This document shows, piece by piece, positions 1-64,000 of a stretch of 64,000 bases of DNA. Position numbers and translations under genes: made by a program. The DNA is from Kangiella sp. TOML190 (GTDB taxonomy: Bacteria > Pseudomonadota > Gammaproteobacteria > Enterobacterales > Kangiellaceae). The stretch is taken from positions 1,302,001 to 1,366,000 of the forward strand of contig NZ_BQYL01000001.1 in NCBI RefSeq assembly GCF_023706045.1, given 5' to 3'. The notes beneath the pieces are model-generated. The model saw only the letters and a program-made list of their open reading frames with translations, had not been told where the DNA came from and did no database searches. Each line of letters starts with the position of its first letter. Positions within the stretch are counted from its first letter, which is position 1.

Positions 1-518
1 GATATGCCTATTGCCGACACAAACACCTGAGCATAATGCTTCTTGTTTGTTTTTCTATCAAAGTAAGGGATCGTTAAGCCCGCAAAATCCACATTGGTTA
101 TTTCGCCTGGATAACGGCGGATCTTCATTGAGATGTCATTCTTAACTTTGTAGAGTCGATAGTAGTAAGTGAAGCTACTAAAGGAATAGGCCGTCGCTGG
201 GTCTTCATCATAGTAGGCTTCCCAAATATTTCTTTGGTTAGCTCCTTTGTTTCTAAGTTCGACTTCGACTTTTTTATAGTCTGCCATCCGCTTACTAAGG
301 TCACGCTCACGCTTTTTTATGAAAAGAGCTTTTCTATCGTCATGGTTCAGCAGTTTTAACTGTAACCAAGAGTATTTTTGGGCAATGATAATCTTACGGT
401 ACCGACCAACAGTGTTATGAGAGTAACCCGATAGTTCACCAATTTTTCGGTTCGACAAATTAGTATCGCAAATCAATCGAAGCATTAATTCATGGTCGTG
501 TAATTTACTCCGAACCAT
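1..518 (-). CDS. istA: IS21-family transposase IstA, N-terminal part
   Basis: An open frame starts at the ATG at 516-518 and runs off the left edge, giving about 172 residues without a stop. The N-terminus has a helix-turn-helix (residues about 10-40, with NLSNRKIGELSGYSHNTVGR). A basic linker follows, then the start of the DDE catalytic core in RRYPGEITNVDFAGL, where the Asp is the expected first catalytic residue. It aligns along its length with the complete IstA at 16720-18261. The start overlaps the end of the upstream 129-aa gene by 14 bp, suggesting translational coupling. The catalytic centre beyond the first Asp cannot be judged here. Confidence 0.85.
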   Translation of the reverse strand, partial: MVRSKLHDHELMLRLICDTNLSNRKIGELSGYSHNTVGRYRKIIIAQKYSWLQLKLLNHDDRKALFIKKRERDLSKRMADYKKVEVELRNKGANQRNIWEAYYDEDPATAYSFSSFTYYYRLYKVKNDISMKIRRYPGEITNVDFAGLTIPYFDRKTNKKHYAQVFVSAIGI

Positions 519-894
519 TTTTTAACTCTCTTTGATATTCACTTACAAAATGACTAAATGAGATGGCCGTCTTAGGGTATTTGTCATGATAAGTTTCCCA
601 TAGCCTTCTTAAGCTGGTATTACTATTTTTTAGGTCTTCTTTGATCTGCTCAAAGTTAGGGAGGCGCTTAAAAATACTCTTTGCCCGTCTCTTACTAAAA
701 AGCGCTTGTATCTCGTTACGACTCATTGATTTTAAATAAGACCAGGAGTACTTTTTGTCAGTGATAATTTTTCTGTATAGACCAACTGTTCGATTAGAAC
801 AGCCCGACATCGCGCCAATTTTTCTATTAGACCAATTGGTTGAGCAGATTAATTCTGCAATTATTTTAGAAACGCATGATTTTTTTCGATTCAT
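505..894 (-). CDS. Stand-alone IstA-like N-terminal DNA-binding protein (129 aa)
   Basis: This 129-aa protein resembles only the N-terminus of IstA: a helix-turn-helix (STNWSNRKIGAMSGCSNRTVG), the YRKII segment, and a linker with PNFEQIKEDL followed by an ETYHDKYPKTAISFSHF region. It stops where the catalytic core would begin. It overlaps the start of the partial istA by 14 bp, so the two are probably cotranslated. No such gene precedes istA in the second copy. It could be a duplicated domain acting as a regulator or competitor at element ends, or a relic of an inserted related element. Function is inference; the homology is visible by eye. Confidence 0.65.
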   Translation of the reverse strand: MNRKKSCVSKIIAELICSTNWSNRKIGAMSGCSNRTVGLYRKIITDKKYSWSYLKSMSRNEIQALFSKRRAKSIFKRLPNFEQIKEDLKNSNTSLRRLWETYHDKYPKTAISFSHFVSEYQRELKNGSE

Positions 895-987
895 TTTTGC
901 TATCTCTCCGTTATACGAGTTATCAGCAGCTATAACTAGCCGCTACAAACTCAAGTTTTTTAGGGTGAGAGATAGCCTTCAACCAAC

Positions 988-1100
988 TTGACAGGGTATC
1001 TAGTGATATGGAAAGATAGAAATGTCTGGGGCGAACCTAAGACAAATCTGATTAGCCGCATTGAACCACATATTCAAAGCGGCTTTTCCTTATCTGGGAC
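988..1100 (+). ncRNA. Conserved noncoding block with hairpin (copy 1)
   Basis: A stretch between istA and the small gene is conserved with 18359-18470. Shared parts are TTGACAG at its left, a GTCTGGG motif, a CTAAGACAA motif and a hairpin with AGCCGC/GCGGCT arms followed by TTTT (1054-1087). The inner arm is TTGAA/TTCAA here and TTG/CAA in the other copy, so pairing is kept while the loop varies. The T-run is on the plus strand, so a plus-strand transcript leading away from istA would end here. No good -10 box was found. An antisense or leader RNA is possible, but transcription is unproven. Confidence 0.4.
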
Positions 1101-1109
1101 TCACCTAGT

Positions 1110-1340
1110 TCATTCTGCTGTTAACCTCTGTTTAAATAACCACTGGGCTACATCTTTTGCTAAAGCAAACTTGCCACGACGGTTTTCGATATTAAAAATT
1201 TTTATGGGCACCTTCTTTCGACTAATAGCCTGTCTAAATGCCCCCATCGTCTTAAAACCTAATAATGCTGATAAGTCTTCATTACCAATGACATATCCAT
1301 GAAGTTTAATTATGTCTTTTTCGATATCTTTTGCTGTCAT
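1110..1340 (-). CDS. Small putative DNA-binding protein of the element (76 aa)
   Basis: The frame continues upstream, but the ATG at 1340 is preferred: it has GGAG eight bases upstream and the protein from there matches the homologue at 18473-18742. The shared core reads LIGNEDLSxLLGFKTMxAFRQA, followed by a KxPIxIFxIENRRGKFALAKDVAxWL segment. This pattern resembles a winged-helix or AlpA-like DNA-binding fold, which is inference. It is transcribed divergently from the 326-aa gene across a 123-bp region partly conserved between the copies, so it may regulate itself, that gene or istA. Confidence 0.6.
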   Translation of the reverse strand: MTAKDIEKDIIKLHGYVIGNEDLSALLGFKTMGAFRQAISRKKVPIKIFNIENRRGKFALAKDVAQWLFKQRLTAE

Positions 1341-1463
1341 TAGCAATACTCCACACAACATTAAAATTCGGAAAACGTGACTTGATAGTATAAAAAACAA
1401 TCAACGTTTGTAGTACGGTGTCGTATGAGGTAACAAAAAGACACTCGTTTGAATTAAAATATT

Positions 1464-2444
1464 ATGGAAAATCAAGAGCTTATACACGGCGATGTTACTC
1501 CAAAGGATGGAGAGTGCAGATTTACAGAGCTTGAGAGGGTTGAAAAATTTAAAATTAAACTTTGGGTGGAATACCTAAAAGAAGCATTAAACTATAAATC
1601 TATTTATGCTCTACAAAAACACTTTTCTGGTGACGATAAATTCATACATAAAACAGAAGGCACAACTCACCCAACAGATTGGAATAAGTACTTTAACGGT
1701 ACTAGAATTCCTTCACTAAAAACCTTGGATAAGGCGTACAAAGAAGTTCCATCATCTGAATATATCTACAACATGCCTTTTTGGAGATTAGTAACGGAGA
1801 GAGTTAGTAAAGAGTACATCAATGACGCTCTATCAGCGACGAGCCCTGATATTAAGAAAATTTTATTCAACCCTACTGGAATTAGTGGACTAGACTGGAA
1901 AAGAAAAGATTTAAGAAAAAATGATCGTATACGTTTATTTTTGAGGCGTAAGGGTACCATTGATGCTTTGAATGTGATCATGTTGCTTATGGCGGAAGAT
2001 GAATTCAACTTCTCAATTATAAGCTTCGTTGATAACCGTTCGTGTTTAATGAACACCATGGTTAACGTTTGTAGTTTCCCACCCTTTGATGAACCTAACA
2101 CTGCTAGATTTCTCTACGAGTGTATTATTAAAAGATTTTTTATTCCTCTTAATTTACCAGAGGAACTTAGTTTTTATGATAAGTACCAATATCCATCACC
2201 CTACCATATGGTTCGATGGGTAAATGAAAATAAAGATCTGCTGGAATATTTAGAAGCCATAGAAGTGATTGATGACACCATATCAAGAGAAAGGAAGCTG
2301 GATATTCTTAATAAATATTATGAATTACCTCGCCATAAAAAGTCAGAGTTGCACGCTGCTTTTCGGTTCTATTTTTGTTTAAGAGATGTATACGAAAAAA
2401 ATATAGAAACATATTCCGTTGCACACCTTCCTTTATTTCAATAA
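1464..2444 (+). CDS. Element-encoded protein of unknown function (326 aa)
   Basis: I do not recognise a family. The protein is homologous to the 333-aa protein at 18812-19783. Shared features include LWxExLKExL near residue 35, the NxPxWxLxT region near 105, a NVIMLLMAEDE/NIILLLIAEDE segment near 170, and a FFxPxxxPEEL-type stretch near 230. There is no signal peptide or membrane segment. The gene is divergent from the small DNA-binding-like gene and ends 11 bp before the inverted-repeat array at 2455-2620. Both the position and the gene/array pairing recur in copy 2. A role in binding the array is a hypothesis only. No clear ribosome-binding site precedes the ATG. Confidence 0.65.
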   Translation: MENQELIHGDVTPKDGECRFTELERVEKFKIKLWVEYLKEALNYKSIYALQKHFSGDDKFIHKTEGTTHPTDWNKYFNGTRIPSLKTLDKAYKEVPSSEYIYNMPFWRLVTERVSKEYINDALSATSPDIKKILFNPTGISGLDWKRKDLRKNDRIRLFLRRKGTIDALNVIMLLMAEDEFNFSIISFVDNRSCLMNTMVNVCSFPPFDEPNTARFLYECIIKRFFIPLNLPEELSFYDKYQYPSPYHMVRWVNENKDLLEYLEAIEVIDDTISRERKLDILNKYYELPRHKKSELHAAFRFYFCLRDVYEKNIETYSVAHLPLFQ

Positions 2445-2454
2445 TTATTAATGA

Positions 2455-2620
2455 GTGGGCATTTTAGCTTAACTTTGGTGGTCAATATTTCCTAGCCGAA
2501 CTGGTCATATATACTAGTATTTACACTTGTATACACCACATCAAATTGACCACCTCGCTAGAAAGAACTGCCCAGCGCACTGAATTTTTACTGCCCATTC
2601 TTCTATAACTAACTGTCCAG
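2455..2620. repeat. 3+4 inverted repeat array at the end of element copy 1
   Basis: Seven copies of a 6-8 bp motif occur at regular spacing. Three face one way (TGGGCA 2456, TGGTCA 2479, TGGTCA 2502) and four face the other (TGACCA 2547, TGCCCA 2569, TGCCCA 2592, TGTCCA 2614). Start-to-start spacing is 23, 23, then 22, 23, 22 bp, about two helical turns. The centre (2508-2546) is AT-rich and contains small palindromes (ATACTAGTAT 2511-2520, TGTATACA 2528-2535). Copy 2 has the same layout with a different motif. It looks like a multi-site protein-binding region such as a transposon end or attachment complex. Confidence 0.6.
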
Positions 2621-2675
2621 CCTATTAGCAGTTCAAATACCGTTTATATCGATGGCTTTACACCTTTCCTTAGTA

Positions 2676-2709
2676 TTGACATTTGGTTAATTTATACAGA
2701 TACTGTATA
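2676..2709 (+). promoter_or_regulatory. Promoter with overlapping operator for the 80-aa gene
   Basis: A TTGACA -35 box (2676-2681) is followed after 17 bp by GATACT (2699-2704). The perfect inverted repeat TATACAG-ATA-CTGTATA (2693-2709) covers the -10 box. This is a typical repressor operator position. The ACAG/CTGT order is opposite to a LexA box. The start codon follows at 2736. Confidence 0.55.
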
Positions 2710-2735
2710 AATGTGTTTTCATATAATAATTAAAT

Positions 2736-2978
2736 ATGACAAAAAAGATCGGCAGACCTTTAGGAAAAAATTTGGCAAAAACAAATGATGCAAAACGCTT
2801 CTTTAAGGCCGCACACGGCGCAGGATTATCATTGAAAGATATCCATGAGAAATTAATGAGAGCACTAGGAGAAGGGAAATGTCCTAGCTATAGAACACTG
2901 CAAGAATGGCGTAGAGGGACATATACGCCTCACTTTGTTCCCTTCTCAGATTGGGAAAAAAAGATTACAGAAAGCTAA
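2736..2978 (+). CDS. Small basic putative regulator (80 aa)
   Basis: This 80-aa basic protein starts MTKKIGRPLGKN and has a central KRFFKAAHGAGLSLKDIHEKL stretch that reads like a helix-turn-helix, then a YRTLQEWRRG segment typical of a recognition helix region. I do not recognise a named family. It lies directly behind a promoter whose -10 box is covered by a 7-bp inverted repeat, and 14 bp before the glycosylase gene on the same strand. Autoregulation and control of the neighbouring nucleobase cluster are plausible but inferred. Confidence 0.55.
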   Translation: MTKKIGRPLGKNLAKTNDAKRFFKAAHGAGLSLKDIHEKLMRALGEGKCPSYRTLQEWRRGTYTPHFVPFSDWEKKITES

Positions 2979-2992
2979 CACTATCAATATGA

Positions 2993-3838
2993 GTGAATAT
3001 TATGATCAGCAATAGTCAAAAAGCTTTTATAGAGGTAGGAGACAGATTATTTGAATTCGAACTACCTAGTGAGAATGAGGAAATCATGCCCAATGTAAAG
3101 TGGGGAAATATTGCTGGATTTCCGACTGTGGCTTATTGGTATTATAGAATCATGGAGGCAAGATTAAACAAGGCAGCCATAAAATATAGACTAGGAAATT
3201 CCCTAATTGAAGAGATCGGCGCATGTTTATTAGGTGGCCATGGAATACCTGCAGCGAATGGGTTAGCAGCATTTGAGCATATGAAAGAAAAAGGAGCTTT
3301 TAACGGTGAGGCTCATTCCGAAGAGCAACTCTATTACTGGTTATCACAACCTATTGATCTAAAGAGTAAAACTTTCAAGTACAGATTTGCAAAACAAAAA
3401 TCTAAATATTTGCATTGTGCATTAAAAAAAATCACCAATGAATCTGCACCATGTGAGACGGGTTTATCTCTCAGAAACTGGTTAACTGATATAAAAGGTA
3501 TCGGATTGAAAACCGCGTCTTGGGTAGCTAGAAACTGGCTTGATGCAGATGATGTTGCAATACTCGACATCCATATATATCGAGCAGGGGTATTGGGTGG
3601 GTTCTTTGATGCAGAAACAACTATCGAAAAACACTATTTATCATTGGAAGAAAAGTTTATTGCGCTAGCGCACTCTATGGATGTTAGAACTTCTGAATTA
3701 GACGCCTTGATGTGGTATGAAATGCAGGCATCTACTTCCGCCCTAAACCTTATGAAAAACAAACTAAATAATCAATTAAATGCCCAGTCTTCCACCGACA
3801 ATAGCAGCTCCAACTCCGAGCAGCTCGCATTCGCTTGA
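2993..3838 (+). CDS. OGG/HhH-GPD-type DNA glycosylase (281 aa)
   Basis: The protein carries the hairpin-helix-hairpin/GPD signature of 8-oxoguanine-type glycosylases: KGIGLKTASWVARN near residues 168-181 with a Lys (about 173) where bifunctional glycosylases place their Schiff-base Lys, then the catalytic Asp in AILDIHIYRAG (about 192). It may start at GTG 2993 or ATG 3002. It lies 14 bp behind the 80-aa gene and converges with the nitroreductase gene, overlapping it by 63 bp at the 3' ends. OGG-like genes occur with QueC-like genes in type IV CBASS defence loci (family knowledge). Action on DNA or on another nucleobase substrate cannot be told from sequence. Confidence 0.75.
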   Translation: MNIMISNSQKAFIEVGDRLFEFELPSENEEIMPNVKWGNIAGFPTVAYWYYRIMEARLNKAAIKYRLGNSLIEEIGACLLGGHGIPAANGLAAFEHMKEKGAFNGEAHSEEQLYYWLSQPIDLKSKTFKYRFAKQKSKYLHCALKKITNESAPCETGLSLRNWLTDIKGIGLKTASWVARNWLDADDVAILDIHIYRAGVLGGFFDAETTIEKHYLSLEEKFIALAHSMDVRTSELDALMWYEMQASTSALNLMKNKLNNQLNAQSSTDNSSSNSEQLAFA

Positions 3839-4450
3839 AATTGATTGAGCTGCATCATTCCCATGAATCCCTAGCATACAAAATGATAGGCCTATGGCTT
3901 CGGCAGTTAATGAGTGAATGGCGCTTATAGCGCCAGACTCTCTAAAAGCAAGCCCAGTAATATTTTTGTATTTACTAGATAACTTATTAGTATCACAGAG
4001 ATACCAAACCAAGTAACCACTTTTAATTTCAGCTAGCATCTTGAAGCAATTTTTTTTAAAACACGCCAATTCAGGCGTATCAATTTTTAACAAATCAAAA
4101 GAGTTATTTCTAGAATTATACAAATACCAACCATCGTCATTAATACTGCTTATCAAACAGTAAATGCTGTGAAGAGCCCCAGGAGAAGGATAGTTTCTTT
4201 TTTCAACGGGTTGCGAGTATTCATTAGTCCACTGTGATTTCGTTCTATTTACCAAATAAAATAGTTTACCCACTTCTTCTATTCCAACCTTGGTAAAGTT
4301 TCTTTCAGAGTGCCTTTCTTCCAGAACCCTTCTAAATGATTTATCAATATCGCATTGCTTGTATTTTAACTCGATTGTACTTATCACATCCCACTTAAAA
4401 GGAGCTCTTACCTTAATAGCTTCTCTTATTACAGGCTCTTTTAATTTCAT
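3776..4450 (-). CDS. Nitroreductase / SagB-ThcOx-like flavin oxidoreductase
   Basis: A 224-aa protein with features of the nitroreductase superfamily: an ERHSERNF motif (about residues 45-52, the RxSxRxF phosphate-contacting motif of FMN binding), YPSPGALHSIY near residue 88, and a C-terminal RESGAISAIHSLTAEAIGL plus GVGAAIVGG region resembling SagB-type dehydrogenases. These bind FMN and oxidise or reduce small molecules or peptide heterocycles. It is the last gene of the operon and overlaps the QueC-like gene by 4 bp. Its 3' end overlaps the convergent glycosylase gene by 63 bp. The substrate is unknown. Confidence 0.7.
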   Translation of the reverse strand: MKLKEPVIREAIKVRAPFKWDVISTIELKYKQCDIDKSFRRVLEERHSERNFTKVGIEEVGKLFYLVNRTKSQWTNEYSQPVEKRNYPSPGALHSIYCLISSINDDGWYLYNSRNNSFDLLKIDTPELACFKKNCFKMLAEIKSGYLVWYLCDTNKLSSKYKNITGLAFRESGAISAIHSLTAEAIGLSFCMLGIHGNDAAQSISSECELLGVGAAIVGGRLGI

Positions 4451-5040
4451 TCTTTAAAGAAACCTATTTCTTGCATAGTTGCATAATACTTATTACATCC
4501 TCTGCAATTCGTACACGGTATTACTGACTTATGACAAGAGTGAGCCCATGCTAATAAATTAAATGGAATTTTGGATTTTTTAATTAGCTCAGTAGCAGAT
4601 AAATTTATGGCTGGTGCTTTTATTTTTATATAACCTTCTTGATAAGATATAAGTTGATTAATTTTTTCAATAAACTCGATTGTTCCATCCGCGTGATATA
4701 CATCAGACTGAACTGTCCCAATTAATATCTGCTTACAACCCATTGAAACAGCTTTCATACAGCAAAGGGTAATAAGGAGTTGATTACGATATGGCCACCA
4801 ATCACTCTCGGGAGCTTGATTAATAGAGGGTTTGCCCGATAAATCGCCACTTCCTAAACTCTTACAATCAATATCAATTTCAACCAGTTGAATTCCTAAA
4901 TCTTTGCAGATAGCTTTCGATGCATTTCTCTCTGCTGCTGCAGAGTTCTGTCCATAGTCAATATTGAATGCTATATCAGGCTTACATAAATATGCCAATG
5001 CCGTAGAGTCCAAGCCTCCAGATAATAAAATACCTTCCAT
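4447..5040 (-). CDS. QueC-like PP-loop ATPase
   Basis: This 197-aa protein has the PP-loop SGGLDS (residues 7-12) at its N-terminus, a YGQ motif (29-31), an IGTVQSDVYHADG stretch (107-119) and four zinc-ligand cysteines (about C169, C176, C179, C182 in CxxxxxxCTNCRGC). These are hallmarks of 7-cyano-7-deazaguanine synthase, which uses ATP to turn a carboxy-deazaguanine into an amide and nitrile. It is a little shorter than typical QueC (about 220-230 aa). No queC/D/E partners lie nearby. It sits between the PfkB-NDT fusion (2 bp gap) and a nitroreductase (4 bp overlap), so it probably belongs to a specialised system and not to housekeeping queuosine synthesis. Confidence 0.82.
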   Translation of the reverse strand: MEGILLSGGLDSTALAYLCKPDIAFNIDYGQNSAAAERNASKAICKDLGIQLVEIDIDCKSLGSGDLSGKPSINQAPESDWWPYRNQLLITLCCMKAVSMGCKQILIGTVQSDVYHADGTIEFIEKINQLISYQEGYIKIKAPAINLSATELIKKSKIPFNLLAWAHSCHKSVIPCTNCRGCNKYYATMQEIGFFKE

Positions 5041-5042
5041 TG

Positions 5043-6260
5043 TTATACCCAGGAAAGCCTGTATATGGAGGAGCTGAAATCACCAAATATTTTACAGCCA
5101 GAGCCGTCATACATTTTCAATTCTTCTGCTTTTGGGTTTTCAGCTAAAATTATTACAGGTTTATTTAAGCTAATAGCATAACCAATCTCAAAGAGCGTTC
5201 CTGGATCAGTACCGTTAAAAATTGCATACATAACATCACAATCTTTTATAGCATCTATATCTTTTTGCACAACTTCATCAGCCGTACCAATACCGATTTC
5301 ATGAAATGGCGAAAATGTCTCCATACCAAACGACTCAATATAATACTTGGCTTCATTGATCATCCATAATTCAGATAGCGTAAAAAAAGGTCCTGCTAAA
5401 TACACCTTCTTCTTGCTTGCTTTAACTGGGGTCAATGACTGTTGGAAAACCTCAAGACCTTGCACGTTATTCATAACCCCAGTGCTGACATAGTGCGCCG
5501 CTGCAACACTAGCTTTTTCAGCTGCTTTCAAAGCTGAGCACCCTAATATATGCCAATAATAAGTATAGGCAGCTACAAATGAGTCCCCTGAGCCCACTGG
5601 AGATACAGAGTCTGTTTCGTATGGTAAAGCCCAACCTGACTCATTTGTTGAGTAAACATAAGCACCTCGTTGCCCGCATTTTACAATGACTACCTCAGCA
5701 CTTTCGGTTGAATGCAGCCACTTTGCCATATCTTCAACAGAAGTATGAGACACGCCTTTCTTTTCACCGAAAATTTTAATCTCATTTTGATTGGTAATAT
5801 AAACCAACTTTTCCGCTATACCACCTGTCTCCGAAAATAGTAGAGGATCATAGGTATTTTGAGGGTCGTATATAACGGTGCTTGCCGAAACTATTGGTGT
5901 TGCATCTATCATTCCAAAAACAACAGCAACAGCAGAAGCAGGTAAGTTTGGTGTGAAACCAGAGAGGTTTTCATTTATTGGCGAAGGAAGAATTTTTGGC
6001 TCTGCCAAAGGGTGAAAATAATCAAACGACACTGTCTCGTCACAATTATCCAAGCTTAGGGAAACATTCGCATTACCAAAAAAAAGAGCTCTTAATTCAT
6101 TTTCATCTTTTTGAGCTAATCTTGAATGCAACGTTATTGGAAGTGATGAATCGATTTGTGTTAAACAGAGTGCTGCTCGACCTGCAGAGCCCTGCAAAGA
6201 TGTATAGCTTGGCCAGGTGCAATACTCTTTGTAGGCACCTCCAATGACATGAATTCCCAT
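5043..6260 (-). CDS. PfkB-family kinase fused to nucleoside 2-deoxyribosyltransferase
   Basis: The 405-aa protein has two domains. Residues about 1-265 are PfkB/ribokinase-like, with the PVGSGDSF active-site motif (about 222-228; the Asp is the catalytic base). Residues about 285-400 match nucleoside 2-deoxyribosyltransferases: VYLAGPFF (about 286-293), a DCDVMYAIFNGTDPGTLFE segment and the predicted nucleophile Glu about 358. The ATG at 6260 is preferred to the upstream frame start: it follows the preceding stop directly and has AAGGA eight bases upstream. The fusion suggests nucleoside phosphorylation coupled to nucleobase release or exchange. Physiological substrate unknown. Confidence 0.8.
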   Translation of the reverse strand: MGIHVIGGAYKEYCTWPSYTSLQGSAGRAALCLTQIDSSLPITLHSRLAQKDENELRALFFGNANVSLSLDNCDETVSFDYFHPLAEPKILPSPINENLSGFTPNLPASAVAVVFGMIDATPIVSASTVIYDPQNTYDPLLFSETGGIAEKLVYITNQNEIKIFGEKKGVSHTSVEDMAKWLHSTESAEVVIVKCGQRGAYVYSTNESGWALPYETDSVSPVGSGDSFVAAYTYYWHILGCSALKAAEKASVAAAHYVSTGVMNNVQGLEVFQQSLTPVKASKKKVYLAGPFFTLSELWMINEAKYYIESFGMETFSPFHEIGIGTADEVVQKDIDAIKDCDVMYAIFNGTDPGTLFEIGYAISLNKPVIILAENPKAEELKMYDGSGCKIFGDFSSSIYRLSWV

Positions 6261-6261
6261 T

Positions 6262-6597
6262 TTAACGTCCTTGTGATTGAACAAATATAGAAATTAATGC
6301 ACCACTAATTTCTCTAATAACTGCAGTAAAACGATATTCTAGAGCTAAGCATTGCTTAAGCTTATCTGCATTTTGCACCAACCCTCCGACACGCCTACCT
6401 TCATGTGATACCTGAACAGCCTCAATACCATTCTCCACTTCTAAAGTGACAGTGAGAATCATACCTGCTTCTAAAGTATTTATAACGTTCCCATCAGGGC
6501 TGCTGATATGGGTTTCGAAAGAAAATTGAGAACAATCTACAGTAGCTTTACCAAAACCACCGAAATTTCCTGGGGAGCCTGAACCTGAACCAGACAT
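6262..6597 (-). CDS. Small protein with Ser/Gly-rich N-terminal tail (111 aa)
   Basis: I do not recognise the family. It starts MSGSGSGSPGNFGGFGKA, a flexible tail, followed by a compact beta-rich-looking domain (residues about 20-111) with no signal peptide. It is the first gene of the operon, with a strong AAAGGAG ribosome-binding site and its own promoter at 6665-6692. The next ATG lies immediately after its stop codon. Given the QueC-like enzyme downstream, the exposed tail could be a substrate for modification, as proposed for partners of type IV CBASS QueC-like proteins. That is a hypothesis; a structural or ligand-binding role is equally possible. Confidence 0.6.
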   Translation of the reverse strand: MSGSGSGSPGNFGGFGKATVDCSQFSFETHISSPDGNVINTLEAGMILTVTLEVENGIEAVQVSHEGRRVGGLVQNADKLKQCLALEYRFTAVIREISGALISIFVQSQGR

Positions 6598-6636
6598 AGT
6601 TATCTCCTTTTGCTATATGGTTAATTTATTTTTCTT

Positions 6637-6692
6637 AAGTACTTCTTCGAGTACTTTGAAAGAAAGTATATTAAAAAAATAATTTAAATCAA
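6637..6692 (-). promoter_or_regulatory. Promoter and inverted repeat before the QueC-type operon
   Basis: On the minus strand TTGATT (6687-6692) and TATACT (6665-6670) are separated by 16 bp. Between promoter and start codon lies the inverted repeat AAGTACT-TCTTCG-AGTACTT (6637-6656), a possible operator. The promoter starts right after the RHS cassette terminator, so the operon is transcribed independently of the RHS genes. Confidence 0.45.
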
Positions 6693-6695
6693 TAT

Positions 6696-6715
6696 AAAGC
6701 CTCCGAAGAGGCTTT
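6696..6715 (-). terminator. RHS cassette terminator, copy A
   Basis: AAAGCCTCCGAAGAGGCTTT forms a hairpin two bases after the stop codon of the immunity gene. The same hairpin sequence recurs at 8606-8627 and 19974-19998, each time after an RHS immunity gene. The T-run is weak in this copy. Confidence 0.7.
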
Positions 6716-6717
6716 GA

Positions 6718-7059
6718 TTAATGCAGTTTAGAATTAACGTACGTCTCTAAGATTTCTAAGAACTCTCTTAACTCTGACTCCCATTGCTTTAAAGCATTAG
6801 GCTTAGAGGGCTTAGGCTTATGTTTTGGAAGGTATAAACCTTTTTCATCCACACCTCGCAATTTACAACCAAAACTTCGATTCAGTTCATACAGGCCACC
6901 CTCATCCCAGCCTTCAAAATCCAGGATCAACTCAACATCATTTTTTGTTAATGACCAAGAGCCTGTAATTCTATAGTCGTCTCCATCAAGAACACAAAGG
7001 AATTCATATTCTTGCGTTTGAAGTGCATCCTTTAATTCGTCAATATGCCAGGTTGCCAT
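6718..7059 (-). CDS. Putative immunity protein of orphan RHS tip 1 (113 aa)
   Basis: A small acidic cytoplasmic protein (MATWHIDELKDAL..., ending FLEILETYVNSKLH) starts directly after the stop of the RHS tip at 7060 and is followed by the shared cassette terminator. Position, size and lack of signal peptide fit a cognate immunity protein of a polymorphic toxin. I do not recognise a named immunity family. Confidence 0.6.
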   Translation of the reverse strand: MATWHIDELKDALQTQEYEFLCVLDGDDYRITGSWSLTKNDVELILDFEGWDEGGLYELNRSFGCKLRGVDEKGLYLPKHKPKPSKPNALKQWESELREFLEILETYVNSKLH

Positions 7060-8238
7060 TTAAAACCCCTTCGGCAGTGTAATGCCTAGATTTCGTAAAT
7101 ACTGAGTAGTAGCGTTGTTAAAGTGGGTGAATATCACTTTACCATTTGCACTTGTAGATGTAATTGTAAAACTATCTTTACCTGTTCTTTTAACAAAACA
7201 TTGCTTGGTTTGTCCATCGTGCTTAAACTTAAATGGCTTACCATTTTTTATATTATTTAGTGCTTGATTATAATATTTTTTTGGAGTCAACCGACTATGC
7301 TTAAGAGCATGACTTTTTAAGTTTATAAAGCGCGGAGAGTTCATCATACCTGCTTCCATGCAGGTTCCCCACATTCTCGGGTTCATACAAGCAGATAAAG
7401 AGCTCGCTAATCCATAAATATCAATTTCATTAGAAGGCCTATTTGTGTAAAGATAAATATTTTCTCCTCCCCACTGCCCAATCGGATCGGCTTGAATGTA
7501 GCGCCCTGTGCTTGGGTCGTAATCCCTAAAGTAGTTGTAATACAAGCCTGTCTCTTGGTCGTAGTATTGTCCAGGGAAGCCGAGGTTGTATCCACCAATT
7601 GAGTTGGTGGTTACGACTCTATCAAAATCGTTATTGTTAGCTCTCCATACGGTGGTTTTGCTTGAGTTGGTAATGCGCTCGGCACGACCTAGGTGGTCAT
7701 TATGTACATGATAGAGGGTGCCATTACGGGTAAACCCAATCACTTGGCCATGCAGATAAATATATTCTTTCCAAATTTTTCCAGTGATAGCGTACTCTGC
7801 TATCAATTGACCGGCTTCGTCATAGAAATAGTAATTAATATCATTACCTTTTCTTTTATAAACCCTTTGCCCCAGCGCATTATGCTTAAAGCTGGTGGTG
7901 ACGCCGCTTTTAAGGTGTGAGCTTAAACGGTTTTCAGCGTTGTAGTTAAAAGTCGCGCCAGCTTTGGTGCGAGTTTGTCCATTGCTGTTATAAGTAATAC
8001 TGCTACTGTTAATTTTTGTTAGCTTATTACTGGTTGGAGCATAAGTATTAGTCTCCTGCAAAGCACCGTTCTTATAACGCTTGGTGCGATTCCCAACCGC
8101 ATCATAATTATAAGTCTGATGGCCAGCATTGGTAGAATTAGAGCTCGTTAAACGATTCACCGTATCGTAACCGTAGGTTTGGGTATTGGCTGAAACGTAG
8201 CCATTGGTTATTTTGGTAATATTGTCGTTTTTATCAAA
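7060..8238 (-). pseudogene. Orphan RHS tip cassette 1 (core fragment plus toxin-like C-terminus)
   Basis: The region 7501-8238 copies 20807-21544 of the full RHS gene almost base for base. The translated core is identical up to the GRYIQADPIG motif, which is GRYIQSDPIG in the parent. Upstream of 8238 the match stops abruptly and an in-frame TAG follows, so there is no native start; the first possible start is GTG at 8160. After DPIG the sequence switches to a unique tip of about 120 residues (SHALKHSRLTPKKYYNQAL...). This is a typical displaced RHS-CT cassette. It may be silent, or become expressed after recombination into the parent. The toxin activity of the tip is unknown. Confidence 0.75.
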
Positions 8239-8605
8239 CGACCGCTAGGGATTGGCGGAAGTGCCGGAAATGCAGGGATGCAATTTCCGGCGTATATCAG
8301 GCGCTTCTGGCCGAAACGCTTTATCACCGCGAGCGGTGTCTGTTTTTATTCCTACCTTCTCACCCATCAATAAACTTACTCCTTATGTTATCATCACTAT
8401 CATTATGCTTAAGTAATAGACTAACTTTTAAAAATAAACCCCAGCTTTACGCAGTAAAGCCCATAAAGCTGTTAGGATTTATGGGTAGCTGAGTTTCAAG
8501 CGAGGCTTGTAAAATATATTTTAACAAGCCTAAGCTGGAAGCAGCGTCACTAGGGTTTTATTTCGTCAGGGTTCGCAAGCTCACCCTGACCTACGCTTGC
8601 TATAA
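8239..8605. other. Gene-free spacer between orphan RHS cassettes
   Basis: No credible gene is visible. It contains several inverted repeats: GCCGGAAAT/ATTTCCGGC (8263-8291), CCCATAAA/TTTATGGG (8460-8485) and GTCAGGGT/ACCCTGAC (8565-8590). None has a convincing T-run. The segment marks the breakpoint of the copied RHS core at 8238/8239. Confidence 0.5.
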
Positions 8606-8627
8606 AAAAGCCTCCGAAGAGGCTTTT
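8606..8627 (-). terminator. RHS cassette terminator, copy B
   Basis: The same AAAGCCTCCGAAGAGGCTTT hairpin as at 6696 and 19974, extended by A/T runs on both sides. On the minus strand it ends in a run of six T, giving a good Rho-independent terminator 30 bp after the immunity gene. Confidence 0.8.
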
Positions 8628-8657
8628 ATTCAAAATAACATTGCAAGAATCTTTGGA

Positions 8658-8963
8658 CTATTCTTCGAAGGGCTCCAGTAAACCCAAAGCTTCTCTTTCT
8701 TTAATAAACCTAGAAAAGATTTCCGTACCGTGCTCTATTGAATCTTGAATTTCATATGCTCTTTCGACTGTATAAAAATTCCACTCAACATCAGAGCCAT
8801 CTACAGTAGAGCACTTTACTTTTTCGTTTTCACATAATTTAATTGCAAGTCTTTCGGCTTCATCTTCATCTAAAGCGTCTATAAGGAGTATCCTTTCCTC
8901 CCATAACGGCTCTTTAGAATCTGATCGTGTTGACTTGAAAAGTACATTAACAGAATAGTACAT
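8658..8963 (-). CDS. Putative immunity protein, DUF4288-like (101 aa)
   Basis: The pattern YYSVNVLFKS...WEERILLIDALDEDEAERLAIKLC...VEWNFYTVERAYEI...GTEIFSRF resembles DUF4288, a family often found beside polymorphic toxins. The gene begins two bases after the stop of the RHS tip at 8966 and is followed by the shared cassette terminator, so it is most likely the cognate immunity gene of orphan tip 2. The family call is by eye and not verified by a profile search. Confidence 0.65.
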   Translation of the reverse strand: MYYSVNVLFKSTRSDSKEPLWEERILLIDALDEDEAERLAIKLCENEKVKCSTVDGSDVEWNFYTVERAYEIQDSIEHGTEIFSRFIKEREALGLLEPFEE

Positions 8964-8965
8964 TG

Positions 8966-9468
8966 TTATTTTCTAAACCTCTTATCATTTAAAAGTTTCC
9001 AAGCTTTCTTATAATCAGCTCCACGACCATTTCTAATTTGCTCTAAGGTCATATCCCTAAATTGTTGTGGGAACTCTCTATTAATACTACCTTTACAATT
9101 TTTCCCAATCCAATCTTTTGCTTTTGAACCAAATTTATCTAGAGCCTTCTGACCAGCAGCACGTAACTTAGGATCGGTAACTAAGTCCATAAACATCCTA
9201 ATAGAACGTACATCTCCTCGACCAATTGCTGCCATAAGTCCTGCTCTCTCGGAAGATAGTCCTGTCGGATCAACACCCATAACTGGGTTTTGATCTACAT
9301 ATCCATATAGATGATTTAATGAACCAAAGTAATCAATTGGGTTAACTAAGCCATCATTATAAACTTTTCTTAACTGGGGTGTTAATGAGAAGTCAGCCAT
9401 AATTCCTATAGGGTCTGCTTGAATATAGCGCCCCGTATTTGGGTCGTAATCCCTAAAGTAGTTGTAAA
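8966..9468 (-). pseudogene. Orphan RHS tip cassette 2 (toxin-like C-terminus)
   Basis: The frame open upstream of the ATG at 9400 encodes the very end of the RHS core (NYFRDYDPNTGRYIQADPIG) with an in-frame TAA just before it, so only about 70 bp of core remain. Then follows a tip of about 140 residues with YGYVDQNPVMGVDPTGLSS and a C-terminus ending MTLEQIRNGRGADYKKAW. Base similarity to the other RHS copies ends at about 9468, next to the KAP gene region. The downstream DUF4288-like gene is the likely immunity partner. Expression from ATG 9400 is possible but unlikely to give a delivered toxin. Confidence 0.65.
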
Positions 9469-9559
9469 CTAAACGGCATTACGACCCCGTCTATCTGTAA
9501 TAAATACCCTCGAAGGTTAAAAATATCCTCTAGGCACTTTATTAAATCAGATTCATGAT

Positions 9560-12500
9560 TTATTTCACTCTTAATCTTTTAGCTAAGCTTTTTAAAATCG
9601 CCGACTGTTTTTCATCCTCGGTAATCGCTTGCAAGTCTTTAATCTTAACTTGTAAATTGTCATTTGCTTTAAATGATTTCAACCTTGCTTCATTTACTAT
9701 CCAGGAAATCCTTTCCCATTTTTCTCCTTTAAGCCAGGCATAAATGCGGGTATCTAAATGCTCTGTACTAACCCTGTTAACATAACTGCTAAAATGATCT
9801 TTAAATATATTGAAATATTCATCACGCAATAAATCTTCCAAGTGACTAAAATACTTTAATGTTATATTAGACATAGACGTTTCTGGGGACGCTACCACAT
9901 TTAGCAGTTGTTCGAAATAGTCAAAGAACCATTCTTCAGTCTCTTTATTTTCTTTTATTGTTATATTAAAGAAATCCTCAAACGATTCAGTATAATTAGA
10001 GGAGCCTTTCAAATCATTTTCAATTGCTATATCTAAATAATAAAAATTATTCTCGAAGCACGAATCCCATTGCTCTTTAGTAAAAATTGCAAGAATATCA
10101 ACAACCACCTCTCGCACTAAGTCAAAATTAGTTACTGAAAGTAAATATAGCACCTTATCATTATCTTTCTCTAAGGGGGAGCTTTTCAGATGCTCAGTAA
10201 CTTCGGAAATATCATGAGTCGATAAAAACGCATCAAATAGTTTTAAAGTGATTTCATTTTTAGGGAAGCCTTTTTTTAGCCAGTCAATTTGATTGTAAGT
10301 TAATACCGCGGGTACGTAATTCTTTAAAACACCTTCATTATGCGCACGCATTATTAACTGGCCTGAAAATGCAAACTTGTAAAGCGATAGCTCCCAAAGG
10401 TCTTCAAATAGGCTGTACTCACTAATCACTCCATAGAGTAATTCTACAAATTCTTCATCTAACTCTTGGTTAAATTGACTCTTATAAGCATCATTTACAT
10501 AGCTATTTGCTAAAAGCTCATCTTTTAGTGTTAAAGCTAGAAGCATAATAATTTCAGGAGTCGGCTGAGGAACATAACTGGTTAAGTAGCTGATAAAGTT
10601 AGAATTTCTGACAGCAGTCTCGATAACAGATTTTTGCTCGTCAGTACCAATTATAAATAGTTGAAATAATAAACTATATCCAATTTTATTCTCTGGTGTA
10701 CTTTGAGGGCTTAGCGCCCAATTATTTAGCGATTCAATTAATTCATCTCTACCTTGTTCAAAATATCTAGGGTATCTAGAGAGGACTTTCATACAAGCTA
10801 TAGAAAGCTCACTATTTAAGTAATTACTAGTGGTTATAGAAGATGTAGCATCTTTTAGTAGGCTTTTATTTGGTAGTACAAATGAAAACTCTATACCAAG
10901 TGATTTCTCCAAGTTATACCAATCAGCCACTTTTTCTACATTTAAATTTGTATAGTATAGTCTTGAAGGCTTTTCTTTATTTTCAGCATTTATTACTGTC
11001 TCTATATCTGATAGATACTCAAGATGTGCTCCTCTATCAGTCTTATCAAAATCAGAGAGGCATTTCTTTATACCATCCTTGAAGTTTAACTCTAACCAGT
11101 CAATAAGACTTTCTCTATCAAGAGTCACTCTTAGTAACTTCAAGAACTCATCCGCATAATCAAACTTTTTATAGTTGAAATCTTTAGAACCAATTATCGC
11201 ACTTTGAATTGCACGTCTTTCTTGTGCCAAATTTGGCAAGTGATTTTTAAACGGCTCATCTAATATTGATAAATAATTAAGCTTTCCATCCTCTGAGGTT
11301 TGAACGCTTGGTAGCAAGTCTCTCTTTACTGATTTATATGCAATCCAAAATGCGGATGGATGTGAAGACAATAGTTCGCCAATAACTTCTATTTTTCCAG
11401 AGTAGTATGCATCACTAATTTTAGGGGCTATCAATAGCTCAACGCCTTTCTCTAAATTGACTGCAAATAATATTGCAGAAATTTTTTGATATAGCAGCTC
11501 TTCATCTTCAGAATAGATATATGCTGGTAAGGACTTTCCTATCAACTTTTCCTGCAATTCCTCCCTTGACAAATCATTGCGAAGCGTTGCGTAGATTGAT
11601 AGGTATATAGACTCAAATTCACTTCCATATCTAAGTTTTAGAACACCCAGTTGATTAATATAATTACGTATTTTCCTTGGTGTTGGAGGAGTTCTTTTTT
11701 CTTGAGAAATATAACTTTCATAATGCTCTACGATGTCCTTTACATCTTCTTCGCTCCAGCTTGATAGGCTTTTAAAAGCATGTTCACTCAAATACCTTTT
11801 CCAGCCTGACATAATTGGCTTAGGGACTTCAAGCAACACCTGAAAGGACTTGTTAATAAAAGATCGAGCAACAGTGTTTTTGCTCTTTGATAATTCATAG
11901 AAAAGATTTCCATTTTCACTATTATTTACTGTTTCCTGGTACTCTTGTCTGGCGCTATCTTTTTTGCTCCATATTTGTTCAAGACCTCGCTCATCAAATG
12001 GGATTATGAACCAGGTATTATTAATGTAATCATTACCTTTATTTGGGAGGTTTCTATTTTGAAAAAATGACTGTAACGTTGACCATATTTTTAAGAAGTC
12101 TGCGTGTTCCACTCTATCTAGATTATCAACAACAATTATAGCTCTATTGTATCGTTTTCCCCTTCCTATATAGTTAGAAAGAATTTCTTTAAAATATTGC
12201 TCGAATTCAATAGAAGTTTTCTCTCCATCTTCAAATATTTCTTGATTATATTTATCCTTTGACGTGACTTTAAAAAAGCTCCAGTCTTTTCTTGGGAAAA
12301 TTTTCAAAAACTTTTTCTTATTCTTCCTTTTTTCGCCAAAAATAGCCCAACCTATAAGTGCTAATAATGGCGCAGCTATTAATAGCAATGAGATTGTATA
12401 TAGGATGTGTAAATCTCCAGCACTGTTGTGAAAAGGAGATACCACTTCATTATCTTTTACTAACCTTGTTAGTCCAATACCAATAGGTACAAACAAGCCT

Positions 12501-12919
12501 GATATAGTCAAAATAGCGCCGAGTTTAGAAGCCCGTTTTTTTGATTTAACCGTTACTTTTTTAAATTTAGAACTAATTTTTTGTTTGTTTTCCTGTAAAG
12601 TTTCATCTTTATTGTCAGGGTCTATATGATTAATCAATGATTCTAAGAATATTCTTCTTAAAGGATCTCCTTCATGCGCCCATGCATCAAACAGAAAAAA
12701 TAAAGTACTATCATCTGGAAACTTCTTCCTTAGCAACTCAATCACTGTTGATTTCCCGGCTCCCCAGTCACCCGAAAGGCCTATCGTACAAGCTTTTTCC
12801 GACTGCTCGATAAGCGTGTGCAACGTATCAGCAGTTTTTTGATGCGTTTGATCCTCAAAAAGATCTTTTTCGGAAACTTGTTCATAAAGCATTTCAAAAT
12901 TGAAAGTATTTTCCGCCAT
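9560..12919 (-). CDS. KAP-family P-loop NTPase (1119 aa)
   Basis: The N-terminus has a Walker A motif (GDWGAGKST, about residues 50-58), followed by FDAWAHEGDPLRR. Two membrane helices are inserted in the NTPase domain (about 134-154 and 170-194), the hallmark of KAP NTPases, then a Walker B-like AIIVVDNLDRV (about 260-270). The remaining 700 residues are a helical region with no motif I recognise. The gene forms an operon with the 141-aa membrane protein upstream (13-bp gap). KAP proteins include PifA-like phage-exclusion factors, so a defence role is reasonable but not shown. The gene is AT-rich and lies between an RHS remnant and a mobile element. Confidence 0.8.
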   Translation of the reverse strand: MAENTFNFEMLYEQVSEKDLFEDQTHQKTADTLHTLIEQSEKACTIGLSGDWGAGKSTVIELLRKKFPDDSTLFFLFDAWAHEGDPLRRIFLESLINHIDPDNKDETLQENKQKISSKFKKVTVKSKKRASKLGAILTISGLFVPIGIGLTRLVKDNEVVSPFHNSAGDLHILYTISLLLIAAPLLALIGWAIFGEKRKNKKKFLKIFPRKDWSFFKVTSKDKYNQEIFEDGEKTSIEFEQYFKEILSNYIGRGKRYNRAIIVVDNLDRVEHADFLKIWSTLQSFFQNRNLPNKGNDYINNTWFIIPFDERGLEQIWSKKDSARQEYQETVNNSENGNLFYELSKSKNTVARSFINKSFQVLLEVPKPIMSGWKRYLSEHAFKSLSSWSEEDVKDIVEHYESYISQEKRTPPTPRKIRNYINQLGVLKLRYGSEFESIYLSIYATLRNDLSREELQEKLIGKSLPAYIYSEDEELLYQKISAILFAVNLEKGVELLIAPKISDAYYSGKIEVIGELLSSHPSAFWIAYKSVKRDLLPSVQTSEDGKLNYLSILDEPFKNHLPNLAQERRAIQSAIIGSKDFNYKKFDYADEFLKLLRVTLDRESLIDWLELNFKDGIKKCLSDFDKTDRGAHLEYLSDIETVINAENKEKPSRLYYTNLNVEKVADWYNLEKSLGIEFSFVLPNKSLLKDATSSITTSNYLNSELSIACMKVLSRYPRYFEQGRDELIESLNNWALSPQSTPENKIGYSLLFQLFIIGTDEQKSVIETAVRNSNFISYLTSYVPQPTPEIIMLLALTLKDELLANSYVNDAYKSQFNQELDEEFVELLYGVISEYSLFEDLWELSLYKFAFSGQLIMRAHNEGVLKNYVPAVLTYNQIDWLKKGFPKNEITLKLFDAFLSTHDISEVTEHLKSSPLEKDNDKVLYLLSVTNFDLVREVVVDILAIFTKEQWDSCFENNFYYLDIAIENDLKGSSNYTESFEDFFNITIKENKETEEWFFDYFEQLLNVVASPETSMSNITLKYFSHLEDLLRDEYFNIFKDHFSSYVNRVSTEHLDTRIYAWLKGEKWERISWIVNEARLKSFKANDNLQVKIKDLQAITEDEKQSAILKSLAKRLRVK

Positions 12920-12932
12920 TACTATCGTCCTA

Positions 12933-13358
12933 TTAATTTTTTAAATAGTTATGCTTTGTGCGATTATGTTTGATTTTCATACGTTTTTTATGAGAAGAGC
13001 TTTGCTCAATTAGTTTATCCAGCCTAGGTTGAACTTTGGTCTCCCAGTAATAGAAGCCATAAAGCATCATAAAAAGCCCTAAGCCCATCAAAAAACCTAT
13101 ACACTTCATGTAAAAATCTTTATTTTCTTTCTCTACTTTATTTTGAATTTCATAAAGTTGCTTTTCGGCGGCTTGCCGTGGGTTGATTTCGTCAATCGCT
13201 TCTAAGACCTTAAGCTCGATGAATCGCTCATAAGCTTTTTCGTTGTAGCTGTTATAGATATTTAGAAAAGAAATCACGCATGTAATGATTATGGCTAGGC
13301 CAAAAATTGCATAAAATTTGTAGATATTGTCGGTTGGGATTGAGGTATTCGTAATCAA
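12933..13358 (-). CDS. Small two-helix membrane protein upstream of the KAP NTPase
   Basis: A 141-aa protein with two predicted membrane helices (about residues 14-34 and 86-106) separated by a charged, probably coiled segment (KAYERFIELKVLEAIDE...) and ending in a basic Lys/Arg/His-rich tail. It starts at TTG 13358 with AAGGA close upstream, and ends 13 bp before the KAP gene. No family was recognised. Shared membrane location suggests it works with the KAP NTPase. Confidence 0.6.
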   Translation of the reverse strand: MITNTSIPTDNIYKFYAIFGLAIIITCVISFLNIYNSYNEKAYERFIELKVLEAIDEINPRQAAEKQLYEIQNKVEKENKDFYMKCIGFLMGLGLFMMLYGFYYWETKVQPRLDKLIEQSSSHKKRMKIKHNRTKHNYLKN

Positions 13359-13480
13359 TGTTCCTTCTTAGCTCCTATAACTCCATTACTATTTGTGCCT
13401 TTAGTATGTTTATTGCACAATAACTTGTGAACTCTATCACACAATTTTCTGACTTGTAATTGCATATTTGCATTAAACCG

Positions 13481-14419
13481 CTATTTATTTGCAGGGTGAC
13501 ACTCATGATAAGCCTTGCTCAAATCATTAATGGTTACGTGGGTGTAAATCACCGTGCTGTTTATATCGAGATGGCCTAAGTATTCTTGAACATAGGGTAA
13601 TTTGGCGTCATTTCTAATAAGCTCGGTAGCACTGGCATGCCTAAAGATATGACACGCTCCTTTTTTGCCAATTCCTGAGCGGCTAACGTATTTTCCTCCC
13701 AATGTAGTTATTGATGAAGGGCATAACCGCTTGCCATACTTACTCAAGAACAAAGCATCACCAGAGCTGATATTCGCCAACCTTGGCCTTAATTCTTCTA
13801 AGTATCTAGCTATAGCCGCAAGCGCACTATTAGAGATGGGGACGACTCTATCCATGGAGCCTTTACCTTTAATAATAGTTAATGTCTTACGCTTAGCATT
13901 GATATTGCTAATATTGAGATTAGCCAGTTCCTGGCGCCTCATACCGCCAGAATAGAAAGTCTTTAGTATGGCTTCATCTCGCAACCTCATATAACCCGTT
14001 GTTTGAGTTTGATGAAAGATGATTTCAACTTCTTCGTGTTCTGGAATATCTTTTGGTAAGCTCTTGCCAACTTTAGGTAACCTAAACTTCTTATAAAAAT
14101 CAGACTCCAACAAATCGTAATAATCGAGAAACTTCATAAAGTCTATTACGGCCATCAGCTCTTGCGCCAATGTCGATAGTTGAAGTGGCTTACCATCAGA
14201 TTTACGGTATTTATGACGGTGTCTTCGAAACCCTTCCAGAACATTGATGTTCAAATCCTTAATATCATGAATACCTTCTTTTGCGCACCAGGTGACAAAT
14301 TTACGAACCAATCGTTCTTTCGTCGCGACGGTACTATCTGATAACCCTATAGCGGCTCTATCTTCCAGATAAAAAGGGAGTATATCGAGCAAATTATAAG
14401 TGTTATCTGGAAAATCCAT
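13481..14419 (-). CDS. Tyrosine recombinase (XerC/D-like) of the element
   Basis: The 312-aa protein has an N-terminal SAM-like/core-binding domain (about 1-110) and a catalytic domain with all expected residues: Arg about 161 (SGGMRRQEL), Lys about 186 (KGKGSMDR), His257/Arg260 (HIFRH), His283 (LGH) and Tyr292 (IYTH). It is therefore probably active. It is the last gene of the istAB operon, 6 bp after the second TOPRIM gene. A tyrosine recombinase in an IS21-type operon could resolve cointegrates or catalyse integration. Confidence 0.88.
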   Translation of the reverse strand: MDFPDNTYNLLDILPFYLEDRAAIGLSDSTVATKERLVRKFVTWCAKEGIHDIKDLNINVLEGFRRHRHKYRKSDGKPLQLSTLAQELMAVIDFMKFLDYYDLLESDFYKKFRLPKVGKSLPKDIPEHEEVEIIFHQTQTTGYMRLRDEAILKTFYSGGMRRQELANLNISNINAKRKTLTIIKGKGSMDRVVPISNSALAAIARYLEELRPRLANISSGDALFLSKYGKRLCPSSITTLGGKYVSRSGIGKKGACHIFRHASATELIRNDAKLPYVQEYLGHLDINSTVIYTHVTINDLSKAYHECHPANK

Positions 14420-14425
14420 ATTTAA

Positions 14426-15235
14426 TTAATCCAGTATATATGGCTGCATGTAAGCTTTAGTGAGTCCCTTAATGGGGTTATCGACCGACATGGCATAACC
14501 AGAAGCATCCATTGCATCGGGCAGCACTAGCATTCGAGTTTCTAGCCCAGCTTTAATATTCAAAAGATTAGCCTTTCGAGCATAAACAAGCTCTTCACGA
14601 GAAGTCCCATAAGCAATCAGCACTTTGCTGACACCATTGTATTTCAGCATATCGACATGCTGCGAGCAATATGACTGACAACCCATCAAACCAATGGCAT
14701 TGTCAAAGCCATGAGAAAGCCAGATTAAAGCCTCTATGGGGTTCTTGCAGAGTATGATTTCGTTTTGCTTCGATAAAGCTTCGTGATTAAAAAAGACAGC
14801 TTCTTGATGTTTGTACCAATGCAAAAAATAGTAAGAGCCCGACCGCAGCTTTGGTGTAATTCGGCGTCCATAAGCGGATATAACTTTCCCATCTTCATTA
14901 AAAAAAGGGAATACCAAAGCGCCTCTTAAGAATTCATGCCCAGAGCTTTTCAGTAAACCAACACGTTGTAAAGCACCTCGCTTAGCTTGCTCTTCCATAA
15001 AAGTCAGTTGTTGTAATTGATGACCTAAACTTCGGTCACAGAAGCCAATCTGAAGTCGACTGATAAGTTCAATGTCCTTAATGCCTCGCTTAGACAAATA
15101 TTTCTGCCCAGCTTCATGCTCGGAAAATACTAAGCTGTAATAATCAATGACCTCAGACACCGCACGGTTATCGAGCTCAACATTACTATAGACACAAGGC
15201 GGTAACCCCTGCGCCATATCGACAGTTTTAAGCAT
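14426..15235 (-). CDS. DnaG-like TOPRIM protein B, catalytic residues apparently missing
   Basis: This 269-aa protein resembles the N-terminal catalytic region of DnaG-type primases: a Y.KRGI..I...LQIGF motif (about residues 45-70), a LVFPFFNEDGKVISAYGRRI block (about 112-131) and a TOPRIM-like IILCKNPIEALIWLSHGF segment (about 174-191). The usual VEG(x)xD acidic motif reads LCKNPIEA, and the DxD position reads AYGTSREE, so metal-binding acids seem lost. There is no CHC2 zinc finger. It overlaps TOPRIM gene A by 8 bp and lies 6 bp before the recombinase. A structural role in transposition is a guess. Confidence 0.6.
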   Translation of the reverse strand: MLKTVDMAQGLPPCVYSNVELDNRAVSEVIDYYSLVFSEHEAGQKYLSKRGIKDIELISRLQIGFCDRSLGHQLQQLTFMEEQAKRGALQRVGLLKSSGHEFLRGALVFPFFNEDGKVISAYGRRITPKLRSGSYYFLHWYKHQEAVFFNHEALSKQNEIILCKNPIEALIWLSHGFDNAIGLMGCQSYCSQHVDMLKYNGVSKVLIAYGTSREELVYARKANLLNIKAGLETRMLVLPDAMDASGYAMSVDNPIKGLTKAYMQPYILD

Positions 15236-15971
15236 CGAAGAAATCGTTGCATTCGATGTTTAACCAGCGCATCGCCTCAGAGATTTGCTCCTTCCAGTGT
15301 AGGCCGTAGCGATCACCCTCTGAGATTAAACGCACAGACTGGGTAGGCAAATGCTTAAACATTTCATAGAACTGTTTCGCGATATCGCCGTTTCCTCGAA
15401 CAGCTACGACGTTCTCAATGCCGCGCTCAATTAATTGGCACGCCGTAATAGGGCTTTGGCAAACTACCAAGTCAGAGAAAGCATTGACGGCACTCATGTT
15501 AAAAATGCCAGCCGCTTCTTTATTCCAAAATCGCACTAAGTCTGGCTCATAACCTTCTTTTGGGTTTAATATATAGCCGTAAGCTCCTACGGGAATGTAA
15601 TAGATCCCGTTATAAAGTGGGAAGATGATGAATCCATCAAATATTCCCTTATCAAAGCTGTCGATTAATCTTAGTCGTCTTAGCGAATCTTTTTCTCCCG
15701 AGCAGTCTTTTGAAAGTGAGTCAATAAAAGAACTATCTCCAAATCCCAGTTGGAATTGGTTTATCAGCCCGTAATGTGACAAGTTGATTGCGGTCAGCTT
15801 GTCCTGTGCATCAAAGTCTTTTGCTAAAGCAAAGTGTTGCTCTTCAATATACTCCTTTGCCACTACCGCATCATTCCTTGATGCTGCAACCTGATTGGAG
15901 AAAATATCATCTGTTTCCCACAACATGGGAGTGTAAGAACTGTTTCCCGTTTCGCTGTTATAAATCATCAC
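15228..15971 (-). CDS. DnaG-like TOPRIM protein A, catalytic residues apparently missing
   Basis: A 247-aa protein with the same layout as its neighbour: an INLSHYGLINQFQLGFGDSS segment reminiscent of the DnaG core, FDGFIIFPLYNGIYYIPVGAYG (about residues 112-133), and a TOPRIM-like LVVCQSPITACQLIERGI block (about 168-185) followed by VRLISEGDRYG. The catalytic Glu of VEGxxD is replaced in VCQSPI, although EGD survives later. It follows istB by 11 bp and overlaps TOPRIM gene B. The two are probably paralogues that act as a pair. The link to primases is a fold-level reading by eye. Confidence 0.6.
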   Translation of the reverse strand: MMIYNSETGNSSYTPMLWETDDIFSNQVAASRNDAVVAKEYIEEQHFALAKDFDAQDKLTAINLSHYGLINQFQLGFGDSSFIDSLSKDCSGEKDSLRRLRLIDSFDKGIFDGFIIFPLYNGIYYIPVGAYGYILNPKEGYEPDLVRFWNKEAAGIFNMSAVNAFSDLVVCQSPITACQLIERGIENVVAVRGNGDIAKQFYEMFKHLPTQSVRLISEGDRYGLHWKEQISEAMRWLNIECNDFFDA

Positions 15972-15982
15972 TATTGCCTCCT

Positions 15983-16723
15983 TTAGTGTTTGGTTTCCCG
16001 GCGCATGGATTCGCCGTGAATGTCTATGATTTCTCTTTTTCCGGCCAGTCGGTCGTAAATCGAGTCTGCCGTTTTATCGGCTCCCAGGTATTCCACCCAT
16101 TTAATACGATCTACAGGCATTTGAGTCGTCACAATAATTGAGCCTGTGTCTGCTTTGTCCTCAATGATTTCCAGGAACTCTTGTCTCGCAGGCGCCGAAA
16201 ACTCTGCTAAGCCGAAGTCATCGATTATGAGAATCTTAAAGCGCGCAAGACTTGCTCGATATTTAGGCATTTCGCCTTCGTCCAAGAACTGCTCGATTTC
16301 TTCCATCAGCCGATGAAAGCGTTTGAAGATGACTTTTATCTCCTTCTTGACAGCCTCAATTCCAAGCCACGAAGCTATGTAGGTTTTTCCAACACCAGTC
16401 AGCCCTGTCACAATGATGTTTCTGTGCATTTTGAACCATTCACAAGAAGCAAGAGAAAGAAGGGTACTTCGATCAAGACTGCGGCGATTGTCGAAAATGA
16501 TATTTTCACTATTTGCCGTAAGGTACTTGATTTTGGATCTTTTTAAATTGTTCTCAAATCGCTTTTTTGTTCTATACACATCTTCAGCCTCAAGCACCTG
16601 ATGCAATATTTCAAAGGGCGTCATCTGCCTAAAATCAGGACTTCTTGCTAGCGACTCAAGCTCCTCAAGCGCAGCAGACATTTTTAACTTTGTTAATCTA
16701 GGTTTCACATCACCAAGATTCAT
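15983..16723 (-). CDS. istB: IS21-family helper ATPase IstB
   Basis: A 246-aa AAA+ ATPase with Walker A GLTGVGKT (about residues 107-114) and Walker B KILIIDDFG (about 163-171), preceded by the N-terminal helical region typical of IstB. IstB binds DNA with ATP and directs the IstA transposase. The start overlaps the istA stop by 4 bp, giving the translational coupling usual in IS21 elements. Length is normal (about 250 aa). Confidence 0.9.
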   Translation of the reverse strand: MNLGDVKPRLTKLKMSAALEELESLARSPDFRQMTPFEILHQVLEAEDVYRTKKRFENNLKRSKIKYLTANSENIIFDNRRSLDRSTLLSLASCEWFKMHRNIIVTGLTGVGKTYIASWLGIEAVKKEIKVIFKRFHRLMEEIEQFLDEGEMPKYRASLARFKILIIDDFGLAEFSAPARQEFLEIIEDKADTGSIIVTTQMPVDRIKWVEYLGADKTADSIYDRLAGKREIIDIHGESMRRETKH

Positions 16724-18261
16724 TGGATATATCCTCCTTGTATATTTTGGATACGAGTATCCTCATACTTTTTTATATGGCCGTATTTATGTTTCTTGAC
16801 CCAAGGTTGGGTCTTCATGAGACGTTCGATATTAGTGAAAAATAATGGACGAGGTCTATCTAAAGCGTATTTGCAAGCTTCTACAAATAGTTCTTTATCA
16901 GTGTTTTTGTGTTCATAAAGTTTTCGCAAATAGCTACAAGCATCCCTGGGAATTTTTGAATAATCTTCGTAACCCTCAAAGTGCTTATTAACCACCCTTA
17001 TGACGGACTTACTTATCGTTGAAGCCCATTCAAGGTAGTCTTGTTTTGTATAGCCGTATATTTGATAGTTGAGAGGCTGGTGTTCTTTTGTCATCGAAAA
17101 ATCACCTTTAACAAAACTACGCTTATGAGTTGCGACCTCTATCCCTTTGTGAATGAATTTAACTCTTTTATGGTTGTACTTAGTTTCAACATGCTCATCT
17201 TTCAATTTGTAGGGAACGGAATATAAATGACCCTCAACATTTAGCATGAATTTACGAGGTACTTTTCGGGGTGGCAGCCATTCATAGAATTCATATAATT
17301 GCTCAGGTGTTGTGCTCAATGCTGGCTTATCCACTTTCTCAAATATTTCCCTTCGACATTCGCCACCTTTAAAAGGCTCATTATTGATTTCTTCTAAAAG
17401 CAGTAATGCCGCCGATTCAATATCTTCCAAGCAGTTAAATGACATGCTTCTAAGTTTATAAAGAATTCGGCAAGTAACTCTATTTACTCCAGCTTCAGCC
17501 ACAGCATTATCTTGTGGAGTAGCTGCTCGGCTAGTGCTTGCATGTGTTCCGTTGTGCTCTGCCCAATCGTCGTAATGCCGATTAATAACTGCCGGATTCT
17601 TCCCTTTAGCTTTATCAACGGCTGCTTTTAAATTGTCCGAAATGACAACTTGACTGACACCTCCGTAAAAAACGATCATTTTATTTAGTGCATCAATCAG
17701 TTCGCTTTTTTGCTGGCTAACGCAAACTGCTATAAACAATAATTGAGACACCCCACAAGCAGCAACAAAAATGTGAGCTCTTTTTTGCTTGCCTGTTGAC
17801 TTGTCTTTATACGGAATTCGTAATCCAGCAAAATCAACATTGATAATTTCACCAGGGTATCGCCGAATAGTCATAGTAATGTCATGTTTATCTTCGTACT
17901 CATGACAGAGCTCTATGAATCTGGTTTTTCCGTAAGCTGTTGCGGGATCGACTTCATAGTATTCCTCCCAGTGGATTTGGTAAGTAGCTCCCTTTTTAGG
18001 AATTTCTTTTATAAGGTGCTCGAAATGTGGTAAACGCTTGGATTCATCGCGCCCCCGAGTATTATTAAAAATAGCATTTATGGCATCATCATTTTTATTC
18101 TTTAGTTCATCCCAAGTAAGCTTGTTGCTAATCATTATCCTACGGTATTTGGATACCGTAGGATGTGTTTTCTCAACTTCTAATGCAATTTTTCGGTTTG
18201 AAAGATTAGTGGTATCAATCAACCTAATCATTTTTCGAGTATTGAAAAAACTTTTTTTCAT
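16720..18261 (-). CDS. istA: IS21-family transposase IstA (DDE)
   Basis: From the ATG at 18261 the protein is 513 aa. A helix-turn-helix (about residues 15-40) is followed by a linker and an RNase H-like core with the DDE residues at about D142 (NVDFAGL), D209 (VISDNLKAAV) and E256 (DNAVAEAGV). A C-terminal beta domain (MLNVEGHLYSVPYKL, about 345-360) is typical of the Mu/IS21 class. The 18261 start aligns with the start of copy 1, whereas the longer frame to 18300 does not. The catalytic residues are present, so the protein could be active. Confidence 0.9.
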   Translation of the reverse strand: MKKSFFNTRKMIRLIDTTNLSNRKIALEVEKTHPTVSKYRRIMISNKLTWDELKNKNDDAINAIFNNTRGRDESKRLPHFEHLIKEIPKKGATYQIHWEEYYEVDPATAYGKTRFIELCHEYEDKHDITMTIRRYPGEIINVDFAGLRIPYKDKSTGKQKRAHIFVAACGVSQLLFIAVCVSQQKSELIDALNKMIVFYGGVSQVVISDNLKAAVDKAKGKNPAVINRHYDDWAEHNGTHASTSRAATPQDNAVAEAGVNRVTCRILYKLRSMSFNCLEDIESAALLLLEEINNEPFKGGECRREIFEKVDKPALSTTPEQLYEFYEWLPPRKVPRKFMLNVEGHLYSVPYKLKDEHVETKYNHKRVKFIHKGIEVATHKRSFVKGDFSMTKEHQPLNYQIYGYTKQDYLEWASTISKSVIRVVNKHFEGYEDYSKIPRDACSYLRKLYEHKNTDKELFVEACKYALDRPRPLFFTNIERLMKTQPWVKKHKYGHIKKYEDTRIQNIQGGYIQ

Positions 18262-18358
18262 AAAAATAATTCCATAACTAGATAACAGCGAATGCGACAA
18301 TGCATAACTCGATGCTACAAATTTAATTTATAAGGGGTGAGGAGCGACCGTCACTCAA

Positions 18359-18470
18359 TTGACAGTCAACTTTTGAAATGAGAAGATGAAAGTGTCTGGG
18401 CTCTGAGCTAAGACAACTTCGAATAGCCGCATTGACCACTAATCAAAGCGGCTTTTCTCTTTTCTGGACT
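18359..18470 (+). ncRNA. Conserved noncoding block with hairpin (copy 2)
   Basis: This block matches 988-1100 of copy 1, with shared TTGACAG, GTCTGGG and CTAAGACAA motifs and the hairpin AGCCGC...GCGGCT-TTTT at 18425-18456. The inner TTG/CAA pair is kept but the loop differs, which suggests that structure is selected. The terminator-like T-run is on the plus strand, opposite to istA. A plus-strand regulatory RNA is a possibility; there is no direct evidence of transcription. Confidence 0.4.
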
Positions 18471-18472
18471 CT

Positions 18473-18742
18473 CTAAGTCATTTGACTATTTCCTTTTTGT
18501 TCTAACAGCCACTCGGCCACATCTTTTGCTAAGGCAAACTTCCCACGTCGATTCTCGATCGTAAAAATCTCAATCGGAATCTTCTTACGGCAAAGCGCTT
18601 GTCGAAACGCACTCATAGTTTTGAACCCTAGCAATAGAGACAAATCTTCGTTACCAATCAGGTACCCATGAAGTTCAATCAAGTCTTTTTCGATTTCGCT
18701 AGCGGTAAGTGATTTTTTCAAAACAATTTGCCTCTTTAACAT
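18473..18742 (-). CDS. Small putative DNA-binding protein of the element (89 aa)
   Basis: Homologue of the gene at 1110-1340. The ATG at 18742 is chosen because GGAG lies a few bases upstream, as in copy 1. The sequence has ASEIEKDLIELHGYLIGNED, LSLLLGFKTMSAFRQALCRK and IENRRGKFALAKDVAEWL, suggesting a helix-turn-helix or winged-helix fold. It is divergent from the 333-aa gene, with a short shared promoter region in which TATAAAAAAC and a GGTAxxGTGTC motif are conserved with copy 1. A regulator role is inferred. Confidence 0.6.
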   Translation of the reverse strand: MLKRQIVLKKSLTASEIEKDLIELHGYLIGNEDLSLLLGFKTMSAFRQALCRKKIPIEIFTIENRRGKFALAKDVAEWLLEQKGNSQMT

Positions 18743-18811
18743 CAAACTCCAGTATAAAAAACGTACAGCCATTGTGGTAGAGTGTCTTATCTGGTCACAG
18801 TCAGACAGGAA

Positions 18812-19783
18812 ATGGATACCGTAATTACGAAAAATCAAAAGGTTAGAAGGTTACCTGGCTTTTCAGGTAACCAAAAAATCACGTTTGCTGATCCAAAAGA
18901 AACCATCAAATATCAGCGGATGCTATGGGCTGAGATGCTAAAAGAGCTCCTTCAAGTCACTAAAAACGGGTTGCAAAGAAAGCTGTCCGATCCTAAAAGC
19001 ATCAAGTACGTAAACAAAGAAACATCCACTCCATCATTTGTCTTTAAATATTTTGAAGGGAAACACTCTCCCAAACAAATAGTCATGGATAGGGCTAAAT
19101 TACTTGTCCCTAATTCTGATTATTTATTCAATCTTCCTCTTTGGCTTCTGATAACTAGGAACTTAGAACAACAAGAAATTATTGATTTATTTCTGGAATC
19201 AACATTAATCAAAGAACACTCTTTTCACTTATCCGGCAAGAGTAAAAGATTTAAACCTGCTAAGGGCAATTTTAAAGACATCCATGAATGGTTAATAAAC
19301 GAGAGTTCGATAGAATCATTAAATATAATTCTATTGTTAATTGCTGAAGATGAACTTCATGGAACGGCTGGGCTATACGGCAAGCATTACGGCTGCCTTA
19401 TCGAAGTTATATGTAATTTGTTTTTCTTTGAACCATTCTCACAACCCAAATTCAGAGAATTTATTATTACCTCTATTAATGATCGCTTTCTTCAAGAAAG
19501 AGATATTCCTGATGAGCTAAAACGATTTTCCGGAAGATGGTATGTACCTTACGAACAGTTCAATGCTTGGATCGAGCTTCGCAAGCTCACTATAAATTAT
19601 TTACAAGATCGTAGGCTCATTTCGAATAATCCAGAACGACAAACTTTAATCAATATCTTCAAAAATATATCAAGCTTAAGCCACCTCCAAACTGAAGACT
19701 TAGTTTGTGAGGTGATGGCATATCCTCAAGTTGAAATTCCACTAAATTCTAAATATTCGATTATCCCTCTAATTCTTCCTTGA
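18812..19783 (+). CDS. Element-encoded protein of unknown function (323-333 aa)
   Basis: Homologue of the 326-aa protein at 1464-2444, with shared RMLWAEMLKELLQV, LFNLPLWLLITR, LNIILLLIAEDELHG and a FFFEPFSQPKFREF-type segment. The frame opens at GTG 18782, but ATG 18812 avoids overlap with the promoter of the divergent gene. No recognised domain, signal peptide or membrane helix. It ends 11 bp before the inverted-repeat array. Co-divergence of protein and array between the two copies suggests recognition of the array, as a hypothesis. Confidence 0.65.
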   Translation: MDTVITKNQKVRRLPGFSGNQKITFADPKETIKYQRMLWAEMLKELLQVTKNGLQRKLSDPKSIKYVNKETSTPSFVFKYFEGKHSPKQIVMDRAKLLVPNSDYLFNLPLWLLITRNLEQQEIIDLFLESTLIKEHSFHLSGKSKRFKPAKGNFKDIHEWLINESSIESLNIILLLIAEDELHGTAGLYGKHYGCLIEVICNLFFFEPFSQPKFREFIITSINDRFLQERDIPDELKRFSGRWYVPYEQFNAWIELRKLTINYLQDRRLISNNPERQTLINIFKNISSLSHLQTEDLVCEVMAYPQVEIPLNSKYSIIPLILP

Positions 19784-19794
19784 CTTCATTAGCA

Positions 19795-19963
19795 AGTGGT
19801 AAATCTTTAGCGATAGAGGTGGTAACAGTTTTCCGTTGTAACTGGTAAAACAGAACGATATATACAATTGTATATATCACCCTAACTTTACCATCAAAAC
19901 GCAACTCCTTTACCACCCTCATCGGAATACGCTTACCACCCAAAACGGCATAGATTTACCACT
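19795..19963. repeat. 3+4 inverted repeat array at the end of element copy 2
   Basis: Three GGTAA cores (19798, 19821, 19844) face four TTACC cores (19888, 19910, 19933, 19956), with spacing 23, 23 and 22, 23, 23 bp. The centre is a perfect 22-bp palindrome at 19857-19878. The outer pair forms a perfect 12-bp inverted repeat (AGTGGTAAATCT 19795-19806, AGATTTACCACT 19952-19963). Most sites extend to TTACCACC or TTACCACT. The layout matches the array at 2455-2620, where the core differs. Confidence 0.7.
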
Positions 19964-19973
19964 TTAAGCCAAT

Positions 19974-19998
19974 AAAAAAGCCTCCGAAGAGGCTTTTT
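19974..19998 (-). terminator. RHS cassette terminator, copy C
   Basis: The same AAAGCCTCCGAAGAGGCTTT hairpin as at 6696 and 8606, with flanking A and T runs on both sides. It lies two bases after the immunity gene stop and 10 bp from the end of the mobile-element array. Confidence 0.85.
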
Positions 19999-20000
19999 AC

Positions 20001-20276
20001 TTAACTTTTATTTCTATCTCCGTATCGTCCTTCAAAGTCATACCACGAGGCTGCCGCAATTATAACTCCGAAAATAATAAACACAGGCAACCAAATAAGG
20101 TACTCGCTTGCAAAATATGAAAAATCAAAATCTGAAAATTCATACTTCAATTTTCCCAAATAGAACATTGTCAAAAAAGGTATTCCTCCAAACACGCCCA
20201 GTTTCATAACACCTGCTTGTATTAGATAGTTTTTATAACCTTTCGATTTTATTTTTGACCATTGCTTTTTATTCAT
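20001..20276 (-). CDS. Putative membrane immunity protein of the full RHS toxin (91 aa)
   Basis: The ATG at 20276 overlaps the RHS stop codon (ATGA), so it is preferred over the upstream frame start. The protein has two membrane helices (about residues 22-40 and 58-77) and a charged C-terminus ending GRYGDRNKS. Position after the RHS tip and before the shared terminator fits an immunity gene, and the membrane location hints at a membrane-acting toxin. No named family recognised. Confidence 0.6.
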   Translation of the reverse strand: MNKKQWSKIKSKGYKNYLIQAGVMKLGVFGGIPFLTMFYLGKLKYEFSDFDFSYFASEYLIWLPVFIIFGVIIAAASWYDFEGRYGDRNKS

Positions 20277-23200
20277 TCGGAAGCTCCTACAGCTCTTCTT
20301 ACGCAATTAACAAATTGCGAGTTTAGCTGGTCAATGATTTTAAGTTCATTAGGCGTATAGCGTTGACTCATGAATTGTGCATTATCCATAATTACAGCAT
20401 GCCCATAGCCTACTGTAAAACCTGCAACTGCGCCGGCAATTCCAGCTCTTGCAGAACCTCTTACACTTCCATTACCAGAAGATGCATTTCCATAAATAGC
20501 AGAGCCGCCAGCTGAGGCAGCTAAAGAAAGACCATAGTTTGTGGCATAGTCTTGAAAGAATTGCCCATGATCTCTTGCGCCTACCCACGTATCATTCCAT
20601 CTCCCAAAGCGGTATATTTGGTCTTGACCATTAGGGCCTGTACGACGCTGTTCCCATTTACTTCCATCTGGAGAGTTACTATTAGTTTGCTCAGAACAAC
20701 TACAGGCTGATAAACCAAAAGGATCAAACCAATTTACAGGATTAGCTCCAACATATGCATAAGTATTGACCCCAGCAGCCAACCCAATCGGATCAGATTG
20801 AATATAGCGCCCCGTGCTTGGGTCGTAATCCCTAAAGTAGTTGTAATACAAGCCTGTCTCTTGGTCGTAGTATTGTCCAGGGAAGCCGAGGTTGTATCCA
20901 CCAATTGAGTTGGTGGTTACGACTCTATCAAAATCGTTATTGTTAGCTCTCCATACGGTGGTTTTGCTTGAGTTGGTAATGCGCTCGGCACGACCTAGGT
21001 GGTCATTATGTACATGATAGAGGGTGCCATTACGGGTAAACCCAATCACTTGGCCATGCAGATAAATATATTCTTTCCAAATTTTTCCAGTGATAGCGTA
21101 CTCTGCTATCAATTGACCGGCTTCGTCATAGAAATAGTAATTAATATCATTACCTTTTCTTTTATAAACCCTTTGCCCCAGCGCATTATGCTTAAAGCTG
21201 GTGGTGACGCCGCTTTTAAGGTGTGAGCTTAAACGGTTTTCAGCGTTGTAGTTAAAAGTCGCGCCAGCTTTGGTGCGAGTTTGTCCATTGCTGTTATAAG
21301 TAATACTGCTACTGTTAATTTTTGTTAGCTTATTACTGGTTGGAGCATAAGTATTAGTCTCCTGCAAAGCACCGTTCTTATAACGCTTGGTGCGATTCCC
21401 AACCGCATCATAATTATAAGTCTGATGGCCAGCATTGGTAGAATTAGAGCTCGTTAAACGATTCACCGTATCGTAACCGTAGGTTTGGGTATTGGCTGAA
21501 ACGTAGCCATTGGTTATTTTGGTAATATTGTCGTTTTTATCAAATTGAAAAATTAAATTTTGTATTCCATTAGTTGTAATTCTCATTGGACGGTAATCCA
21601 AGTCATGGCTAATTTGGCGAATAGCGCCATTGCCATGAGTCATCTCACTCAAAGGACCAAAAGGGCGGTACTTTAGGTTGGTCGCGACATTGCTGGTGGT
21701 TGAGCCGTTTTGATAGCGAACCTGCGAGACGCGCCCCATATTGTCGTAGCTGTAAAGCACCTTTTTACCTGAAGGATAGGTCACACTGGTGACTCGGTTC
21801 ATGCCGTCATAACTGTATTTAGTGTAGTAATAGGTGCCATTAACCTTGGAGCGTTTCTGAATAATATTGCCCACCTTGTCATACGAATACACCGTTTGCC
21901 CTGAAGGGTCGTTAACGTAATACAAACGGCCTTTGCGGTAACTGCCCGAATCGTAAACGTAGGTTTTTGTCATGCCGCCGTGGTTTTCAGAGGTAATCCG
22001 ACCCAAGGCATCGTAGCTAAAGCTTGATACCACTCCATCATTGCGCGTCATGCGAGTTACTTGACCAGATTTATTATAATCGTAGTTTGTGACTCCGGTA
22101 TCAGGACTGCTCAATTGCTCCAACTCACCAAAACCAGAATAGTTATAGGTCGTAGTTAAACCTCGTGCATCGGTAACCGTTTTAACTCGCCCTCCAGCAT
22201 CGTAACTATAGCGAGTGATTTTATTGTTCGGATCTTTAACCGTTTTAACGCGGTTTAACCCATCATGGGTATAGGTGGTTGCGCGACCATAAGAATCTTT
22301 GACCGACTTAATATTGCTGTTGTTATCATAGTCGTAATCCGTTGACTGCCCATTATTACCAATCGCTTTTTGTAAACGCCCCATAACATCGTAGTTATAG
22401 TAATCAACTTTCTGGTTTTCATAGACTGTTTCTTGCACTGGCTCACAATAATAGAAAGCTTGCATATGACTTGATTGAGCAATTGCTTTTGCAATAGGTC
22501 CACCGCCACCCCAGCAACCGGGAGGAAGCGTCCAGCGTGTGGTTTCTTTAATAATGCGTCTGGAAACCACATCGCTATTTGCATTGCGAGCATAATAGAT
22601 GTAAGCATTATTTCTATCGAGCGTTTTAATTAATCGATAGGCTTGATCGTATTGGTTACGCAGATAATTCCCGTCAGGTAAATTAACGCGAAGCACCTGT
22701 CCCATCGCATTGTATTGATAGCTGGTGGTTTGCACTCCAGCGGGGTGATGGACTTTTTGGGTAAGGACTTTTCCGCGAGCATCGTAAGTATAATCAACAA
22801 TCAAACCGTTAGGCGTCGTCATTCGACGCGGATTACCAAGCACATCATAGTTACTATAAGTTGTGGTATGTCCTAATGCATTGACGATGGTGGTTAAATT
22901 TCCTTTACTATCATAGTTGTAGGTAAGTTTATCGGTTACATCGGTTCTTGGGCCATCAATGACCATTTTCGACATGATGCCGTTAGAGTAATTGGTATAA
23001 GTATAAGTTATTGTTCGAGTTTCCCCTGCCGTACCATAACTAGCAAGGTTCGTTGTTTTTGCGGAAGCCAAACGACCGCTGGCATGATAAGTATTCTCCA
23101 GTTTCGAGTCTGCCGTTTGGATGCTTGAAATTCTATTTTCATTAGCAATCCAAGTGTAAGTTGTAGTTCTTTCTTCAGCGGTACCTTTAGCATAGGTTTG

Positions 23201-24505
23201 CGACTGCAGTAATCCGTTACTATCATAGTTACTCAGAGTTTCTACTCCTTTCCAGTCAAATGTACTTTTGACGATACCGTTGTTGTCGTAAGTTACTTGG
23301 CGATTCGCTGCTGGACAATCCGTTGCTGCGATTCTATCGACCCTTTTTAGCTTTTTAACGCCGTTGATAACGTCATATCTGTAGGTTTGCTTATGGCCTA
23401 ACGGATTAGTGGTGGTGGTATTGGTTGAGCCATAACTAAAGGAATGCTTTTCCACCTGTACAGAGTTTGAAGCCCAGTGAGCTGTAGAAGCGCCTTTACC
23501 GTTAGAATGGTAGCTAAAGGTGGCATACTTGGTGCCGTTAATATTGATTTGGGTTAAAGCTCCAGGGAAGCGGCTATCACCATAGATATAGGTTTTTGTT
23601 AATGCTGGAGAGCCAGGTTTGGTCACGCTGGATAGATAAGCGCCTGAATAATTGTAGAGGTATTGATTGCCCGCAGGATCAGTGATTTTTCTTAACTTAC
23701 CACCTGACCAAGTTAAGGTCAGATAGCGACCTGAGCTATGGGTTATTTTAGTTAGTGTCGTGCCGCTGTATGTGTAGCTATGACTTATTCCATCAGGGTT
23801 GGTGATTTTTAAAATGCGGCCATCGCTGCTGTATTTTTCTATATAGCCAAATTCAGTATTGTAGGTCCAAGTGCCATCGGAATTACGCGAAAAGCCATTA
23901 CTAACATTATTTCGTCTATCAACCCACAACCCTTCAGCGCTAAAATAAGAGGGATCAAAATAGTGAAACTCAAGTTCCGAACCATCCGGTCTATGAGCAA
24001 TAATTTTCATTGCTGGACCAAAGCTACCCACGGTGGTCATTTTGTAACTTAAATTACTTTGCCACTTGGCTCCAAAGATTCCATTAGTATCAGAAAAATT
24101 ATTGTAGGTTCTGGATACTGTTAATGGAAATTCACCACGACCAACATAATCATTTTCATACTCAACTTTATTGCCCGTCCCGATTAAAATTGGATTACCA
24201 GAACATTCTTGATCCGTATCGGAATCTTGATCATTACCTTCTGCGCCCTGTTGTGCGCCAGCACCACCACTGCCAGAGCCACCCCCCGCAAAACCTCCGC
24301 TACCAAAGTCAAACAAATCTATAATATAAATACAAACTAAATTTGACTTTTGTATAACTGGAATCGTACCAGAAGGGCAGGTTTGCCTTGTATCAATGGT
24401 CGTCACAATGTTAGGTGGTGGTGAGTCATCAGCATTGGCTGTGTATAAAAGAGTTATACTTGAGTATATAAGCGCAACTAAAGTTGCAAATTTTGCGACT
24501 TTCAT
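20273..24505 (-). CDS. RHS/YD-repeat polymorphic toxin-like protein (1410 aa)
   Basis: The N-terminus is a Sec-type signal peptide (about residues 1-25, ending ANA). A low-complexity Gly/Gln region follows, then a DUF6531-like domain (GNKVEYENDYVG, YNNFSDTNGIFG; about 105-150), about 1000 residues of YD repeats, and the RHS core end motif GRYIQSDPIGLAAGVNTYAYVGANPVNWFDPFG (described in parts; about 1240-1275). A unique tip of about 140 residues follows, rich in Gly/Ala (GGSAIYG, AGIAGAVAGF). No PAAR or T6SS adaptor is seen, so Sec export is likely. The immunity gene follows with a 4-bp overlap. Confidence 0.85.
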   Translation of the reverse strand: MKVAKFATLVALIYSSITLLYTANADDSPPPNIVTTIDTRQTCPSGTIPVIQKSNLVCIYIIDLFDFGSGGFAGGGSGSGGAGAQQGAEGNDQDSDTDQECSGNPILIGTGNKVEYENDYVGRGEFPLTVSRTYNNFSDTNGIFGAKWQSNLSYKMTTVGSFGPAMKIIAHRPDGSELEFHYFDPSYFSAEGLWVDRRNNVSNGFSRNSDGTWTYNTEFGYIEKYSSDGRILKITNPDGISHSYTYSGTTLTKITHSSGRYLTLTWSGGKLRKITDPAGNQYLYNYSGAYLSSVTKPGSPALTKTYIYGDSRFPGALTQININGTKYATFSYHSNGKGASTAHWASNSVQVEKHSFSYGSTNTTTTNPLGHKQTYRYDVINGVKKLKRVDRIAATDCPAANRQVTYDNNGIVKSTFDWKGVETLSNYDSNGLLQSQTYAKGTAEERTTTYTWIANENRISSIQTADSKLENTYHASGRLASAKTTNLASYGTAGETRTITYTYTNYSNGIMSKMVIDGPRTDVTDKLTYNYDSKGNLTTIVNALGHTTTYSNYDVLGNPRRMTTPNGLIVDYTYDARGKVLTQKVHHPAGVQTTSYQYNAMGQVLRVNLPDGNYLRNQYDQAYRLIKTLDRNNAYIYYARNANSDVVSRRIIKETTRWTLPPGCWGGGGPIAKAIAQSSHMQAFYYCEPVQETVYENQKVDYYNYDVMGRLQKAIGNNGQSTDYDYDNNSNIKSVKDSYGRATTYTHDGLNRVKTVKDPNNKITRYSYDAGGRVKTVTDARGLTTTYNYSGFGELEQLSSPDTGVTNYDYNKSGQVTRMTRNDGVVSSFSYDALGRITSENHGGMTKTYVYDSGSYRKGRLYYVNDPSGQTVYSYDKVGNIIQKRSKVNGTYYYTKYSYDGMNRVTSVTYPSGKKVLYSYDNMGRVSQVRYQNGSTTSNVATNLKYRPFGPLSEMTHGNGAIRQISHDLDYRPMRITTNGIQNLIFQFDKNDNITKITNGYVSANTQTYGYDTVNRLTSSNSTNAGHQTYNYDAVGNRTKRYKNGALQETNTYAPTSNKLTKINSSSITYNSNGQTRTKAGATFNYNAENRLSSHLKSGVTTSFKHNALGQRVYKRKGNDINYYFYDEAGQLIAEYAITGKIWKEYIYLHGQVIGFTRNGTLYHVHNDHLGRAERITNSSKTTVWRANNNDFDRVVTTNSIGGYNLGFPGQYYDQETGLYYNYFRDYDPSTGRYIQSDPIGLAAGVNTYAYVGANPVNWFDPFGLSACSCSEQTNSNSPDGSKWEQRRTGPNGQDQIYRFGRWNDTWVGARDHGQFFQDYATNYGLSLAASAGGSAIYGNASSGNGSVRGSARAGIAGAVAGFTVGYGHAVIMDNAQFMSQRYTPNELKIIDQLNSQFVNCVRRAVGASE

Positions 24506-24851
24506 CCTTCAACTTCCTTTACATAATTAGATTTAATTTTTATCAGTGCTTATATCTACAGCTAAAAATTTTGGTGTCAAGATTTTTTATAGCGTGATGC
24601 AAATTTGCATTAAATAACTACTTGTTTTATTTCAAACACAAGTCAGATGTGCATTAAAGTTTTACATTTGGTAATGGCGAAATAGAATTTACGTAGAAGA
24701 TTAAAGCAACGGTTTTATTGGAAGATTCATTTAGCAAATACGCTAAGACCCTGAATTGAAGTTGTGTAATTCTTCCAAATTTTCAACATGAGATTGCTAC
24801 GTCGCCTTGCTCCTCGCAATGACGGGCAAAAAAGCTTGAGGATAATGAAAA
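24506..24851. other. Intergenic region between RHS and MATE genes
   Basis: It holds the RHS promoter and the 14-bp palindrome ATGCAAATTTGCAT (24597-24610), which lies just upstream of the -35 box and could bind a regulator. The stretch near 24790-24830 (TTGCTCCTCGCAATGACG) looks like a dispersed intergenic repeat. No gene is visible. Confidence 0.4.
24551..24580 (-). promoter_or_regulatory. Probable promoter of the RHS gene
   Basis: On the minus strand TTGACA (24575-24580) is followed 16-18 bp later by a TAGATATA sequence (about 24551-24558) as -10. The start codon at 24505 has GAAGG directly upstream. Confidence 0.45.
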
Positions 24852-26183
24852 CTAAGAATCCATTCTAACGTGAACCCAGCTGCGCTTTTGCCAGAGCCAA
24901 ATGAAGGCGCCAGTTTGTACAACTCGATAGACGCCATAGGCCACCCAAATCAACATAAAACTGTAGCCCATCATGGGCCCAAGATAAAAGGCGACTGGTA
25001 AGAACATTAGCCATTGAGTAACAAAGGAGACATACATTGGCGGTTTGGTGTAGCCTGCGCCGCTAAGGGCATTTAAAAATACTAAGCCGATGGCATCAAT
25101 AATTATCACTAAGGCGGAGAGCTTGAATGGCCAATGGGCAGCTTCCAGCGCCGCTTGCTCTTTTAAGAAAACGCCCATGATCGGATCGGTAAAAAAGTAG
25201 AAGATAATGCCTAAACCAATGGCAAACATCACCGCCATTTTCGAAACATCCCAACCCCATAAATAGGCATCTTCAGGATCATTTCTGCCCAAAGCTTGGC
25301 CGACTAAGGTGGCGGCTCCAATACCTAAGGCAATGCAGGGCAAAATGCCTACGAGCATGACGTTGGTGATGGCATTAGCAGCGGCTAATTCGTCAGTACC
25401 GACTTTACCAATAATCCAGAAAAGGGCGGTAAAACCAGCCGCGAAGAAAAATTGCTGGATTGAAGAGGGGATCGAAATGCGAATAATGTCCTTGAGCGTT
25501 GCCCAGCGCGCCAAATGCTTTAAGTAGCCGTAATCGGAAGTGTGTTTTTTCGCTAGATAATGGTAATAAAAAGTGCCTAAAGTCAGGGATACAGAAGTAC
25601 CAATACCGGCGCCTAGTGTGCCTAGCTCTGGAAAGCCAAAATTACCAAAAATCAGGCAGTAATTTAGGAAAATATTAAAGGCATGCATCACCAAAAGGGT
25701 GCGCAAATAAAATTCGGTTCTCTTAATCGCGCTCCAATAGCCGCGATAACTAAAATTAAGACCAATCGCCCAGATTCCTGCAAAGCGCGCTTGCAGGTAG
25801 GGCACGCCTTCTTGTAATAATTCGGGATCGTCGTTGAGAAAGCTTAATATTTCTGGTGCTAGGAAAAACAGAATGATGCTTAAGGGAATGGCGGCAATAC
25901 TCATCATCATGATTGCGCCATTGAGCGGGAAAGCCGCCTCTGATTCACGCCCTTGGCCCATGCGACGGGCGACCATCGACTGGACGCCGGCAGCAAAACC
26001 CATAAAAAAGGCCACTGCCATAAAATTGATAAAGCCGGCTAAGCCAATGGCCGCAATGGCTGCCGAACCTTGGGTGCCAACCATTGCTGCGTCCACCAGA
26101 TTTAACACGTTTTGCGAAATCATGCCGCCGACGATCGGTAGGGAGATTTGCAGCACTTGTTGTGAACGGTTTTTATCGAGCAA
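24852..26183 (-). CDS. MATE-family efflux transporter
   Basis: A 443-aa integral membrane protein with about twelve hydrophobic segments and two homologous halves. The N-terminal region QISLPIVGGMISQNVLNLVDAAMVG is typical of MATE exporters (DinF/NorM-like), with similar GxxxxxLVGQALGRND in the second half (about residues 285-300). Such proteins expel drugs or metabolites using Na+ or H+. It is a single gene, followed at its 5' side by the serine hydrolase on the same strand. Substrate cannot be predicted. Confidence 0.88.
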   Translation of the reverse strand: MLDKNRSQQVLQISLPIVGGMISQNVLNLVDAAMVGTQGSAAIAAIGLAGFINFMAVAFFMGFAAGVQSMVARRMGQGRESEAAFPLNGAIMMMSIAAIPLSIILFFLAPEILSFLNDDPELLQEGVPYLQARFAGIWAIGLNFSYRGYWSAIKRTEFYLRTLLVMHAFNIFLNYCLIFGNFGFPELGTLGAGIGTSVSLTLGTFYYHYLAKKHTSDYGYLKHLARWATLKDIIRISIPSSIQQFFFAAGFTALFWIIGKVGTDELAAANAITNVMLVGILPCIALGIGAATLVGQALGRNDPEDAYLWGWDVSKMAVMFAIGLGIIFYFFTDPIMGVFLKEQAALEAAHWPFKLSALVIIIDAIGLVFLNALSGAGYTKPPMYVSFVTQWLMFLPVAFYLGPMMGYSFMLIWVAYGVYRVVQTGAFIWLWQKRSWVHVRMDS

Positions 26184-26278
26184 AGGCGATTCCAGTTATG
26201 TTAATTCAGCTAGCACAGTGCATTGTAACAGTTATTATTTGGCGAGCGAGCAAATGTTTGTAAAGCCCGCGAAATACT

Positions 26279-27406
26279 TTATTCGAGCAGACTTAAAGCC
26301 TGTTTTATGTATAAAGATTCTGCACCGACAATATCATCGCCGCGACTTTCGCCTAAACGAACAATGACTAACTCTTGCTCTGGAACGATAATGATACGCT
26401 GCCCAAGGTGTCCTCTAAAAGCGTGATACTTAGGGGAATGGTTCTGGTTAATCCATGTCGAGTAGCCATAACTGTCAACTTTATAGGGCTGACTCATCAT
26501 CTGGACAAAGAAGGGAACAATTAACTGTTGGCCTTGCCAACGACCATTTTGTAGCATCAACTGGCCAAATTTAGCAAAGTTACGCGCGTTAGTATTAACA
26601 CAACAATAAGCCAGCTCCATACCTTGAGCATCAAGGTGCCATAGCGCATCCGCATTCATGCCTAAAGGTTGCCAGAATTTTTCGCTTAAGTAGCGAGATA
26701 GAGTCATTTCAGGATTTTTTTGCTTTAAAGCACGATCGAGAATAATGCCCAGCAATTGGGTAGAAGCGCTGGAATAATAAAAAGTTTCCTCAGGCTTTGA
26801 ACTAAAGTGGCCAGCAAGCAGGAAACTTTCTACATCATCGCCATAAAACAATTCAACGGTTGGGCTAAAAGGGCTGTAATAATGCTCATCCCATTCATAG
26901 CCCGAAGTCATGGTCGACAGCGAACCAATGCTGACCAATTTACCATTTGGGTCCTTGTTAAATTCAGGCAAAAAATCGGTGATTGGTTGCTGCAAATTCT
27001 CGATATAACCCTCTTCAATTGCTTCGCCAAGCAGCAAGGTCACTAGGGTCTTTGCCATGGAAAAAGAATTGGTTTTGTTGGTTTGGTCATAACCCTTAAA
27101 GTATTGTTCGCTGAGCAATTGGCCTTTATGCAGCACTAAAAAAGCAATAGCATTATGCTTTTCAAGGTAACTGGTTAGCTCTGGCGGCAAAGCTTTGGGG
27201 AAATCGCGGCTAGTCGCCCAAGCTTGCGTTTGCCCAGCTTTAATTAAGCGTGTCTCGAACTGCTGGTGATCGTTTATATTGGCAGTGCTATTGCCTACCA
27301 GATAGGTGCGCGAAATGGCGGTAAGAATATAACCATGCCCAGAAACCAATAAGCCAAGAATAAAAAGGAGTGGAGCTAAAAAAAGAATTATTATTGTTTT
27401 TTTCAT
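26279..27406 (-). CDS. Beta-lactamase-family serine hydrolase
   Basis: The 375-aa protein has an N-terminal membrane anchor or signal (residues about 4-24) and a class C/penicillin-binding-like domain: the SxxK motif in NSFSMAKTLV (about 115-124, catalytic Ser), and YYSSASTQLLG (about 210-220) in the place of the YxN motif. A C-terminal HLGQRIIIVPEQELVIVRLG block follows. Family members are esterases or peptidases. It overlaps the YcxB-like gene upstream by 4 bp. Confidence 0.82.
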   Translation of the reverse strand: MKKTIIILFLAPLLFILGLLVSGHGYILTAISRTYLVGNSTANINDHQQFETRLIKAGQTQAWATSRDFPKALPPELTSYLEKHNAIAFLVLHKGQLLSEQYFKGYDQTNKTNSFSMAKTLVTLLLGEAIEEGYIENLQQPITDFLPEFNKDPNGKLVSIGSLSTMTSGYEWDEHYYSPFSPTVELFYGDDVESFLLAGHFSSKPEETFYYSSASTQLLGIILDRALKQKNPEMTLSRYLSEKFWQPLGMNADALWHLDAQGMELAYCCVNTNARNFAKFGQLMLQNGRWQGQQLIVPFFVQMMSQPYKVDSYGYSTWINQNHSPKYHAFRGHLGQRIIIVPEQELVIVRLGESRGDDIVGAESLYIKQALSLLE

Positions 27407-27909
27407 TGAGGCGTTAGATTTGATGTTAAAAAAGTTAAAAGGTCTTCAGGTTTATCTAGCTGATCTTTAGGAAAAATATAGGCTTTAAAAGTGTCTAGGT
27501 GCACTAAAATTGCTTTATCGTTTTCGTAGATATCGGTTACAGCTTTCCAAGCAACAAAGCTCTTGGCAACATGGTTTGACGAGTAAATACCGCGTTCATC
27601 AAGCTTATATTTTATTTCTCCCAAAAAGGTACTATTTTCGTTTGGTAAGGCTGAGCTTTGCTGGTTTTTAGATTCGATAGCGATAACTATTAAAAAGAGG
27701 ATAAAAATACTAGAGGTCCACACCACTGTTTTAAGATCTAATTGCAAAGGGTTTTTGAAAATAGCTAATGCTACGAAAATGGCGATAGCCCAATAAGAAA
27801 CTTGAGTAATAAGCTTTATCCAAAGCGGCTTTTTGTGGGCGAGGTATTCAACAGATCCCTTTTGAAATAGTTCCCAAGTATCAGTGGTATTTATGATTGT
27901 CAGTTCCAT
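27403..27909 (-). CDS. YcxB-like membrane protein
   Basis: A 168-aa protein with two membrane helices (about residues 35-50 and 60-77) and a C-terminal soluble domain (LGEIKYKLDERGIYSSN..., FVAWKAVTDIYENDKAILVHL, FIFPKDQL-like end) that matches the YcxB C-terminal domain pattern. Function is unknown in the family. It is coupled to the serine hydrolase gene by a 4-bp overlap. Confidence 0.65.
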   Translation of the reverse strand: MELTIINTTDTWELFQKGSVEYLAHKKPLWIKLITQVSYWAIAIFVALAIFKNPLQLDLKTVVWTSSIFILFLIVIAIESKNQQSSALPNENSTFLGEIKYKLDERGIYSSNHVAKSFVAWKAVTDIYENDKAILVHLDTFKAYIFPKDQLDKPEDLLTFLTSNLTPQ

Positions 27910-27949
27910 ATTGTTGTTACCGTGTATTATAATTTTTTAAATATGCTAC

Positions 27950-28672
27950 CTAAGTTTTTGCCAAGCACCAAATATCCACTTGTTCTGCGCCTTGTGTTAA
28001 GCAGGCTTTAGTGGCTTCACTAATGGTAGAACTGGTGGTGACCACATCGTCGATGAGTGCAATATGGGTAGGCAGATTGGATTGAGCGACAAAAGCGCCT
28101 TTCAGGTTTTTACGACGCTGGGCCGCTTTCAGGCCAATCTGGTGCGGGGTATTTTTTATCCGAATGAGGCTTTTATTGTCCATCGGCAACTGTAATCTTT
28201 TTGCAAGCCGCTTGGCGATCAGTTCGGCTTGGTTAAAACCTCGCTCGGACAGTCGCTTGCGATGCAGAGGGATTGGGATCAGCAAATCCGGCGCCGAAGA
28301 GTCTTGATAAGCTTGCGTTATCTTTTCGAGCAATAAATAGCTTAAGGCGCGAGCCAAATGCCATTGACGGTTGAATTTAATCTCCGAAATTGCTTTATCG
28401 ACCGGAAACTCATAATCACAAGCAGCGATAAGTCTTTGATATTGCTTTGGTTTTTTTAAACAGGCGCCGCAAAACTGGACGCTGTTGGATGTTAGTGTAT
28501 AGCCACACTGGTAGCAGTAATAACCTTGGCGAATAAGTGCTTCTCGGCAGCTAGAGCAAATCGTGCTGGCCGCATAGATTGCACAGTCCTGCTGGCAAAA
28601 AGCGCAGGCATGACCAGCCATAATTCTATTGGCTGAACGGCGTAAAACACGGTAAAATCGCTGGTAAACCAT
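27950..28672 (-). CDS. comF: ComF-family phosphoribosyltransferase-like protein
   Basis: From ATG 28672 (with AAGGA upstream) the protein is 240 aa. N-terminal zinc-finger cysteines occur in CAFCQQDC, CSSC, CYQCGY and CGAC. The C-terminal half is a PRTase fold with the LIDDVVTTSSTISEA motif (PRPP-binding loop). ComF proteins support DNA uptake in competent bacteria and may act in nucleotide salvage. The frame extends to 28765, but that would overlap bioB. The chosen start lies inside the BirA operator, so BirA binding could also repress this gene. Confidence 0.85.
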   Translation of the reverse strand: MVYQRFYRVLRRSANRIMAGHACAFCQQDCAIYAASTICSSCREALIRQGYYCYQCGYTLTSNSVQFCGACLKKPKQYQRLIAACDYEFPVDKAISEIKFNRQWHLARALSYLLLEKITQAYQDSSAPDLLIPIPLHRKRLSERGFNQAELIAKRLAKRLQLPMDNKSLIRIKNTPHQIGLKAAQRRKNLKGAFVAQSNLPTHIALIDDVVTTSSTISEATKACLTQGAEQVDIWCLAKT

Positions 28673-28695
28673 AAATCCTTTTTTTTGGTTAACAA
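28662..28695. promoter_or_regulatory. BirA-type biotin operator
   Basis: The half-sites TGGTAAACC (28662-28670) and GGTTAACAA (28687-28695) are separated by 16 bp, matching the TTGTNAACC-N15/16-GGTTNACAA pattern of BirA operators with one mismatch. It lies 63 bp upstream of bioB and covers the start codon of the divergent comF. Confidence 0.75.
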
Positions 28696-28757
28696 GTTTT
28701 AAGTTAACTGAAGGTCGTCTTTGACCATAAAAATTTATCATAAAGGCAAAATCAGCA

Positions 28758-29852
28758 ATGAGCAATCAAGCAACAGCGAAAGTCGATGCGGCGATGAATT
28801 TGGATATTTTAAACAGCGGCCAAATCCGCAATGATTGGACACTGGCTGAAATCGAGGCGATCTACAATCAGCCGTTTAACGATTTATTGTTTGCGGCACA
28901 AAGCATTCATCGCCAACACTTCAACCCGAATGAAGTACAAACCAGTACCTTGCTAAGTATCAAAACCGGTGCTTGCCCAGAAGATTGCGCTTATTGTCCT
29001 CAATCGGGTCATTACAATACGGGACTTTCTAAAGAGCAGTTGATGGCGGTGGAAGAGGTGGTGACTAAAGCAGAGCAAGCCAAGAAAAATGGCGCGACTC
29101 GTTTTTGTATGGGCGCTGCATGGCGCTCGCCGCGGGAAAAGGATCTCAATGTAGTGCTGGAAATGGTCAAACAGGTGAAATCTTTGGGTTTAGAGACTTG
29201 TGTGACGTTAGGTATGCTAACCGATGAGCAGGCAGGACAGCTAGCCGAAGCGGGTTTAGATTACTACAATCATAACCTTGATACTTCGCCAGAATATTAT
29301 CAACAAATTATTACCACTCGCACCTATAAAAACCGTTTAGATACGTTGCAAAATGTGCGCGACGCGGGGATTAATGTTTGCTCGGGTGGCATTATTGGTA
29401 TGGGCGAACAGACTCACGATCGGTATGGCTTAATTCAGCAATTGGCGAATATGCCAGAACATCCCCAGTCGGTACCGATTAATATGTTGGTGGCGGTAGA
29501 AGGAACTCCGTTGGGTGAAGTGGAAAAATTGGAGTCGATCGATTTTGTGCGGATGATTGCCACTGCCCGAATTGTGATGCCGAAATCTTATGTTCGTTTA
29601 TCGGCGGGTCGCGAGGATATGAATAAGGAAACACAAACTTTATGCTATGCCGCGGGCGCTAATTCGATTTTCTACGGAGAGAAACTGCTGACCACGGCGA
29701 ATCCTGAAGCACAAGCGGATATGCAGCTCTTTAAGCAGTTAGGCATTAAACCCGAAGGCGCTGAGCTTGAAGTTCAAGAACCTATTCAAGCCACTACCAG
29801 CCATAAGCTTCCGCCGAAAAAAGAAATTTTTTACGATGCGACCCAAGTCTAA
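28758..29852 (+). CDS. bioB: Biotin synthase
   Basis: The 364-aa radical SAM enzyme converts dethiobiotin to biotin. The CxxxCxxC cluster motif is seen in [17 protein letters not shown] (about residues 72-88), followed by the [15 protein letters not shown] and [10 protein letters not shown] motifs of BioB. Length is normal. It is the first gene of the bioB-bioF-bioH-bioC cluster and lies behind a BirA operator, so it is expected to be repressed when biotin is plentiful. Confidence 0.97.
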
Positions 29853-29911
29853 GCTAGCTTTGTTCAAAGCAAGTTTAATCTAAACTCAATGTAAAAAGCT
29901 TAGTGAAATCA

Positions 29912-31087
29912 ATGTGGACTAAATTGCAACAGCGCTTGCAGGCGCGGCAAATGCACGATCTGATGCGTGGCCGTTTAACCCTCGATAGCCCGCAGGCGGC
30001 TGAAATTAAGGTTAATGGTGAGCGTTTGCTCAACTTTAGCAGTAATGACTATTTGGGCTTAGCCAATCATCCGAAAATGATTGAGGCAGTAACCGATGCC
30101 AGTAAAAAATATGGTGTCGGGAGCGGCGCTTCGCATTTAATCATTGGCCATAGCCATGAGCATCATGTGCTGGAAGAAGAATTAGCTGAATTTCTGGGTA
30201 CGGAAAAAGCCTTGTTATTTTCCACCGGCTTTATGGCTAATTTGGGCGTGTTAACCAGTCTGTTCGATAAAAACGATCTGATTATTCAAGATAAGCTTAA
30301 TCATGCTTCGTTAATTGATGGTGGCCTTGCCTGCAGTGCCAAAATGCTACGTTATGCCCATAACGATATGGCCTCGTTGCAGCGTCAGTTGCAGCAAAGT
30401 GCCGATAGTAAATTGATGGTGACCGATGGCGTTTTTAGCATGGATGGTGATTTGGCGCCGCTTACAGAAATGATTACTCTAAAAGATGCTTATAAAGCGC
30501 AGTTGATGGTTGACGATGCGCACGGCTTTGGTGTTTTAGGCGAAAATGCTCGTGGCAGTCTCGAGCATTTTGGACTATCGCAAAACAGCTGCGATATTTA
30601 TATGGCAACTTTAGGCAAGGCGCTTGGTGGATTTGGTGCTTTTGTGGCAGGCTCTGCGCTGTTGATCGAGTCTTTGCTTCAATTTGCCCGCAGTTATATT
30701 TATACCACGGCGATGCCGCCGGCTGTTGCCGCCGCCAATCGGATGGGGCTGCGTTTAGTGCAAGCCGAAAACGAGCGGCGCGAACAACTTCAAAAAAATA
30801 TTGCTAACTTTAAAGCTTTAGCATCTGAAGCAGGGGTGCCGCTTATGGCTTCGGATACGCCAATCCAGCCAGTATTGCTAGGTCGCAATCAAGTAGCTGT
30901 GACAGTCGCGGCAGCATTAAAAGCTCAGCATATTTTAGCGGTGGCGATCCGGCCGCCTACGGTGCCGGCCAACCAAGCACGACTACGCATAACTTTATCG
31001 GCAGAGCATAGCCAAGCTCAGATTGAGCAGCTAGTCGTCGCTTTAAAAACGGCTTTAACAAATTGTTCACAAGAGGTGTTAGCTTGA
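29912..31087 (+). CDS. bioF: 8-amino-7-oxononanoate synthase
   Basis: A PLP-dependent alpha-oxoamine synthase (391 aa from ATG 29912; the frame opens at GTG 29903). It condenses pimeloyl-ACP and alanine. Family motifs seen: NFSSNDYLGLA near residue 43, GSGASHLIIGHS, VDDAHGFGVLG, and the PLP Lys in TLGKALGGFGAF (about residue 235). It lies 59 bp after bioB and overlaps the bioH start by 3-25 bp depending on the bioH start. Confidence 0.96.
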   Translation: MWTKLQQRLQARQMHDLMRGRLTLDSPQAAEIKVNGERLLNFSSNDYLGLANHPKMIEAVTDASKKYGVGSGASHLIIGHSHEHHVLEEELAEFLGTEKALLFSTGFMANLGVLTSLFDKNDLIIQDKLNHASLIDGGLACSAKMLRYAHNDMASLQRQLQQSADSKLMVTDGVFSMDGDLAPLTEMITLKDAYKAQLMVDDAHGFGVLGENARGSLEHFGLSQNSCDIYMATLGKALGGFGAFVAGSALLIESLLQFARSYIYTTAMPPAVAAANRMGLRLVQAENERREQLQKNIANFKALASEAGVPLMASDTPIQPVLLGRNQVAVTVAAALKAQHILAVAIRPPTVPANQARLRITLSAEHSQAQIEQLVVALKTALTNCSQEVLA

Positions 31088-31872
31088 GTTCGATACAACC
31101 TTACCTTGAAACTCATAACAGCAAAAAAGCGGATGCAGAAGATCTGGTGTTGCTGCATGGCTGGGGTTTGCATTCAGGAATATGGAACCTACTGTTGGAC
31201 GAGCTCACCAAGCATTGTCGAGTACACTTGATTGATTTGCCGGGTTTTGGTCGCTCGCCGATCCCCAGCGGCGATTACGATCTAGAGCTTTTGACGGAGC
31301 AAGTGCTAAAAGTTGCCCCCGCCAAAGCTCATTATCTCGGCTGGTCGCTCGGCGGTGTGGTGGCAACCAATATCGCTTTGACTCAAGCGGATAGAGTAGC
31401 CAAGCTGATCACGGTGGCTTCGAGTCCTAAATTTGTGCAGAGCGAGGATTGGCCTTGTGGTATGAAACCCAACATTATGGATTCATTTTGTCGTTTTTTA
31501 GAAGAAGATTATCAAGGTACCATTATTCGCTTTCTGGCGATCCAAGCGATGGGTAGCGAAACCCAAAAGGAAGACATAAGACTGCTCAAAGACACGGTGT
31601 TTGTGCATGGCACGCCGGCGACTAAAGCTTTGCGTGATGGTCTTAATATGTTGAGTGATGTGGATTTGCGGCAAGGGTTGGCGAGGTTAACCATGCCACG
31701 CCTGCGCTTATATGGGCGCTTGGACACGCTGGTGCCGAATAAAGCGGCGCAAGCCATTCAGGATATAGATCCACAAAGCAGCTTTAAGGTTTACCCTAAA
31801 GCCAGTCATGCGCCATTTTTGACTAATCGCGCTGAGTTTACTCAAGATCTAATTCACTTTTTAAACCAATAA
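31084..31872 (+). CDS. bioH: Pimeloyl-ACP methyl ester esterase
   Basis: An alpha/beta hydrolase with LLHGWGLHSGIW (oxyanion region), the nucleophile elbow GWSLGG, an Asp in YGRLDTLVP and a catalytic His in SHAPFLT near the end. BioH frees pimeloyl-ACP from its methyl ester. The frame opens at TTG 31063, but TTG 31084 overlaps the bioF stop (TTGA) and has AGAGG five bases upstream, so it is preferred (262 aa). Length fits BioH (about 256 aa). Confidence 0.93.
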   Translation: MSSIQPYLETHNSKKADAEDLVLLHGWGLHSGIWNLLLDELTKHCRVHLIDLPGFGRSPIPSGDYDLELLTEQVLKVAPAKAHYLGWSLGGVVATNIALTQADRVAKLITVASSPKFVQSEDWPCGMKPNIMDSFCRFLEEDYQGTIIRFLAIQAMGSETQKEDIRLLKDTVFVHGTPATKALRDGLNMLSDVDLRQGLARLTMPRLRLYGRLDTLVPNKAAQAIQDIDPQSSFKVYPKASHAPFLTNRAEFTQDLIHFLNQ

Positions 31873-31878
31873 TAATCT

Positions 31879-32709
31879 ATGGTTAATCAAATCGAACAAG
31901 CCGATATCGCCAACTCTTTTACCAAAGCAGCTAAAAGCTACGATGCTGCGGCATTTTTTCAGCGTATCGCTGGCGAACGTTTGTTAGAGCGGCTCGATTT
32001 CTTCAAACTACAACCATCGGCTATTTTGGATATTGGCTGCGGTACTGGCTATTGCAGCCGCTTATTGGCAAAGCGATACCCGGAAGCTAAGGTTTCTGGA
32101 ATTGATATTGCGCAAGGGATGGTTGATTTCAGTCGCGCCCAATCGAGCAATGAAGATTATATTTGTGCCGATGCTTTGAGCTTGCCCTTGGCTGAAAATA
32201 GTCAAGATCTGGTGTTTTCTAATCTGACCTTTCAGTGGATAGATAAACTGGATCTCTTGTTTAAAGAATTACATCGAGTGTTAAAACCTAATGGTTTGTT
32301 GCTTTTTACTTCGCTCGGCCCTGATACTTTGCATGAGTTGAAAAGCAGCTGGCAGGCGGTTGATGAGCATAAGCACGTCAACGATTTTATTGATATGCAT
32401 CACCTTGGCGATGCTATGTTAAATGCGGCTTTGCTTGATCCGGTGGTGGATAGTGAAGCTGTGATTATTGGCTATGATAAAGCCATTGAGCTGATGCGCG
32501 ATTTGAAAAACATTGGCGCTCATAATATTGATAAACAGCGAAAATCAGGGCTTACCAGTCCGCGTGCTTTGAAGCAACTAGAGAAGCATTATCAGCAGTT
32601 TAGATTGGATAATGGTGAGTTACCGGCGACTTACGAATTGATCTACGGCCATGCGTTTGGACGCGAGTCTATTCCTCTTGAATACCATCAATACGGGATC
32701 GAACTGTAA
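31879..32709 (+). CDS. bioC: Malonyl-ACP O-methyltransferase
   Basis: A 276-aa SAM-dependent methyltransferase with ILDIGCGTGYCSRLLA (motif I, about residues 49-64), a SNLTFQWIDKLD block and GLLLFTSLGPDTLHELK, all typical of BioC. It starts biotin synthesis by methylating malonyl-ACP. It lies 6 bp after bioH and closes the cluster. bioA is not in the window. Confidence 0.95.
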   Translation: MVNQIEQADIANSFTKAAKSYDAAAFFQRIAGERLLERLDFFKLQPSAILDIGCGTGYCSRLLAKRYPEAKVSGIDIAQGMVDFSRAQSSNEDYICADALSLPLAENSQDLVFSNLTFQWIDKLDLLFKELHRVLKPNGLLLFTSLGPDTLHELKSSWQAVDEHKHVNDFIDMHHLGDAMLNAALLDPVVDSEAVIIGYDKAIELMRDLKNIGAHNIDKQRKSGLTSPRALKQLEKHYQQFRLDNGELPATYELIYGHAFGRESIPLEYHQYGIEL

Positions 32710-32724
32710 TTTAATAAAAGAGTT

Positions 32725-33447
32725 CTAAGAGTCTTTATTCGACAGTTTGACGACTTTTTTATTCTTCTCAAAATTGATATCGTGCTCTTCGACTAACTTC
32801 TTGGCTTTACCTACCTGAGAGTCGTGTAAGAAGTTACGCAAGGTTTGGAACTCAGTGCGATAAAAGTCACGCTCGCTGCGCAAATTATCCACATTCTTGC
32901 TCATGGTCTGGTTTGCCTGTACTAAGCGCTTGTGGCTTTTTTTGAGGTGCTCAAATTCAGCGCGATAGTTTTCTTGGAAATTATCAATCTTATTCTCGGC
33001 TTCCTGGCGAACTTCCAGCAGTTGTTTGTCGAACTGATTTTGGCGTGACTGCTTATCCAGCTCATACTCTCTTTGGTTATCAGCGATGGTCTGAACGGAA
33101 GTCAAATAGTCTTTTTGCACCTGCTCATAATTGCTAGAAACTTTACTGAGTTTTTGGGCGGTGTCGTTAAATTCATGACGCAGATCTTGATGACGCGCAG
33201 ATAAGTCTTGTAATGACGTTTTAAGTTCATCGTGCGCTTCGGTTTTTGCTTCCAGCAGTTTTTGCTTTTGCGCAATGTTTTGGGTGTTTTCTTGTAAGAC
33301 GTTATTCAACTGGCTGATTTTTGATTCCAATTGTCTTACCAGAGCGTGCTTCAGCGCAGCGTAAACGACGGCAATAACTAGACCTAGAATAATTAATATT
33401 CCGAGCGTTAGAACGTTGTTGGCCAAAAAATTCGATGCAGATTCCAT
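32725..33447 (-). CDS. Membrane-anchored coiled-coil protein, unknown function
   Basis: A 240-aa protein with one N-terminal membrane helix (about residues 13-33) and then a nearly continuous coiled coil rich in Gln, Glu and Lys (about 35-215), ending in a basic tail. The ATG at 33447 is chosen over the TTG frame start at 33456. It is convergent with bioC. The layout resembles RmuC N-termini or DUF-type cell-envelope scaffolds, but no family was recognised. Confidence 0.65.
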   Translation of the reverse strand: MESASNFLANNVLTLGILIILGLVIAVVYAALKHALVRQLESKISQLNNVLQENTQNIAQKQKLLEAKTEAHDELKTSLQDLSARHQDLRHEFNDTAQKLSKVSSNYEQVQKDYLTSVQTIADNQREYELDKQSRQNQFDKQLLEVRQEAENKIDNFQENYRAEFEHLKKSHKRLVQANQTMSKNVDNLRSERDFYRTEFQTLRNFLHDSQVGKAKKLVEEHDINFEKNKKVVKLSNKDS

Positions 33448-33616
33448 AGTACGCAAAGCTTGTAATCATTGGCTGTTGTTATCAGCCGATATTATTAAAA
33501 TGGTTAACTTTTTTGTAATCTTTTTAAAGTTATACCAATAAATGCTACTTAAATATACCCTATCTTAATGTCATAATACCTTTTTTGGCCAGAAAAATAA
33601 CCACTTAGCGCACATT

Positions 33617-34327
33617 ATGACTAAAACCTATTTTATCACAGGCACCGATACTGAAGTGGGTAAAACCTACGTTACCGCCTTGCTGATCCGTGCTTTGCGC
33701 GTCCAAGGGCATAAGGTAGTGGGCTTAAAACCGATTGCTTCTGATAGCCAAAATGGTCAAATTCGCGAGCCGGAAACGGATGAGTTGCATCATGAAGGTT
33801 TGATCAACTCGGATGCGCGTGCACTTTATTTAGCAAACCAAGGAACTTTGGCTTATGAAGTGGTGAATCCCATTCGTTTTGCTGAGCCGATTGCGCCTCA
33901 TATCGCTGCTCAGCGGTTAGGACAAGCGTTGAGCGTTGCTCAGTTATCGGAATATTTCTTTGCCCATAAGACTCAATTTGATGCTGCTGATTTGTGTTTA
34001 ATCGAAGGTGCGGGCGGCTGGTTAACACCGCTGAATCAAACTGAAACTTATGCCGATTGGGTCGCCGAATTAGAACTGTCGGTTATCCTGGTAGTCGGCA
34101 TGAAATTGGGCTGCTTGAATCATGCACAACTTACTTATCAAGCGGTAGAAGCTAGTGGGTTAAAGGTTGTCGGCTGGGTTGCAAATCAACTTGACCCCCA
34201 AATGGCTTATTACGATGAAAATTTAACTTGGCTGAAAACTAATTTACCAGCACCTTTGTTAGCGGAAATTGGTTATCAGCAGTCAGCTTCTCAACTGGAT
34301 CTTGAAAAGCTGAGGCTTTTATTTTAG
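33617..34327 (+). CDS. bioD: Dethiobiotin synthetase
   Basis: The 236-aa protein has the P-loop TGTDTEVGKTYVTALL near its N-terminus, KPIASDSQ, and a LIEGAGGWLTPL motif, as in BioD, which closes the ureido ring of dethiobiotin using ATP and CO2. It is separated from bioC by the coiled-coil gene on the other strand. No BirA operator was seen upstream, so its regulation differs from that of bioB. Confidence 0.95.
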   Translation: MTKTYFITGTDTEVGKTYVTALLIRALRVQGHKVVGLKPIASDSQNGQIREPETDELHHEGLINSDARALYLANQGTLAYEVVNPIRFAEPIAPHIAAQRLGQALSVAQLSEYFFAHKTQFDAADLCLIEGAGGWLTPLNQTETYADWVAELELSVILVVGMKLGCLNHAQLTYQAVEASGLKVVGWVANQLDPQMAYYDENLTWLKTNLPAPLLAEIGYQQSASQLDLEKLRLLF

Positions 34328-34329
34328 CG

Positions 34330-34863
34330 TTATTGGATCATCTGGCGACCCGATTGTTTTTGGCACTGGTTACTAATACAAGAAACGTTCGGTTTTAACT
34401 CTATCGAACAAATACTGGCCATTTGATTTTCTTGATTGTAGCGATTGCGAGCAGCAGCATACTCTTGTGCTAACTGGTTAATCGCTTGCAGATTGGTGTT
34501 TTTAGTGGAATAGGCTTCGTAGCCATCTGGTCCGCCACAAGCGCGCGAGCCCACAGGTAATGCTCGACAATGACTGTCGCTATCGCAACTCTTGTCAGCA
34601 ATCAGCTCCATCAAACTACTGTACTGTTGCTTTAACGTCGCTTGGCTAACTTTGCTGTTGTCACCAGCAGGGGCGATCCGTTGCGGATCTTTGCCGATGT
34701 TTCGAGTATCTTGGTTTGAGTGCTTTTCTTTCGGGATCTTATTGCTGGCTTTTGGCGTTTGTTCGTTGTTAGCTTGCATTTCTTCGTTTGGGCAACCGCT
34801 GATCACAGCCACGCTGGCGAGCAAGAAAACACATTTGATTAAAGATTTGATGGTTTTGTTCAT
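34330..34863 (-). CDS. Putative lipoprotein, unknown function
   Basis: From ATG 34863 the protein is 177 aa with a lipoprotein signal (hydrophobic stretch then VISGC lipobox; Cys about 24). A charged low-complexity linker is followed by a domain with four Cys (ADKSCDSDSHCRALPVG, SRACGG, ICSIELKPNVSCIS), probably disulphide-bonded in the periplasm. It is convergent with bioD (2-bp gap). No family recognised. Confidence 0.7.
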   Translation of the reverse strand: MNKTIKSLIKCVFLLASVAVISGCPNEEMQANNEQTPKASNKIPKEKHSNQDTRNIGKDPQRIAPAGDNSKVSQATLKQQYSSLMELIADKSCDSDSHCRALPVGSRACGGPDGYEAYSTKNTNLQAINQLAQEYAAARNRYNQENQMASICSIELKPNVSCISNQCQKQSGRQMIQ

Positions 34864-35061
34864 GGTAACACTCATACAAGTTCGCTTGGGTTAAAAGTCC
34901 TATCACCTAATCTTGATACTAATTAATAAAAATATCAATCAAGAAGTGTAAAGGTTCTGTATAAGACTAATTGGATTAGACTAGATAGATTATTGGGGCC
35001 TTTGCCTTTACCCGTAATTAGGCTCACATCGTACGGTTTCGTTTTAAGCAGCACATACAAG

Positions 35062-35667
35062 CTAAGCATTTAGCTGTTCAAGCATAAAATTTTGCGCTTG
35101 ATTGGCCGCTAATTGCCAGCTTTGTTCGGTGCTTATTTCGGAGCGCTTTAAAGTTTCCAAGCTATGATTGGCATCTTTAAACCAACGCACATCAATGCTT
35201 GGCGCTAAGCCATAAGTTGAAACTTCGTCAACTTTGCCAAAGGTATCTCGTTCACCTTGTAGAATTAAGCAAGGGGTTTGCAGGGTTTGTAAATGTTCGG
35301 TGCGTAATTTTTCTGGCTTACCGGGTGGGTGAAAAGGGTAACCAAAGCAAACAACGCCAGCTACTGATACTTGATCGGCTATCATGGTCGCCACTCGACC
35401 ACCCATGGATTTGCCACCAATAAAAATCTGCTCGCCATTAGTGTCAGCCTTGATAGTTTCTATCTGCTCGATAAAAGCATTTTGCAGCTTATCCATTCGA
35501 TCGGGTGGTGATTTTTTGCCTGTGAACTGGCGGCGTTGCATATAAGGAAAGTCGAATCTAATGACGTTCAGTTGCTGGCAACGAATAAGCTTTGCCAGAG
35601 TCGTCATAAATTCAGACTGACTGTCAGCCCCAGCGCCATGAGCAAATATAAAGTTAGCTTTTTTCAT
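35062..35667 (-). CDS. Alpha/beta hydrolase (KANL3/Tex30-like)
   Basis: A 201-aa alpha/beta hydrolase with FAHGAGADSQSEFM near the N-terminus, the nucleophile elbow GGKSMGGRVA (about residues 90-99), GERDTFG with the acid residue, and His in DANHSLETL. This short form with HGAGA is typical of the KANL3/Tex30 group. Substrate unknown. Confidence 0.8.
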   Translation of the reverse strand: MKKANFIFAHGAGADSQSEFMTTLAKLIRCQQLNVIRFDFPYMQRRQFTGKKSPPDRMDKLQNAFIEQIETIKADTNGEQIFIGGKSMGGRVATMIADQVSVAGVVCFGYPFHPPGKPEKLRTEHLQTLQTPCLILQGERDTFGKVDEVSTYGLAPSIDVRWFKDANHSLETLKRSEISTEQSWQLAANQAQNFMLEQLNA

Positions 35668-35760
35668 CTGATATCCAGTTTATGGCTTTTAATCCTGATC
35701 GGTTTTGTTACACTAGCTCCAGCTAAGTAATTTTAACTGCGTTAGTATAACTAAGATATT

Positions 35761-36651
35761 TTGACTATCCAAAAAGCCCAACAACATAAATCGAATGCGG
35801 AAGTGGCGAACAGTAAAAAGTTGAGCGCTAAAGCAAACGATTATAAAAGACCATTTCTAAAGTGGGCTGGCGGTAAATACCGTGTATTGCCGAAAGTATT
35901 AAATGCTTTACCAAGCGGTAAAAAGCTGATCGAACCTTTTGTAGGCTCGGGCGTAGTCTTTCTTAACGCAGATTACGAACGTTATTTGTTGACCGATATT
36001 AATCCGGATCTGATCAATCTGTTTAACGATTTAAAAAAAGGTCAAGATCGGTTTATTGATTATTGCAGCCAGTATTTTGTAGCGAAAAATAATAATGAAA
36101 AGCGCTACTACCAACTATGAGAGCACTTCAATCAATTGTCCGTAGGTTGGGAGCGTTCGGCCTTGTTTTTGTATTTCAATCGTCATGGCTACAATGGCTT
36201 ATGTCGCTATAATCGAGCCGGTGGTTTTAATGTACCTTTTGGTCGTTATTTGAAACCCTATTTCCCAGCCAAAGAAATGGAGTTCTTTTACCAGAAATCA
36301 AAAAAGGCCGAGTTTCGTTGCCAAGGTTTTGACAAAACCTTTAATAACGCCCGCAATGGCCATGTGATCTATTGTGATCCTCCCTATTTGCCACGCAGCT
36401 TGACTTCTAATTTTACCAACTATGCCAAACAAGGTTTTAGCTACGATCAGCAAGTTCAGTTAGGTTTCTTAGCAGAAGAAGCGCGTAAAAAAGGGGTGCA
36501 AACGGTTATTTCCAATCACGATACTTTGGTTGCTCGGGAAATTTATAAAAATGCCGATAAGATCCGCAAGTTTGAGGTGCAACGCTTTATTTCTTGTGAT
36601 GGCGGTAATCGCAGTAAAGCCAAGGAGTTGATTGCGAGTTATTTAGATTAA
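35761..36651 (+). pseudogene. dam: DNA adenine methyltransferase Dam, interrupted by in-frame TGA
   Basis: The two parts are in the same frame and match Dam along the whole length: FLKWAGGKY and EPFVGSG before the stop, then LFLYFNRHGYNGLCRYN, the catalytic DPPY motif (YCDPPYLP) and FISCDGGNR after it. The TGA at 36118-36120 stands where Dam has Arg (YYQF-R-EEFN in E. coli), so a single CGA to TGA change explains it. The start is TTG 35761. If the stop is real, GATC methylation by this gene is lost, unless readthrough or downstream initiation rescues it. A sequencing error is also possible. Confidence 0.85.
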
Positions 36652-36684
36652 ACTGCGGCTAATTTTAGTTTTATTAATCAGCGA

Positions 36685-36942
36685 TTATTGTCCCGCAGAT
36701 TCCAGTGCATTTCCTACAAAGTAGAGGATGGTCAAAATAAATAGTACGGTGAAAATGATACCGCCAAGAATGAGTTTGACCGGATCGGCTTTTTCGAAAT
36801 CTTTTTCCCGTTGTGCTTCGCTTTGCACACCAATCATAGCGCCAAGTACACTCTTGATCGTGGACCAAAAGCCAAGGCTGCTTGGTTGCGCAGTATTGTT
36901 ATGATTAGGGTTTTTAGTATCGTGGTTGTTGGAGTTAGTCAT
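36685..36942 (-). CDS. DUF2970 membrane protein
   Basis: A small protein (85 aa from ATG 36942) with a hydrophilic N-terminus, SVLGAMIGVQSEAQREKDF (about 32-50) and one C-terminal membrane helix (about 58-80). The VLxAxxGVQSxxxRExDF pattern is typical of DUF2970. Function unknown. It overlaps the upstream gene by 8 bp. Confidence 0.75.
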   Translation of the reverse strand: MTNSNNHDTKNPNHNNTAQPSSLGFWSTIKSVLGAMIGVQSEAQREKDFEKADPVKLILGGIIFTVLFILTILYFVGNALESAGQ

Positions 36943-37255
36943 TCTCGTGGCCAAGTAGCTCTATGAACTCGATAAAGTGCAGGCTTGGCATTGTATGACT
37001 ATTGGTTAACCATGAAAAGAAATTTGTAGAAGGTTTTTTCTTGGTTTTTGGGCTGACGACAAAGTCGGCAGGTGGTAAATCCGGTTCGGCGTGTTGGATG
37101 ATTTCCAGTTGCTCAGAGTCGACTTGCTGATGATAGCTGTCGGCAGCATAGAAAGTATTGCATCGGCTATTGACGCTAGCACTGGTTTGGCTACTGTAAC
37201 CTACCAAAGCGCTTACGATAGCAATAACAGATAGTTTTGATGCCGAGGTCATTTC
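36935..37255 (-). CDS. Putative exported protein (106 aa)
   Basis: From ATG 37255 a signal peptide (MTSASKLSVIAIVSALVGY, cleavage near TSASA) is followed by a short domain with a VNSRCNTFYAADSYHQQ motif and a Lys-rich middle. It overlaps the DUF2970 gene by 8 bp. No family recognised. Confidence 0.55.
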   Translation of the reverse strand, partial: EMTSASKLSVIAIVSALVGYSSQTSASVNSRCNTFYAADSYHQQVDSEQLEIIQHAEPDLPPADFVVSPKTKKKPSTNFFSWLTNSHTMPSLHFIEFIELLGHEND

Positions 37256-37305
37256 CGTAACTCCTTTATTAACTTTACTAATATATGCCAAAAATCGCTA
37301 TTAGA

Positions 37306-38673
37306 TCAAGGTATTAGTTGACTTTTAGGAGATGTTTTTTGTATAGAAATGTCAAGATTATCAATTAATTCAAAAGCTTGGCTGATATTGAGTCTTGGAT
37401 CGACCAAGCTGGTGTAGGATTTGTTCAATTCTTGCGCAGAGATCTGGTAGCTGCTGCCGACACATTCCATCACCGCCTCTGCGGTCATTTCTAGGTGTAA
37501 ACCGCCTAAAATTGAGTCGCTGTTTTGATGGATCGCGATGGCTTGTTCAAGTTCGCTTTGGATATGCTGGAAATCACGGGTTTTAATACCGTTGGCCGCG
37601 AGTTGACCATTACCGTGCATAGGATCGCAACACCAAAGAACTTTGTGGTTGGCAGATTCCACTGCTTGAATTAAAGCGGGCAATTTTCTAGCAATTTGTT
37701 GGTGGCCGAAACGATGAATGAGGGTCAAACGGCCAGCTTCATTGTTTGGGTTGAGCAGTTTACATAGAGCCAGCAGTTGTTGTGGCTGCATTTGCGGCCC
37801 TACTTTTATCGCGACCGGATTGGCAATGCCGCGCAAATATTCGATATGGGCGCTATCAGGATTGGCAGTGCGCATTCCGACCCACGGAAAATGAGTCGAT
37901 AAATTGTACCAGTTACCGTCTTTGTCTTGCCGCGTTAGCGCTTCCTCGTAATGCAGGTGCAAGGCTTCATGACTGGTAAAAAACTCCATTAGGCCTTTGT
38001 TCATGGCTTTAGAGCCATAGAAGCGCTGGAATAGCTGTGCCATTTGTTGGAATTGGCACAAACTTTGGTGCAGCTTGGCGCTTTGTTTAAGTTGTGCTAA
38101 AGCTTGGGTTTCTTTATCTAGCTGCAATAGTTGGTCGAGATCGCTCTCTAACATCGAACGAATGTAATTGAGGGTCAAGGAAGCATAGCTGTAGCCTTGT
38201 AACATTCGTTCCGGATCGGGCGTTCGAGCCGATTCGCTAAAGTGGATCGAGTTAACCAGATCGCCGCGATAACTGTGAAAGGTTTCATCAAGCTTGGTTT
38301 CCATCAATTGCGAGCGCGGCTTGGCATACTGCCCTGCAATTCGGCCAATGCGACTGATGGGTTTATCGATTTTATTGCTTAATAGCAGGCTTAAATTCAC
38401 CAATAGGCGAACTTTTTGCGAGATTGAGTCGGCATTACAGTCAGCAAAGGACTCGGCGCAATCACCGCCTTGCAGGATAAAATGTTTGCCCTGTTGCGCT
38501 AGCGCGATTTGGCTTTTTAGATTATCAACTTCGGTGGCTGAAACCAAAGGTGGCAACTGGCGCAGTTGGCCGATCACGCTATTGAGCGCCTGCTCATCGC
38601 CATAATTAATCTGCTGACTAACAGGTTTCTGTTTCCAGCTATCGGGCCGCCAATCGGTTTTTGTCAATTCCAC
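37306..38673 (-). CDS. Class II DAHP synthase
   Basis: A 455-aa enzyme of the plant-like class II type, with WRPDSWKQKP at its N-terminus, FILQGGDCAESF (about residues 68-79; the Cys is a metal ligand), RIGRIAGQYAKPRS, and KVLWCCDPMHGN and LGGLHLEMT near the C-terminus. It condenses phosphoenolpyruvate and erythrose 4-phosphate, the first step of aromatic amino acid synthesis. It is a single gene. Confidence 0.93.
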   Translation of the reverse strand: MELTKTDWRPDSWKQKPVSQQINYGDEQALNSVIGQLRQLPPLVSATEVDNLKSQIALAQQGKHFILQGGDCAESFADCNADSISQKVRLLVNLSLLLSNKIDKPISRIGRIAGQYAKPRSQLMETKLDETFHSYRGDLVNSIHFSESARTPDPERMLQGYSYASLTLNYIRSMLESDLDQLLQLDKETQALAQLKQSAKLHQSLCQFQQMAQLFQRFYGSKAMNKGLMEFFTSHEALHLHYEEALTRQDKDGNWYNLSTHFPWVGMRTANPDSAHIEYLRGIANPVAIKVGPQMQPQQLLALCKLLNPNNEAGRLTLIHRFGHQQIARKLPALIQAVESANHKVLWCCDPMHGNGQLAANGIKTRDFQHIQSELEQAIAIHQNSDSILGGLHLEMTAEAVMECVGSSYQISAQELNKSYTSLVDPRLNISQAFELIDNLDISIQKTSPKSQLIP

Positions 38674-38873
38674 AGTGTCAGTCGTTATTTTACCAAAACT
38701 TCATTCATCACATTCTAACCTATAAATTGGGGGCTTAGTAGCAAATTCAAATGGTGATCATTGCAAAGCTGCATAGGCTAAGAGCTGGTTTTTAGTCAAA
38801 ACTAATTTTTTGTCACAAAATTGAGATTTTGCTCTCTATTTAGCTAACGGTGATAGCAGTTAAGAGAAGGCTT

Positions 38874-39800
38874 ATGGATATATTTGAAGACATATTTACT
38901 ACCCTTAATGTAAAAGGAGCTTTTTATTTTAGGACAAATTTTTCACCGGAATGGGGGGTTAATGTTCCAGATTTAGAACAAGCGGCTCGCTTTCATTTAG
39001 TCGCTCAGGGGAACTGTTTTGTCAAAGTAAAAGGCGGTGCTTATTGCGAAATAACGGCGGGTGACTTGGTGCTCATTCCGCATGGCTCAGCTCATACCTT
39101 GGCAGATAGTGCAACCAGCCAAAGCTATCCCTTGGAGCAAGTGATGCAAAACTCGGGTTATCAAGGCGAGGGCGTTTTAACCGATGGTAAAGATAATATG
39201 CCAGGCTCTAGCCAATTGATCTGCGGGCATTTCACTTTCCGCACAGGAGCGGAACACCCTTTATTGACAGCGCTACCATCAATGATTGTCGTGCGAACCG
39301 CGTGTCGAGCAAAGCATCCTTTGTTGGATGAGCTACTTATGATGCTCAAGCGCCAAGTTTTTTCTGCAGATCTCGGAGCTATGGCTTCGATAACGCGCCT
39401 GTCGGAAATTGTGTTTATTGAATTGCTAAGAGCTGGGATATGCGAAGATGATAATCTTAATGATATTGTCAATGGCTTTAAAGATCCTAAGATTGGTCGC
39501 TCATTACAGTTGATACACAAGCAACCGCAGCATTATTGGACGGTGGAAAAGTTAGCCTCGGAAGTGGCCATGTCCAGAAGCCGTTTTGCTAAAAAATTCC
39601 AAGAGGTAATTGGTAAGGCTCCGATGGCTTATTTATCCGATTGGCGTTTACAAAAAGCCTTATCCTTGCTTGAAGAGTCACACCTTAGCGTGCAGCAAGT
39701 GGCTACAAAAATCGGTTACCAATCGGCCGCTGCTTTTACCAGAGCCTTCTCAAATAAGTTTGGAGTGGCGCCTTCCGACTGCCGAAAATTAGCCAGTTAA
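38874..39800 (+). CDS. AraC-family regulator with cupin domain
   Basis: From ATG 38874 (AGAAGG upstream) the protein is 308 aa. The N-terminal cupin (about 1-180) has LIPHGSAHTL, and the C-terminal AraC helix-turn-helix pair (about 200-300) has VEKLASEVAMSRSRFAKKF and VQQVATKIGYQSAAAFTRAF. This cupin_6 AraC type often sits beside redox or detoxification genes. It is followed by the AhpD-like gene 140 bp downstream on the same strand, a likely target. Confidence 0.88.
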   Translation: MDIFEDIFTTLNVKGAFYFRTNFSPEWGVNVPDLEQAARFHLVAQGNCFVKVKGGAYCEITAGDLVLIPHGSAHTLADSATSQSYPLEQVMQNSGYQGEGVLTDGKDNMPGSSQLICGHFTFRTGAEHPLLTALPSMIVVRTACRAKHPLLDELLMMLKRQVFSADLGAMASITRLSEIVFIELLRAGICEDDNLNDIVNGFKDPKIGRSLQLIHKQPQHYWTVEKLASEVAMSRSRFAKKFQEVIGKAPMAYLSDWRLQKALSLLEESHLSVQQVATKIGYQSAAAFTRAFSNKFGVAPSDCRKLAS

Positions 39801-39940
39801 CGTAAGAAAAAACCAACAAAATTTGCACATCGTCTCACATCTTTTGCAGTAACGATTGATTTAAAGCCTGTCTATTGATGAATCAATTTGGATTCATCAT
39901 ATTTGCATTTCCAGCAACACCAAATTTATTGGAGACTGAA

Positions 39941-40483
39941 ATGCAAAGAATTAACCGCATCGACCCTAACGAGGCAAACGCTAATACTCAAGAAATTTTA
40001 ACCACGGTTAAAACTAAAATGGGTGTGTTGCCTAACATTATTGCTACCTTAGCAAACTCAGAATCAAGCTTAATAGCTTACCTAAACTTTTCAGAGGCTC
40101 TGGCTCACGGTGAGCTTTCAGCGGCATTAAAAGAGCAAATTGCGCTATCTACAGCAGGAGCAAATGATTGCGACTATTGTGCTTCTGCCCATACTTTTAT
40201 TGGAGCAAATGTAGGCTTGGATGCCAAAGAAATGCGAGCCAATTTATCGGGTGATTCTTCAAGCGAAACAACCCAAAAGATACTCTACTTTGTTAATGAA
40301 ATAATCGCTAAACAAGGAAGAGTCGCAACCCGTAGCGTGCAAATTTTGCGTGATGCTGGGCTATCCGATGGCATCATTATCGAAATTTTTGCCAATACGG
40401 TTCTGAATATATTCACCAACTACTTTAACCACTTAGCTGAAACTGAAATAGATTTCCCTGAAGTGTCAGCTAATCCTGTTTAA
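39941..40483 (+). CDS. Carboxymuconolactone decarboxylase / AhpD-like protein
   Basis: From ATG 39941 (GGAGA upstream) the protein is 180 aa. It has the CxxC active site with downstream His (CDYCASAHTF, about residues 73-82) of AhpD-like peroxidase-related proteins, a KEQIALSTAGAND lead-in, and NYFNHLAETEIDFP at the end. It probably acts in peroxide or radical detoxification. It is followed by a YHS protein and small membrane proteins in the same direction. Confidence 0.88.
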   Translation: MQRINRIDPNEANANTQEILTTVKTKMGVLPNIIATLANSESSLIAYLNFSEALAHGELSAALKEQIALSTAGANDCDYCASAHTFIGANVGLDAKEMRANLSGDSSSETTQKILYFVNEIIAKQGRVATRSVQILRDAGLSDGIIIEIFANTVLNIFTNYFNHLAETEIDFPEVSANPV

Positions 40484-40517
40484 TCTAACCCCCTTAACTC
40501 AAAAACTGGAGATATGT

Positions 40518-41009
40518 ATGAAAACTTTTACCAAACTTAGTATTGCGACTTTAACTTTAGTTTCGGCAGCGACATTTACGCCTGATATTTATGCTGCTGA
40601 TGAAAACAATGTTGTACCAGGTTTAACCGCTGTGGGCGCACCCCTTGGCTTACATGGTGTCGACCCGGTAGCATTTTTAGATATTGGCAACCGAACCGAG
40701 GGTTCTGCTGCATTCGCTGCTACTCATGATGGCGTGGCTTATTATTTTTCGAATGAAGAAAATAAAAACACCTTTGAGAAAAATCCTGAGCGCTATATCC
40801 CACAAAATGGTGGTTTCTGTACTTTCGGTGTTTCAGTGGGCAAAAAATTTGATGGCGATCCTCAGTATGCCTCAGTAGTTGACGGCAAACTGTACGTTTT
40901 TCTAAATGAGGAGATTTATAAAATGTACCAACAAGATCAACGTGGAACTATTGCCAAAGCTGAAAAGCAATGGAAAAAAATCAAACACAAAGCAGCCACT
41001 GCGCTTTAA
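40518..41009 (+). CDS. Exported YHS-domain protein
   Basis: A 163-aa protein with a signal peptide (residues 1-27, ending IYAADEN). The YHS-like part contains GVDPVAFLDIGNRTEGSAAF, GVAYYFSNEENKNTFEKNPERY and GGFCTFGVSVGKKF (about 48-125), the pattern of metal-binding YHS proteins. It lies 34 bp after the AhpD-like gene, with a good GGAGA ribosome-binding site. Confidence 0.82.
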   Translation: MKTFTKLSIATLTLVSAATFTPDIYAADENNVVPGLTAVGAPLGLHGVDPVAFLDIGNRTEGSAAFAATHDGVAYYFSNEENKNTFEKNPERYIPQNGGFCTFGVSVGKKFDGDPQYASVVDGKLYVFLNEEIYKMYQQDQRGTIAKAEKQWKKIKHKAATAL

Positions 41010-41016
41010 CCGTTCC

Positions 41017-41045
41017 TAGCGGAGCTTCGGCTTCGCTACCTTTTT
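41017..41045 (+). terminator. UUCG-loop hairpin terminator
   Basis: TAGCGGAGC-TTCG-GCTTCGCTA (41017-41038) forms a 9-bp stem with a stable UUCG loop and is followed by CCTTTTTG. It follows the YHS gene and precedes the next start codon by 24 bp, so it may only partly stop transcription. Confidence 0.65.
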
Positions 41046-41061
41046 GCTCAAGGAAACTCAC

Positions 41062-41436
41062 ATGAAATTTATCAATTCAAAACTGCATGGTTATTTAGAT
41101 TACTTGGCTGCAATCGGCCTTATTGCCCTACCTTTTGTAATTGGTTTAGAACAGCAATCGCAATTGGCTTTTTATATTTCCATTGTCATGGGCTTTGGCT
41201 TAATTGGCTACAGTTTATTGTCTGACTATGCTTTGAGTATTAAACCTTTAATTAGCTATAAAGGTCATTTGGTGTTCGATTTATTGGCTAGCAGTGTCTT
41301 TATACTGACCCCTTGGATCTTTGGTTACAATCGGTTTGCAACACTCTATAGCCTGATTATGGGAGCGGGAGTGATTGTGGTAGTGATTTTCTCAAAAGCC
41401 AATTGGAACGACTCGATTTTACTAAAGTCTTCCTAA
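41062..41436 (+). CDS. Small membrane protein with SPW-like repeats
   Basis: From ATG 41062 (AAGGAAACTC upstream) the protein is 124 aa with four membrane helices. The repeated HGYLDYLAAIGLIALPFVIG and GHLVFDLLASSVFILTPWIFG segments resemble the SPW repeat family. No function is known. Confidence 0.65.
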   Translation: MKFINSKLHGYLDYLAAIGLIALPFVIGLEQQSQLAFYISIVMGFGLIGYSLLSDYALSIKPLISYKGHLVFDLLASSVFILTPWIFGYNRFATLYSLIMGAGVIVVVIFSKANWNDSILLKSS

Positions 41437-41445
41437 GGAATGGTC

Positions 41446-41874
41446 ATGAAGCTAAGTAACCTATTTAGCAGAATCAGTTTATTGCTGAATCTACTGTTTG
41501 GTCTGTTAGCTCTGGTTAAAAAATCAGATTCTACAGGCCTAATTCGTTGGGAGCGAAGTGAACTTTTTATACTTCTACTCATTTTAGCAACAGTAACCTT
41601 GTTGATACTCAGTATAGCTAACGGTGCCTTTATTCCATTCTCAAAGAAACAGATAGTCACTAGAGCCGTTTTTCTTAGTAGTAGCTTTATTTTTGCCATA
41701 ATTAGCGCGAGTTTTTCTAAACTCGAGTTAGTGGCTTCGCCTGTACCAGTATGGAGTCTTACTAATGGACTCCTTTTGGTTGTGGCAGTTTTCATGGTCA
41801 TCAAATATGTACTGAAACAGTGTTTTCAAAAGTTTGAGAAGCTTATCTTTGAGCTGTTTTTAGATTATCACTAG
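41446..41874 (+). CDS. Small membrane protein, unknown function
   Basis: From ATG 41446 (AAGGA six bases upstream) the protein has 142 residues and four predicted membrane segments (about 10-22, 38-60, 68-88, 100-120). No motif recognised. It follows the SPW-like gene by 9 bp and probably belongs to the same unit. Confidence 0.6.
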   Translation: MKLSNLFSRISLLLNLLFGLLALVKKSDSTGLIRWERSELFILLLILATVTLLILSIANGAFIPFSKKQIVTRAVFLSSSFIFAIISASFSKLELVASPVPVWSLTNGLLLVVAVFMVIKYVLKQCFQKFEKLIFELFLDYH

Positions 41875-42007
41875 CAGTATTTCAAAAGAGAAGGTAATCT
41901 TGTCGCTATTAAGAGCTGCGGCAAACACATGAAAATTGCTAAGACAAATGGCGCTTTGCGAAAATTTAACAAAGAAGCGTCTGAGCATGAGTATTTGAGA
42001 ATAATTA

Positions 42008-43372
42008 ATGGCAAAAACGAAAACAATCTATGTCTGCCAAGAGTGCGGTAGTGAGACTCCGCAATGGGCGGGGCAGTGTGGTCAATGTAAAGCTTGGAAC
42101 TCTTTGGTTGAGCATCTTGATGAGAAGAAATCGAGCAGCGGCAAAAGCTCGCGCTTTACTGGGTATGCTGGCGAAAAAACCAAAGTGGTGCGGATGGACA
42201 AGGTGGATTTGTCTGAATTACCGCGCATATCCTCAGGTCTAAGCGAGTTGGATCGGGTATTAGGCGGCGGCTTAGTACCTGGTTCAGTAGTGCTTATGGG
42301 TGGCGATCCCGGGATTGGTAAGTCCACCATTTTACTACAAAGCCTGTGTAAAATTAGCGAAAGCGATTCGGTTTTGTATGTCACTGGCGAGGAATCAATG
42401 CAGCAGGTGACTATGCGAGCTCAGCGGTTGGGGCTTGCTACGGGCGAGTTTGATTTGTTGACCGAAACTCAAGTGGAAAATATTACTGCACAAGCTTTGC
42501 TGCAAAAGCCCAAGGTGATGGTGGTGGATTCTATTCAAACCATCTATACCGAGTTGCTGCAATCGGCACCGGGCGGAGTAGCCCAGGTCCGCGAGTCGGC
42601 AGCCCAACTAGTGCGCTTTGCTAAGCAAACAGGAATCACCTTGCTGGTGGTTGGCCATGTCACTAAAGATGGTGCGCTGGCAGGACCGCGAGTGCTTGAG
42701 CACATGGTAGATGCAGTATTATATTTCGAGGGTGAGCGAGACGGACGCTTGCGCTTGTTGCGCGCCGTAAAAAACCGCTTTGGCGCGGTTAACGAGCTGG
42801 GCGTTTTTGCTATGACCGATACGGGTTTAAAGCAGGTGAAAAATCCTTCGGCAATTTTTCTTTCTAAATATCAAGATCCGGTTGCTGGCAGTGCGGTAAT
42901 GGCAACTTGGGAAGGCACTCGCCCGATGTTGGTCGAGATCCAAGCCTTGGTGGATTCATCCCACGCGCCGCAACCAAAACGCATCGCAGTTGGATTGGAT
43001 CATCAAAGAATTGCCATGTTATTAGCAGTGCTTAATCGTCACGGGGGTATTGCCACCTTTGATCAAGATGTGTTCGCCAATGTGGTTGGCGGGGTAAGGG
43101 TTATGGAGACCTCGGCGGATCTGGCATTAATAGCGGCAATTATTTCGAGTTTGCGAAATAGGCCATTAGAGCAACACCAGGTGATTTTTGGTGAGATTGG
43201 TCTAGCAGGGGAGATTCGCCCAGTGCCCAATGGCCAAGAGCGATTGAATGAGGCGGTAAAACACGGCTTTAAAAAAGCGATAGTGCCACAAGGTAATGTG
43301 CCCTCCAAATCGATTAAAGGTTTGCAAGTGCATGGCGTTAGTCGATTAGAAGAAGTGTTAAGCTATTTGTAA
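42008..43372 (+). CDS. radA: DNA repair protein RadA
   Basis: A 454-aa protein with the N-terminal zinc finger CQECGSETPQWAGQCGQC (residues 10-27), Walker A GGDPGIGKST (about 98-107), the RadA-specific KNRFG motif (about 255-259), and a C-terminal Lon-like domain. RadA is a hexameric helicase that promotes branch migration in recombination. Length is normal. Confidence 0.97.
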   Translation: MAKTKTIYVCQECGSETPQWAGQCGQCKAWNSLVEHLDEKKSSSGKSSRFTGYAGEKTKVVRMDKVDLSELPRISSGLSELDRVLGGGLVPGSVVLMGGDPGIGKSTILLQSLCKISESDSVLYVTGEESMQQVTMRAQRLGLATGEFDLLTETQVENITAQALLQKPKVMVVDSIQTIYTELLQSAPGGVAQVRESAAQLVRFAKQTGITLLVVGHVTKDGALAGPRVLEHMVDAVLYFEGERDGRLRLLRAVKNRFGAVNELGVFAMTDTGLKQVKNPSAIFLSKYQDPVAGSAVMATWEGTRPMLVEIQALVDSSHAPQPKRIAVGLDHQRIAMLLAVLNRHGGIATFDQDVFANVVGGVRVMETSADLALIAAIISSLRNRPLEQHQVIFGEIGLAGEIRPVPNGQERLNEAVKHGFKKAIVPQGNVPSKSIKGLQVHGVSRLEEVLSYL

Positions 43373-43463
43373 TAAAAGTAATCTGAACAGCAAGTTCCAG
43401 CCGATACACTGTTCAAGCCGCGTGACTTTGCTAAGCTAAATTTAACGATACTAAGGAGCTACT

Positions 43464-43913
43464 ATGCTTGAAATCGATTGGGGATTGATTTTAAACCACC
43501 TGTTAACAATGATGGTGGCTTATGTATTAGCTTTTCCGATTGCTTGGAATCGAGAAAGCAATACGCGAAGTGCGGGTATTAGAACTTTTCCTTTGGTCAG
43601 CATTGCCGCTTGCGGTTTTGTTTTGATCGGTGCTGATATTGCGCCTGATAATGGTGAGCAAGCCCGAATTATCGGTGGCATTATTACCGGCATAGGTTTT
43701 ATTGGCGGTGGCGCTATTTTAAAAGATGGCGGCCGAGTTACGGGGCTCGCCACTGCGGCTAGTTTATGGAGCACAGCAGCAATTGGCATTGCAGTTGGTA
43801 TTCACCGACTAGAGATCGCCATTATTATTGCGATGGTGACTTTCGCTACCCTAAAGGTAATGACAAAAGTAAAAGATAAGGTACCTGAAGGTGAAGATAA
43901 AAGTCACGATTGA
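43464..43913 (+). CDS. MgtC/SapB-family membrane protein
   Basis: A 149-aa protein with about four to five membrane segments and the family motifs PIAWNRES, RTFPLVSIAACGFVLIG, GIITGIGFIGGGAIL (about 71-85) and VTGLATAASLW. AGGAG precedes the start. It lacks the C-terminal ACT-like domain of long MgtC proteins. Role in magnesium or virulence settings in other species; here unknown. Confidence 0.88.
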   Translation: MLEIDWGLILNHLLTMMVAYVLAFPIAWNRESNTRSAGIRTFPLVSIAACGFVLIGADIAPDNGEQARIIGGIITGIGFIGGGAILKDGGRVTGLATAASLWSTAAIGIAVGIHRLEIAIIIAMVTFATLKVMTKVKDKVPEGEDKSHD

Positions 43914-43931
43914 GTAGCAATACCGCCTGAG

Positions 43932-44450
43932 TTAAAAGCGCAATCGATAGCGAAGCGATACGGTTTCGGAGCCTTTGTTCTCATCACCCAGATCGGCATT
44001 GGACTTATGGTCGATGGATAAGCTTAAGCTACTATCTTGATCAAGAATATAGGCAAAACCCAGCAAGGAGCGGAACTCAACGTCATAACCTAATTGAGAG
44101 CCGTCGTCGCCTGCATTGTAATAACCTGGCATCAGGCTCATTTCTAAGAACCAGTTTTCATTTAATGGATAATCTGCAGCAATCCCGAACCCAATCCAAA
44201 AGTCCTCATCGGTATCATAATGAATGGCGGTAGCGGCCTTAAAGCTAAAGTCTTTCCACTGATAAAACTCTGGCAAGTGGTATTCTAGAACTATGGCTGT
44301 GGATTGGCTATCGGTTGCATCGAGCACATCGTCATGACCGATACCCACAATAAAGTCGCTGGCTTGAAGCGCAGGAAAATTTAGAACGATAAGAAAAGAA
44401 AAGAAGATGCTGCTGAATTTAAGAGTCCTAACGCTAACATTTTTGCTCAT
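43932..44450 (-). CDS. PagL-like lipid A deacylase (acyloxyacyl hydrolase)
   Basis: A 172-aa outer membrane beta-barrel protein with an N-terminal signal (about residues 10-30). The C-terminal IDHKSNADLGDENKG carries the His-x-Ser pair of PagL-type 3-O-deacylases, and the chain ends in RYRLRF with a terminal Phe typical of barrels. It would remove an acyl chain from lipid A. The perfect inverted repeat at 44486-44511 lies just upstream. Confidence 0.78.
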   Translation of the reverse strand: MSKNVSVRTLKFSSIFFSFLIVLNFPALQASDFIVGIGHDDVLDATDSQSTAIVLEYHLPEFYQWKDFSFKAATAIHYDTDEDFWIGFGIAADYPLNENWFLEMSLMPGYYNAGDDGSQLGYDVEFRSLLGFAYILDQDSSLSLSIDHKSNADLGDENKGSETVSLRYRLRF

Positions 44451-44485
44451 CTTCCCTGCCTACCTACCTTTAACTGTTTAGAGTG

Positions 44486-44511
44486 CTTATTAAACCGACT
44501 GGTTTAATAAG
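44486..44511. promoter_or_regulatory. Palindromic operator-like site
   Basis: CTTATTAAACC-GACT-GGTTTAATAAG is a perfect 11-bp inverted repeat with a 4-bp centre, between the divergent PagL-like and TrmB-like genes. The AACCGACTGGTT core resembles operators of TetR-type repressors. No TetR gene is in the window. Confidence 0.5.
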
Positions 44512-44611
44512 TACAGCTTAATCATTGATTTTAAAGAGGTCAATACTATATTTATGATTTTTGATGACCAGCTCTTGTATAATCAAATTTTGATAAAACT
44601 TACAGTTTTTA

Positions 44612-45235
44612 ATGAGAGTTTTTAAGCCAAACAAGCTATTTCTACCACGCAACTTTGATAAACCCCAGATCAGCGAAAACTGCTATGTAGAAATAGGCGC
44701 TGGACGAGGTTTACATGCGTTACAATTTGCACAGGCTAATCCGGATAAGCAATTAATCGCCATTGAGCGGACGCGAGTTAAGTTTGAGGATTTTGCCCAA
44801 AGAATCGACAAAGTCAGAGCGCAAAAGCAACGTTTGAAGAATTTAACGCCAGTGCATGCTGATGCTATTCCTTGGCTGGTACACGCTTTGCCGCCGCAAT
44901 CATTAAACGGGGTTTTTCTGTTATACCCTAATCCTGAACCGAAAAATGCAGCGCAGCGTTGGCTTAACATGCCATTTTTTGAGTTTTTACTGTCGCGCTT
45001 AAAACCAGAAGCTAAAATTATTCTGGCAACCAATATTGAGGAGTATTTTGCAGAAGCAAAGCAACAGGCCGAAACCCTCTGGCAACTACCGATGAAAGCA
45101 TTTGAAGTGGATAAAGAGTCTAGGCGTACTCACTTTGAAATTAAATATTTGGCGCGTGGCGAAAGCTGCTATCAACTTGAGATCTATAAACCAGCGGATT
45201 ATCAAACCCGGTTCGATCAGTGGGCACTTGCGTAA
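44612..45235 (+). CDS. TrmB-like SAM-dependent methyltransferase
   Basis: A 207-aa protein with a Rossmann motif I YVEIGAGRGLHALQFA, an AIERTRVKFEDFAQRI block, and FLLYPNPEPKNAAQRWL in place of the PDPWPKKRH motif of TrmB. It resembles a shorter TrmB paralogue found in some gammaproteobacteria. It may methylate tRNA, but the changed PDPWPKKRH region leaves the substrate uncertain. Confidence 0.75.
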   Translation: MRVFKPNKLFLPRNFDKPQISENCYVEIGAGRGLHALQFAQANPDKQLIAIERTRVKFEDFAQRIDKVRAQKQRLKNLTPVHADAIPWLVHALPPQSLNGVFLLYPNPEPKNAAQRWLNMPFFEFLLSRLKPEAKIILATNIEEYFAEAKQQAETLWQLPMKAFEVDKESRRTHFEIKYLARGESCYQLEIYKPADYQTRFDQWALA

Positions 45236-45340
45236 ATAGCTCATCGGAGCAGACAAAAGTTTACAATTTTAACTCATCAAAAGGTCTTTTGTTGTTATAA
45301 TCGAAGCTACAAAAAGTAGTATATTTATAATTATTTGGTA

Positions 45341-47104
45341 ATGAAAAAATTAATTTTAGCCGCCGTTTTGGCGAGCAGCTTTAGCATGAGTGCTACGGCA
45401 AACTTTTGCGCTACTCCAGGAGAAGACGGTAGTCCTACCATTACTGGCGTTATTAATACCTATTATGAGCCGACTGGTGGCGTATCAGCGGGCGCGACCA
45501 GCTTAACGGTTGGGGCTTCAAGTGGTGCTGGCGAAAGTCTGGCTGCAGGCGACTTGGTGCTGATTATTCAAATGCAGGACGCCACCATCAATTCTACCGA
45601 TAGTAATAGCTATGGCGATGGCAGCACTGGTAGTGGTTATACGGTAATAAATAGTACCGGTTTATATGAGTTTGCCAGCGTTATTTCGGTTTCAGGCTCA
45701 AGCATTACTTTTGCTAACGGACTACAAAATTCTTATACCAAAAGTTCAGCCAGCTTAGCTTCGGGACAAAGAAGTTATCAGGTGATTAAGGTGCCGCAAT
45801 ACCAAGACGTGACTTTTTCCGGAACCTTAACCGCCACTCCTTGGGATGGGGCTTTAGGTGGTGTTTTTGTGGTCGATGTTGCGGGTACTGTGTCGGGTGG
45901 CGGTGCTAACGTGGATTTGGCGGGGTTGGGCTTCCGTGGCGGTGCTTATCAGGATAACGGGGTGGCTACGACCGCGGCGCAGCGCTTTCAGTACGTCGCC
46001 AATGCGGTGAATAATACCGGGCCTGGTGGCAATCGACATGCGGCTAAAGGTGAAGGAATTGCTGGCACCCCACAATTTATTTTTAACGGTACTGCGGTAG
46101 TGGATACCAATGGCGCTTCGCCTGCCGATGGTTATCCAAATGGTGATTATGCGCGCGGTGCGCCCGGTAATGCTGGTGGTGGCGGAAACGAATGGCTTAA
46201 TGGTAACGATTCCGCCGGTGGCGGTGGAGGTAACTTCGGCGCGGGTGGTCAAGGCGGAGCTGGCTGGAATACCGATCCGATCACTGAAAATGTAGGTGGC
46301 TTAGGCGGTGGTGCTTTCCCTGCGACTGCTGCCCGCGTGGTATTTGGCGGCGGTGGTGGCGCAGGTATGGCTAATAACGATGATGCTCCGCATGGCGGTA
46401 ATGGCGGTGGCGTCGCGATTATTCGTAGCAATATTATTTCAGGCTCTTTTAGCATCAATATTGATGGTAATGACGGTATCGAATCACTCAATAATGATGC
46501 CGGCGGCGGCGCGGGGGCTGCAGGTTCGGCAGTAATTATTGCTACCGCAGGGCTTAATGGGGTGAGCGTTTCTGCCGTGGGTGGCGATGGCGGGGATGCT
46601 TGGACTAGCGATAGCGGCTCTAACGCCATGCATGGCCCTGGTGGTGGCGGTGCCGGTGGTTATGTGATTTATTCTTCTGGTGCAGGCAACCCAAGCGTTA
46701 ACGTTGCTGGTGGTGCTTCGGGAACGACCACCAGTCGTAATGAAACCTTTGGCGGTTCTTCGGGTTCAAGTGGTTCCGATACTTCAGGTAACTTGGTTTA
46801 TCCTTGTGCTGCTGATCTTGAGGTGACTAAGTCTGATCCAAATCCGACCTATTCTCCCGGCCAAGTTAGCAGTTACCAAATCCAAGTGACTAATTCTGGT
46901 CCAGCCAATGTCACAGCCGCCCTGATCAGTGATCGCGTTCCTAATGGCCTAACTATCGGTAGCGTTTCTTGCTCGGTTGCTGCTGCTTGTACCAGTATTT
47001 CGGTAGTGGGACAACAAATCGACATCAACTTGAATATCGATAATGGCCAAACCATAACCGTTACCGTTCCAGTGACTTATAGCAGCGATCCAGCAGATTA
47101 TTGA
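45341..47104 (+). CDS. Exported Gly-rich protein with C-terminal DUF11 domain
   Basis: From ATG 45341 a signal peptide (about 1-20, ending SATA) is followed by a 250-residue N-terminal part, a Gly-rich region with GGGGNEW, GGGGGNFG, GGGGGAGM repeats (about 260-470) and a DUF11-like domain (ADLEVTKSDPNPTYSPGQ, about 485-585) typical of surface or secreted proteins. No LPXTG or PEP-CTERM anchor is visible. There is no strong ribosome-binding site. Composition suggests an adhesin or matrix protein; function unknown. Confidence 0.75.
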   Translation: MKKLILAAVLASSFSMSATANFCATPGEDGSPTITGVINTYYEPTGGVSAGATSLTVGASSGAGESLAAGDLVLIIQMQDATINSTDSNSYGDGSTGSGYTVINSTGLYEFASVISVSGSSITFANGLQNSYTKSSASLASGQRSYQVIKVPQYQDVTFSGTLTATPWDGALGGVFVVDVAGTVSGGGANVDLAGLGFRGGAYQDNGVATTAAQRFQYVANAVNNTGPGGNRHAAKGEGIAGTPQFIFNGTAVVDTNGASPADGYPNGDYARGAPGNAGGGGNEWLNGNDSAGGGGGNFGAGGQGGAGWNTDPITENVGGLGGGAFPATAARVVFGGGGGAGMANNDDAPHGGNGGGVAIIRSNIISGSFSINIDGNDGIESLNNDAGGGAGAAGSAVIIATAGLNGVSVSAVGGDGGDAWTSDSGSNAMHGPGGGGAGGYVIYSSGAGNPSVNVAGGASGTTTSRNETFGGSSGSSGSDTSGNLVYPCAADLEVTKSDPNPTYSPGQVSSYQIQVTNSGPANVTAALISDRVPNGLTIGSVSCSVAAACTSISVVGQQIDINLNIDNGQTITVTVPVTYSSDPADY

Positions 47105-47144
47105 TACCGCACTTTATTAAGGCTGGCCTGATGGCTTGAAATAA

Positions 47145-47163
47145 ATTCCCGCTTTGCGGGAAT
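47145..47163. terminator. Hairpin between convergent genes
   Basis: ATTCCCGC-TTT-GCGGGAAT is a perfect 8-bp stem between the convergent Gly-rich protein and ettA genes. T-runs are poor on both sides, so efficiency is uncertain. Confidence 0.55.
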
Positions 47164-47174
47164 CACTAGATTAA

Positions 47175-48842
47175 TTATTTAGAAATTTTACGATATTTAA
47201 TCCGATGCGGTTGATCAGCATCGGCACCAAGGCGGCGCTTTTTATCCGCTTCGTACTCTTGATAGTTACCTTCAAACCAAATCGTTTCACTGTCGCCTTC
47301 AAAGGCTAAAATGTGTGTGGCGATTCTATCGAGGAACCAGCGATCGTGCGAAATCACTACCGCACAGCCTGGGAAAGCTAGCAGTGCATCTTCCAAGGCG
47401 CGTAAAGTTTCTACGTCTAAATCATTAGTCGGCTCATCCAGTAGCAACACGTTACCGCCAGATTTTAATAACTTCGCCAAGTGAACCCGGTTGCGCTCGC
47501 CGCCTGACAAGTTACCAATGCGTTTTTGTTGATCAGAGCCTTTAAAGTTAAAACGCCCGCAGTAAGAACGTGATGAGGTTGTGTAATTACCAACGGTGAC
47601 CAGATCCAAGCCGTCCGAAATTTCTTCCCACACGGTTTTGCTATCGTCCAAACTGTCGCGACTTTGGTCGACATACGACAACTCAACGGTTTCGCCAACA
47701 ATCAGCTCGCCGGCATCCGGCGTTTCTTGGCCTGTGATCAATTTGAACATGGTGGATTTACCCGCACCATTGGGGCCAATCACGCCGACGATACCACCTT
47801 GTGGTAAGTTAAAACTTAAGTCGTTATACAACAGCTTGTCGCCAAAAGTTTTGCTTAGGCCTTTGGCGGTAATCACTTGCGTACCTAGGCGTGGCCCTGG
47901 CGGAATGTATAATTCACGAGTCTCGTTGCGTTCTTGGAACTCTTTGCTGGATAATTCTTCGAATCGCGCCATCCGTGCTTTGGATTTGGCTTGTCGGCCT
48001 TTAGCGTTGGAGCGCACCCACTCCAATTCTTCTTTCATGGTTTTTTGGCGTGACGCTTCTTGTTTGGCTTCAATTTCCAAACGTGCAGATTTCTGCTCCA
48101 ACCAAGAAGAGTAATTACCTTCCCACGGAATACCGTAACCGCGATCGAGCTCTAAAATCCAGCCCGCAGCATTATCTAAGAAGTAACGATCGTGGGTAAT
48201 GGCGACCACAGTACCATTATAATCCACCAAAAAGCGCTCCAGCCAGGCAACCGATTCCGCATCCAAGTGGTTGGTCGGTTCATCCAGCAACAACATATCA
48301 GGTTTTTCCAGCAGTAAACGGCAAATCGCCACACGGCGACGCTCACCACCAGACAAGTGTTCAACTTTAGCTTCCCAAGCTGGTAGTCTTAAGGCATCAG
48401 CTGCGCGCTCTAGCGCATTTTCCAAATTATGGCCATCGGATGCTTGAATAATGGCTTCTAGCTCGCCTTGGCGTTTAGCTAGGGCATCAAAATCAGCACC
48501 TTCTTCGGCATAAGCGGTGTAAACTTGATCAAGTTCGTTTAAGGCATCTTTAACGTGCGAAACCGCTTGCTCTATAACTTCTCGTACGTTTTTGCTTTCG
48601 TCGAGCTGCGGCTCTTGTGGCAAGTAGCCAATATTAATCCCTGCTTGTGGGCGCGCTTCGCCTTCAATATCCGTATCAATCCCAGCCATAATCCGAAGCA
48701 AGGTGGATTTACCGGCACCGTTTAGACCGAGAACACCAATCTTAGCTCCTGGGAAAAAAGATAGAGAGATGTCTTTTAAAATGGTTTTATTGGGCGGAAC
48801 AATTTTACCAACCCGATTCATGGTATAAATGTATTGAGCCAT
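47175..48842 (-). CDS. ettA: Energy-dependent translational throttle protein EttA
   Basis: A 555-aa ABC-F protein with two ATPase domains: GLNGAGKSTLLRIMAG and LSGGERRRVA in the first, GPNGAGKSTMFKL and LSGGERNRVHLAKLL in the second, with LLLDEPTNHLD and LLLDEPTNDLD Walker B motifs. The linker and arm region is present. EttA gates the ribosomal E site according to ADP/ATP ratio. Length is typical. Confidence 0.96.
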   Translation of the reverse strand: MAQYIYTMNRVGKIVPPNKTILKDISLSFFPGAKIGVLGLNGAGKSTLLRIMAGIDTDIEGEARPQAGINIGYLPQEPQLDESKNVREVIEQAVSHVKDALNELDQVYTAYAEEGADFDALAKRQGELEAIIQASDGHNLENALERAADALRLPAWEAKVEHLSGGERRRVAICRLLLEKPDMLLLDEPTNHLDAESVAWLERFLVDYNGTVVAITHDRYFLDNAAGWILELDRGYGIPWEGNYSSWLEQKSARLEIEAKQEASRQKTMKEELEWVRSNAKGRQAKSKARMARFEELSSKEFQERNETRELYIPPGPRLGTQVITAKGLSKTFGDKLLYNDLSFNLPQGGIVGVIGPNGAGKSTMFKLITGQETPDAGELIVGETVELSYVDQSRDSLDDSKTVWEEISDGLDLVTVGNYTTSSRSYCGRFNFKGSDQQKRIGNLSGGERNRVHLAKLLKSGGNVLLLDEPTNDLDVETLRALEDALLAFPGCAVVISHDRWFLDRIATHILAFEGDSETIWFEGNYQEYEADKKRRLGADADQPHRIKYRKISK

Positions 48843-48951
48843 GGGTTACTCTAGTGACCAAAAATAATGGTGTTATTTTACCTTGCTTCGACTATTGAAA
48901 CCACAGCGAAACTCGAACTAAGGCCATACTAAAACCAAAATGGAGATCTTG

Positions 48952-50622
48952 ATGCGTTTTTTTTCTAGACTAATTTTTGTACTAATGGCTTTTTTGAGCT
49001 TGGTTTTAGCTTCTGCTTGTGGCCCGCTAGCAAAAAATAACGCCATGCTGGACTGTGTGGCGCATCAGCAGCTCTATAAAATGGCGGATCAAAGAGCGAT
49101 AGATCAAGAGCTAACACAAGCTGCATTAGCTTGTAATAAGTCCGAAACCGTTCGAGTGGCTTTAATTGCGCTTGGTCGAATTGGTGGAAAAGAGGCTGCC
49201 GACTTGATTGTGCCGCAACTTACCAACAGCAAGTCTTCGATACGCCAAACCGCGGCTTTTGCCCTGGGAATTAGTGGCGACGCTAAACAAACCTCTCTTC
49301 TTGAGCAGCGCCTTTGGCAAGAGACAAATCCCGAAGTGCAGCAATCTTTAGCTTTAGCTATAGGTAATTTAGGGGCTGAAAATGGCGTTGAACTGCTAGC
49401 AAAAATCATTCATCAAGCGCCGAGTGCCGAGGCGGCCAATGGTGCTATGCAGGGTCTAGGTATTTTTGCTTTATTCCATGGCGATAAACTTAAAGATCTT
49501 GAGCAACTTGATAGTGAAAAGGTTATTGCGCGGCTAGATAACCCTAAGACTTCGTTAGCTGCGAGTTTTCTATTAGCAAGAGTGTCACTATTAAAAAAGT
49601 CCCAAACGCCTGAACTCGTGGCGCTTTTTCCAGTTATTGATGCAGACAGTCAAGCGTTCTTGTTACGGGCTCTTGCCAAACTGGATACGCAAGAAACTAA
49701 TCTGTTGCTACGCAAGCATATCAAGGATACCGATATAGGGGTTAGGCTAACCGCGATAAGAGCTTTATCGCAAGCGAGATCCTCGCCGACTAATTTGGCA
49801 TTACTGCAGTTGGTGTTTAGTGGTAATAATATTTTTGATCAGATTACGGCAATACAGTCTGGTGCAGCCTTAGCGCCATTCACTCGGAACAGGCTACTTA
49901 CAAGCTCGAACAGTTGGCGGGCTTCGGAAACTTTTTTGTCCTTGTTAAAATTGCAACCAAAGGCAAAGTATTTAAAGCCATTGGCACTTAAATGGATGGA
50001 TACTAAAGATCCTAATTTACAACGAGCGGCGATTGCTTATTTTGTAAAGCAGGGTGATAAAATGCAACTAGAGCAATTAGCCAAAAGCGATAAAACCATT
50101 ATTGCCAATGGCGCCAAGCAAGCCTTAAAGCTTAGCAATGAGCCTAAAAATCCACCACAAGCAACGCCAGACACCTTACCTGAAGAGTTATTAACCGGCT
50201 CAACAAAAGTCAGTTTAAACACTACTCAAGGCGAAATCGTTATTCGCTTATTTGCCGATACGTCATACACCTCAGCCAATTTTATCAAGCTAGTTAAGCA
50301 AGGTTTTTACGACCATAGTTATTTCCATCGAGTGATCCCAAACTTTGTGGCGCAAGGTGGTGGCAAGGTTGGCGATGGTTCAAGTTCAGTGGGTTATGCT
50401 ATTCGCGAAGAACTATCTCAACGTTCGCATCGCTATGGTACCGTTGGCATGGCAACGGCAGGTAAAGATACTGGAGGCGCGCAGTTTTTTATCAATTTAG
50501 CGCCTAATTTACATTTGGATTCCAACTACACTATTTTTGGCGAAGTGGTGTCTGGGATGGAGGTAGCCTTGAAACTGGAACAGAACGATCAAATTATCAA
50601 AGCTAAGCTAATCGAGCTTTAA
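48952..50622 (+). CDS. HEAT-repeat lipoprotein with C-terminal cyclophilin domain
   Basis: From ATG 48952 (GGAG upstream) the protein is 556 aa. A lipoprotein signal (LASAC) is followed by about 380 residues of HEAT-like helices (VRVALIALGRIGG, IRQTAAFALGISGD). The last 150 residues are a cyclophilin domain (NTTQGEIVIRLF, FYDHSYFHRVIPNFVAQGG, GGAQFFINLAPNLHLD). Cyclophilins catalyse prolyl isomerisation, so this looks like an envelope chaperone. The fusion of HEAT repeats with a peptidyl-prolyl isomerase is less common. Confidence 0.85.
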   Translation: MRFFSRLIFVLMAFLSLVLASACGPLAKNNAMLDCVAHQQLYKMADQRAIDQELTQAALACNKSETVRVALIALGRIGGKEAADLIVPQLTNSKSSIRQTAAFALGISGDAKQTSLLEQRLWQETNPEVQQSLALAIGNLGAENGVELLAKIIHQAPSAEAANGAMQGLGIFALFHGDKLKDLEQLDSEKVIARLDNPKTSLAASFLLARVSLLKKSQTPELVALFPVIDADSQAFLLRALAKLDTQETNLLLRKHIKDTDIGVRLTAIRALSQARSSPTNLALLQLVFSGNNIFDQITAIQSGAALAPFTRNRLLTSSNSWRASETFLSLLKLQPKAKYLKPLALKWMDTKDPNLQRAAIAYFVKQGDKMQLEQLAKSDKTIIANGAKQALKLSNEPKNPPQATPDTLPEELLTGSTKVSLNTTQGEIVIRLFADTSYTSANFIKLVKQGFYDHSYFHRVIPNFVAQGGGKVGDGSSSVGYAIREELSQRSHRYGTVGMATAGKDTGGAQFFINLAPNLHLDSNYTIFGEVVSGMEVALKLEQNDQIIKAKLIEL

Positions 50623-50638
50623 ATAGTAAGGTTCTGGA

Positions 50639-51112
50639 CTATAAAAAACACTCCATAATGACGTCGCAGCGTTGATAGTCGCTGCGGGAGCATTCGAAAG
50701 TGACTTCCTTAAAGCCCAGTTTTTGATACAGATGGCGCGCTGCTGTTAACTGGCTGTTGGTTTCTAAAAATAGGCGTTTGCAGCCTAATGTTTGAGCTTG
50801 CTCGATAATGGCTTGGCCAAGATGATAGCCCAGTTGTAAGCCTTGAAAACCGTCGAGCACCCCCATTTTGACTAGCTCATACTCATCATTATGCCACTTT
50901 TTTAAACCGCAGGTACCAACGATTTGCCCTTGGTATTGGGCAAAAACAATGGCACCACCAGTATCAATTAGGTATTTTTGTGGATCGGTTAGCACTTTCA
51001 GATCTTCCGGCTCCGGCTCGAAGTAGTGCTCTATCCACAGCAGGTTAATGGTTTTAAAGTACTCGGCCAGCTCTGGGCTGAAGCTTAAAATTTGAATGTC
51101 GGTGGTGCGCAT
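50639..51112 (-). CDS. GNAT-family N-acetyltransferase
   Basis: A 157-aa acetyltransferase with the GNAT pattern: GQIVGTCGLKKW, VLDGFQGLQLGYHLGQA (motif A acetyl-CoA site, about residues 85-101) and AARHLYQKLGFKE near the end. The substrate is unknown. It is convergent with the HEAT-cyclophilin gene. Confidence 0.88.
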   Translation of the reverse strand: MRTTDIQILSFSPELAEYFKTINLLWIEHYFEPEPEDLKVLTDPQKYLIDTGGAIVFAQYQGQIVGTCGLKKWHNDEYELVKMGVLDGFQGLQLGYHLGQAIIEQAQTLGCKRLFLETNSQLTAARHLYQKLGFKEVTFECSRSDYQRCDVIMECFL

Positions 51113-51186
51113 AAAGTTAACATATCATTTGGTTATGCTAAACTTAGGCCAACTTATCCAGTTGAGTCAATAACAAGAAGGGGATT

Positions 51187-51984
51187 ATGGATCTATTTAC
51201 CATTGAGAATTTATTTACCTTAATGATGCTGATTGTGTTACAAGCTGTGTTGGGCTTCGACAATCTGCTTTATATTTCGTTAGAGTCTAAGCGTGCGCCT
51301 GCCGCTGATCAAAAGAGAGTACGCCGACTCGGTATTGGTATTGCGGTTGTTTTACGGATTGTTTTGTTATTCTCGCTGATGAAGCTTATCGACTATGTGC
51401 AAGGCGAGCTGTTTAGCATCCAATGGCAAGGGGTAGTGGAGGGTACCTTTACTTTTGAAAGCTTGATTGTGCTATTTGGTGGTGTCTTTATTATGTACAC
51501 CGCAGTTAAAGAGATTTGGCATATGATGGCGCTGGAAGTTGGCGATACCAGCGATCGCAAACCCCAATCGGCAGCAAAAATTATCGCGCTGATTGTAATG
51601 ATGAACCTAGTATTCTCTTTCGATTCGATTTTGAGTGCGATGGCTTTGACCGATAACTTCTGGATTATGGCGATAGCGATTATTTCCAGTGGTATTGCCA
51701 TGATTTGGCTAGCAGACACGGTATCAAACTTCCTTGAAAAGAATCGTATGTTTGAGGTTTTGGGTTTGTTTATTCTATTAATCGTTGGGGTTATGTTGCT
51801 AGCTGATGGTGGCCATAAATCGCACCTAATGTTCTTTGGTAATGAAATTACCCCGATGAGCAAAGCGACTTTCTACTTTGTGATTGCAGTGTTGGTATTG
51901 AGCGATATTGTTCAATCGCGTTATCAGAAAAATCTGTTAAGGAAGAAACAGCGTTTAGCAGAAAAAGCAGGGGTTAAAAGTTAA
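51187..51984 (+). CDS. TerC-family integral membrane protein
   Basis: A 265-aa protein with about seven membrane segments and the family signature QAVLGFDNLLYISL (about residues 18-31) and VMMNLVFSFDSILSA, which place acidic residues in membrane helices. TerC proteins are linked to tellurite resistance and metal homeostasis (Mn2+ export). AAGGGA precedes the start. Confidence 0.9.
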   Translation: MDLFTIENLFTLMMLIVLQAVLGFDNLLYISLESKRAPAADQKRVRRLGIGIAVVLRIVLLFSLMKLIDYVQGELFSIQWQGVVEGTFTFESLIVLFGGVFIMYTAVKEIWHMMALEVGDTSDRKPQSAAKIIALIVMMNLVFSFDSILSAMALTDNFWIMAIAIISSGIAMIWLADTVSNFLEKNRMFEVLGLFILLIVGVMLLADGGHKSHLMFFGNEITPMSKATFYFVIAVLVLSDIVQSRYQKNLLRKKQRLAEKAGVKS

Positions 51985-52085
51985 TCGTTTATCCAATGTA
52001 CTTAATATCATCCCGCGGCTGGAGGCTTGCTCTCTTGGTCTTCGCTGGAATGATCGATTAGTTTAAGCCTTAATTAAAAATAAAC

Positions 52086-52115
52086 AAAAAAAGCCTGCAA
52101 ATGCAGGCTTTTTTT
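52086..52115. terminator. Bidirectional Rho-independent terminator
   Basis: GCCTGCA-AA-TGCAGGC with seven A before and seven T after. It serves the convergent TerC and metalloprotease genes. Confidence 0.9.
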
Positions 52116-52138
52116 GTGGCTAGAAAGCTTAACAATAA

Positions 52139-54739
52139 CTAAACTTTCTTGAGCTCCAATGCCACTTTAATCAAATCTTTAACGTATTGATTATGTGCCT
52201 TGGTAGCGTCTGATTGCCAGAAGGCAACGTTTGTGTCCGAGTCAATATTTTTCAATTGCTGGCGAGCTTGGGCAACGCTTTGGTTGCTGTAGCCAGCTTT
52301 GCCATTAGTTTGAACAATTCGCGCAAGCCCTTTGATATATTCAATCTGTAAGTTCTGGCGCATTGAATTAACATCACCAGAATCACCTTTAAATACCGCT
52401 TGGGTGAGATCGTTCATGACTTCCGATAAGGGGTATTGGTTACCATAAATGGCCGAATCGACAATACGCTTTTGTACTACAGGATGTAGCAGTTGTACCA
52501 GCACGCTACGCTGGGTATTAAGTACCATATCGTGCAATTTCGGGTCTTCGGTAAAACCATAATGGTTAAAGCCGCGGCGTTGCAGTTGCAATTTGCTTAC
52601 TAGATCTTGGTTAAAGTCGAAAGCATCTTCGGCGAAAATGTATTTGGCCAAAGCATCCATCGCTTGCTTTTGCTTGGCTTTTTCAACAGGGCGTAATGGT
52701 TCGGTCGCACCTTGTTGACCAGCAAAACCACGATCAATATAAACACCACCAATGTAGCGCGAAATAGTGCGGGCATGGCCGCCGTATTGACGAGCTAAAG
52801 CGCTAAAACCATTTAATAAGCCTTGATAAGAGTCGCCTTCTTTAACCAGCTTACCAATTAACTCACCTTCTACTTTGCGGATATAATCCATCTGGTTGGT
52901 GGCAAAGCCAATCGCATCGGAGCTCATGTCACCAACATTAATTCGCGGATCGATAGCTTTACCTGGCGCACGCATATCATCGGCGTCGTTACCAAAAGCC
53001 AGCTCTGGCTCGGTTGAGCGCGCTAGTAAAGTTTCGAGACGCGCTTTTTCTGCATTGGCATCTTCCAGCGAAGGTTTATAACCAAACTCGATCGCCCACA
53101 GATCGTACGGACCAGGAGTTGTGGTGTAGTAGTTGCCTTGAGCTTTGCCATCAGTGCTAAAGTTAATCGCAGGATAGTCCATTACCGAACCAGTCAAGCC
53201 CATGCTTGCGGTTTTGGATTTATCCGACAAAGAAGCGATGTCGTGTAGCTGGCTGGACTTCATGTTGTGGTTCAAACCTAAGGTATGGCCGACTTCATGC
53301 AATATCAAAAAGTGAATAAAATCGTTTAAGAAATCAGAAACTTGCTCTGGATCAGAAGCCATCGCTTCCATCATCACCCGACCATCCATTGCATCTTGAT
53401 ACATGGCTTGATGCAGATCTTGCTTATACTCTAGGGACTGCTCCATTGCTTCTTGCATCGAAATAGCGGTGGTTGCCATTAATTCTTGGGCAAAAGCCAC
53501 GCGGTTAAAGACCGAGTATTCCAGCATAATATCAGCGCCTAACAACTGACCTGTACGCGGGTTAGCAAAGCTTGGCCCATAGCCGCCAAAAGGAGGGCGC
53601 GGCGATGAAGTCCAGCGCAGAACGTTGTAACGAATATCGCCTGCATCCCAGTCCGCATCATCTGGCTGGATTTTGACCTGTATGGCATTTTTAAAGCCGG
53701 CTTTTTCGAACGCCTTGTTCCATTCTAAAGTGGCATTTTTTACGGTCTCGCGAATGTGCTCTGGGGTAGTATTTTCAATCCACCATACGATCGGCTCTAC
53801 TGGTTCGGAAAGCTCAGCGGCGGGATCTTTTTTCACCAGGTGCCAACGGCGGATAACGTCACGATAAGGGGTGTGGTCGCCCACTGCCGTCATGTCATGA
53901 ACTTGGTTCATAAAATAGCCGACGCGCGGATCATCAAAGCGTGGTTGATAATCATTTTTGGGTACTTCAATTAAAGAATGGCGGACGCTGACTTCGATCG
54001 AACGCGGATCGGTCACGGCAAATAAGCCAGGAGTGACGGTGCGAGCTTGTGGCATGATCGGCGCTGGATTATCGTAAACGTACTCGACTTCAAAGTCGGT
54101 ATTTTCTGGATAATTATCAATCTCTACGTATTTGGTTTTGTTTTTGCTCAGTTTGCCTAAACCTAAACGCTGGCCAGGTTTTGTTCCCGGACGTGGCGAC
54201 GGCTTGATTTGCAGTAAAGACTCAGAAAGAAATAATTTGTCAGCGCTGATCAATACATCGCCCGTTTCTTTATCTTCGGCAATAATGGGCAAGCTGGTGA
54301 CCACAGGGCTGTTAATGTTGGCGTCTTTGGCTTTAGATACCGCATTATCTGGATCGAAATAAAAACTGGTGTTTTCGGCTTTAAACTCGATATTTTTATA
54401 GTGGCGATCAATGGAGTAAATTCGAGTGCCACGATAGGCTCCGCGGAACATCCCCACATCGACTAGACCGTCTCGAAGCTGCACAAAGTGCAAAAACTCT
54501 TTACCGAGCTGGTCTTTTTTTATCACCATGCTCAATTTGCCAGTTTTTGGATCTTGATATAAATCGAATAAACCATCAATTTTGGTTTGATCTTTTATGG
54601 CTTCAGCAATGGTTTTTGGCTTCTTCTGCTCTTTTTTGGATTTTGCTGGTGCAGCGGCTTCAGCGCTTGGTGTCGCCAAGGCAAAACTAGTCCCTAGCAA
54701 AGCAATCGCTAAGGCTTGGCTGATTTTATTAATTTTCAT
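52139..54739 (-). CDS. Exported zinc metalloprotease (DUF5117/DUF4953 type)
   Basis: An 866-aa protein with a signal peptide (about 1-28, ending AEA). The N-terminal part has the DUF5117-like FLHFVQLRDGLVDVGMFRG region, and the extended zincin motif HEVGHTLGLNHN is near residue 480. A large C-terminal helical domain follows. Such proteases act in the envelope or outside. It is a single gene ending near a strong terminator. Confidence 0.88.
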   Translation of the reverse strand: MKINKISQALAIALLGTSFALATPSAEAAAPAKSKKEQKKPKTIAEAIKDQTKIDGLFDLYQDPKTGKLSMVIKKDQLGKEFLHFVQLRDGLVDVGMFRGAYRGTRIYSIDRHYKNIEFKAENTSFYFDPDNAVSKAKDANINSPVVTSLPIIAEDKETGDVLISADKLFLSESLLQIKPSPRPGTKPGQRLGLGKLSKNKTKYVEIDNYPENTDFEVEYVYDNPAPIMPQARTVTPGLFAVTDPRSIEVSVRHSLIEVPKNDYQPRFDDPRVGYFMNQVHDMTAVGDHTPYRDVIRRWHLVKKDPAAELSEPVEPIVWWIENTTPEHIRETVKNATLEWNKAFEKAGFKNAIQVKIQPDDADWDAGDIRYNVLRWTSSPRPPFGGYGPSFANPRTGQLLGADIMLEYSVFNRVAFAQELMATTAISMQEAMEQSLEYKQDLHQAMYQDAMDGRVMMEAMASDPEQVSDFLNDFIHFLILHEVGHTLGLNHNMKSSQLHDIASLSDKSKTASMGLTGSVMDYPAINFSTDGKAQGNYYTTTPGPYDLWAIEFGYKPSLEDANAEKARLETLLARSTEPELAFGNDADDMRAPGKAIDPRINVGDMSSDAIGFATNQMDYIRKVEGELIGKLVKEGDSYQGLLNGFSALARQYGGHARTISRYIGGVYIDRGFAGQQGATEPLRPVEKAKQKQAMDALAKYIFAEDAFDFNQDLVSKLQLQRRGFNHYGFTEDPKLHDMVLNTQRSVLVQLLHPVVQKRIVDSAIYGNQYPLSEVMNDLTQAVFKGDSGDVNSMRQNLQIEYIKGLARIVQTNGKAGYSNQSVAQARQQLKNIDSDTNVAFWQSDATKAHNQYVKDLIKVALELKKV

Positions 54740-54931
54740 GGAAATCCCCGTTAAATCGTTAGCTTGAAGTGGTTAATTAAAATTCAACTTATCTTTGTAC
54801 CAACTTAAAGCCCGAGGCTCAATTGGAATTTGTAACCAGATATAAATGATGGGGTGCCGGGGTGGAATGAGCTATGACACTATCTTAACGATAGTCAGAC
54901 TAAGCCCAAAGCTCTCAACGCCTAAAAAATA

Positions 54932-54963
54932 CCCTAAGATAGTTTTCTATGAGTATCTTAGGG
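54932..54963 (-). terminator. Terminator of uvrA
   Basis: A perfect 10-bp stem (CCCTAAGATA/TATCTTAGGG) lies nine bases after the uvrA stop. On the minus strand it is followed by TATTTTTTAG. Confidence 0.8.
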
Positions 54964-54971
54964 CTTGCAGG

Positions 54972-57797
54972 CTAATTCAGCATCGGTTTTAGGTATTTAC
55001 CAGTAAAAGAGCCTTTTGTTTTGGCAACTTTTTCAGGGGTACCAGTGGCAATAATCTGGCCGCCTTTGCTACCACCTTCAGGGCCTAGATCTACAATCCA
55101 GTCTGCGGTTTTAATCACATCCAAATTATGCTCAATCACGATCAAGGTATTGCCGTGATCGCGCAGACGATGCAGCACTTGCAGCAGCTGATTAACGTCA
55201 TGGAAATGTAAGCCAGTGGTCGGTTCATCGAGGATATACAAAGTCTTACCCGTATCGCGCTTAGAAAGCTCTCTTGATAATTTAACCCTTTGCGCTTCGC
55301 CGCCCGATAAGGTGGTGGCGGATTGCCCAAGCTTGATATAAGACAAGCCTACATCAATCAGGGTTTGTAATTTTCGTGCAATCACGGGAATCGCATCAAA
55401 ATATTCGCGCGCATCCTCGACTGTTAATTCCAAAACTTCATGAATGTTTTTGCCTTTGTAGGTAATTTCCAGTGTTTCTCGATTATAGCGCTTACCTTTA
55501 CAAACATCGCAAGCTACATACACATCCGGTAAAAAGTGCATCTCAACCTTAATCACGCCATCGCCTTGACAGGCTTCACAGCGACCGCCTTTGACATTAA
55601 AACTAAAACGACCTGGCTTATAGCCGCGGGTTCGTGATTCTTGCGTACCTGCGAATAACTCCCTGATCGGCGTAAAAATACCGGTATAGGTCGCTGGATT
55701 AGAGCGTGGCGTTCGGCCAATGGGGCTTTGATCGATATCAACGACTTTATCGATATGTTCTAGACCTGAGATCGATTCGTATGGTTTAGCTTGCAGGCTT
55801 GAGCGGTTAATTTCCTTCGCCACAATCGGGTAAAGGGTATCGTTAATTAGGGTCGATTTACCCGAGCCTGAAACGCCCGTCACGCAAGTCATTAAACCAA
55901 CCGGAATTTCTAAATTAACACTATTGAGATTATTACCTTGTGCGCCGGTTAACCGAATACTTTTCTTTTTATCAAGCGGCGTCCTCTTTGCAGGCACCGA
56001 GATTTCTTTGGCACCAGTTAAATACTGGGCAGTTAGAGAGTTTTTATTTTTCTTAATTTGTGTCAAGGAGCCTTTACCGACGATTTCACCGCCATGCACC
56101 CCAGCACCAGGGCCAATATCCACAATATAGTCCGCAGCGCGAATGGCATCTTCATCATGCTCTACTACGATTACCGTATTGCCTAAATCACGCAAATGAT
56201 TGAGGGTTTTTAGTAGGCGATCATTGTCTCTTTGATGCAGGCCAATTGAGGGCTCATCGAGAATATACATAACGCCGACTAGACCTGCACCAATCTGACT
56301 GGCAAGGCGAATACGTTGGGCTTCGCCGCCCGACAAGGTATCAGCGCTACGCTCCATAGTCAGATAATCCAAGCCCACATTGACCAAGAAACTCAAACGA
56401 TCGCCAATTTCTTTTAACACTTTAGCTGCAATCTCGCCGCGCTTGCCTGGTAAATCGAGTTTTGCAAAATAGTTATAAGCCTCTTCAATCGACCAGCGGG
56501 TCACTTGATGAATGGCGGTGTTCTCGATCAAAACGTTGCGCGAGTCTTGGTTAAGACGAGTGCCATCACAATCGCCGCAAGACTGGGTGGTCATATACTT
56601 GATCAAGTCATCGCGTACCGCGCCCGATTCGGTTTCACGAAAACGGCGCTGCATATTGGGAATAATTCCCTCGAAAGTGTGAGTTCGGCGATAAACCGCG
56701 TCCTTGTCGTTGTTGTATTCGAATTCAATTTCGGTGCGCCCGCTGCCAAATAAAATCACCTTTTGGATCTTTTTAGACAAACTTGACCAAGGCGCTTCAA
56801 TATCAAAATCATAATGTTTCGCCAATGATTTCAACATATGAAAATAGTATACATTTCGTCTATCCCAGCCGCGAATGGCGCCGCCCGCTAAAGACACTTC
56901 ATCATTGGTAATAATTTTTTCTGGATCGAAAAATTGATCTACCCCTAAGCCATCACATGTTTGGCAAGCTCCTGCTGGGTTGTTAAAAGAAAAAATTCTC
57001 GGCTCTAATTCTGGGATCGAATGGCCACAAGTAGGGCAGGCATATTTAGCCGAAAAGACCATTTCTTCAAAGTTAGGATCTTGATCCATGTGGGCCACGC
57101 GAGCGATACCCTCGGCCAGTTCCAGCGCGGTTTCAAAGGATTCCGCCAAGCGCTGTTGCAGACCGGGTTTAACTTTAAAGCGATCCACCACCACTTCGAT
57201 GGTGTGCTTTTTATAGAGATCCAGCTCCGGCGCTTCGGCCAGATCGCAGACCTTGCCATCGATTCGAGCGCGTACAAAGCCTTTGGCTTGTAACTCTTGA
57301 ATCAGTTGTACATGCTCACCCTTGCGGTTTTGTACCACGGGCGAGAGCAGCATCAACTTAGCGCCCTCTGGTTGCTCCAGCACCAAGTCCACCATTTGTG
57401 AAACGGTCTGCGCTTCTAACGGTAAATGGTGATCCGGACAGTGAGGTGTACCCGCGCGGGCAAACAACAAGCGCAGATAATCATAAATCTCGGTAATGGT
57501 GCCAACGGTTGAGCGCGGATTGTGCGAGGTGGATTTCTGCTCAATGGAAATCGCAGGTGATAGGCCTTCGATATGATCCACATCCGGTTTTTCCATCAAG
57601 GATAAAAATTGACGAGCATAAGCCGATAGCGACTCTACATAGCGGCGTTGACCTTCGGCATACAAGGTATCAAAAGCCAGCGATGACTTACCTGAGCCTG
57701 ACAAGCCAGTGATTACAATCAACTTATCGCGAGGTAAGGTTAGATTGACATTCTTGAGGTTATGAGTTTTTGCGCCGCGTATTTCGATGGTATCCAT
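54972..57797 (-). CDS. uvrA: Excinuclease ABC subunit UvrA
   Basis: A 941-aa ABC ATPase with Walker [13 protein letters not shown] and [13 protein letters not shown], signatures [12 protein letters not shown] and [12 protein letters not shown], and zinc-finger cysteines in CPTCGH...CQTCDG and CEACQGDG...CDVCKG. It scans DNA for bulky lesions in nucleotide excision repair. It is divergent from ssb. No canonical LexA box (CTGT-N8-ACAG) was found in the intergenic region. Confidence 0.98.
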
Positions 57798-58193
57798 TAA
57801 AATTATGCCACTGTCTATTGTTTAAAATTGTCTAAAGTTGTCTCAATCCAGATAAAAAATCGCCTATTGCGACTTGTTTAGAATTAACCAAGAAGCGCAA
57901 AAACGAACCCGTAACTATAACTCTTTTTGTGTTCAGACTAAACGCCTATAACACTTTTTATTGATGAATTGGCTGACAAATAGATTAGAAATTGACCAAC
58001 AACTAACAAGCGCTTGGCGCAAGCTATTTCAGACCTGTTGGGCTAAGCTGGAGCTTGCTAATCAAGGCTACCTTTCGTAGTAAAAAGAAGCTAAGATAGT
58101 GCGATTGAAATTTTAGAAAAACGCCCAATCATAATTATAAAGTCGCTATATGCAATTATAAGTGATTGAAAGCAAAAAGAATTTGGAGGCAAT
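57798..58193. other. Divergent uvrA-ssb intergenic region
   Basis: This 396-bp gap must hold the promoters of both genes. It contains a CAAGCGCTTG palindrome (58008-58017) and an AATTATAA-rich stretch near 58130-58165 that may hold the ssb -10. No LexA-type operator and no gene were seen. Confidence 0.45.
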
Positions 58194-58661
58194 ATGGCCA
58201 GTCGTGGCATCAACAAAGTAATTTTAGTAGGTAACTTGGGCAAAGATCCGGAAGTGCGCTATACGCCAGACGGGCGTGCCATTGCCAATTTGACCTTGGC
58301 AACCTCGGAAACTTGGAAAGATAAGAATACGGGCCAGCAGCAGGAAAAAACCGAATGGCATCGGGTGGTGATTTTTGGCAAGTTGGCTGAAATTGCGGGC
58401 GAATACCTACGCAAAGGCTCACAAGTTTACCTAGAAGGTAAGTTGCAGACGCGTAAATGGCAAGATCAGTCTGGTGCTGATCGCTATACCACCGAAGTGG
58501 TACTTGATTTTAACGGCGTGATGCAAATGTTAGGTGGTCGTCAAGGCGGAGGTGAAGCGGCGTTTGGTGGACAAGGCGCAGCTCCACAGCAAAAACCACA
58601 ACAACAAGCTCCGGTAGCGCCGCCAGTTGATGACGACTTTGATGACGATATTCCATTCTAG
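58194..58661 (+). CDS. ssb: Single-stranded DNA-binding protein
   Basis: A 155-aa SSB with an OB fold ([35 protein letters not shown], described in part; about residues 7-40), a Gly/Gln-rich linker and the acidic C-terminal tip [10 protein letters not shown] that binds partner proteins. GGAGG precedes the start. Confidence 0.97.
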
Positions 58662-58738
58662 TCGTTATTAGTCGGAATTTTTTGTCAATTAACGTATCAA
58701 ATTAACATTATTAAGACGAACTGTTATAAGGAAATCGA

Positions 58739-59452
58739 ATGAGTTATCAAGAAGTTGAACAACGCGAAGGTGCCGTTAGCCGAACAGGTTTAGGTGATCG
58801 CGCTAAATTTATTACTAAAACTTACAATCATTTATTGGCGGCTATCTTTTTGTTTGTGCTTGCCAGTGTTTGGTTATTCCAGTCGGGCACCTCGCTGAAA
58901 ATAGTCAGCTTTTTCGCCTCAATGGGCACTTTTGGTACCATTATGATGTTTGCCGCCTTTATTGGTATCGGCTGGTTTGCCACCAAGTTTGCCCATAGCG
59001 CTGAATCAAAAGCTGTCCAGTATTTAAATTTAGTCATTTTTACGGTGCTTTATGCGGTCTTTTTCTCGCCGATACTGTTTTTTGCTGCGACTAAAGCGCC
59101 GGATATGATCCAAAGTGCTGCTACCGTGACTTTAATTGGCGCGGCTGTTTTGACGGCGATTGTTTTTTACACTCGTAAAGACTTTTCATTCCTGCGCGGT
59201 ATTGTGATGTGGGGTTTTGGCCTAGCAGTAGTTGCTATTGTGGCTGGTATGGTCTTTGGCTTCCAACTAGGCACTTGGTTTAGCGTGGCTATGATTGGTA
59301 TTTCTGGTGCGGCTATTTTGTACGATACCTCAAATGTTTTGCATCATTACCCAGAAGATAAGTATGTGGGTGCGGCGATTCAGTTATTCGCCAGTATCGC
59401 CATGATGTTCTTGTATGTGTTGCGACTCTTTATGTCCTTCGGCGAAGAGTAG
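58739..59452 (+). CDS. Bax inhibitor-1 family protein (YccA-like)
   Basis: A 237-aa protein with about seven membrane segments and a cytosolic charged N-terminus. ISGAAILYDTSNVLHHYPEDKYV (about residues 195-217; read in parts) is the conserved family motif. It follows ssb in the same direction, with AAGGA at the start, and ends before a hairpin terminator. Confidence 0.93.
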   Translation: MSYQEVEQREGAVSRTGLGDRAKFITKTYNHLLAAIFLFVLASVWLFQSGTSLKIVSFFASMGTFGTIMMFAAFIGIGWFATKFAHSAESKAVQYLNLVIFTVLYAVFFSPILFFAATKAPDMIQSAATVTLIGAAVLTAIVFYTRKDFSFLRGIVMWGFGLAVVAIVAGMVFGFQLGTWFSVAMIGISGAAILYDTSNVLHHYPEDKYVGAAIQLFASIAMMFLYVLRLFMSFGEE

Positions 59453-59466
59453 TTATTAGAGCAAAG

Positions 59467-59494
59467 AAAAAACGGCCTTTGGGTCGTTTTTTTT
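59467..59494 (+). terminator. Terminator after the BI-1 gene
   Basis: An ACGGCC/GGTCGT stem with one wobble pair and TTTG loop, flanked by A and T runs (eight T). It lies 14 bp after the stop codon. Confidence 0.85.
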
Positions 59495-59509
59495 GGCTGA
59501 TAGTTTTAG

Positions 59510-60499
59510 TTAGTGACGAAGGCTATCAGGCGTTTGTCCGGTCCAGCTTTTAAAAGCACGAATAAAGGAGTTGCTGTCTTGATAACCCAACAAAAACGCT
59601 ATCTCGACAATCGAATAAGGTGTCTTGGTGAGATAGTGTTTTGCCAGCTTCTCTCGAAGCTGACTAAGCTCAGTTTTAAAGTTAGTATTTTCAGCTTTTA
59701 AGCGGCGCTGCAAGGTTCTTTCGGTCATGGCGAGACGCTGTGCAACTTCGCTCATGGAAGTTTCTCCCGATGAAATCATTTCCAACAAACAAGCGGAGAC
59801 ACGCTCGGAAAAACTTGAATTTTGCTCCAGCATCGAAACTTGTAAGGCTAACTCCTTTTCAAAAATAGCACTCATGGCTTTATTGGCGGTAAGAAAAGGT
59901 TTTGCTGCATCTTGAGCGCGAAATACCACCCTATTTGTGGGTCCTTGTGTTAATGGGATGCCAAAGAAATCTTGATAGGGGCTTTTATCACTAGGCAAGT
60001 GGTTAACCGTTATTTGGTACGGAATTATTGCTTCACGGGTACCTAATCGCGCCAGTTGTACAAAAAATAAAAGCTCGGTCATGATAAAAGAAGTGGGCAG
60101 CTTTCTATCAACGGCAATTCCTGCCAATTCGATGCTTGTATATTGTTCAGTCTGTTCTAATTCAAGCTCTAATGGCCCAATCAAAGGTTTGTAGGCAACT
60201 AGCCGTTTTAAAGCACGGTTGAGATCGCTACTACAAAAGCTGGCAAAAATCGGCGGGCTAAACACTTCCGGACTGACGCTGTTTACCAAGTTAATGGGGA
60301 AATGGAGCTCTTGATGCAATGTTTCCAGGCTTGACCAGAAGCGCAGATAGTCATTTACAGAAAGGGACATTGGTTGCTGCGAAAACAAATCCCATGGTAG
60401 CTGAGCATGACGAAGCAAATCTTGTGGTTCGATGCTAAGTGTTTGCAAAATCGCGGGCCAAGAAGCATCTATGGCAAAGGTCTGCTTGGTCATGTTCAT
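59510..60499 (-). CDS. AraC-family regulator (Arabinose_bd N-terminal type)
   Basis: A 329-aa protein with a C-terminal helix-turn-helix pair (MSEVAQRLAMTERTLQRRLK and IVEIAFLLGYQDSNSFIRAF, about residues 245-320) and an N-terminal ligand-sensing domain with LSVNDYLRFWSSLETL, as in the OruR/ArgR-like AraC group. It is 37 bp downstream of the aldehyde dehydrogenase gene on the same strand, so it may control it. Confidence 0.88.
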   Translation of the reverse strand: MNMTKQTFAIDASWPAILQTLSIEPQDLLRHAQLPWDLFSQQPMSLSVNDYLRFWSSLETLHQELHFPINLVNSVSPEVFSPPIFASFCSSDLNRALKRLVAYKPLIGPLELELEQTEQYTSIELAGIAVDRKLPTSFIMTELLFFVQLARLGTREAIIPYQITVNHLPSDKSPYQDFFGIPLTQGPTNRVVFRAQDAAKPFLTANKAMSAIFEKELALQVSMLEQNSSFSERVSACLLEMISSGETSMSEVAQRLAMTERTLQRRLKAENTNFKTELSQLREKLAKHYLTKTPYSIVEIAFLLGYQDSNSFIRAFKSWTGQTPDSLRH

Positions 60500-60536
60500 G
60501 TCGCTGCTCTCTGTAAACTATATCTATAAATTAGGA

Positions 60537-62141
60537 CTAAAAGTCTTTCTTTTTAAAGCTATCGACAATGGCGCCACCAACCATTTTGGTTAGGTTCATC
60601 CACGAAGGCTCCATCGCGTAACGGGCCATACCATTGGCCATATTGTCGAAGGCTTGTTGGCTAATACGCATCATATGACCAGGCGACATAAATTTGTCGT
60701 AAAGCACCGATTTTTCGATGTTTTTATAACCAAGTAAATTACCGAAGTTACCAGAGCCAGAGACCAATTCTTTGCCATGCTCGTTGCCGCCCCAAGTTAA
60801 ATAGGGACTTAAGAATACGAAAGGTGGAATGGTGTTGACTGCGATACCACCATATTGCAAATCATTGATTGCCATATCGAGCGAGGCTTGATGTGACTTT
60901 TGAGTTTTATCGTCAATGATCAGCATACAGCCTAAGGAGCCGTGCAGTTTTTCGTTACAAAACTCGGTAGCTTTTGGTAAAAACTCGCTGGCAGTAGCGG
61001 CGACATCTAAAGGCACTTCATCAATCACCTGACAAAATGCTTCGTTATGCACCGCATAACCATCTTCGTCCACATCGGTGATCAGCAAAAAGTCGGAAGT
61101 TTGATATTTGCCACTTTCGGGCTGTAACACTTCGGCATTTGGATAAGCGTCCTTAAAACCTTGCATGACTGCGTCAGAGCCAGGGTAGTAGGTACCTGCC
61201 GCTGGAGTATCTTCAACGATTGCTTTGCGTAACGCATCTAAAAATTGTTGACGTTGTGGCCACTGCTTTGAAGTGACTAGGGTTTGCGGACGACCACAAA
61301 CCGCGCCGCCATTCATTTTGGCAACGGTGGCAATTTGGATCGCTTGATGTTCGATTTCTTTATCGCTCCAAGGCTTATCGCCAGGCACTACAATACAAGG
61401 ATTATTACCACCACACTCGGAGACCAATGGCGTATCGGTCGCGCTCATAATGGCTTTAGCGGTTTGCGCGCCGCCAGTGAAATAAATCTGTGAAATACCC
61501 TCGAGTTTGGTTAATTCTTGGCCTTGATCCGCGTCGCAGAAGCTAATGGCACCATGCTCGATCAATGGCTGAAATACTTTGGCCCAAACCTGATCGGTCG
61601 CTTCGTTCAGGCTGTGCGGCTTATGAATCACGGTTTTGTTATCGTAGAACAGGGCTTTAACCATCTCCAAAGCCGAGCTGTAGTTGCCCGCGCCTAATAC
61701 TGCGATCACGCCTGCTTCTTTATCCATCGGCGATACTTGCGTTGGCTTGCCTTTAACTCGCAAATGACCTTTTTGCGTGCCGTATAAAACCTTATCTTTA
61801 GTTTCTTGTGGAAAGACTTCAATGTCATAAGTATTATCATCAATTTGAGTCACTTTTTTCGGCTGCAACATTTCGCCGCGTGCTAATGACTCGTATAGAT
61901 GGATACTGGCGGTTAAGTTGCCAGCAATCGGAACTGCGGTGCCAATTTTTGATTCGGGGTGTGAATAAAGTTTTTCGCCCATCAGTTCATTTTTCATTTT
62001 GCCATCGAGTACGGCTAAATCGTCGGCATAAATCTTTAAGTTGTCGCGAACTTGCTCTAACAAGCTCAAACGCTCTGGAATAGAGGTGTTAGCCCATTTT
62101 TGTGGGTCCAGTTGGTTAAAGGCTTCTTGCGCTTTCATCAT
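60537..62141 (-). CDS. Aldehyde dehydrogenase-family protein
   Basis: A 534-aa protein with ALDH features: GVIAVLGAGNYSS (about residues 144-156), an IYFTGGAQTAKAI cofactor loop, SECGGNNPCIV (Glu site) and GGAVCGRPQTLV with the likely catalytic Cys (about 287). It is longer than typical ALDH enzymes at its C-terminus and may belong to a long-chain or less studied subgroup. The AraC gene follows. Confidence 0.85.
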   Translation of the reverse strand: MMKAQEAFNQLDPQKWANTSIPERLSLLEQVRDNLKIYADDLAVLDGKMKNELMGEKLYSHPESKIGTAVPIAGNLTASIHLYESLARGEMLQPKKVTQIDDNTYDIEVFPQETKDKVLYGTQKGHLRVKGKPTQVSPMDKEAGVIAVLGAGNYSSALEMVKALFYDNKTVIHKPHSLNEATDQVWAKVFQPLIEHGAISFCDADQGQELTKLEGISQIYFTGGAQTAKAIMSATDTPLVSECGGNNPCIVVPGDKPWSDKEIEHQAIQIATVAKMNGGAVCGRPQTLVTSKQWPQRQQFLDALRKAIVEDTPAAGTYYPGSDAVMQGFKDAYPNAEVLQPESGKYQTSDFLLITDVDEDGYAVHNEAFCQVIDEVPLDVAATASEFLPKATEFCNEKLHGSLGCMLIIDDKTQKSHQASLDMAINDLQYGGIAVNTIPPFVFLSPYLTWGGNEHGKELVSGSGNFGNLLGYKNIEKSVLYDKFMSPGHMMRISQQAFDNMANGMARYAMEPSWMNLTKMVGGAIVDSFKKKDF

Positions 62142-62343
62142 GTGCTCCTTGAGGGATCAGTAAAGTTGATGTTTGTATAGTAGCCTATCTTAAGCGGCAG
62201 TTAACTAGCAAAGGGCGACATTTTTTAGCGAAATACGACAAAGTAAAGTTTAAAAACGACAAGCAGTGTTAAGTGATTGTTTTTATGGCGAAAAAAGATC
62301 AGCTTCTTTATACTAAATCTTAAAAATAAATGACCAAATTACA

Positions 62344-62982
62344 ATGACACTCCTGTTTATCGCGATTTTTCTGAGTGCTTTAGCGCATATATTGGCCGAT
62401 TATCATCAAAAATGGACTCTGACTTACCTATTTAAACCCTTGACCATGCTGTTGATTATGGCGCTTGTGCTACTCAAAGCCGATTTAGCGGTGGTTTATA
62501 ACCGGTGGATTTTGCTTGGGTTAGCTTTATCCTTGATCGGCGATATGTTTTTAATGTTGCGCCCGCAACGGTTTATTGCTGGCTTGGTGGCTTTTCTGTT
62601 GGCTCATATAGCTTATGTGATGGCTTTTTATAGCTCAGTTCAAGGTAATGATATTTCTTGGTTGGCGAGCTTGTTACTACCGTTTGGACTTATTTATTTA
62701 GGGATATTGTGGAAATACTTGAATAACTATCGGTGGCCAGTAGTGGGCTATTTTGTCGCCATTGCTTGCATGCTGTTTTTCGCCAGTGCGCTGTTGTTAA
62801 TCGAAATGTCCCACATGGCAAAGTTGGCGTTTTTTGGTGCTATGTTATTTGCTATTTCCGATGGCATTTTAGCTTGGAGAAAGTTTAAAAGGCCGCTTAA
62901 ATACGGCCAGTTTTATATTATGACTAGTTACTTTGCTGCCCAGACGTTGATTGCATTATCGGCAATACACTATTGGAGTTGA
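62344..62982 (+). CDS. YhhN-family membrane protein (lysoplasmalogenase-like)
   Basis: A 212-aa protein with about eight short membrane segments, and the conserved LALSLIGDMFLMLRPQRFIAGL and GAMLFAISDGILAW motifs of the YhhN/TMEM86 family, whose animal members cleave lysoplasmalogens. A single gene without obvious partners. Confidence 0.88.
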   Translation: MTLLFIAIFLSALAHILADYHQKWTLTYLFKPLTMLLIMALVLLKADLAVVYNRWILLGLALSLIGDMFLMLRPQRFIAGLVAFLLAHIAYVMAFYSSVQGNDISWLASLLLPFGLIYLGILWKYLNNYRWPVVGYFVAIACMLFFASALLLIEMSHMAKLAFFGAMLFAISDGILAWRKFKRPLKYGQFYIMTSYFAAQTLIALSAIHYWS

Positions 62983-63021
62983 TTTTTTTAGGGCAAGAAG
63001 CAATAGCTCAAGAAGCAACGA

Positions 63022-64000
63022 TTATTGATCCTTGCCTTCACTATTAACTTCTTTTTCTTTGTCCTTAACGTATTGATGCATTTTTTCTTGTCGTTCTTGC
63101 AGCTTGTCAATTCGCTCTTGGGTCAGTTTCTTTGAATCGGGATCGGTTTCTTCTTTTAATTGCTTTTTCAGAAAATCGATTTCTTGCTCTAAGATCTGCG
63201 CTTTTTTACGCATATCATCAAGCTTTTCAGCACGCTCGGCTTTATCAAATATCACTTCTTCGGGACTCGATTGAGCACTTTTCTTGTGTTGACGCTGAGT
63301 AGGGATAAAGACTTGCTCATTAACTTGGCGCTGATTCATAAAGCTTGGTGAGACGATTTCTATATCCGCTTTATGCAGCGCGTCTAATACGCAGCCATTG
63401 AGAGTAGAACGAGCCGATAAGACGGTGTTGATCTCTTTAACCAAACCATAGGCTTTGTAGACGATGGAAAAGTCACCAAGCGATTCGATGTAGACGAAGG
63501 GGTTTTCTAAACCAGCATCTTCAACTGCTTGAATCAGGATAGGCTCGATAATGCTATGGTCAACATCGTAGCCTAGAGAGATTTCCGCCGAGATGATGGT
63601 GCCATTGTTGTGCATAACCGTGACGGGATTAGTGACTAAAAATAAATTTGGTAACGTGATTAAATCGCGCTCACGATTTTGGATCTCAATGTGTAACAGC
63701 CCCCGAGTGGTGACACGTCCAAAGTGTTCACCGATCTCAACCAGATCGCCAACCCGAAAGTTTTTCACCGAGCGTAACCAAATGCCTGCCATTAAGTTAC
63801 CTAAAAAGGTGGTGGAACTTAAGGCAATGGAAGCGGAGAGCAAAATACCAATAAGCCCAATGATTTGGCCTTTTAGGCTATCCTTGACTGGGAGACTTAG
63901 CACAAAGGTGATAACCAAACACAGCATAAAGATGAAGCTGCTAATCTGGCGCTGTAACACGGCGTTATCGGAACGTTTTTCGCGAGCTTTAAAAAAACGT
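63022..64000 (-). CDS. MscS-family mechanosensitive channel, N-terminus cut by window
   Basis: The frame is open to the right edge beyond the GTG at 63960, so the start lies outside. Visible are membrane helices, an IALSSTTFLGNLMAGIWL pore-like helix, the beta domain VKNFRVGDLVEIGEHFGRV, and a long charged C-terminal coiled tail (about 90 residues, KAERAEKLDDMRKKAQIL...). It releases ions upon membrane tension. Confidence 0.88.
   Translation of the reverse strand, partial: RFFKAREKRSDNAVLQRQISSFIFMLCLVITFVLSLPVKDSLKGQIIGLIGILLSASIALSSTTFLGNLMAGIWLRSVKNFRVGDLVEIGEHFGRVTTRGLLHIEIQNRERDLITLPNLFLVTNPVTVMHNNGTIISAEISLGYDVDHSIIEPILIQAVEDAGLENPFVYIESLGDFSIVYKAYGLVKEINTVLSARSTLNGCVLDALHKADIEIVSPSFMNQRQVNEQVFIPTQRQHKKSAQSSPEEVIFDKAERAEKLDDMRKKAQILEQEIDFLKKQLKEETDPDSKKLTQERIDKLQERQEKMHQYVKDKEKEVNSEGKDQ

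Follow-up and report, generated by a model that had tools for sequence, protein, structure and literature searches.

In a 64,000-nucleotide stretch of the Kangiella sp. TOML190 genome (the window), genes for a QueC-like enzyme, a fusion of a PfkB-like kinase with a nucleoside 2-deoxyribosyltransferase (NDT), a flavoenzyme, an OGG-type glycosylase and a 111-aa protein lie side by side (Table 1), raising the question of what these enzymes do in the company of a small protein. The initial annotation proposed an undescribed nucleobase-modification or defence system. The evidence below suggests that a modified nucleobase is probably joined to the tip of the small protein, in bacterial defence against viruses.

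Table 1. Features of the cassette, with positions in the window
Feature	Position	Strand	Remarks
111-aa small protein, HIRAN-like	6262..6597	-	beta domain at about residues 22-111 behind the flexible tail MSGSGSGSPGNFGGFGK; predicted N-terminal acceptor
N-terminal tail MSGSG..., codons 1-15	6553..6597	-	predicted acceptor, Ser2 once Met is removed
PfkB-like kinase + NDT fusion	5043..6260	-	ORF readable from TTG 6284
QueC-like ligase	4447..5040	-	cluster 4 of Libby et al.; motif CH(x)5CxxCxGCxK
SagB/CyaGox-like FMN dehydrogenase	3776..4450	-	azoline-oxidase family by profile; 4-base overlap with QueC
OGG-type HhH glycosylase/lyase	2993..3838	+	convergent; 63-base overlap with the end of the dehydrogenase

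A conserved and mobile cassette

The enzymes named in the initial annotation were all recognized by profile: the QueC-like protein (197 aa) matched PF06508 with 85.2 bits, the glycosylase matched Ogg-HhH PF22175 with 57.7 bits (cut-off 27), the fusion matched PF05014 and PF00294 with 61.9 and 51.8 bits, and the flavoenzyme matched TIGR03605 (SagB) with 55.5 bits, under the cut-off of 78.4. The fusion most likely starts at ATG 6260 rather than at TTG 6284. The 111-aa protein had no match in Pfam, NCBIfam or PADLOC at E values up to 1, and its gene has a ribosome-binding site, AAAGGAG; a promoter pattern search found none.

These genes are genuine, and their grouping is conserved rather than due to chance. 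When loci were picked via QueC alone, 78 of 79 carried PfkB-NDT, 76 the small protein, 73 OGG and 70 the flavoenzyme, which places the grouping beyond chance. Overall, the cassette is conserved in 95 loci and its genes co-occur across phyla, contrary to the possibility, raised at the outset, that they might not be found together elsewhere. An 80-aa ORF at 2736-2978 is not counted as a part, because it has a match in the window only and none among the ORFs of 104 other loci. The association with a KAP NTPase (9560-12919) drawn in the initial annotation likewise did not hold up; considered as a QatA-like part, this protein gave a weak QatA match, and phmmer (E up to 1e-5) found no counterpart of it in the 104 other loci; it does not belong to the cassette.

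The cassette is widespread and mobile. Three of 369 genomes of the class, the window genome included, carry the family, counting only the three matches above 280 bits in a search swamped by canonical QueC, and it was found in none of 19 congeners. A scan of viral contigs returned only six relatives, including a lone QueC at the end of a contig, and the cassette is therefore taken as not chiefly phage-borne. Defence and mobile genes are among its neighbours; in the neighbour test, PADLOC matches were read from the 25 models listed, and the control lies beside core genes and is biased low for defence.

A tailed small protein with a HIRAN-like fold

A tail of the form M-[STGC]-[GS] opens the small protein in 95 of 98 small-protein loci, the start picked being the in-frame ATG that fits this pattern; the same start-codon control applied to QueC gave 32 of 105, read as internal ATGs in GDMAG and kept in. 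No tail was found in L128, which has two copies of the small protein, and L080 and L092 are without a tail call. The acceptor motif sought was MG[GT]S; the window protein has MSGSG, and Gly2 occurs in just 5 of the 95 tailed proteins. In L139, a CBASS locus used as control, the CD-NTase has a similar tail (MGGSGGGFF), as do the TIR proteins of the four TIR loci fetched.

Structure comparison, and structure comparison only, gave a HIRAN-like fold for the small protein. PF08797 was absent from the 23 families listed for 52 small-protein members, and HHalign, run against three HIRAN sequences only, gave a probability of 0.5%, so sequence comparisons lent no support to HIRAN membership and the fold match stands alone. 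HIRAN domains, such as those of HLTF, Rad5 and the C-terminal part of HamB, bind DNA 3' ends; the small protein has no sequence-level match to these domains. Among the literature matches listed for HIRAN together with QueC, none was on the subject.

The QueC-like enzyme and its kin

Type IV CBASS comprises a QueC-like Cap9, a TGT-like Cap10 and a CD-NTase with an MGGS tail, and an OGG-like gene is also a component of it; OGG was not seen in L139. Cap9 is the closest relative of the window QueC both by profile (top match 9nto, by a small margin) and by model (top structural match). A GSG(D/E)L stretch is common to the cassette QueC and the Cap9 of 9NTO and is absent from the L139 Cap9. Our QueC tree, which lacks canonical QueC rows and in which the Cap9 branch is very long, gives no information on the root. 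QueC-family matches of about 190 aa (L099, L111 and L115) were rejected as Cap9 candidates, since inspection by eye showed no CD-NTase in these short loci.

The cassette departs from type IV CBASS in several respects. The partner of its QueC is the HIRAN-like protein rather than a CD-NTase, and the whole genome has no SMODS-type PF18144 match. PfkB-NDT stands where CBASS has TGT, with no TGT-like Cap10 among the ten window proteins scanned and the single TGT match of the genome lying outside the window, and the cassette includes a SagB-like flavoenzyme. Rhizobial hybrid loci combine TIR-TGT with OGG, NDT and QueC, the TGT domain (PF01702) of the TIR protein scoring above cut-off in L014 and below it in L016, and each of the four TIR proteins has a phmmer match (31 to 43 bits) to the gene at the Cap10 position of L139. 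The suggestion that the cassette is related to type IV CBASS but does without a CD-NTase thus fits well, given the missing CD-NTase, the Cap9-closest QueC, the CBASS-like tail, the OGG and the rhizobial variant.

A second comparison is with qatABCD, in which QatC is QueC-like, QatB has an MGTS tail, QatA is a KAP protein and QatD a TatD protein. In the available part of its description, this system, like the cassette, pairs a QueC-family enzyme with a flexible-tailed protein having small residues at positions 2 to 4 (PMC13279940). It differs in that the window QueC is not a long QatC, and no TatD (QatD) match was found among the ten window proteins. The cassette appears to be related to both of these recently described immune systems while having an enzyme set of its own.

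A housekeeping role in queuosine synthesis, the other escape left by the initial annotation, was rejected: a separate, canonical QueC (266.8 bits) is encoded elsewhere in the genome beside a QueE-like gene (83.5 bits), so the window QueC is not the housekeeping copy. In the window enzyme, the canonical motifs YPDC and VPxRN are replaced by HxDG and WWPYRNQ, and its substrate pocket has HxDG where QueC and Cap9 have YxDC. QueD is missing in 3 of 50 host genomes and a clear QueE-like gene in 3, with both missing in one metagenome-assembled genome. The HxDG pocket, the lack of the GSG(D/E)L stretch in the L139 Cap9 and the hosts lacking QueD or a QueE-like gene count against the conjugation model set out below.

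The pairing of QueC with PfkB-NDT has already been published as QueC cluster 4 (Libby et al. 2026; PMC13329287), so the locus is only partly undescribed; for the remaining cassette parts, no publication recognizably devoted to them was among those listed in our literature searches. Cluster 4 shares with the window QueC the SGGxDS loop and the cysteine motif of Table 1 as well as the PfkB-NDT neighbour, is found mainly in Proteobacteria, and differs in having YGQ(x)6E where the window has YGQ(x)5E (PMC13329287). Among 105 relatives, SGGx(D/E)S is kept in all and the cysteine motif in 97. The accessible portion of the cluster 4 account suggests purine salvage and makes no mention there of the small protein, its tail, the flavoenzyme or OGG (PMC13329287).

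A purine or 7-deazapurine salvage operon, with PfkB and NDT recycling nucleosides and QueC acting on the base (PMC13329287), strikes us as improbable. Its enzyme classes do handle nucleosides, the kinase Asp (D234) is retained in 100 of 100 aligned fusion relatives and the NDT Glu (E366) in 98 of 100 (4 short relatives of 104 left out, numbering from the TTG), and a VUT-family gene, annotated as queuosine salvage, adjoins the cassette on two Rhodobacterales plasmids. Salvage nevertheless accounts neither for the conserved HIRAN-like protein with its tail nor for OGG, the variants with TIR or TIR-TGT, the sparse and mobile distribution of the cassette or its defence neighbours. We regard as very unlikely, too, that a deazaguanine deoxynucleotide destined for DNA is the joint product of QueC, NDT and kinase, with OGG policing its removal and a Dam-like gene as companion. 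The product of NDT and kinase would be a deoxynucleoside monophosphate, the OGG Lys/Asp pattern is present in 92 of 92 relatives, and a Dam-like gene, adjoining OGG where examined, occurs in 54 of 95 loci; against this, the ten window proteins scanned include no TGT-type base-exchange gene, and both the tail of the small protein and the TIR proteins that share it are unexplained.

The flavoenzyme, residue 2 and a proposed conjugation

The best solved relatives of the flavoenzyme are, by profile, SagB-type: CyaGox and BmdC, which we take to be azoline oxidases. McbC is the weakest of 12 relatives (E 0.003). The Lys-Tyr pair aligned with CyaGox, presumably the pair with a role in SagB/McbC-type azoline dehydrogenases, is well kept (Lys in 70 of 79 flavoenzymes, Tyr in 79 of 79). 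Residue 2 of the small protein is Ser or Thr in all 77 resolved loci with a flavoenzyme downstream, and across resolved loci the flavoenzyme occurs only where that residue is a side-chain nucleophile. As 11 of the 16 resolved loci that lack the flavoenzyme also retain Ser2 or Cys2 and the relatives are clustered on the tree, this pattern amounts to few independent events.

From the demonstrated cassette, tail, folds, kinship and residue-2 pattern, we infer the chemistry of every step that follows, and likewise the role in defence. We propose, with a probability of roughly 55%, that the cassette is a mobile defence against phages that works by QueC-type protein conjugation. Its QueC-like enzyme would adenylate a host-supplied acid resembling 7-carboxy-7-deazaguanine (CDG) and join it to the N terminus of the small protein (Ser2 after removal of Met), as Cap9 does on the CBASS CD-NTase. 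The flavoenzyme would finish an azole built from Ser2 and the new amide. PfkB-NDT, replacing the CBASS TGT, would work on the base, whether free or attached, at a deoxyribose, and would also phosphorylate it. OGG may target a base in DNA, and the conjugated HIRAN-like protein may sense or act on phage DNA. Most members have Ser2, whereas Gly2 is the residue reported to be modified in CBASS, and this counts against the conjugation model.

It is also conceivable, if somewhat doubtful, that N-terminal deazaguanylation proceeds without an azole, the flavoenzyme carrying out an oxidation or reduction of the base or of some other partner, with Ser2 simply tolerated. The loci that keep Ser2 or Cys2 without a flavoenzyme indicate that Ser2 does not need it, the SagB cut-off was missed, and nitroreductase-fold enzymes have varied chemistry; the nearest solved relatives, the kept KY pair and the complete lack of Gly2 (0 of 77) in loci with a flavoenzyme downstream point the other way. 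An oxazole on Ser2 is a bold extension of the conjugation model. In its full form, which we consider unlikely, a 7-deazaguanine on the N-terminal serine of the HIRAN-like protein would be closed to an oxazole and the base then placed on a deoxyribose phosphate by PfkB-NDT. This would take two ATP-dependent QueC activations, from acid to amide and then of the amide for attack by the Ser2 hydroxyl, followed by an azoline oxidase whose proposed substrate, in contrast to those of CyaGox, BmdC and McbC, is a protein N terminus bearing a nucleobase. At the ends of phage DNA, the nucleotide-bearing protein might serve as a warhead or as a sensor. Our literature search found no description of an oxazole-type N-terminal 7-deazaguanine modification.

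If the conjugation model is true, QueC-driven tagging of protein tips would be a strategy used generally in bacterial immunity, in which a CD-NTase, QatB, a HIRAN-like protein and TIR are interchangeable as partners, and QueC cluster 4 would be reassigned from purine salvage. In the available part of their paper, the authors of the qatABCD work call events after conjugation open (PMC13279940), and the exchange of TGT for NDT and the link between Ser2 and the flavoenzyme offer handles on such events. The cassette is present in at least 10 of 5,426 E. coli genomes, which makes the model testable in laboratory E. coli.

Layout and distribution of the cassette

In the window, the four genes of the minus-strand run are separated by 1 and 2 bases and then overlap by 4, and a ribosome-binding site lies ahead of the gene for the small protein, which matched no Pfam, NCBIfam or PADLOC model at E values up to 1. 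The genome is 2.45 Mb.

Coordinates of cassette genes and neighbouring features
Locus	Position	Strand	Feature
Window	6597 to 3776	-	111-aa small protein, PfkB-NDT fusion, QueC-like enzyme, FMN dehydrogenase, in that order
Window	2993-3838	+	OGG-type glycosylase; convergent, 63-base overlap with dehydrogenase gene
Window	7060-9400		ORFs resembling RHS-type C-terminal fragments (by eye), between cassette and KAP gene
Window	9560-12919		KAP NTPase, 1119 aa; weak match to QatA (52.4 bits; cut-off 600)
L002	9554-10222		Dam-like adenine methylase
L007	8237-8914		Dam-like adenine methylase
L008	1471-4279		Multiubiquitin, ThiF-family and DUF6527 genes
L129	8675-10972		Multiubiquitin, ThiF-family and DUF6527 genes
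L009	7399-8040		VUT-family gene
L135	8465-9040		VUT-family gene
L010	6789-8279		dGTPase-family gene
L185	18711-20075		dGTPase-family gene
L186	18710-20074		dGTPase-family gene
L012	6772-7494		Annotated restriction endonuclease
L130	7772-8491		Annotated restriction endonuclease
L073	5720-6956		PfkB-NDT match over two separate open frames

A tblastn search with the 111-aa protein returned four plasmid records, and in all three inspected (two by annotation, one by ORF list) the small protein, PfkB-NDT, QueC and dehydrogenase genes stand in identical order. An alignment of 14 QueC relatives, used as the query against genome contigs, recovered 293 relatives, and the best 79 loci were kept. Six-frame ORFs of 95 loci (the window, 15 plasmid loci and these 79) were searched with profiles from 2 to 11 seeds, and a hit at any position of the fetched sequence was counted. 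All 95 loci contain QueC; 94 have PfkB-NDT, 90 the small protein, 84 OGG, 79 the dehydrogenase, 54 a Dam-like methylase and 18 dGTPase-like proteins. Because the plasmid loci had been picked via the small protein or PfkB-NDT, the fair count is that of the QueC-picked loci (the best 79 of 293 relatives), where PfkB-NDT is found in 78, the small protein in 76, OGG in 73 and the dehydrogenase in 70; two of the misses (L045, L085) fall at contig ends. The initial annotation had seen these genes as one cluster and suggested a neighbourhood search. Its observation was right: the named genes are present, belong to a cassette conserved among the 95 loci searched, and co-occur elsewhere at the frequencies just given. 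OGG either lies convergent past the dehydrogenase or has an upstream position in the same orientation, and it is 5 kb off in L066. Hosts include Pseudomonadota, Bacteroidota, Cyanobacteriota, Spirochaetota, Acidobacteriota, Verrucomicrobiota and, through plasmids, haloarchaea.

Where inspected, the Dam-like methylase gene overlaps or abuts OGG; none was seen in the window's own cassette. Four loci (L128, L046, L082 and L192) carry the cassette, or the small protein with PfkB-NDT, in two nearby copies, and in L046 and L082 the flavoenzyme accompanies just one. The split PfkB-NDT match is in Aggregatibacter actinomycetemcomitans HK_961; a relative, L074, has it in one open frame.

The N-terminal tail and the flavoenzyme

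The small protein begins M-[S/T/G/C]-[G/S] from an in-frame start in 95 of 98 loci (all except L080, L092 and L128), residue 2 being S in 86, G in 5, T in 3 and C in 1 and residue 3 G in 90 and S in 5; the start taken was the first in-frame ATG fitting the pattern, with the N termini of L013, L015, L017 and L025 set by hand. A stricter, ATG-only pattern fitted 87/98 small proteins, compared with 6/104 PfkB-NDT, 32/105 QueC, 1/82 dehydrogenase and 0/92 OGG proteins, and a pattern-blind choice of start (ribosome-binding-site score plus ATG bonus) gave the tail start in 81/90. The Gly/Ser-rich stretch that follows varies in length and is longest in haloarchaeon L011; the N terminus in L035, for example, is MSGSGGGFGGGAS. 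By eye, the domain looks doubled in the three haloarchaea. The diverged small protein of a third QueC lineage (L133, L134, L140) starts MGS(T/S)GSG, and comparison of profiles shows it to be homologous to that of the cassette (probability 90%, E 1.5e-6). In the positive control L139, a type IV CBASS locus with Cap9, a gene in the Cap10 position and a CD-NTase, the CD-NTase starts MGGSGGGFFSNSD. QueC is followed by a gene for a TIR protein in each of the four rhizobial TIR loci retrieved, and these proteins start MGGGGGGDGNW, MGGGGGGNW or MGGGSSGSW; the sole one scanned, from L016, scored 90.6 bits against ThsB_TIR. Because this unrelated partner is also tailed, the tail is probably what the QueC enzyme handles, and the tailed TIR partner is the best sign of this.

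Residue 2 varies with the flavoenzyme, counted as present when encoded in the same orientation no more than 5.5 kb downstream. Of the 77 resolved loci with the dehydrogenase, 74 have S and 3 have T at residue 2 (one more gave no call); of the 16 resolved loci without it, 10 have S, 1 has C and 5 have G (two more gave no call); two further loci have the dehydrogenase in a second copy. Fisher's test gives p values of 8e-5 and, once the four TIR proteins are added, 1e-7; kin are counted separately, so these are not true probabilities. On a tree read by eye, the dehydrogenase is missing from about seven separate branches; Gly2 occurs in two of the dehydrogenase-less branches (haloarchaea and L088), as well as in the TIR lineage and the third lineage. 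Six loci added later are compatible with the pattern: L190 and L191 have flavoenzyme and Ser2, L188, L189 and L192 have Ser2 without flavoenzyme, and L140 has Gly2 without it.

QueC enzymes carry out two ATP-dependent activations, the first of an acid and the second of an amide. An N-acyl serine activated in this way could ring-close and give an oxazoline, from which an azoline oxidase would make an oxazole, and we infer that such azole chemistry may be the reason for the link between Ser2 and the flavoenzyme. Elsewhere, the flavoenzyme's place right after QueC is taken by an annotated restriction endonuclease gene in two Rhizobiaceae (L012, L130) and by a dGTPase-family gene in L010, L070 and L078.

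Substrate supply and relation to known QueC systems

In a set of 50 host genomes, made up of the window's own and the genomes behind 49 of the 79 loci, QueD occurs in 47, and a QueE-like match of at least 38 bits in 47, only one of which passes the strict model cut-off; both are absent from one MAG (L077). The window's genome has a separate canonical QueC (266.8 bits) adjoining a QueE-like gene. Behind the cassette on two related Rhodobacterales plasmids lies a VUT-family gene annotated as queuosine salvage, a hint that 7-deazapurine supply matters.

Type IV CBASS comprises QueC, TGT, OGG and a CD-NTase. The cassette retains QueC and OGG, has a different base-exchange enzyme, NDT, in place of TGT, and has another protein instead of the CD-NTase. 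Rhizobial loci combine QueC, PfkB-NDT and OGG with a TIR protein bearing a TGT domain (37.7 bits in L014, above the cut-off, and 18.2 in L016, below it). The L139 gene in the Cap10 position has no Pfam match. It does match each of the four TIR-TGT proteins from rhizobia, at 31-43 bits when the search is limited to these, which forms a bridge between the two designs.

In the passages available from Libby et al. 2026 (PMC13329287), such QueC proteins form cluster 4, where about 89% of neighbourhoods include PfkB-NDT and the role suggested is purine salvage; those passages make no mention of the small protein, dehydrogenase or OGG. The cluster 4 motif CH(x)5CxxCxGCxK is present in the window's QueC, whereas YGQ(x)6E is there YGQ(x)5E. 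According to excerpts of Gao et al. 2026 (PMC13279940), defence needs the flexible N-terminal tail of QatB with its MGTS motif, and MGGS is cited for the CBASS CD-NTase; the abstract of Wassarman et al. 2025 (PMC11996544) names Cap9, Cap10 and CD-NTase for type IV CBASS, and HIRAN is treated in passages of PMC9503650 and PMC11706625. Among the titles and abstracts listed by literature searches in a library poor in subscription papers, we recognised none as being on the cassette.

Mobility, neighbourhood and overall reading

A QueC relative occurs in 3 of 369 genomes of the class, the window's included, and none of 19 congeners has the small protein. Searching 5,426 E. coli genomes in a way that detects only close kin of a Citrobacter plasmid copy gave the cassette in 10. 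In both E. coli loci inspected, the cassette lies between ssb and yjcB, in an island that starts with two or three integrase genes; behind the cassette come a Dam-like gene and a dGTPase annotated as anti-phage. Adjoining the cassette, one strain carries a UvrD helicase together with an ATP-dependent nuclease, a pair we read as Gabija-like, and the other carries response regulators and a large uncharacterised gene.

In a comparison that is descriptive only, 115 neighbour ORFs of 40 loci matched 103 PADLOC models at E up to 1e-20, including dGTPase (6 ORFs), TniQ (4), AriA (2), type I and III restriction and a CBASS cyclase, against 32 models for 108 control ORFs by core genes of the same genomes (among the 25 listed, chiefly PD-T4-6 in one ORF). 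Many loci, among them L081, L129, L130, L185 and L186, have a dGTPase-family gene inside the cassette or close to it. The multiubiquitin, ThiF-family and DUF6527 genes adjoining the cassette in two unrelated hosts are a ubiquitin-like conjugation cluster. The window's KAP NTPase has no match in the other 104 loci.

An azole version with nucleotide loading seems unlikely. The initial suggestion of a defence or nucleobase-conjugation system was a good one, and we put at roughly 0.55 the probability that the cassette is a QueC-type protein-conjugation defence system.
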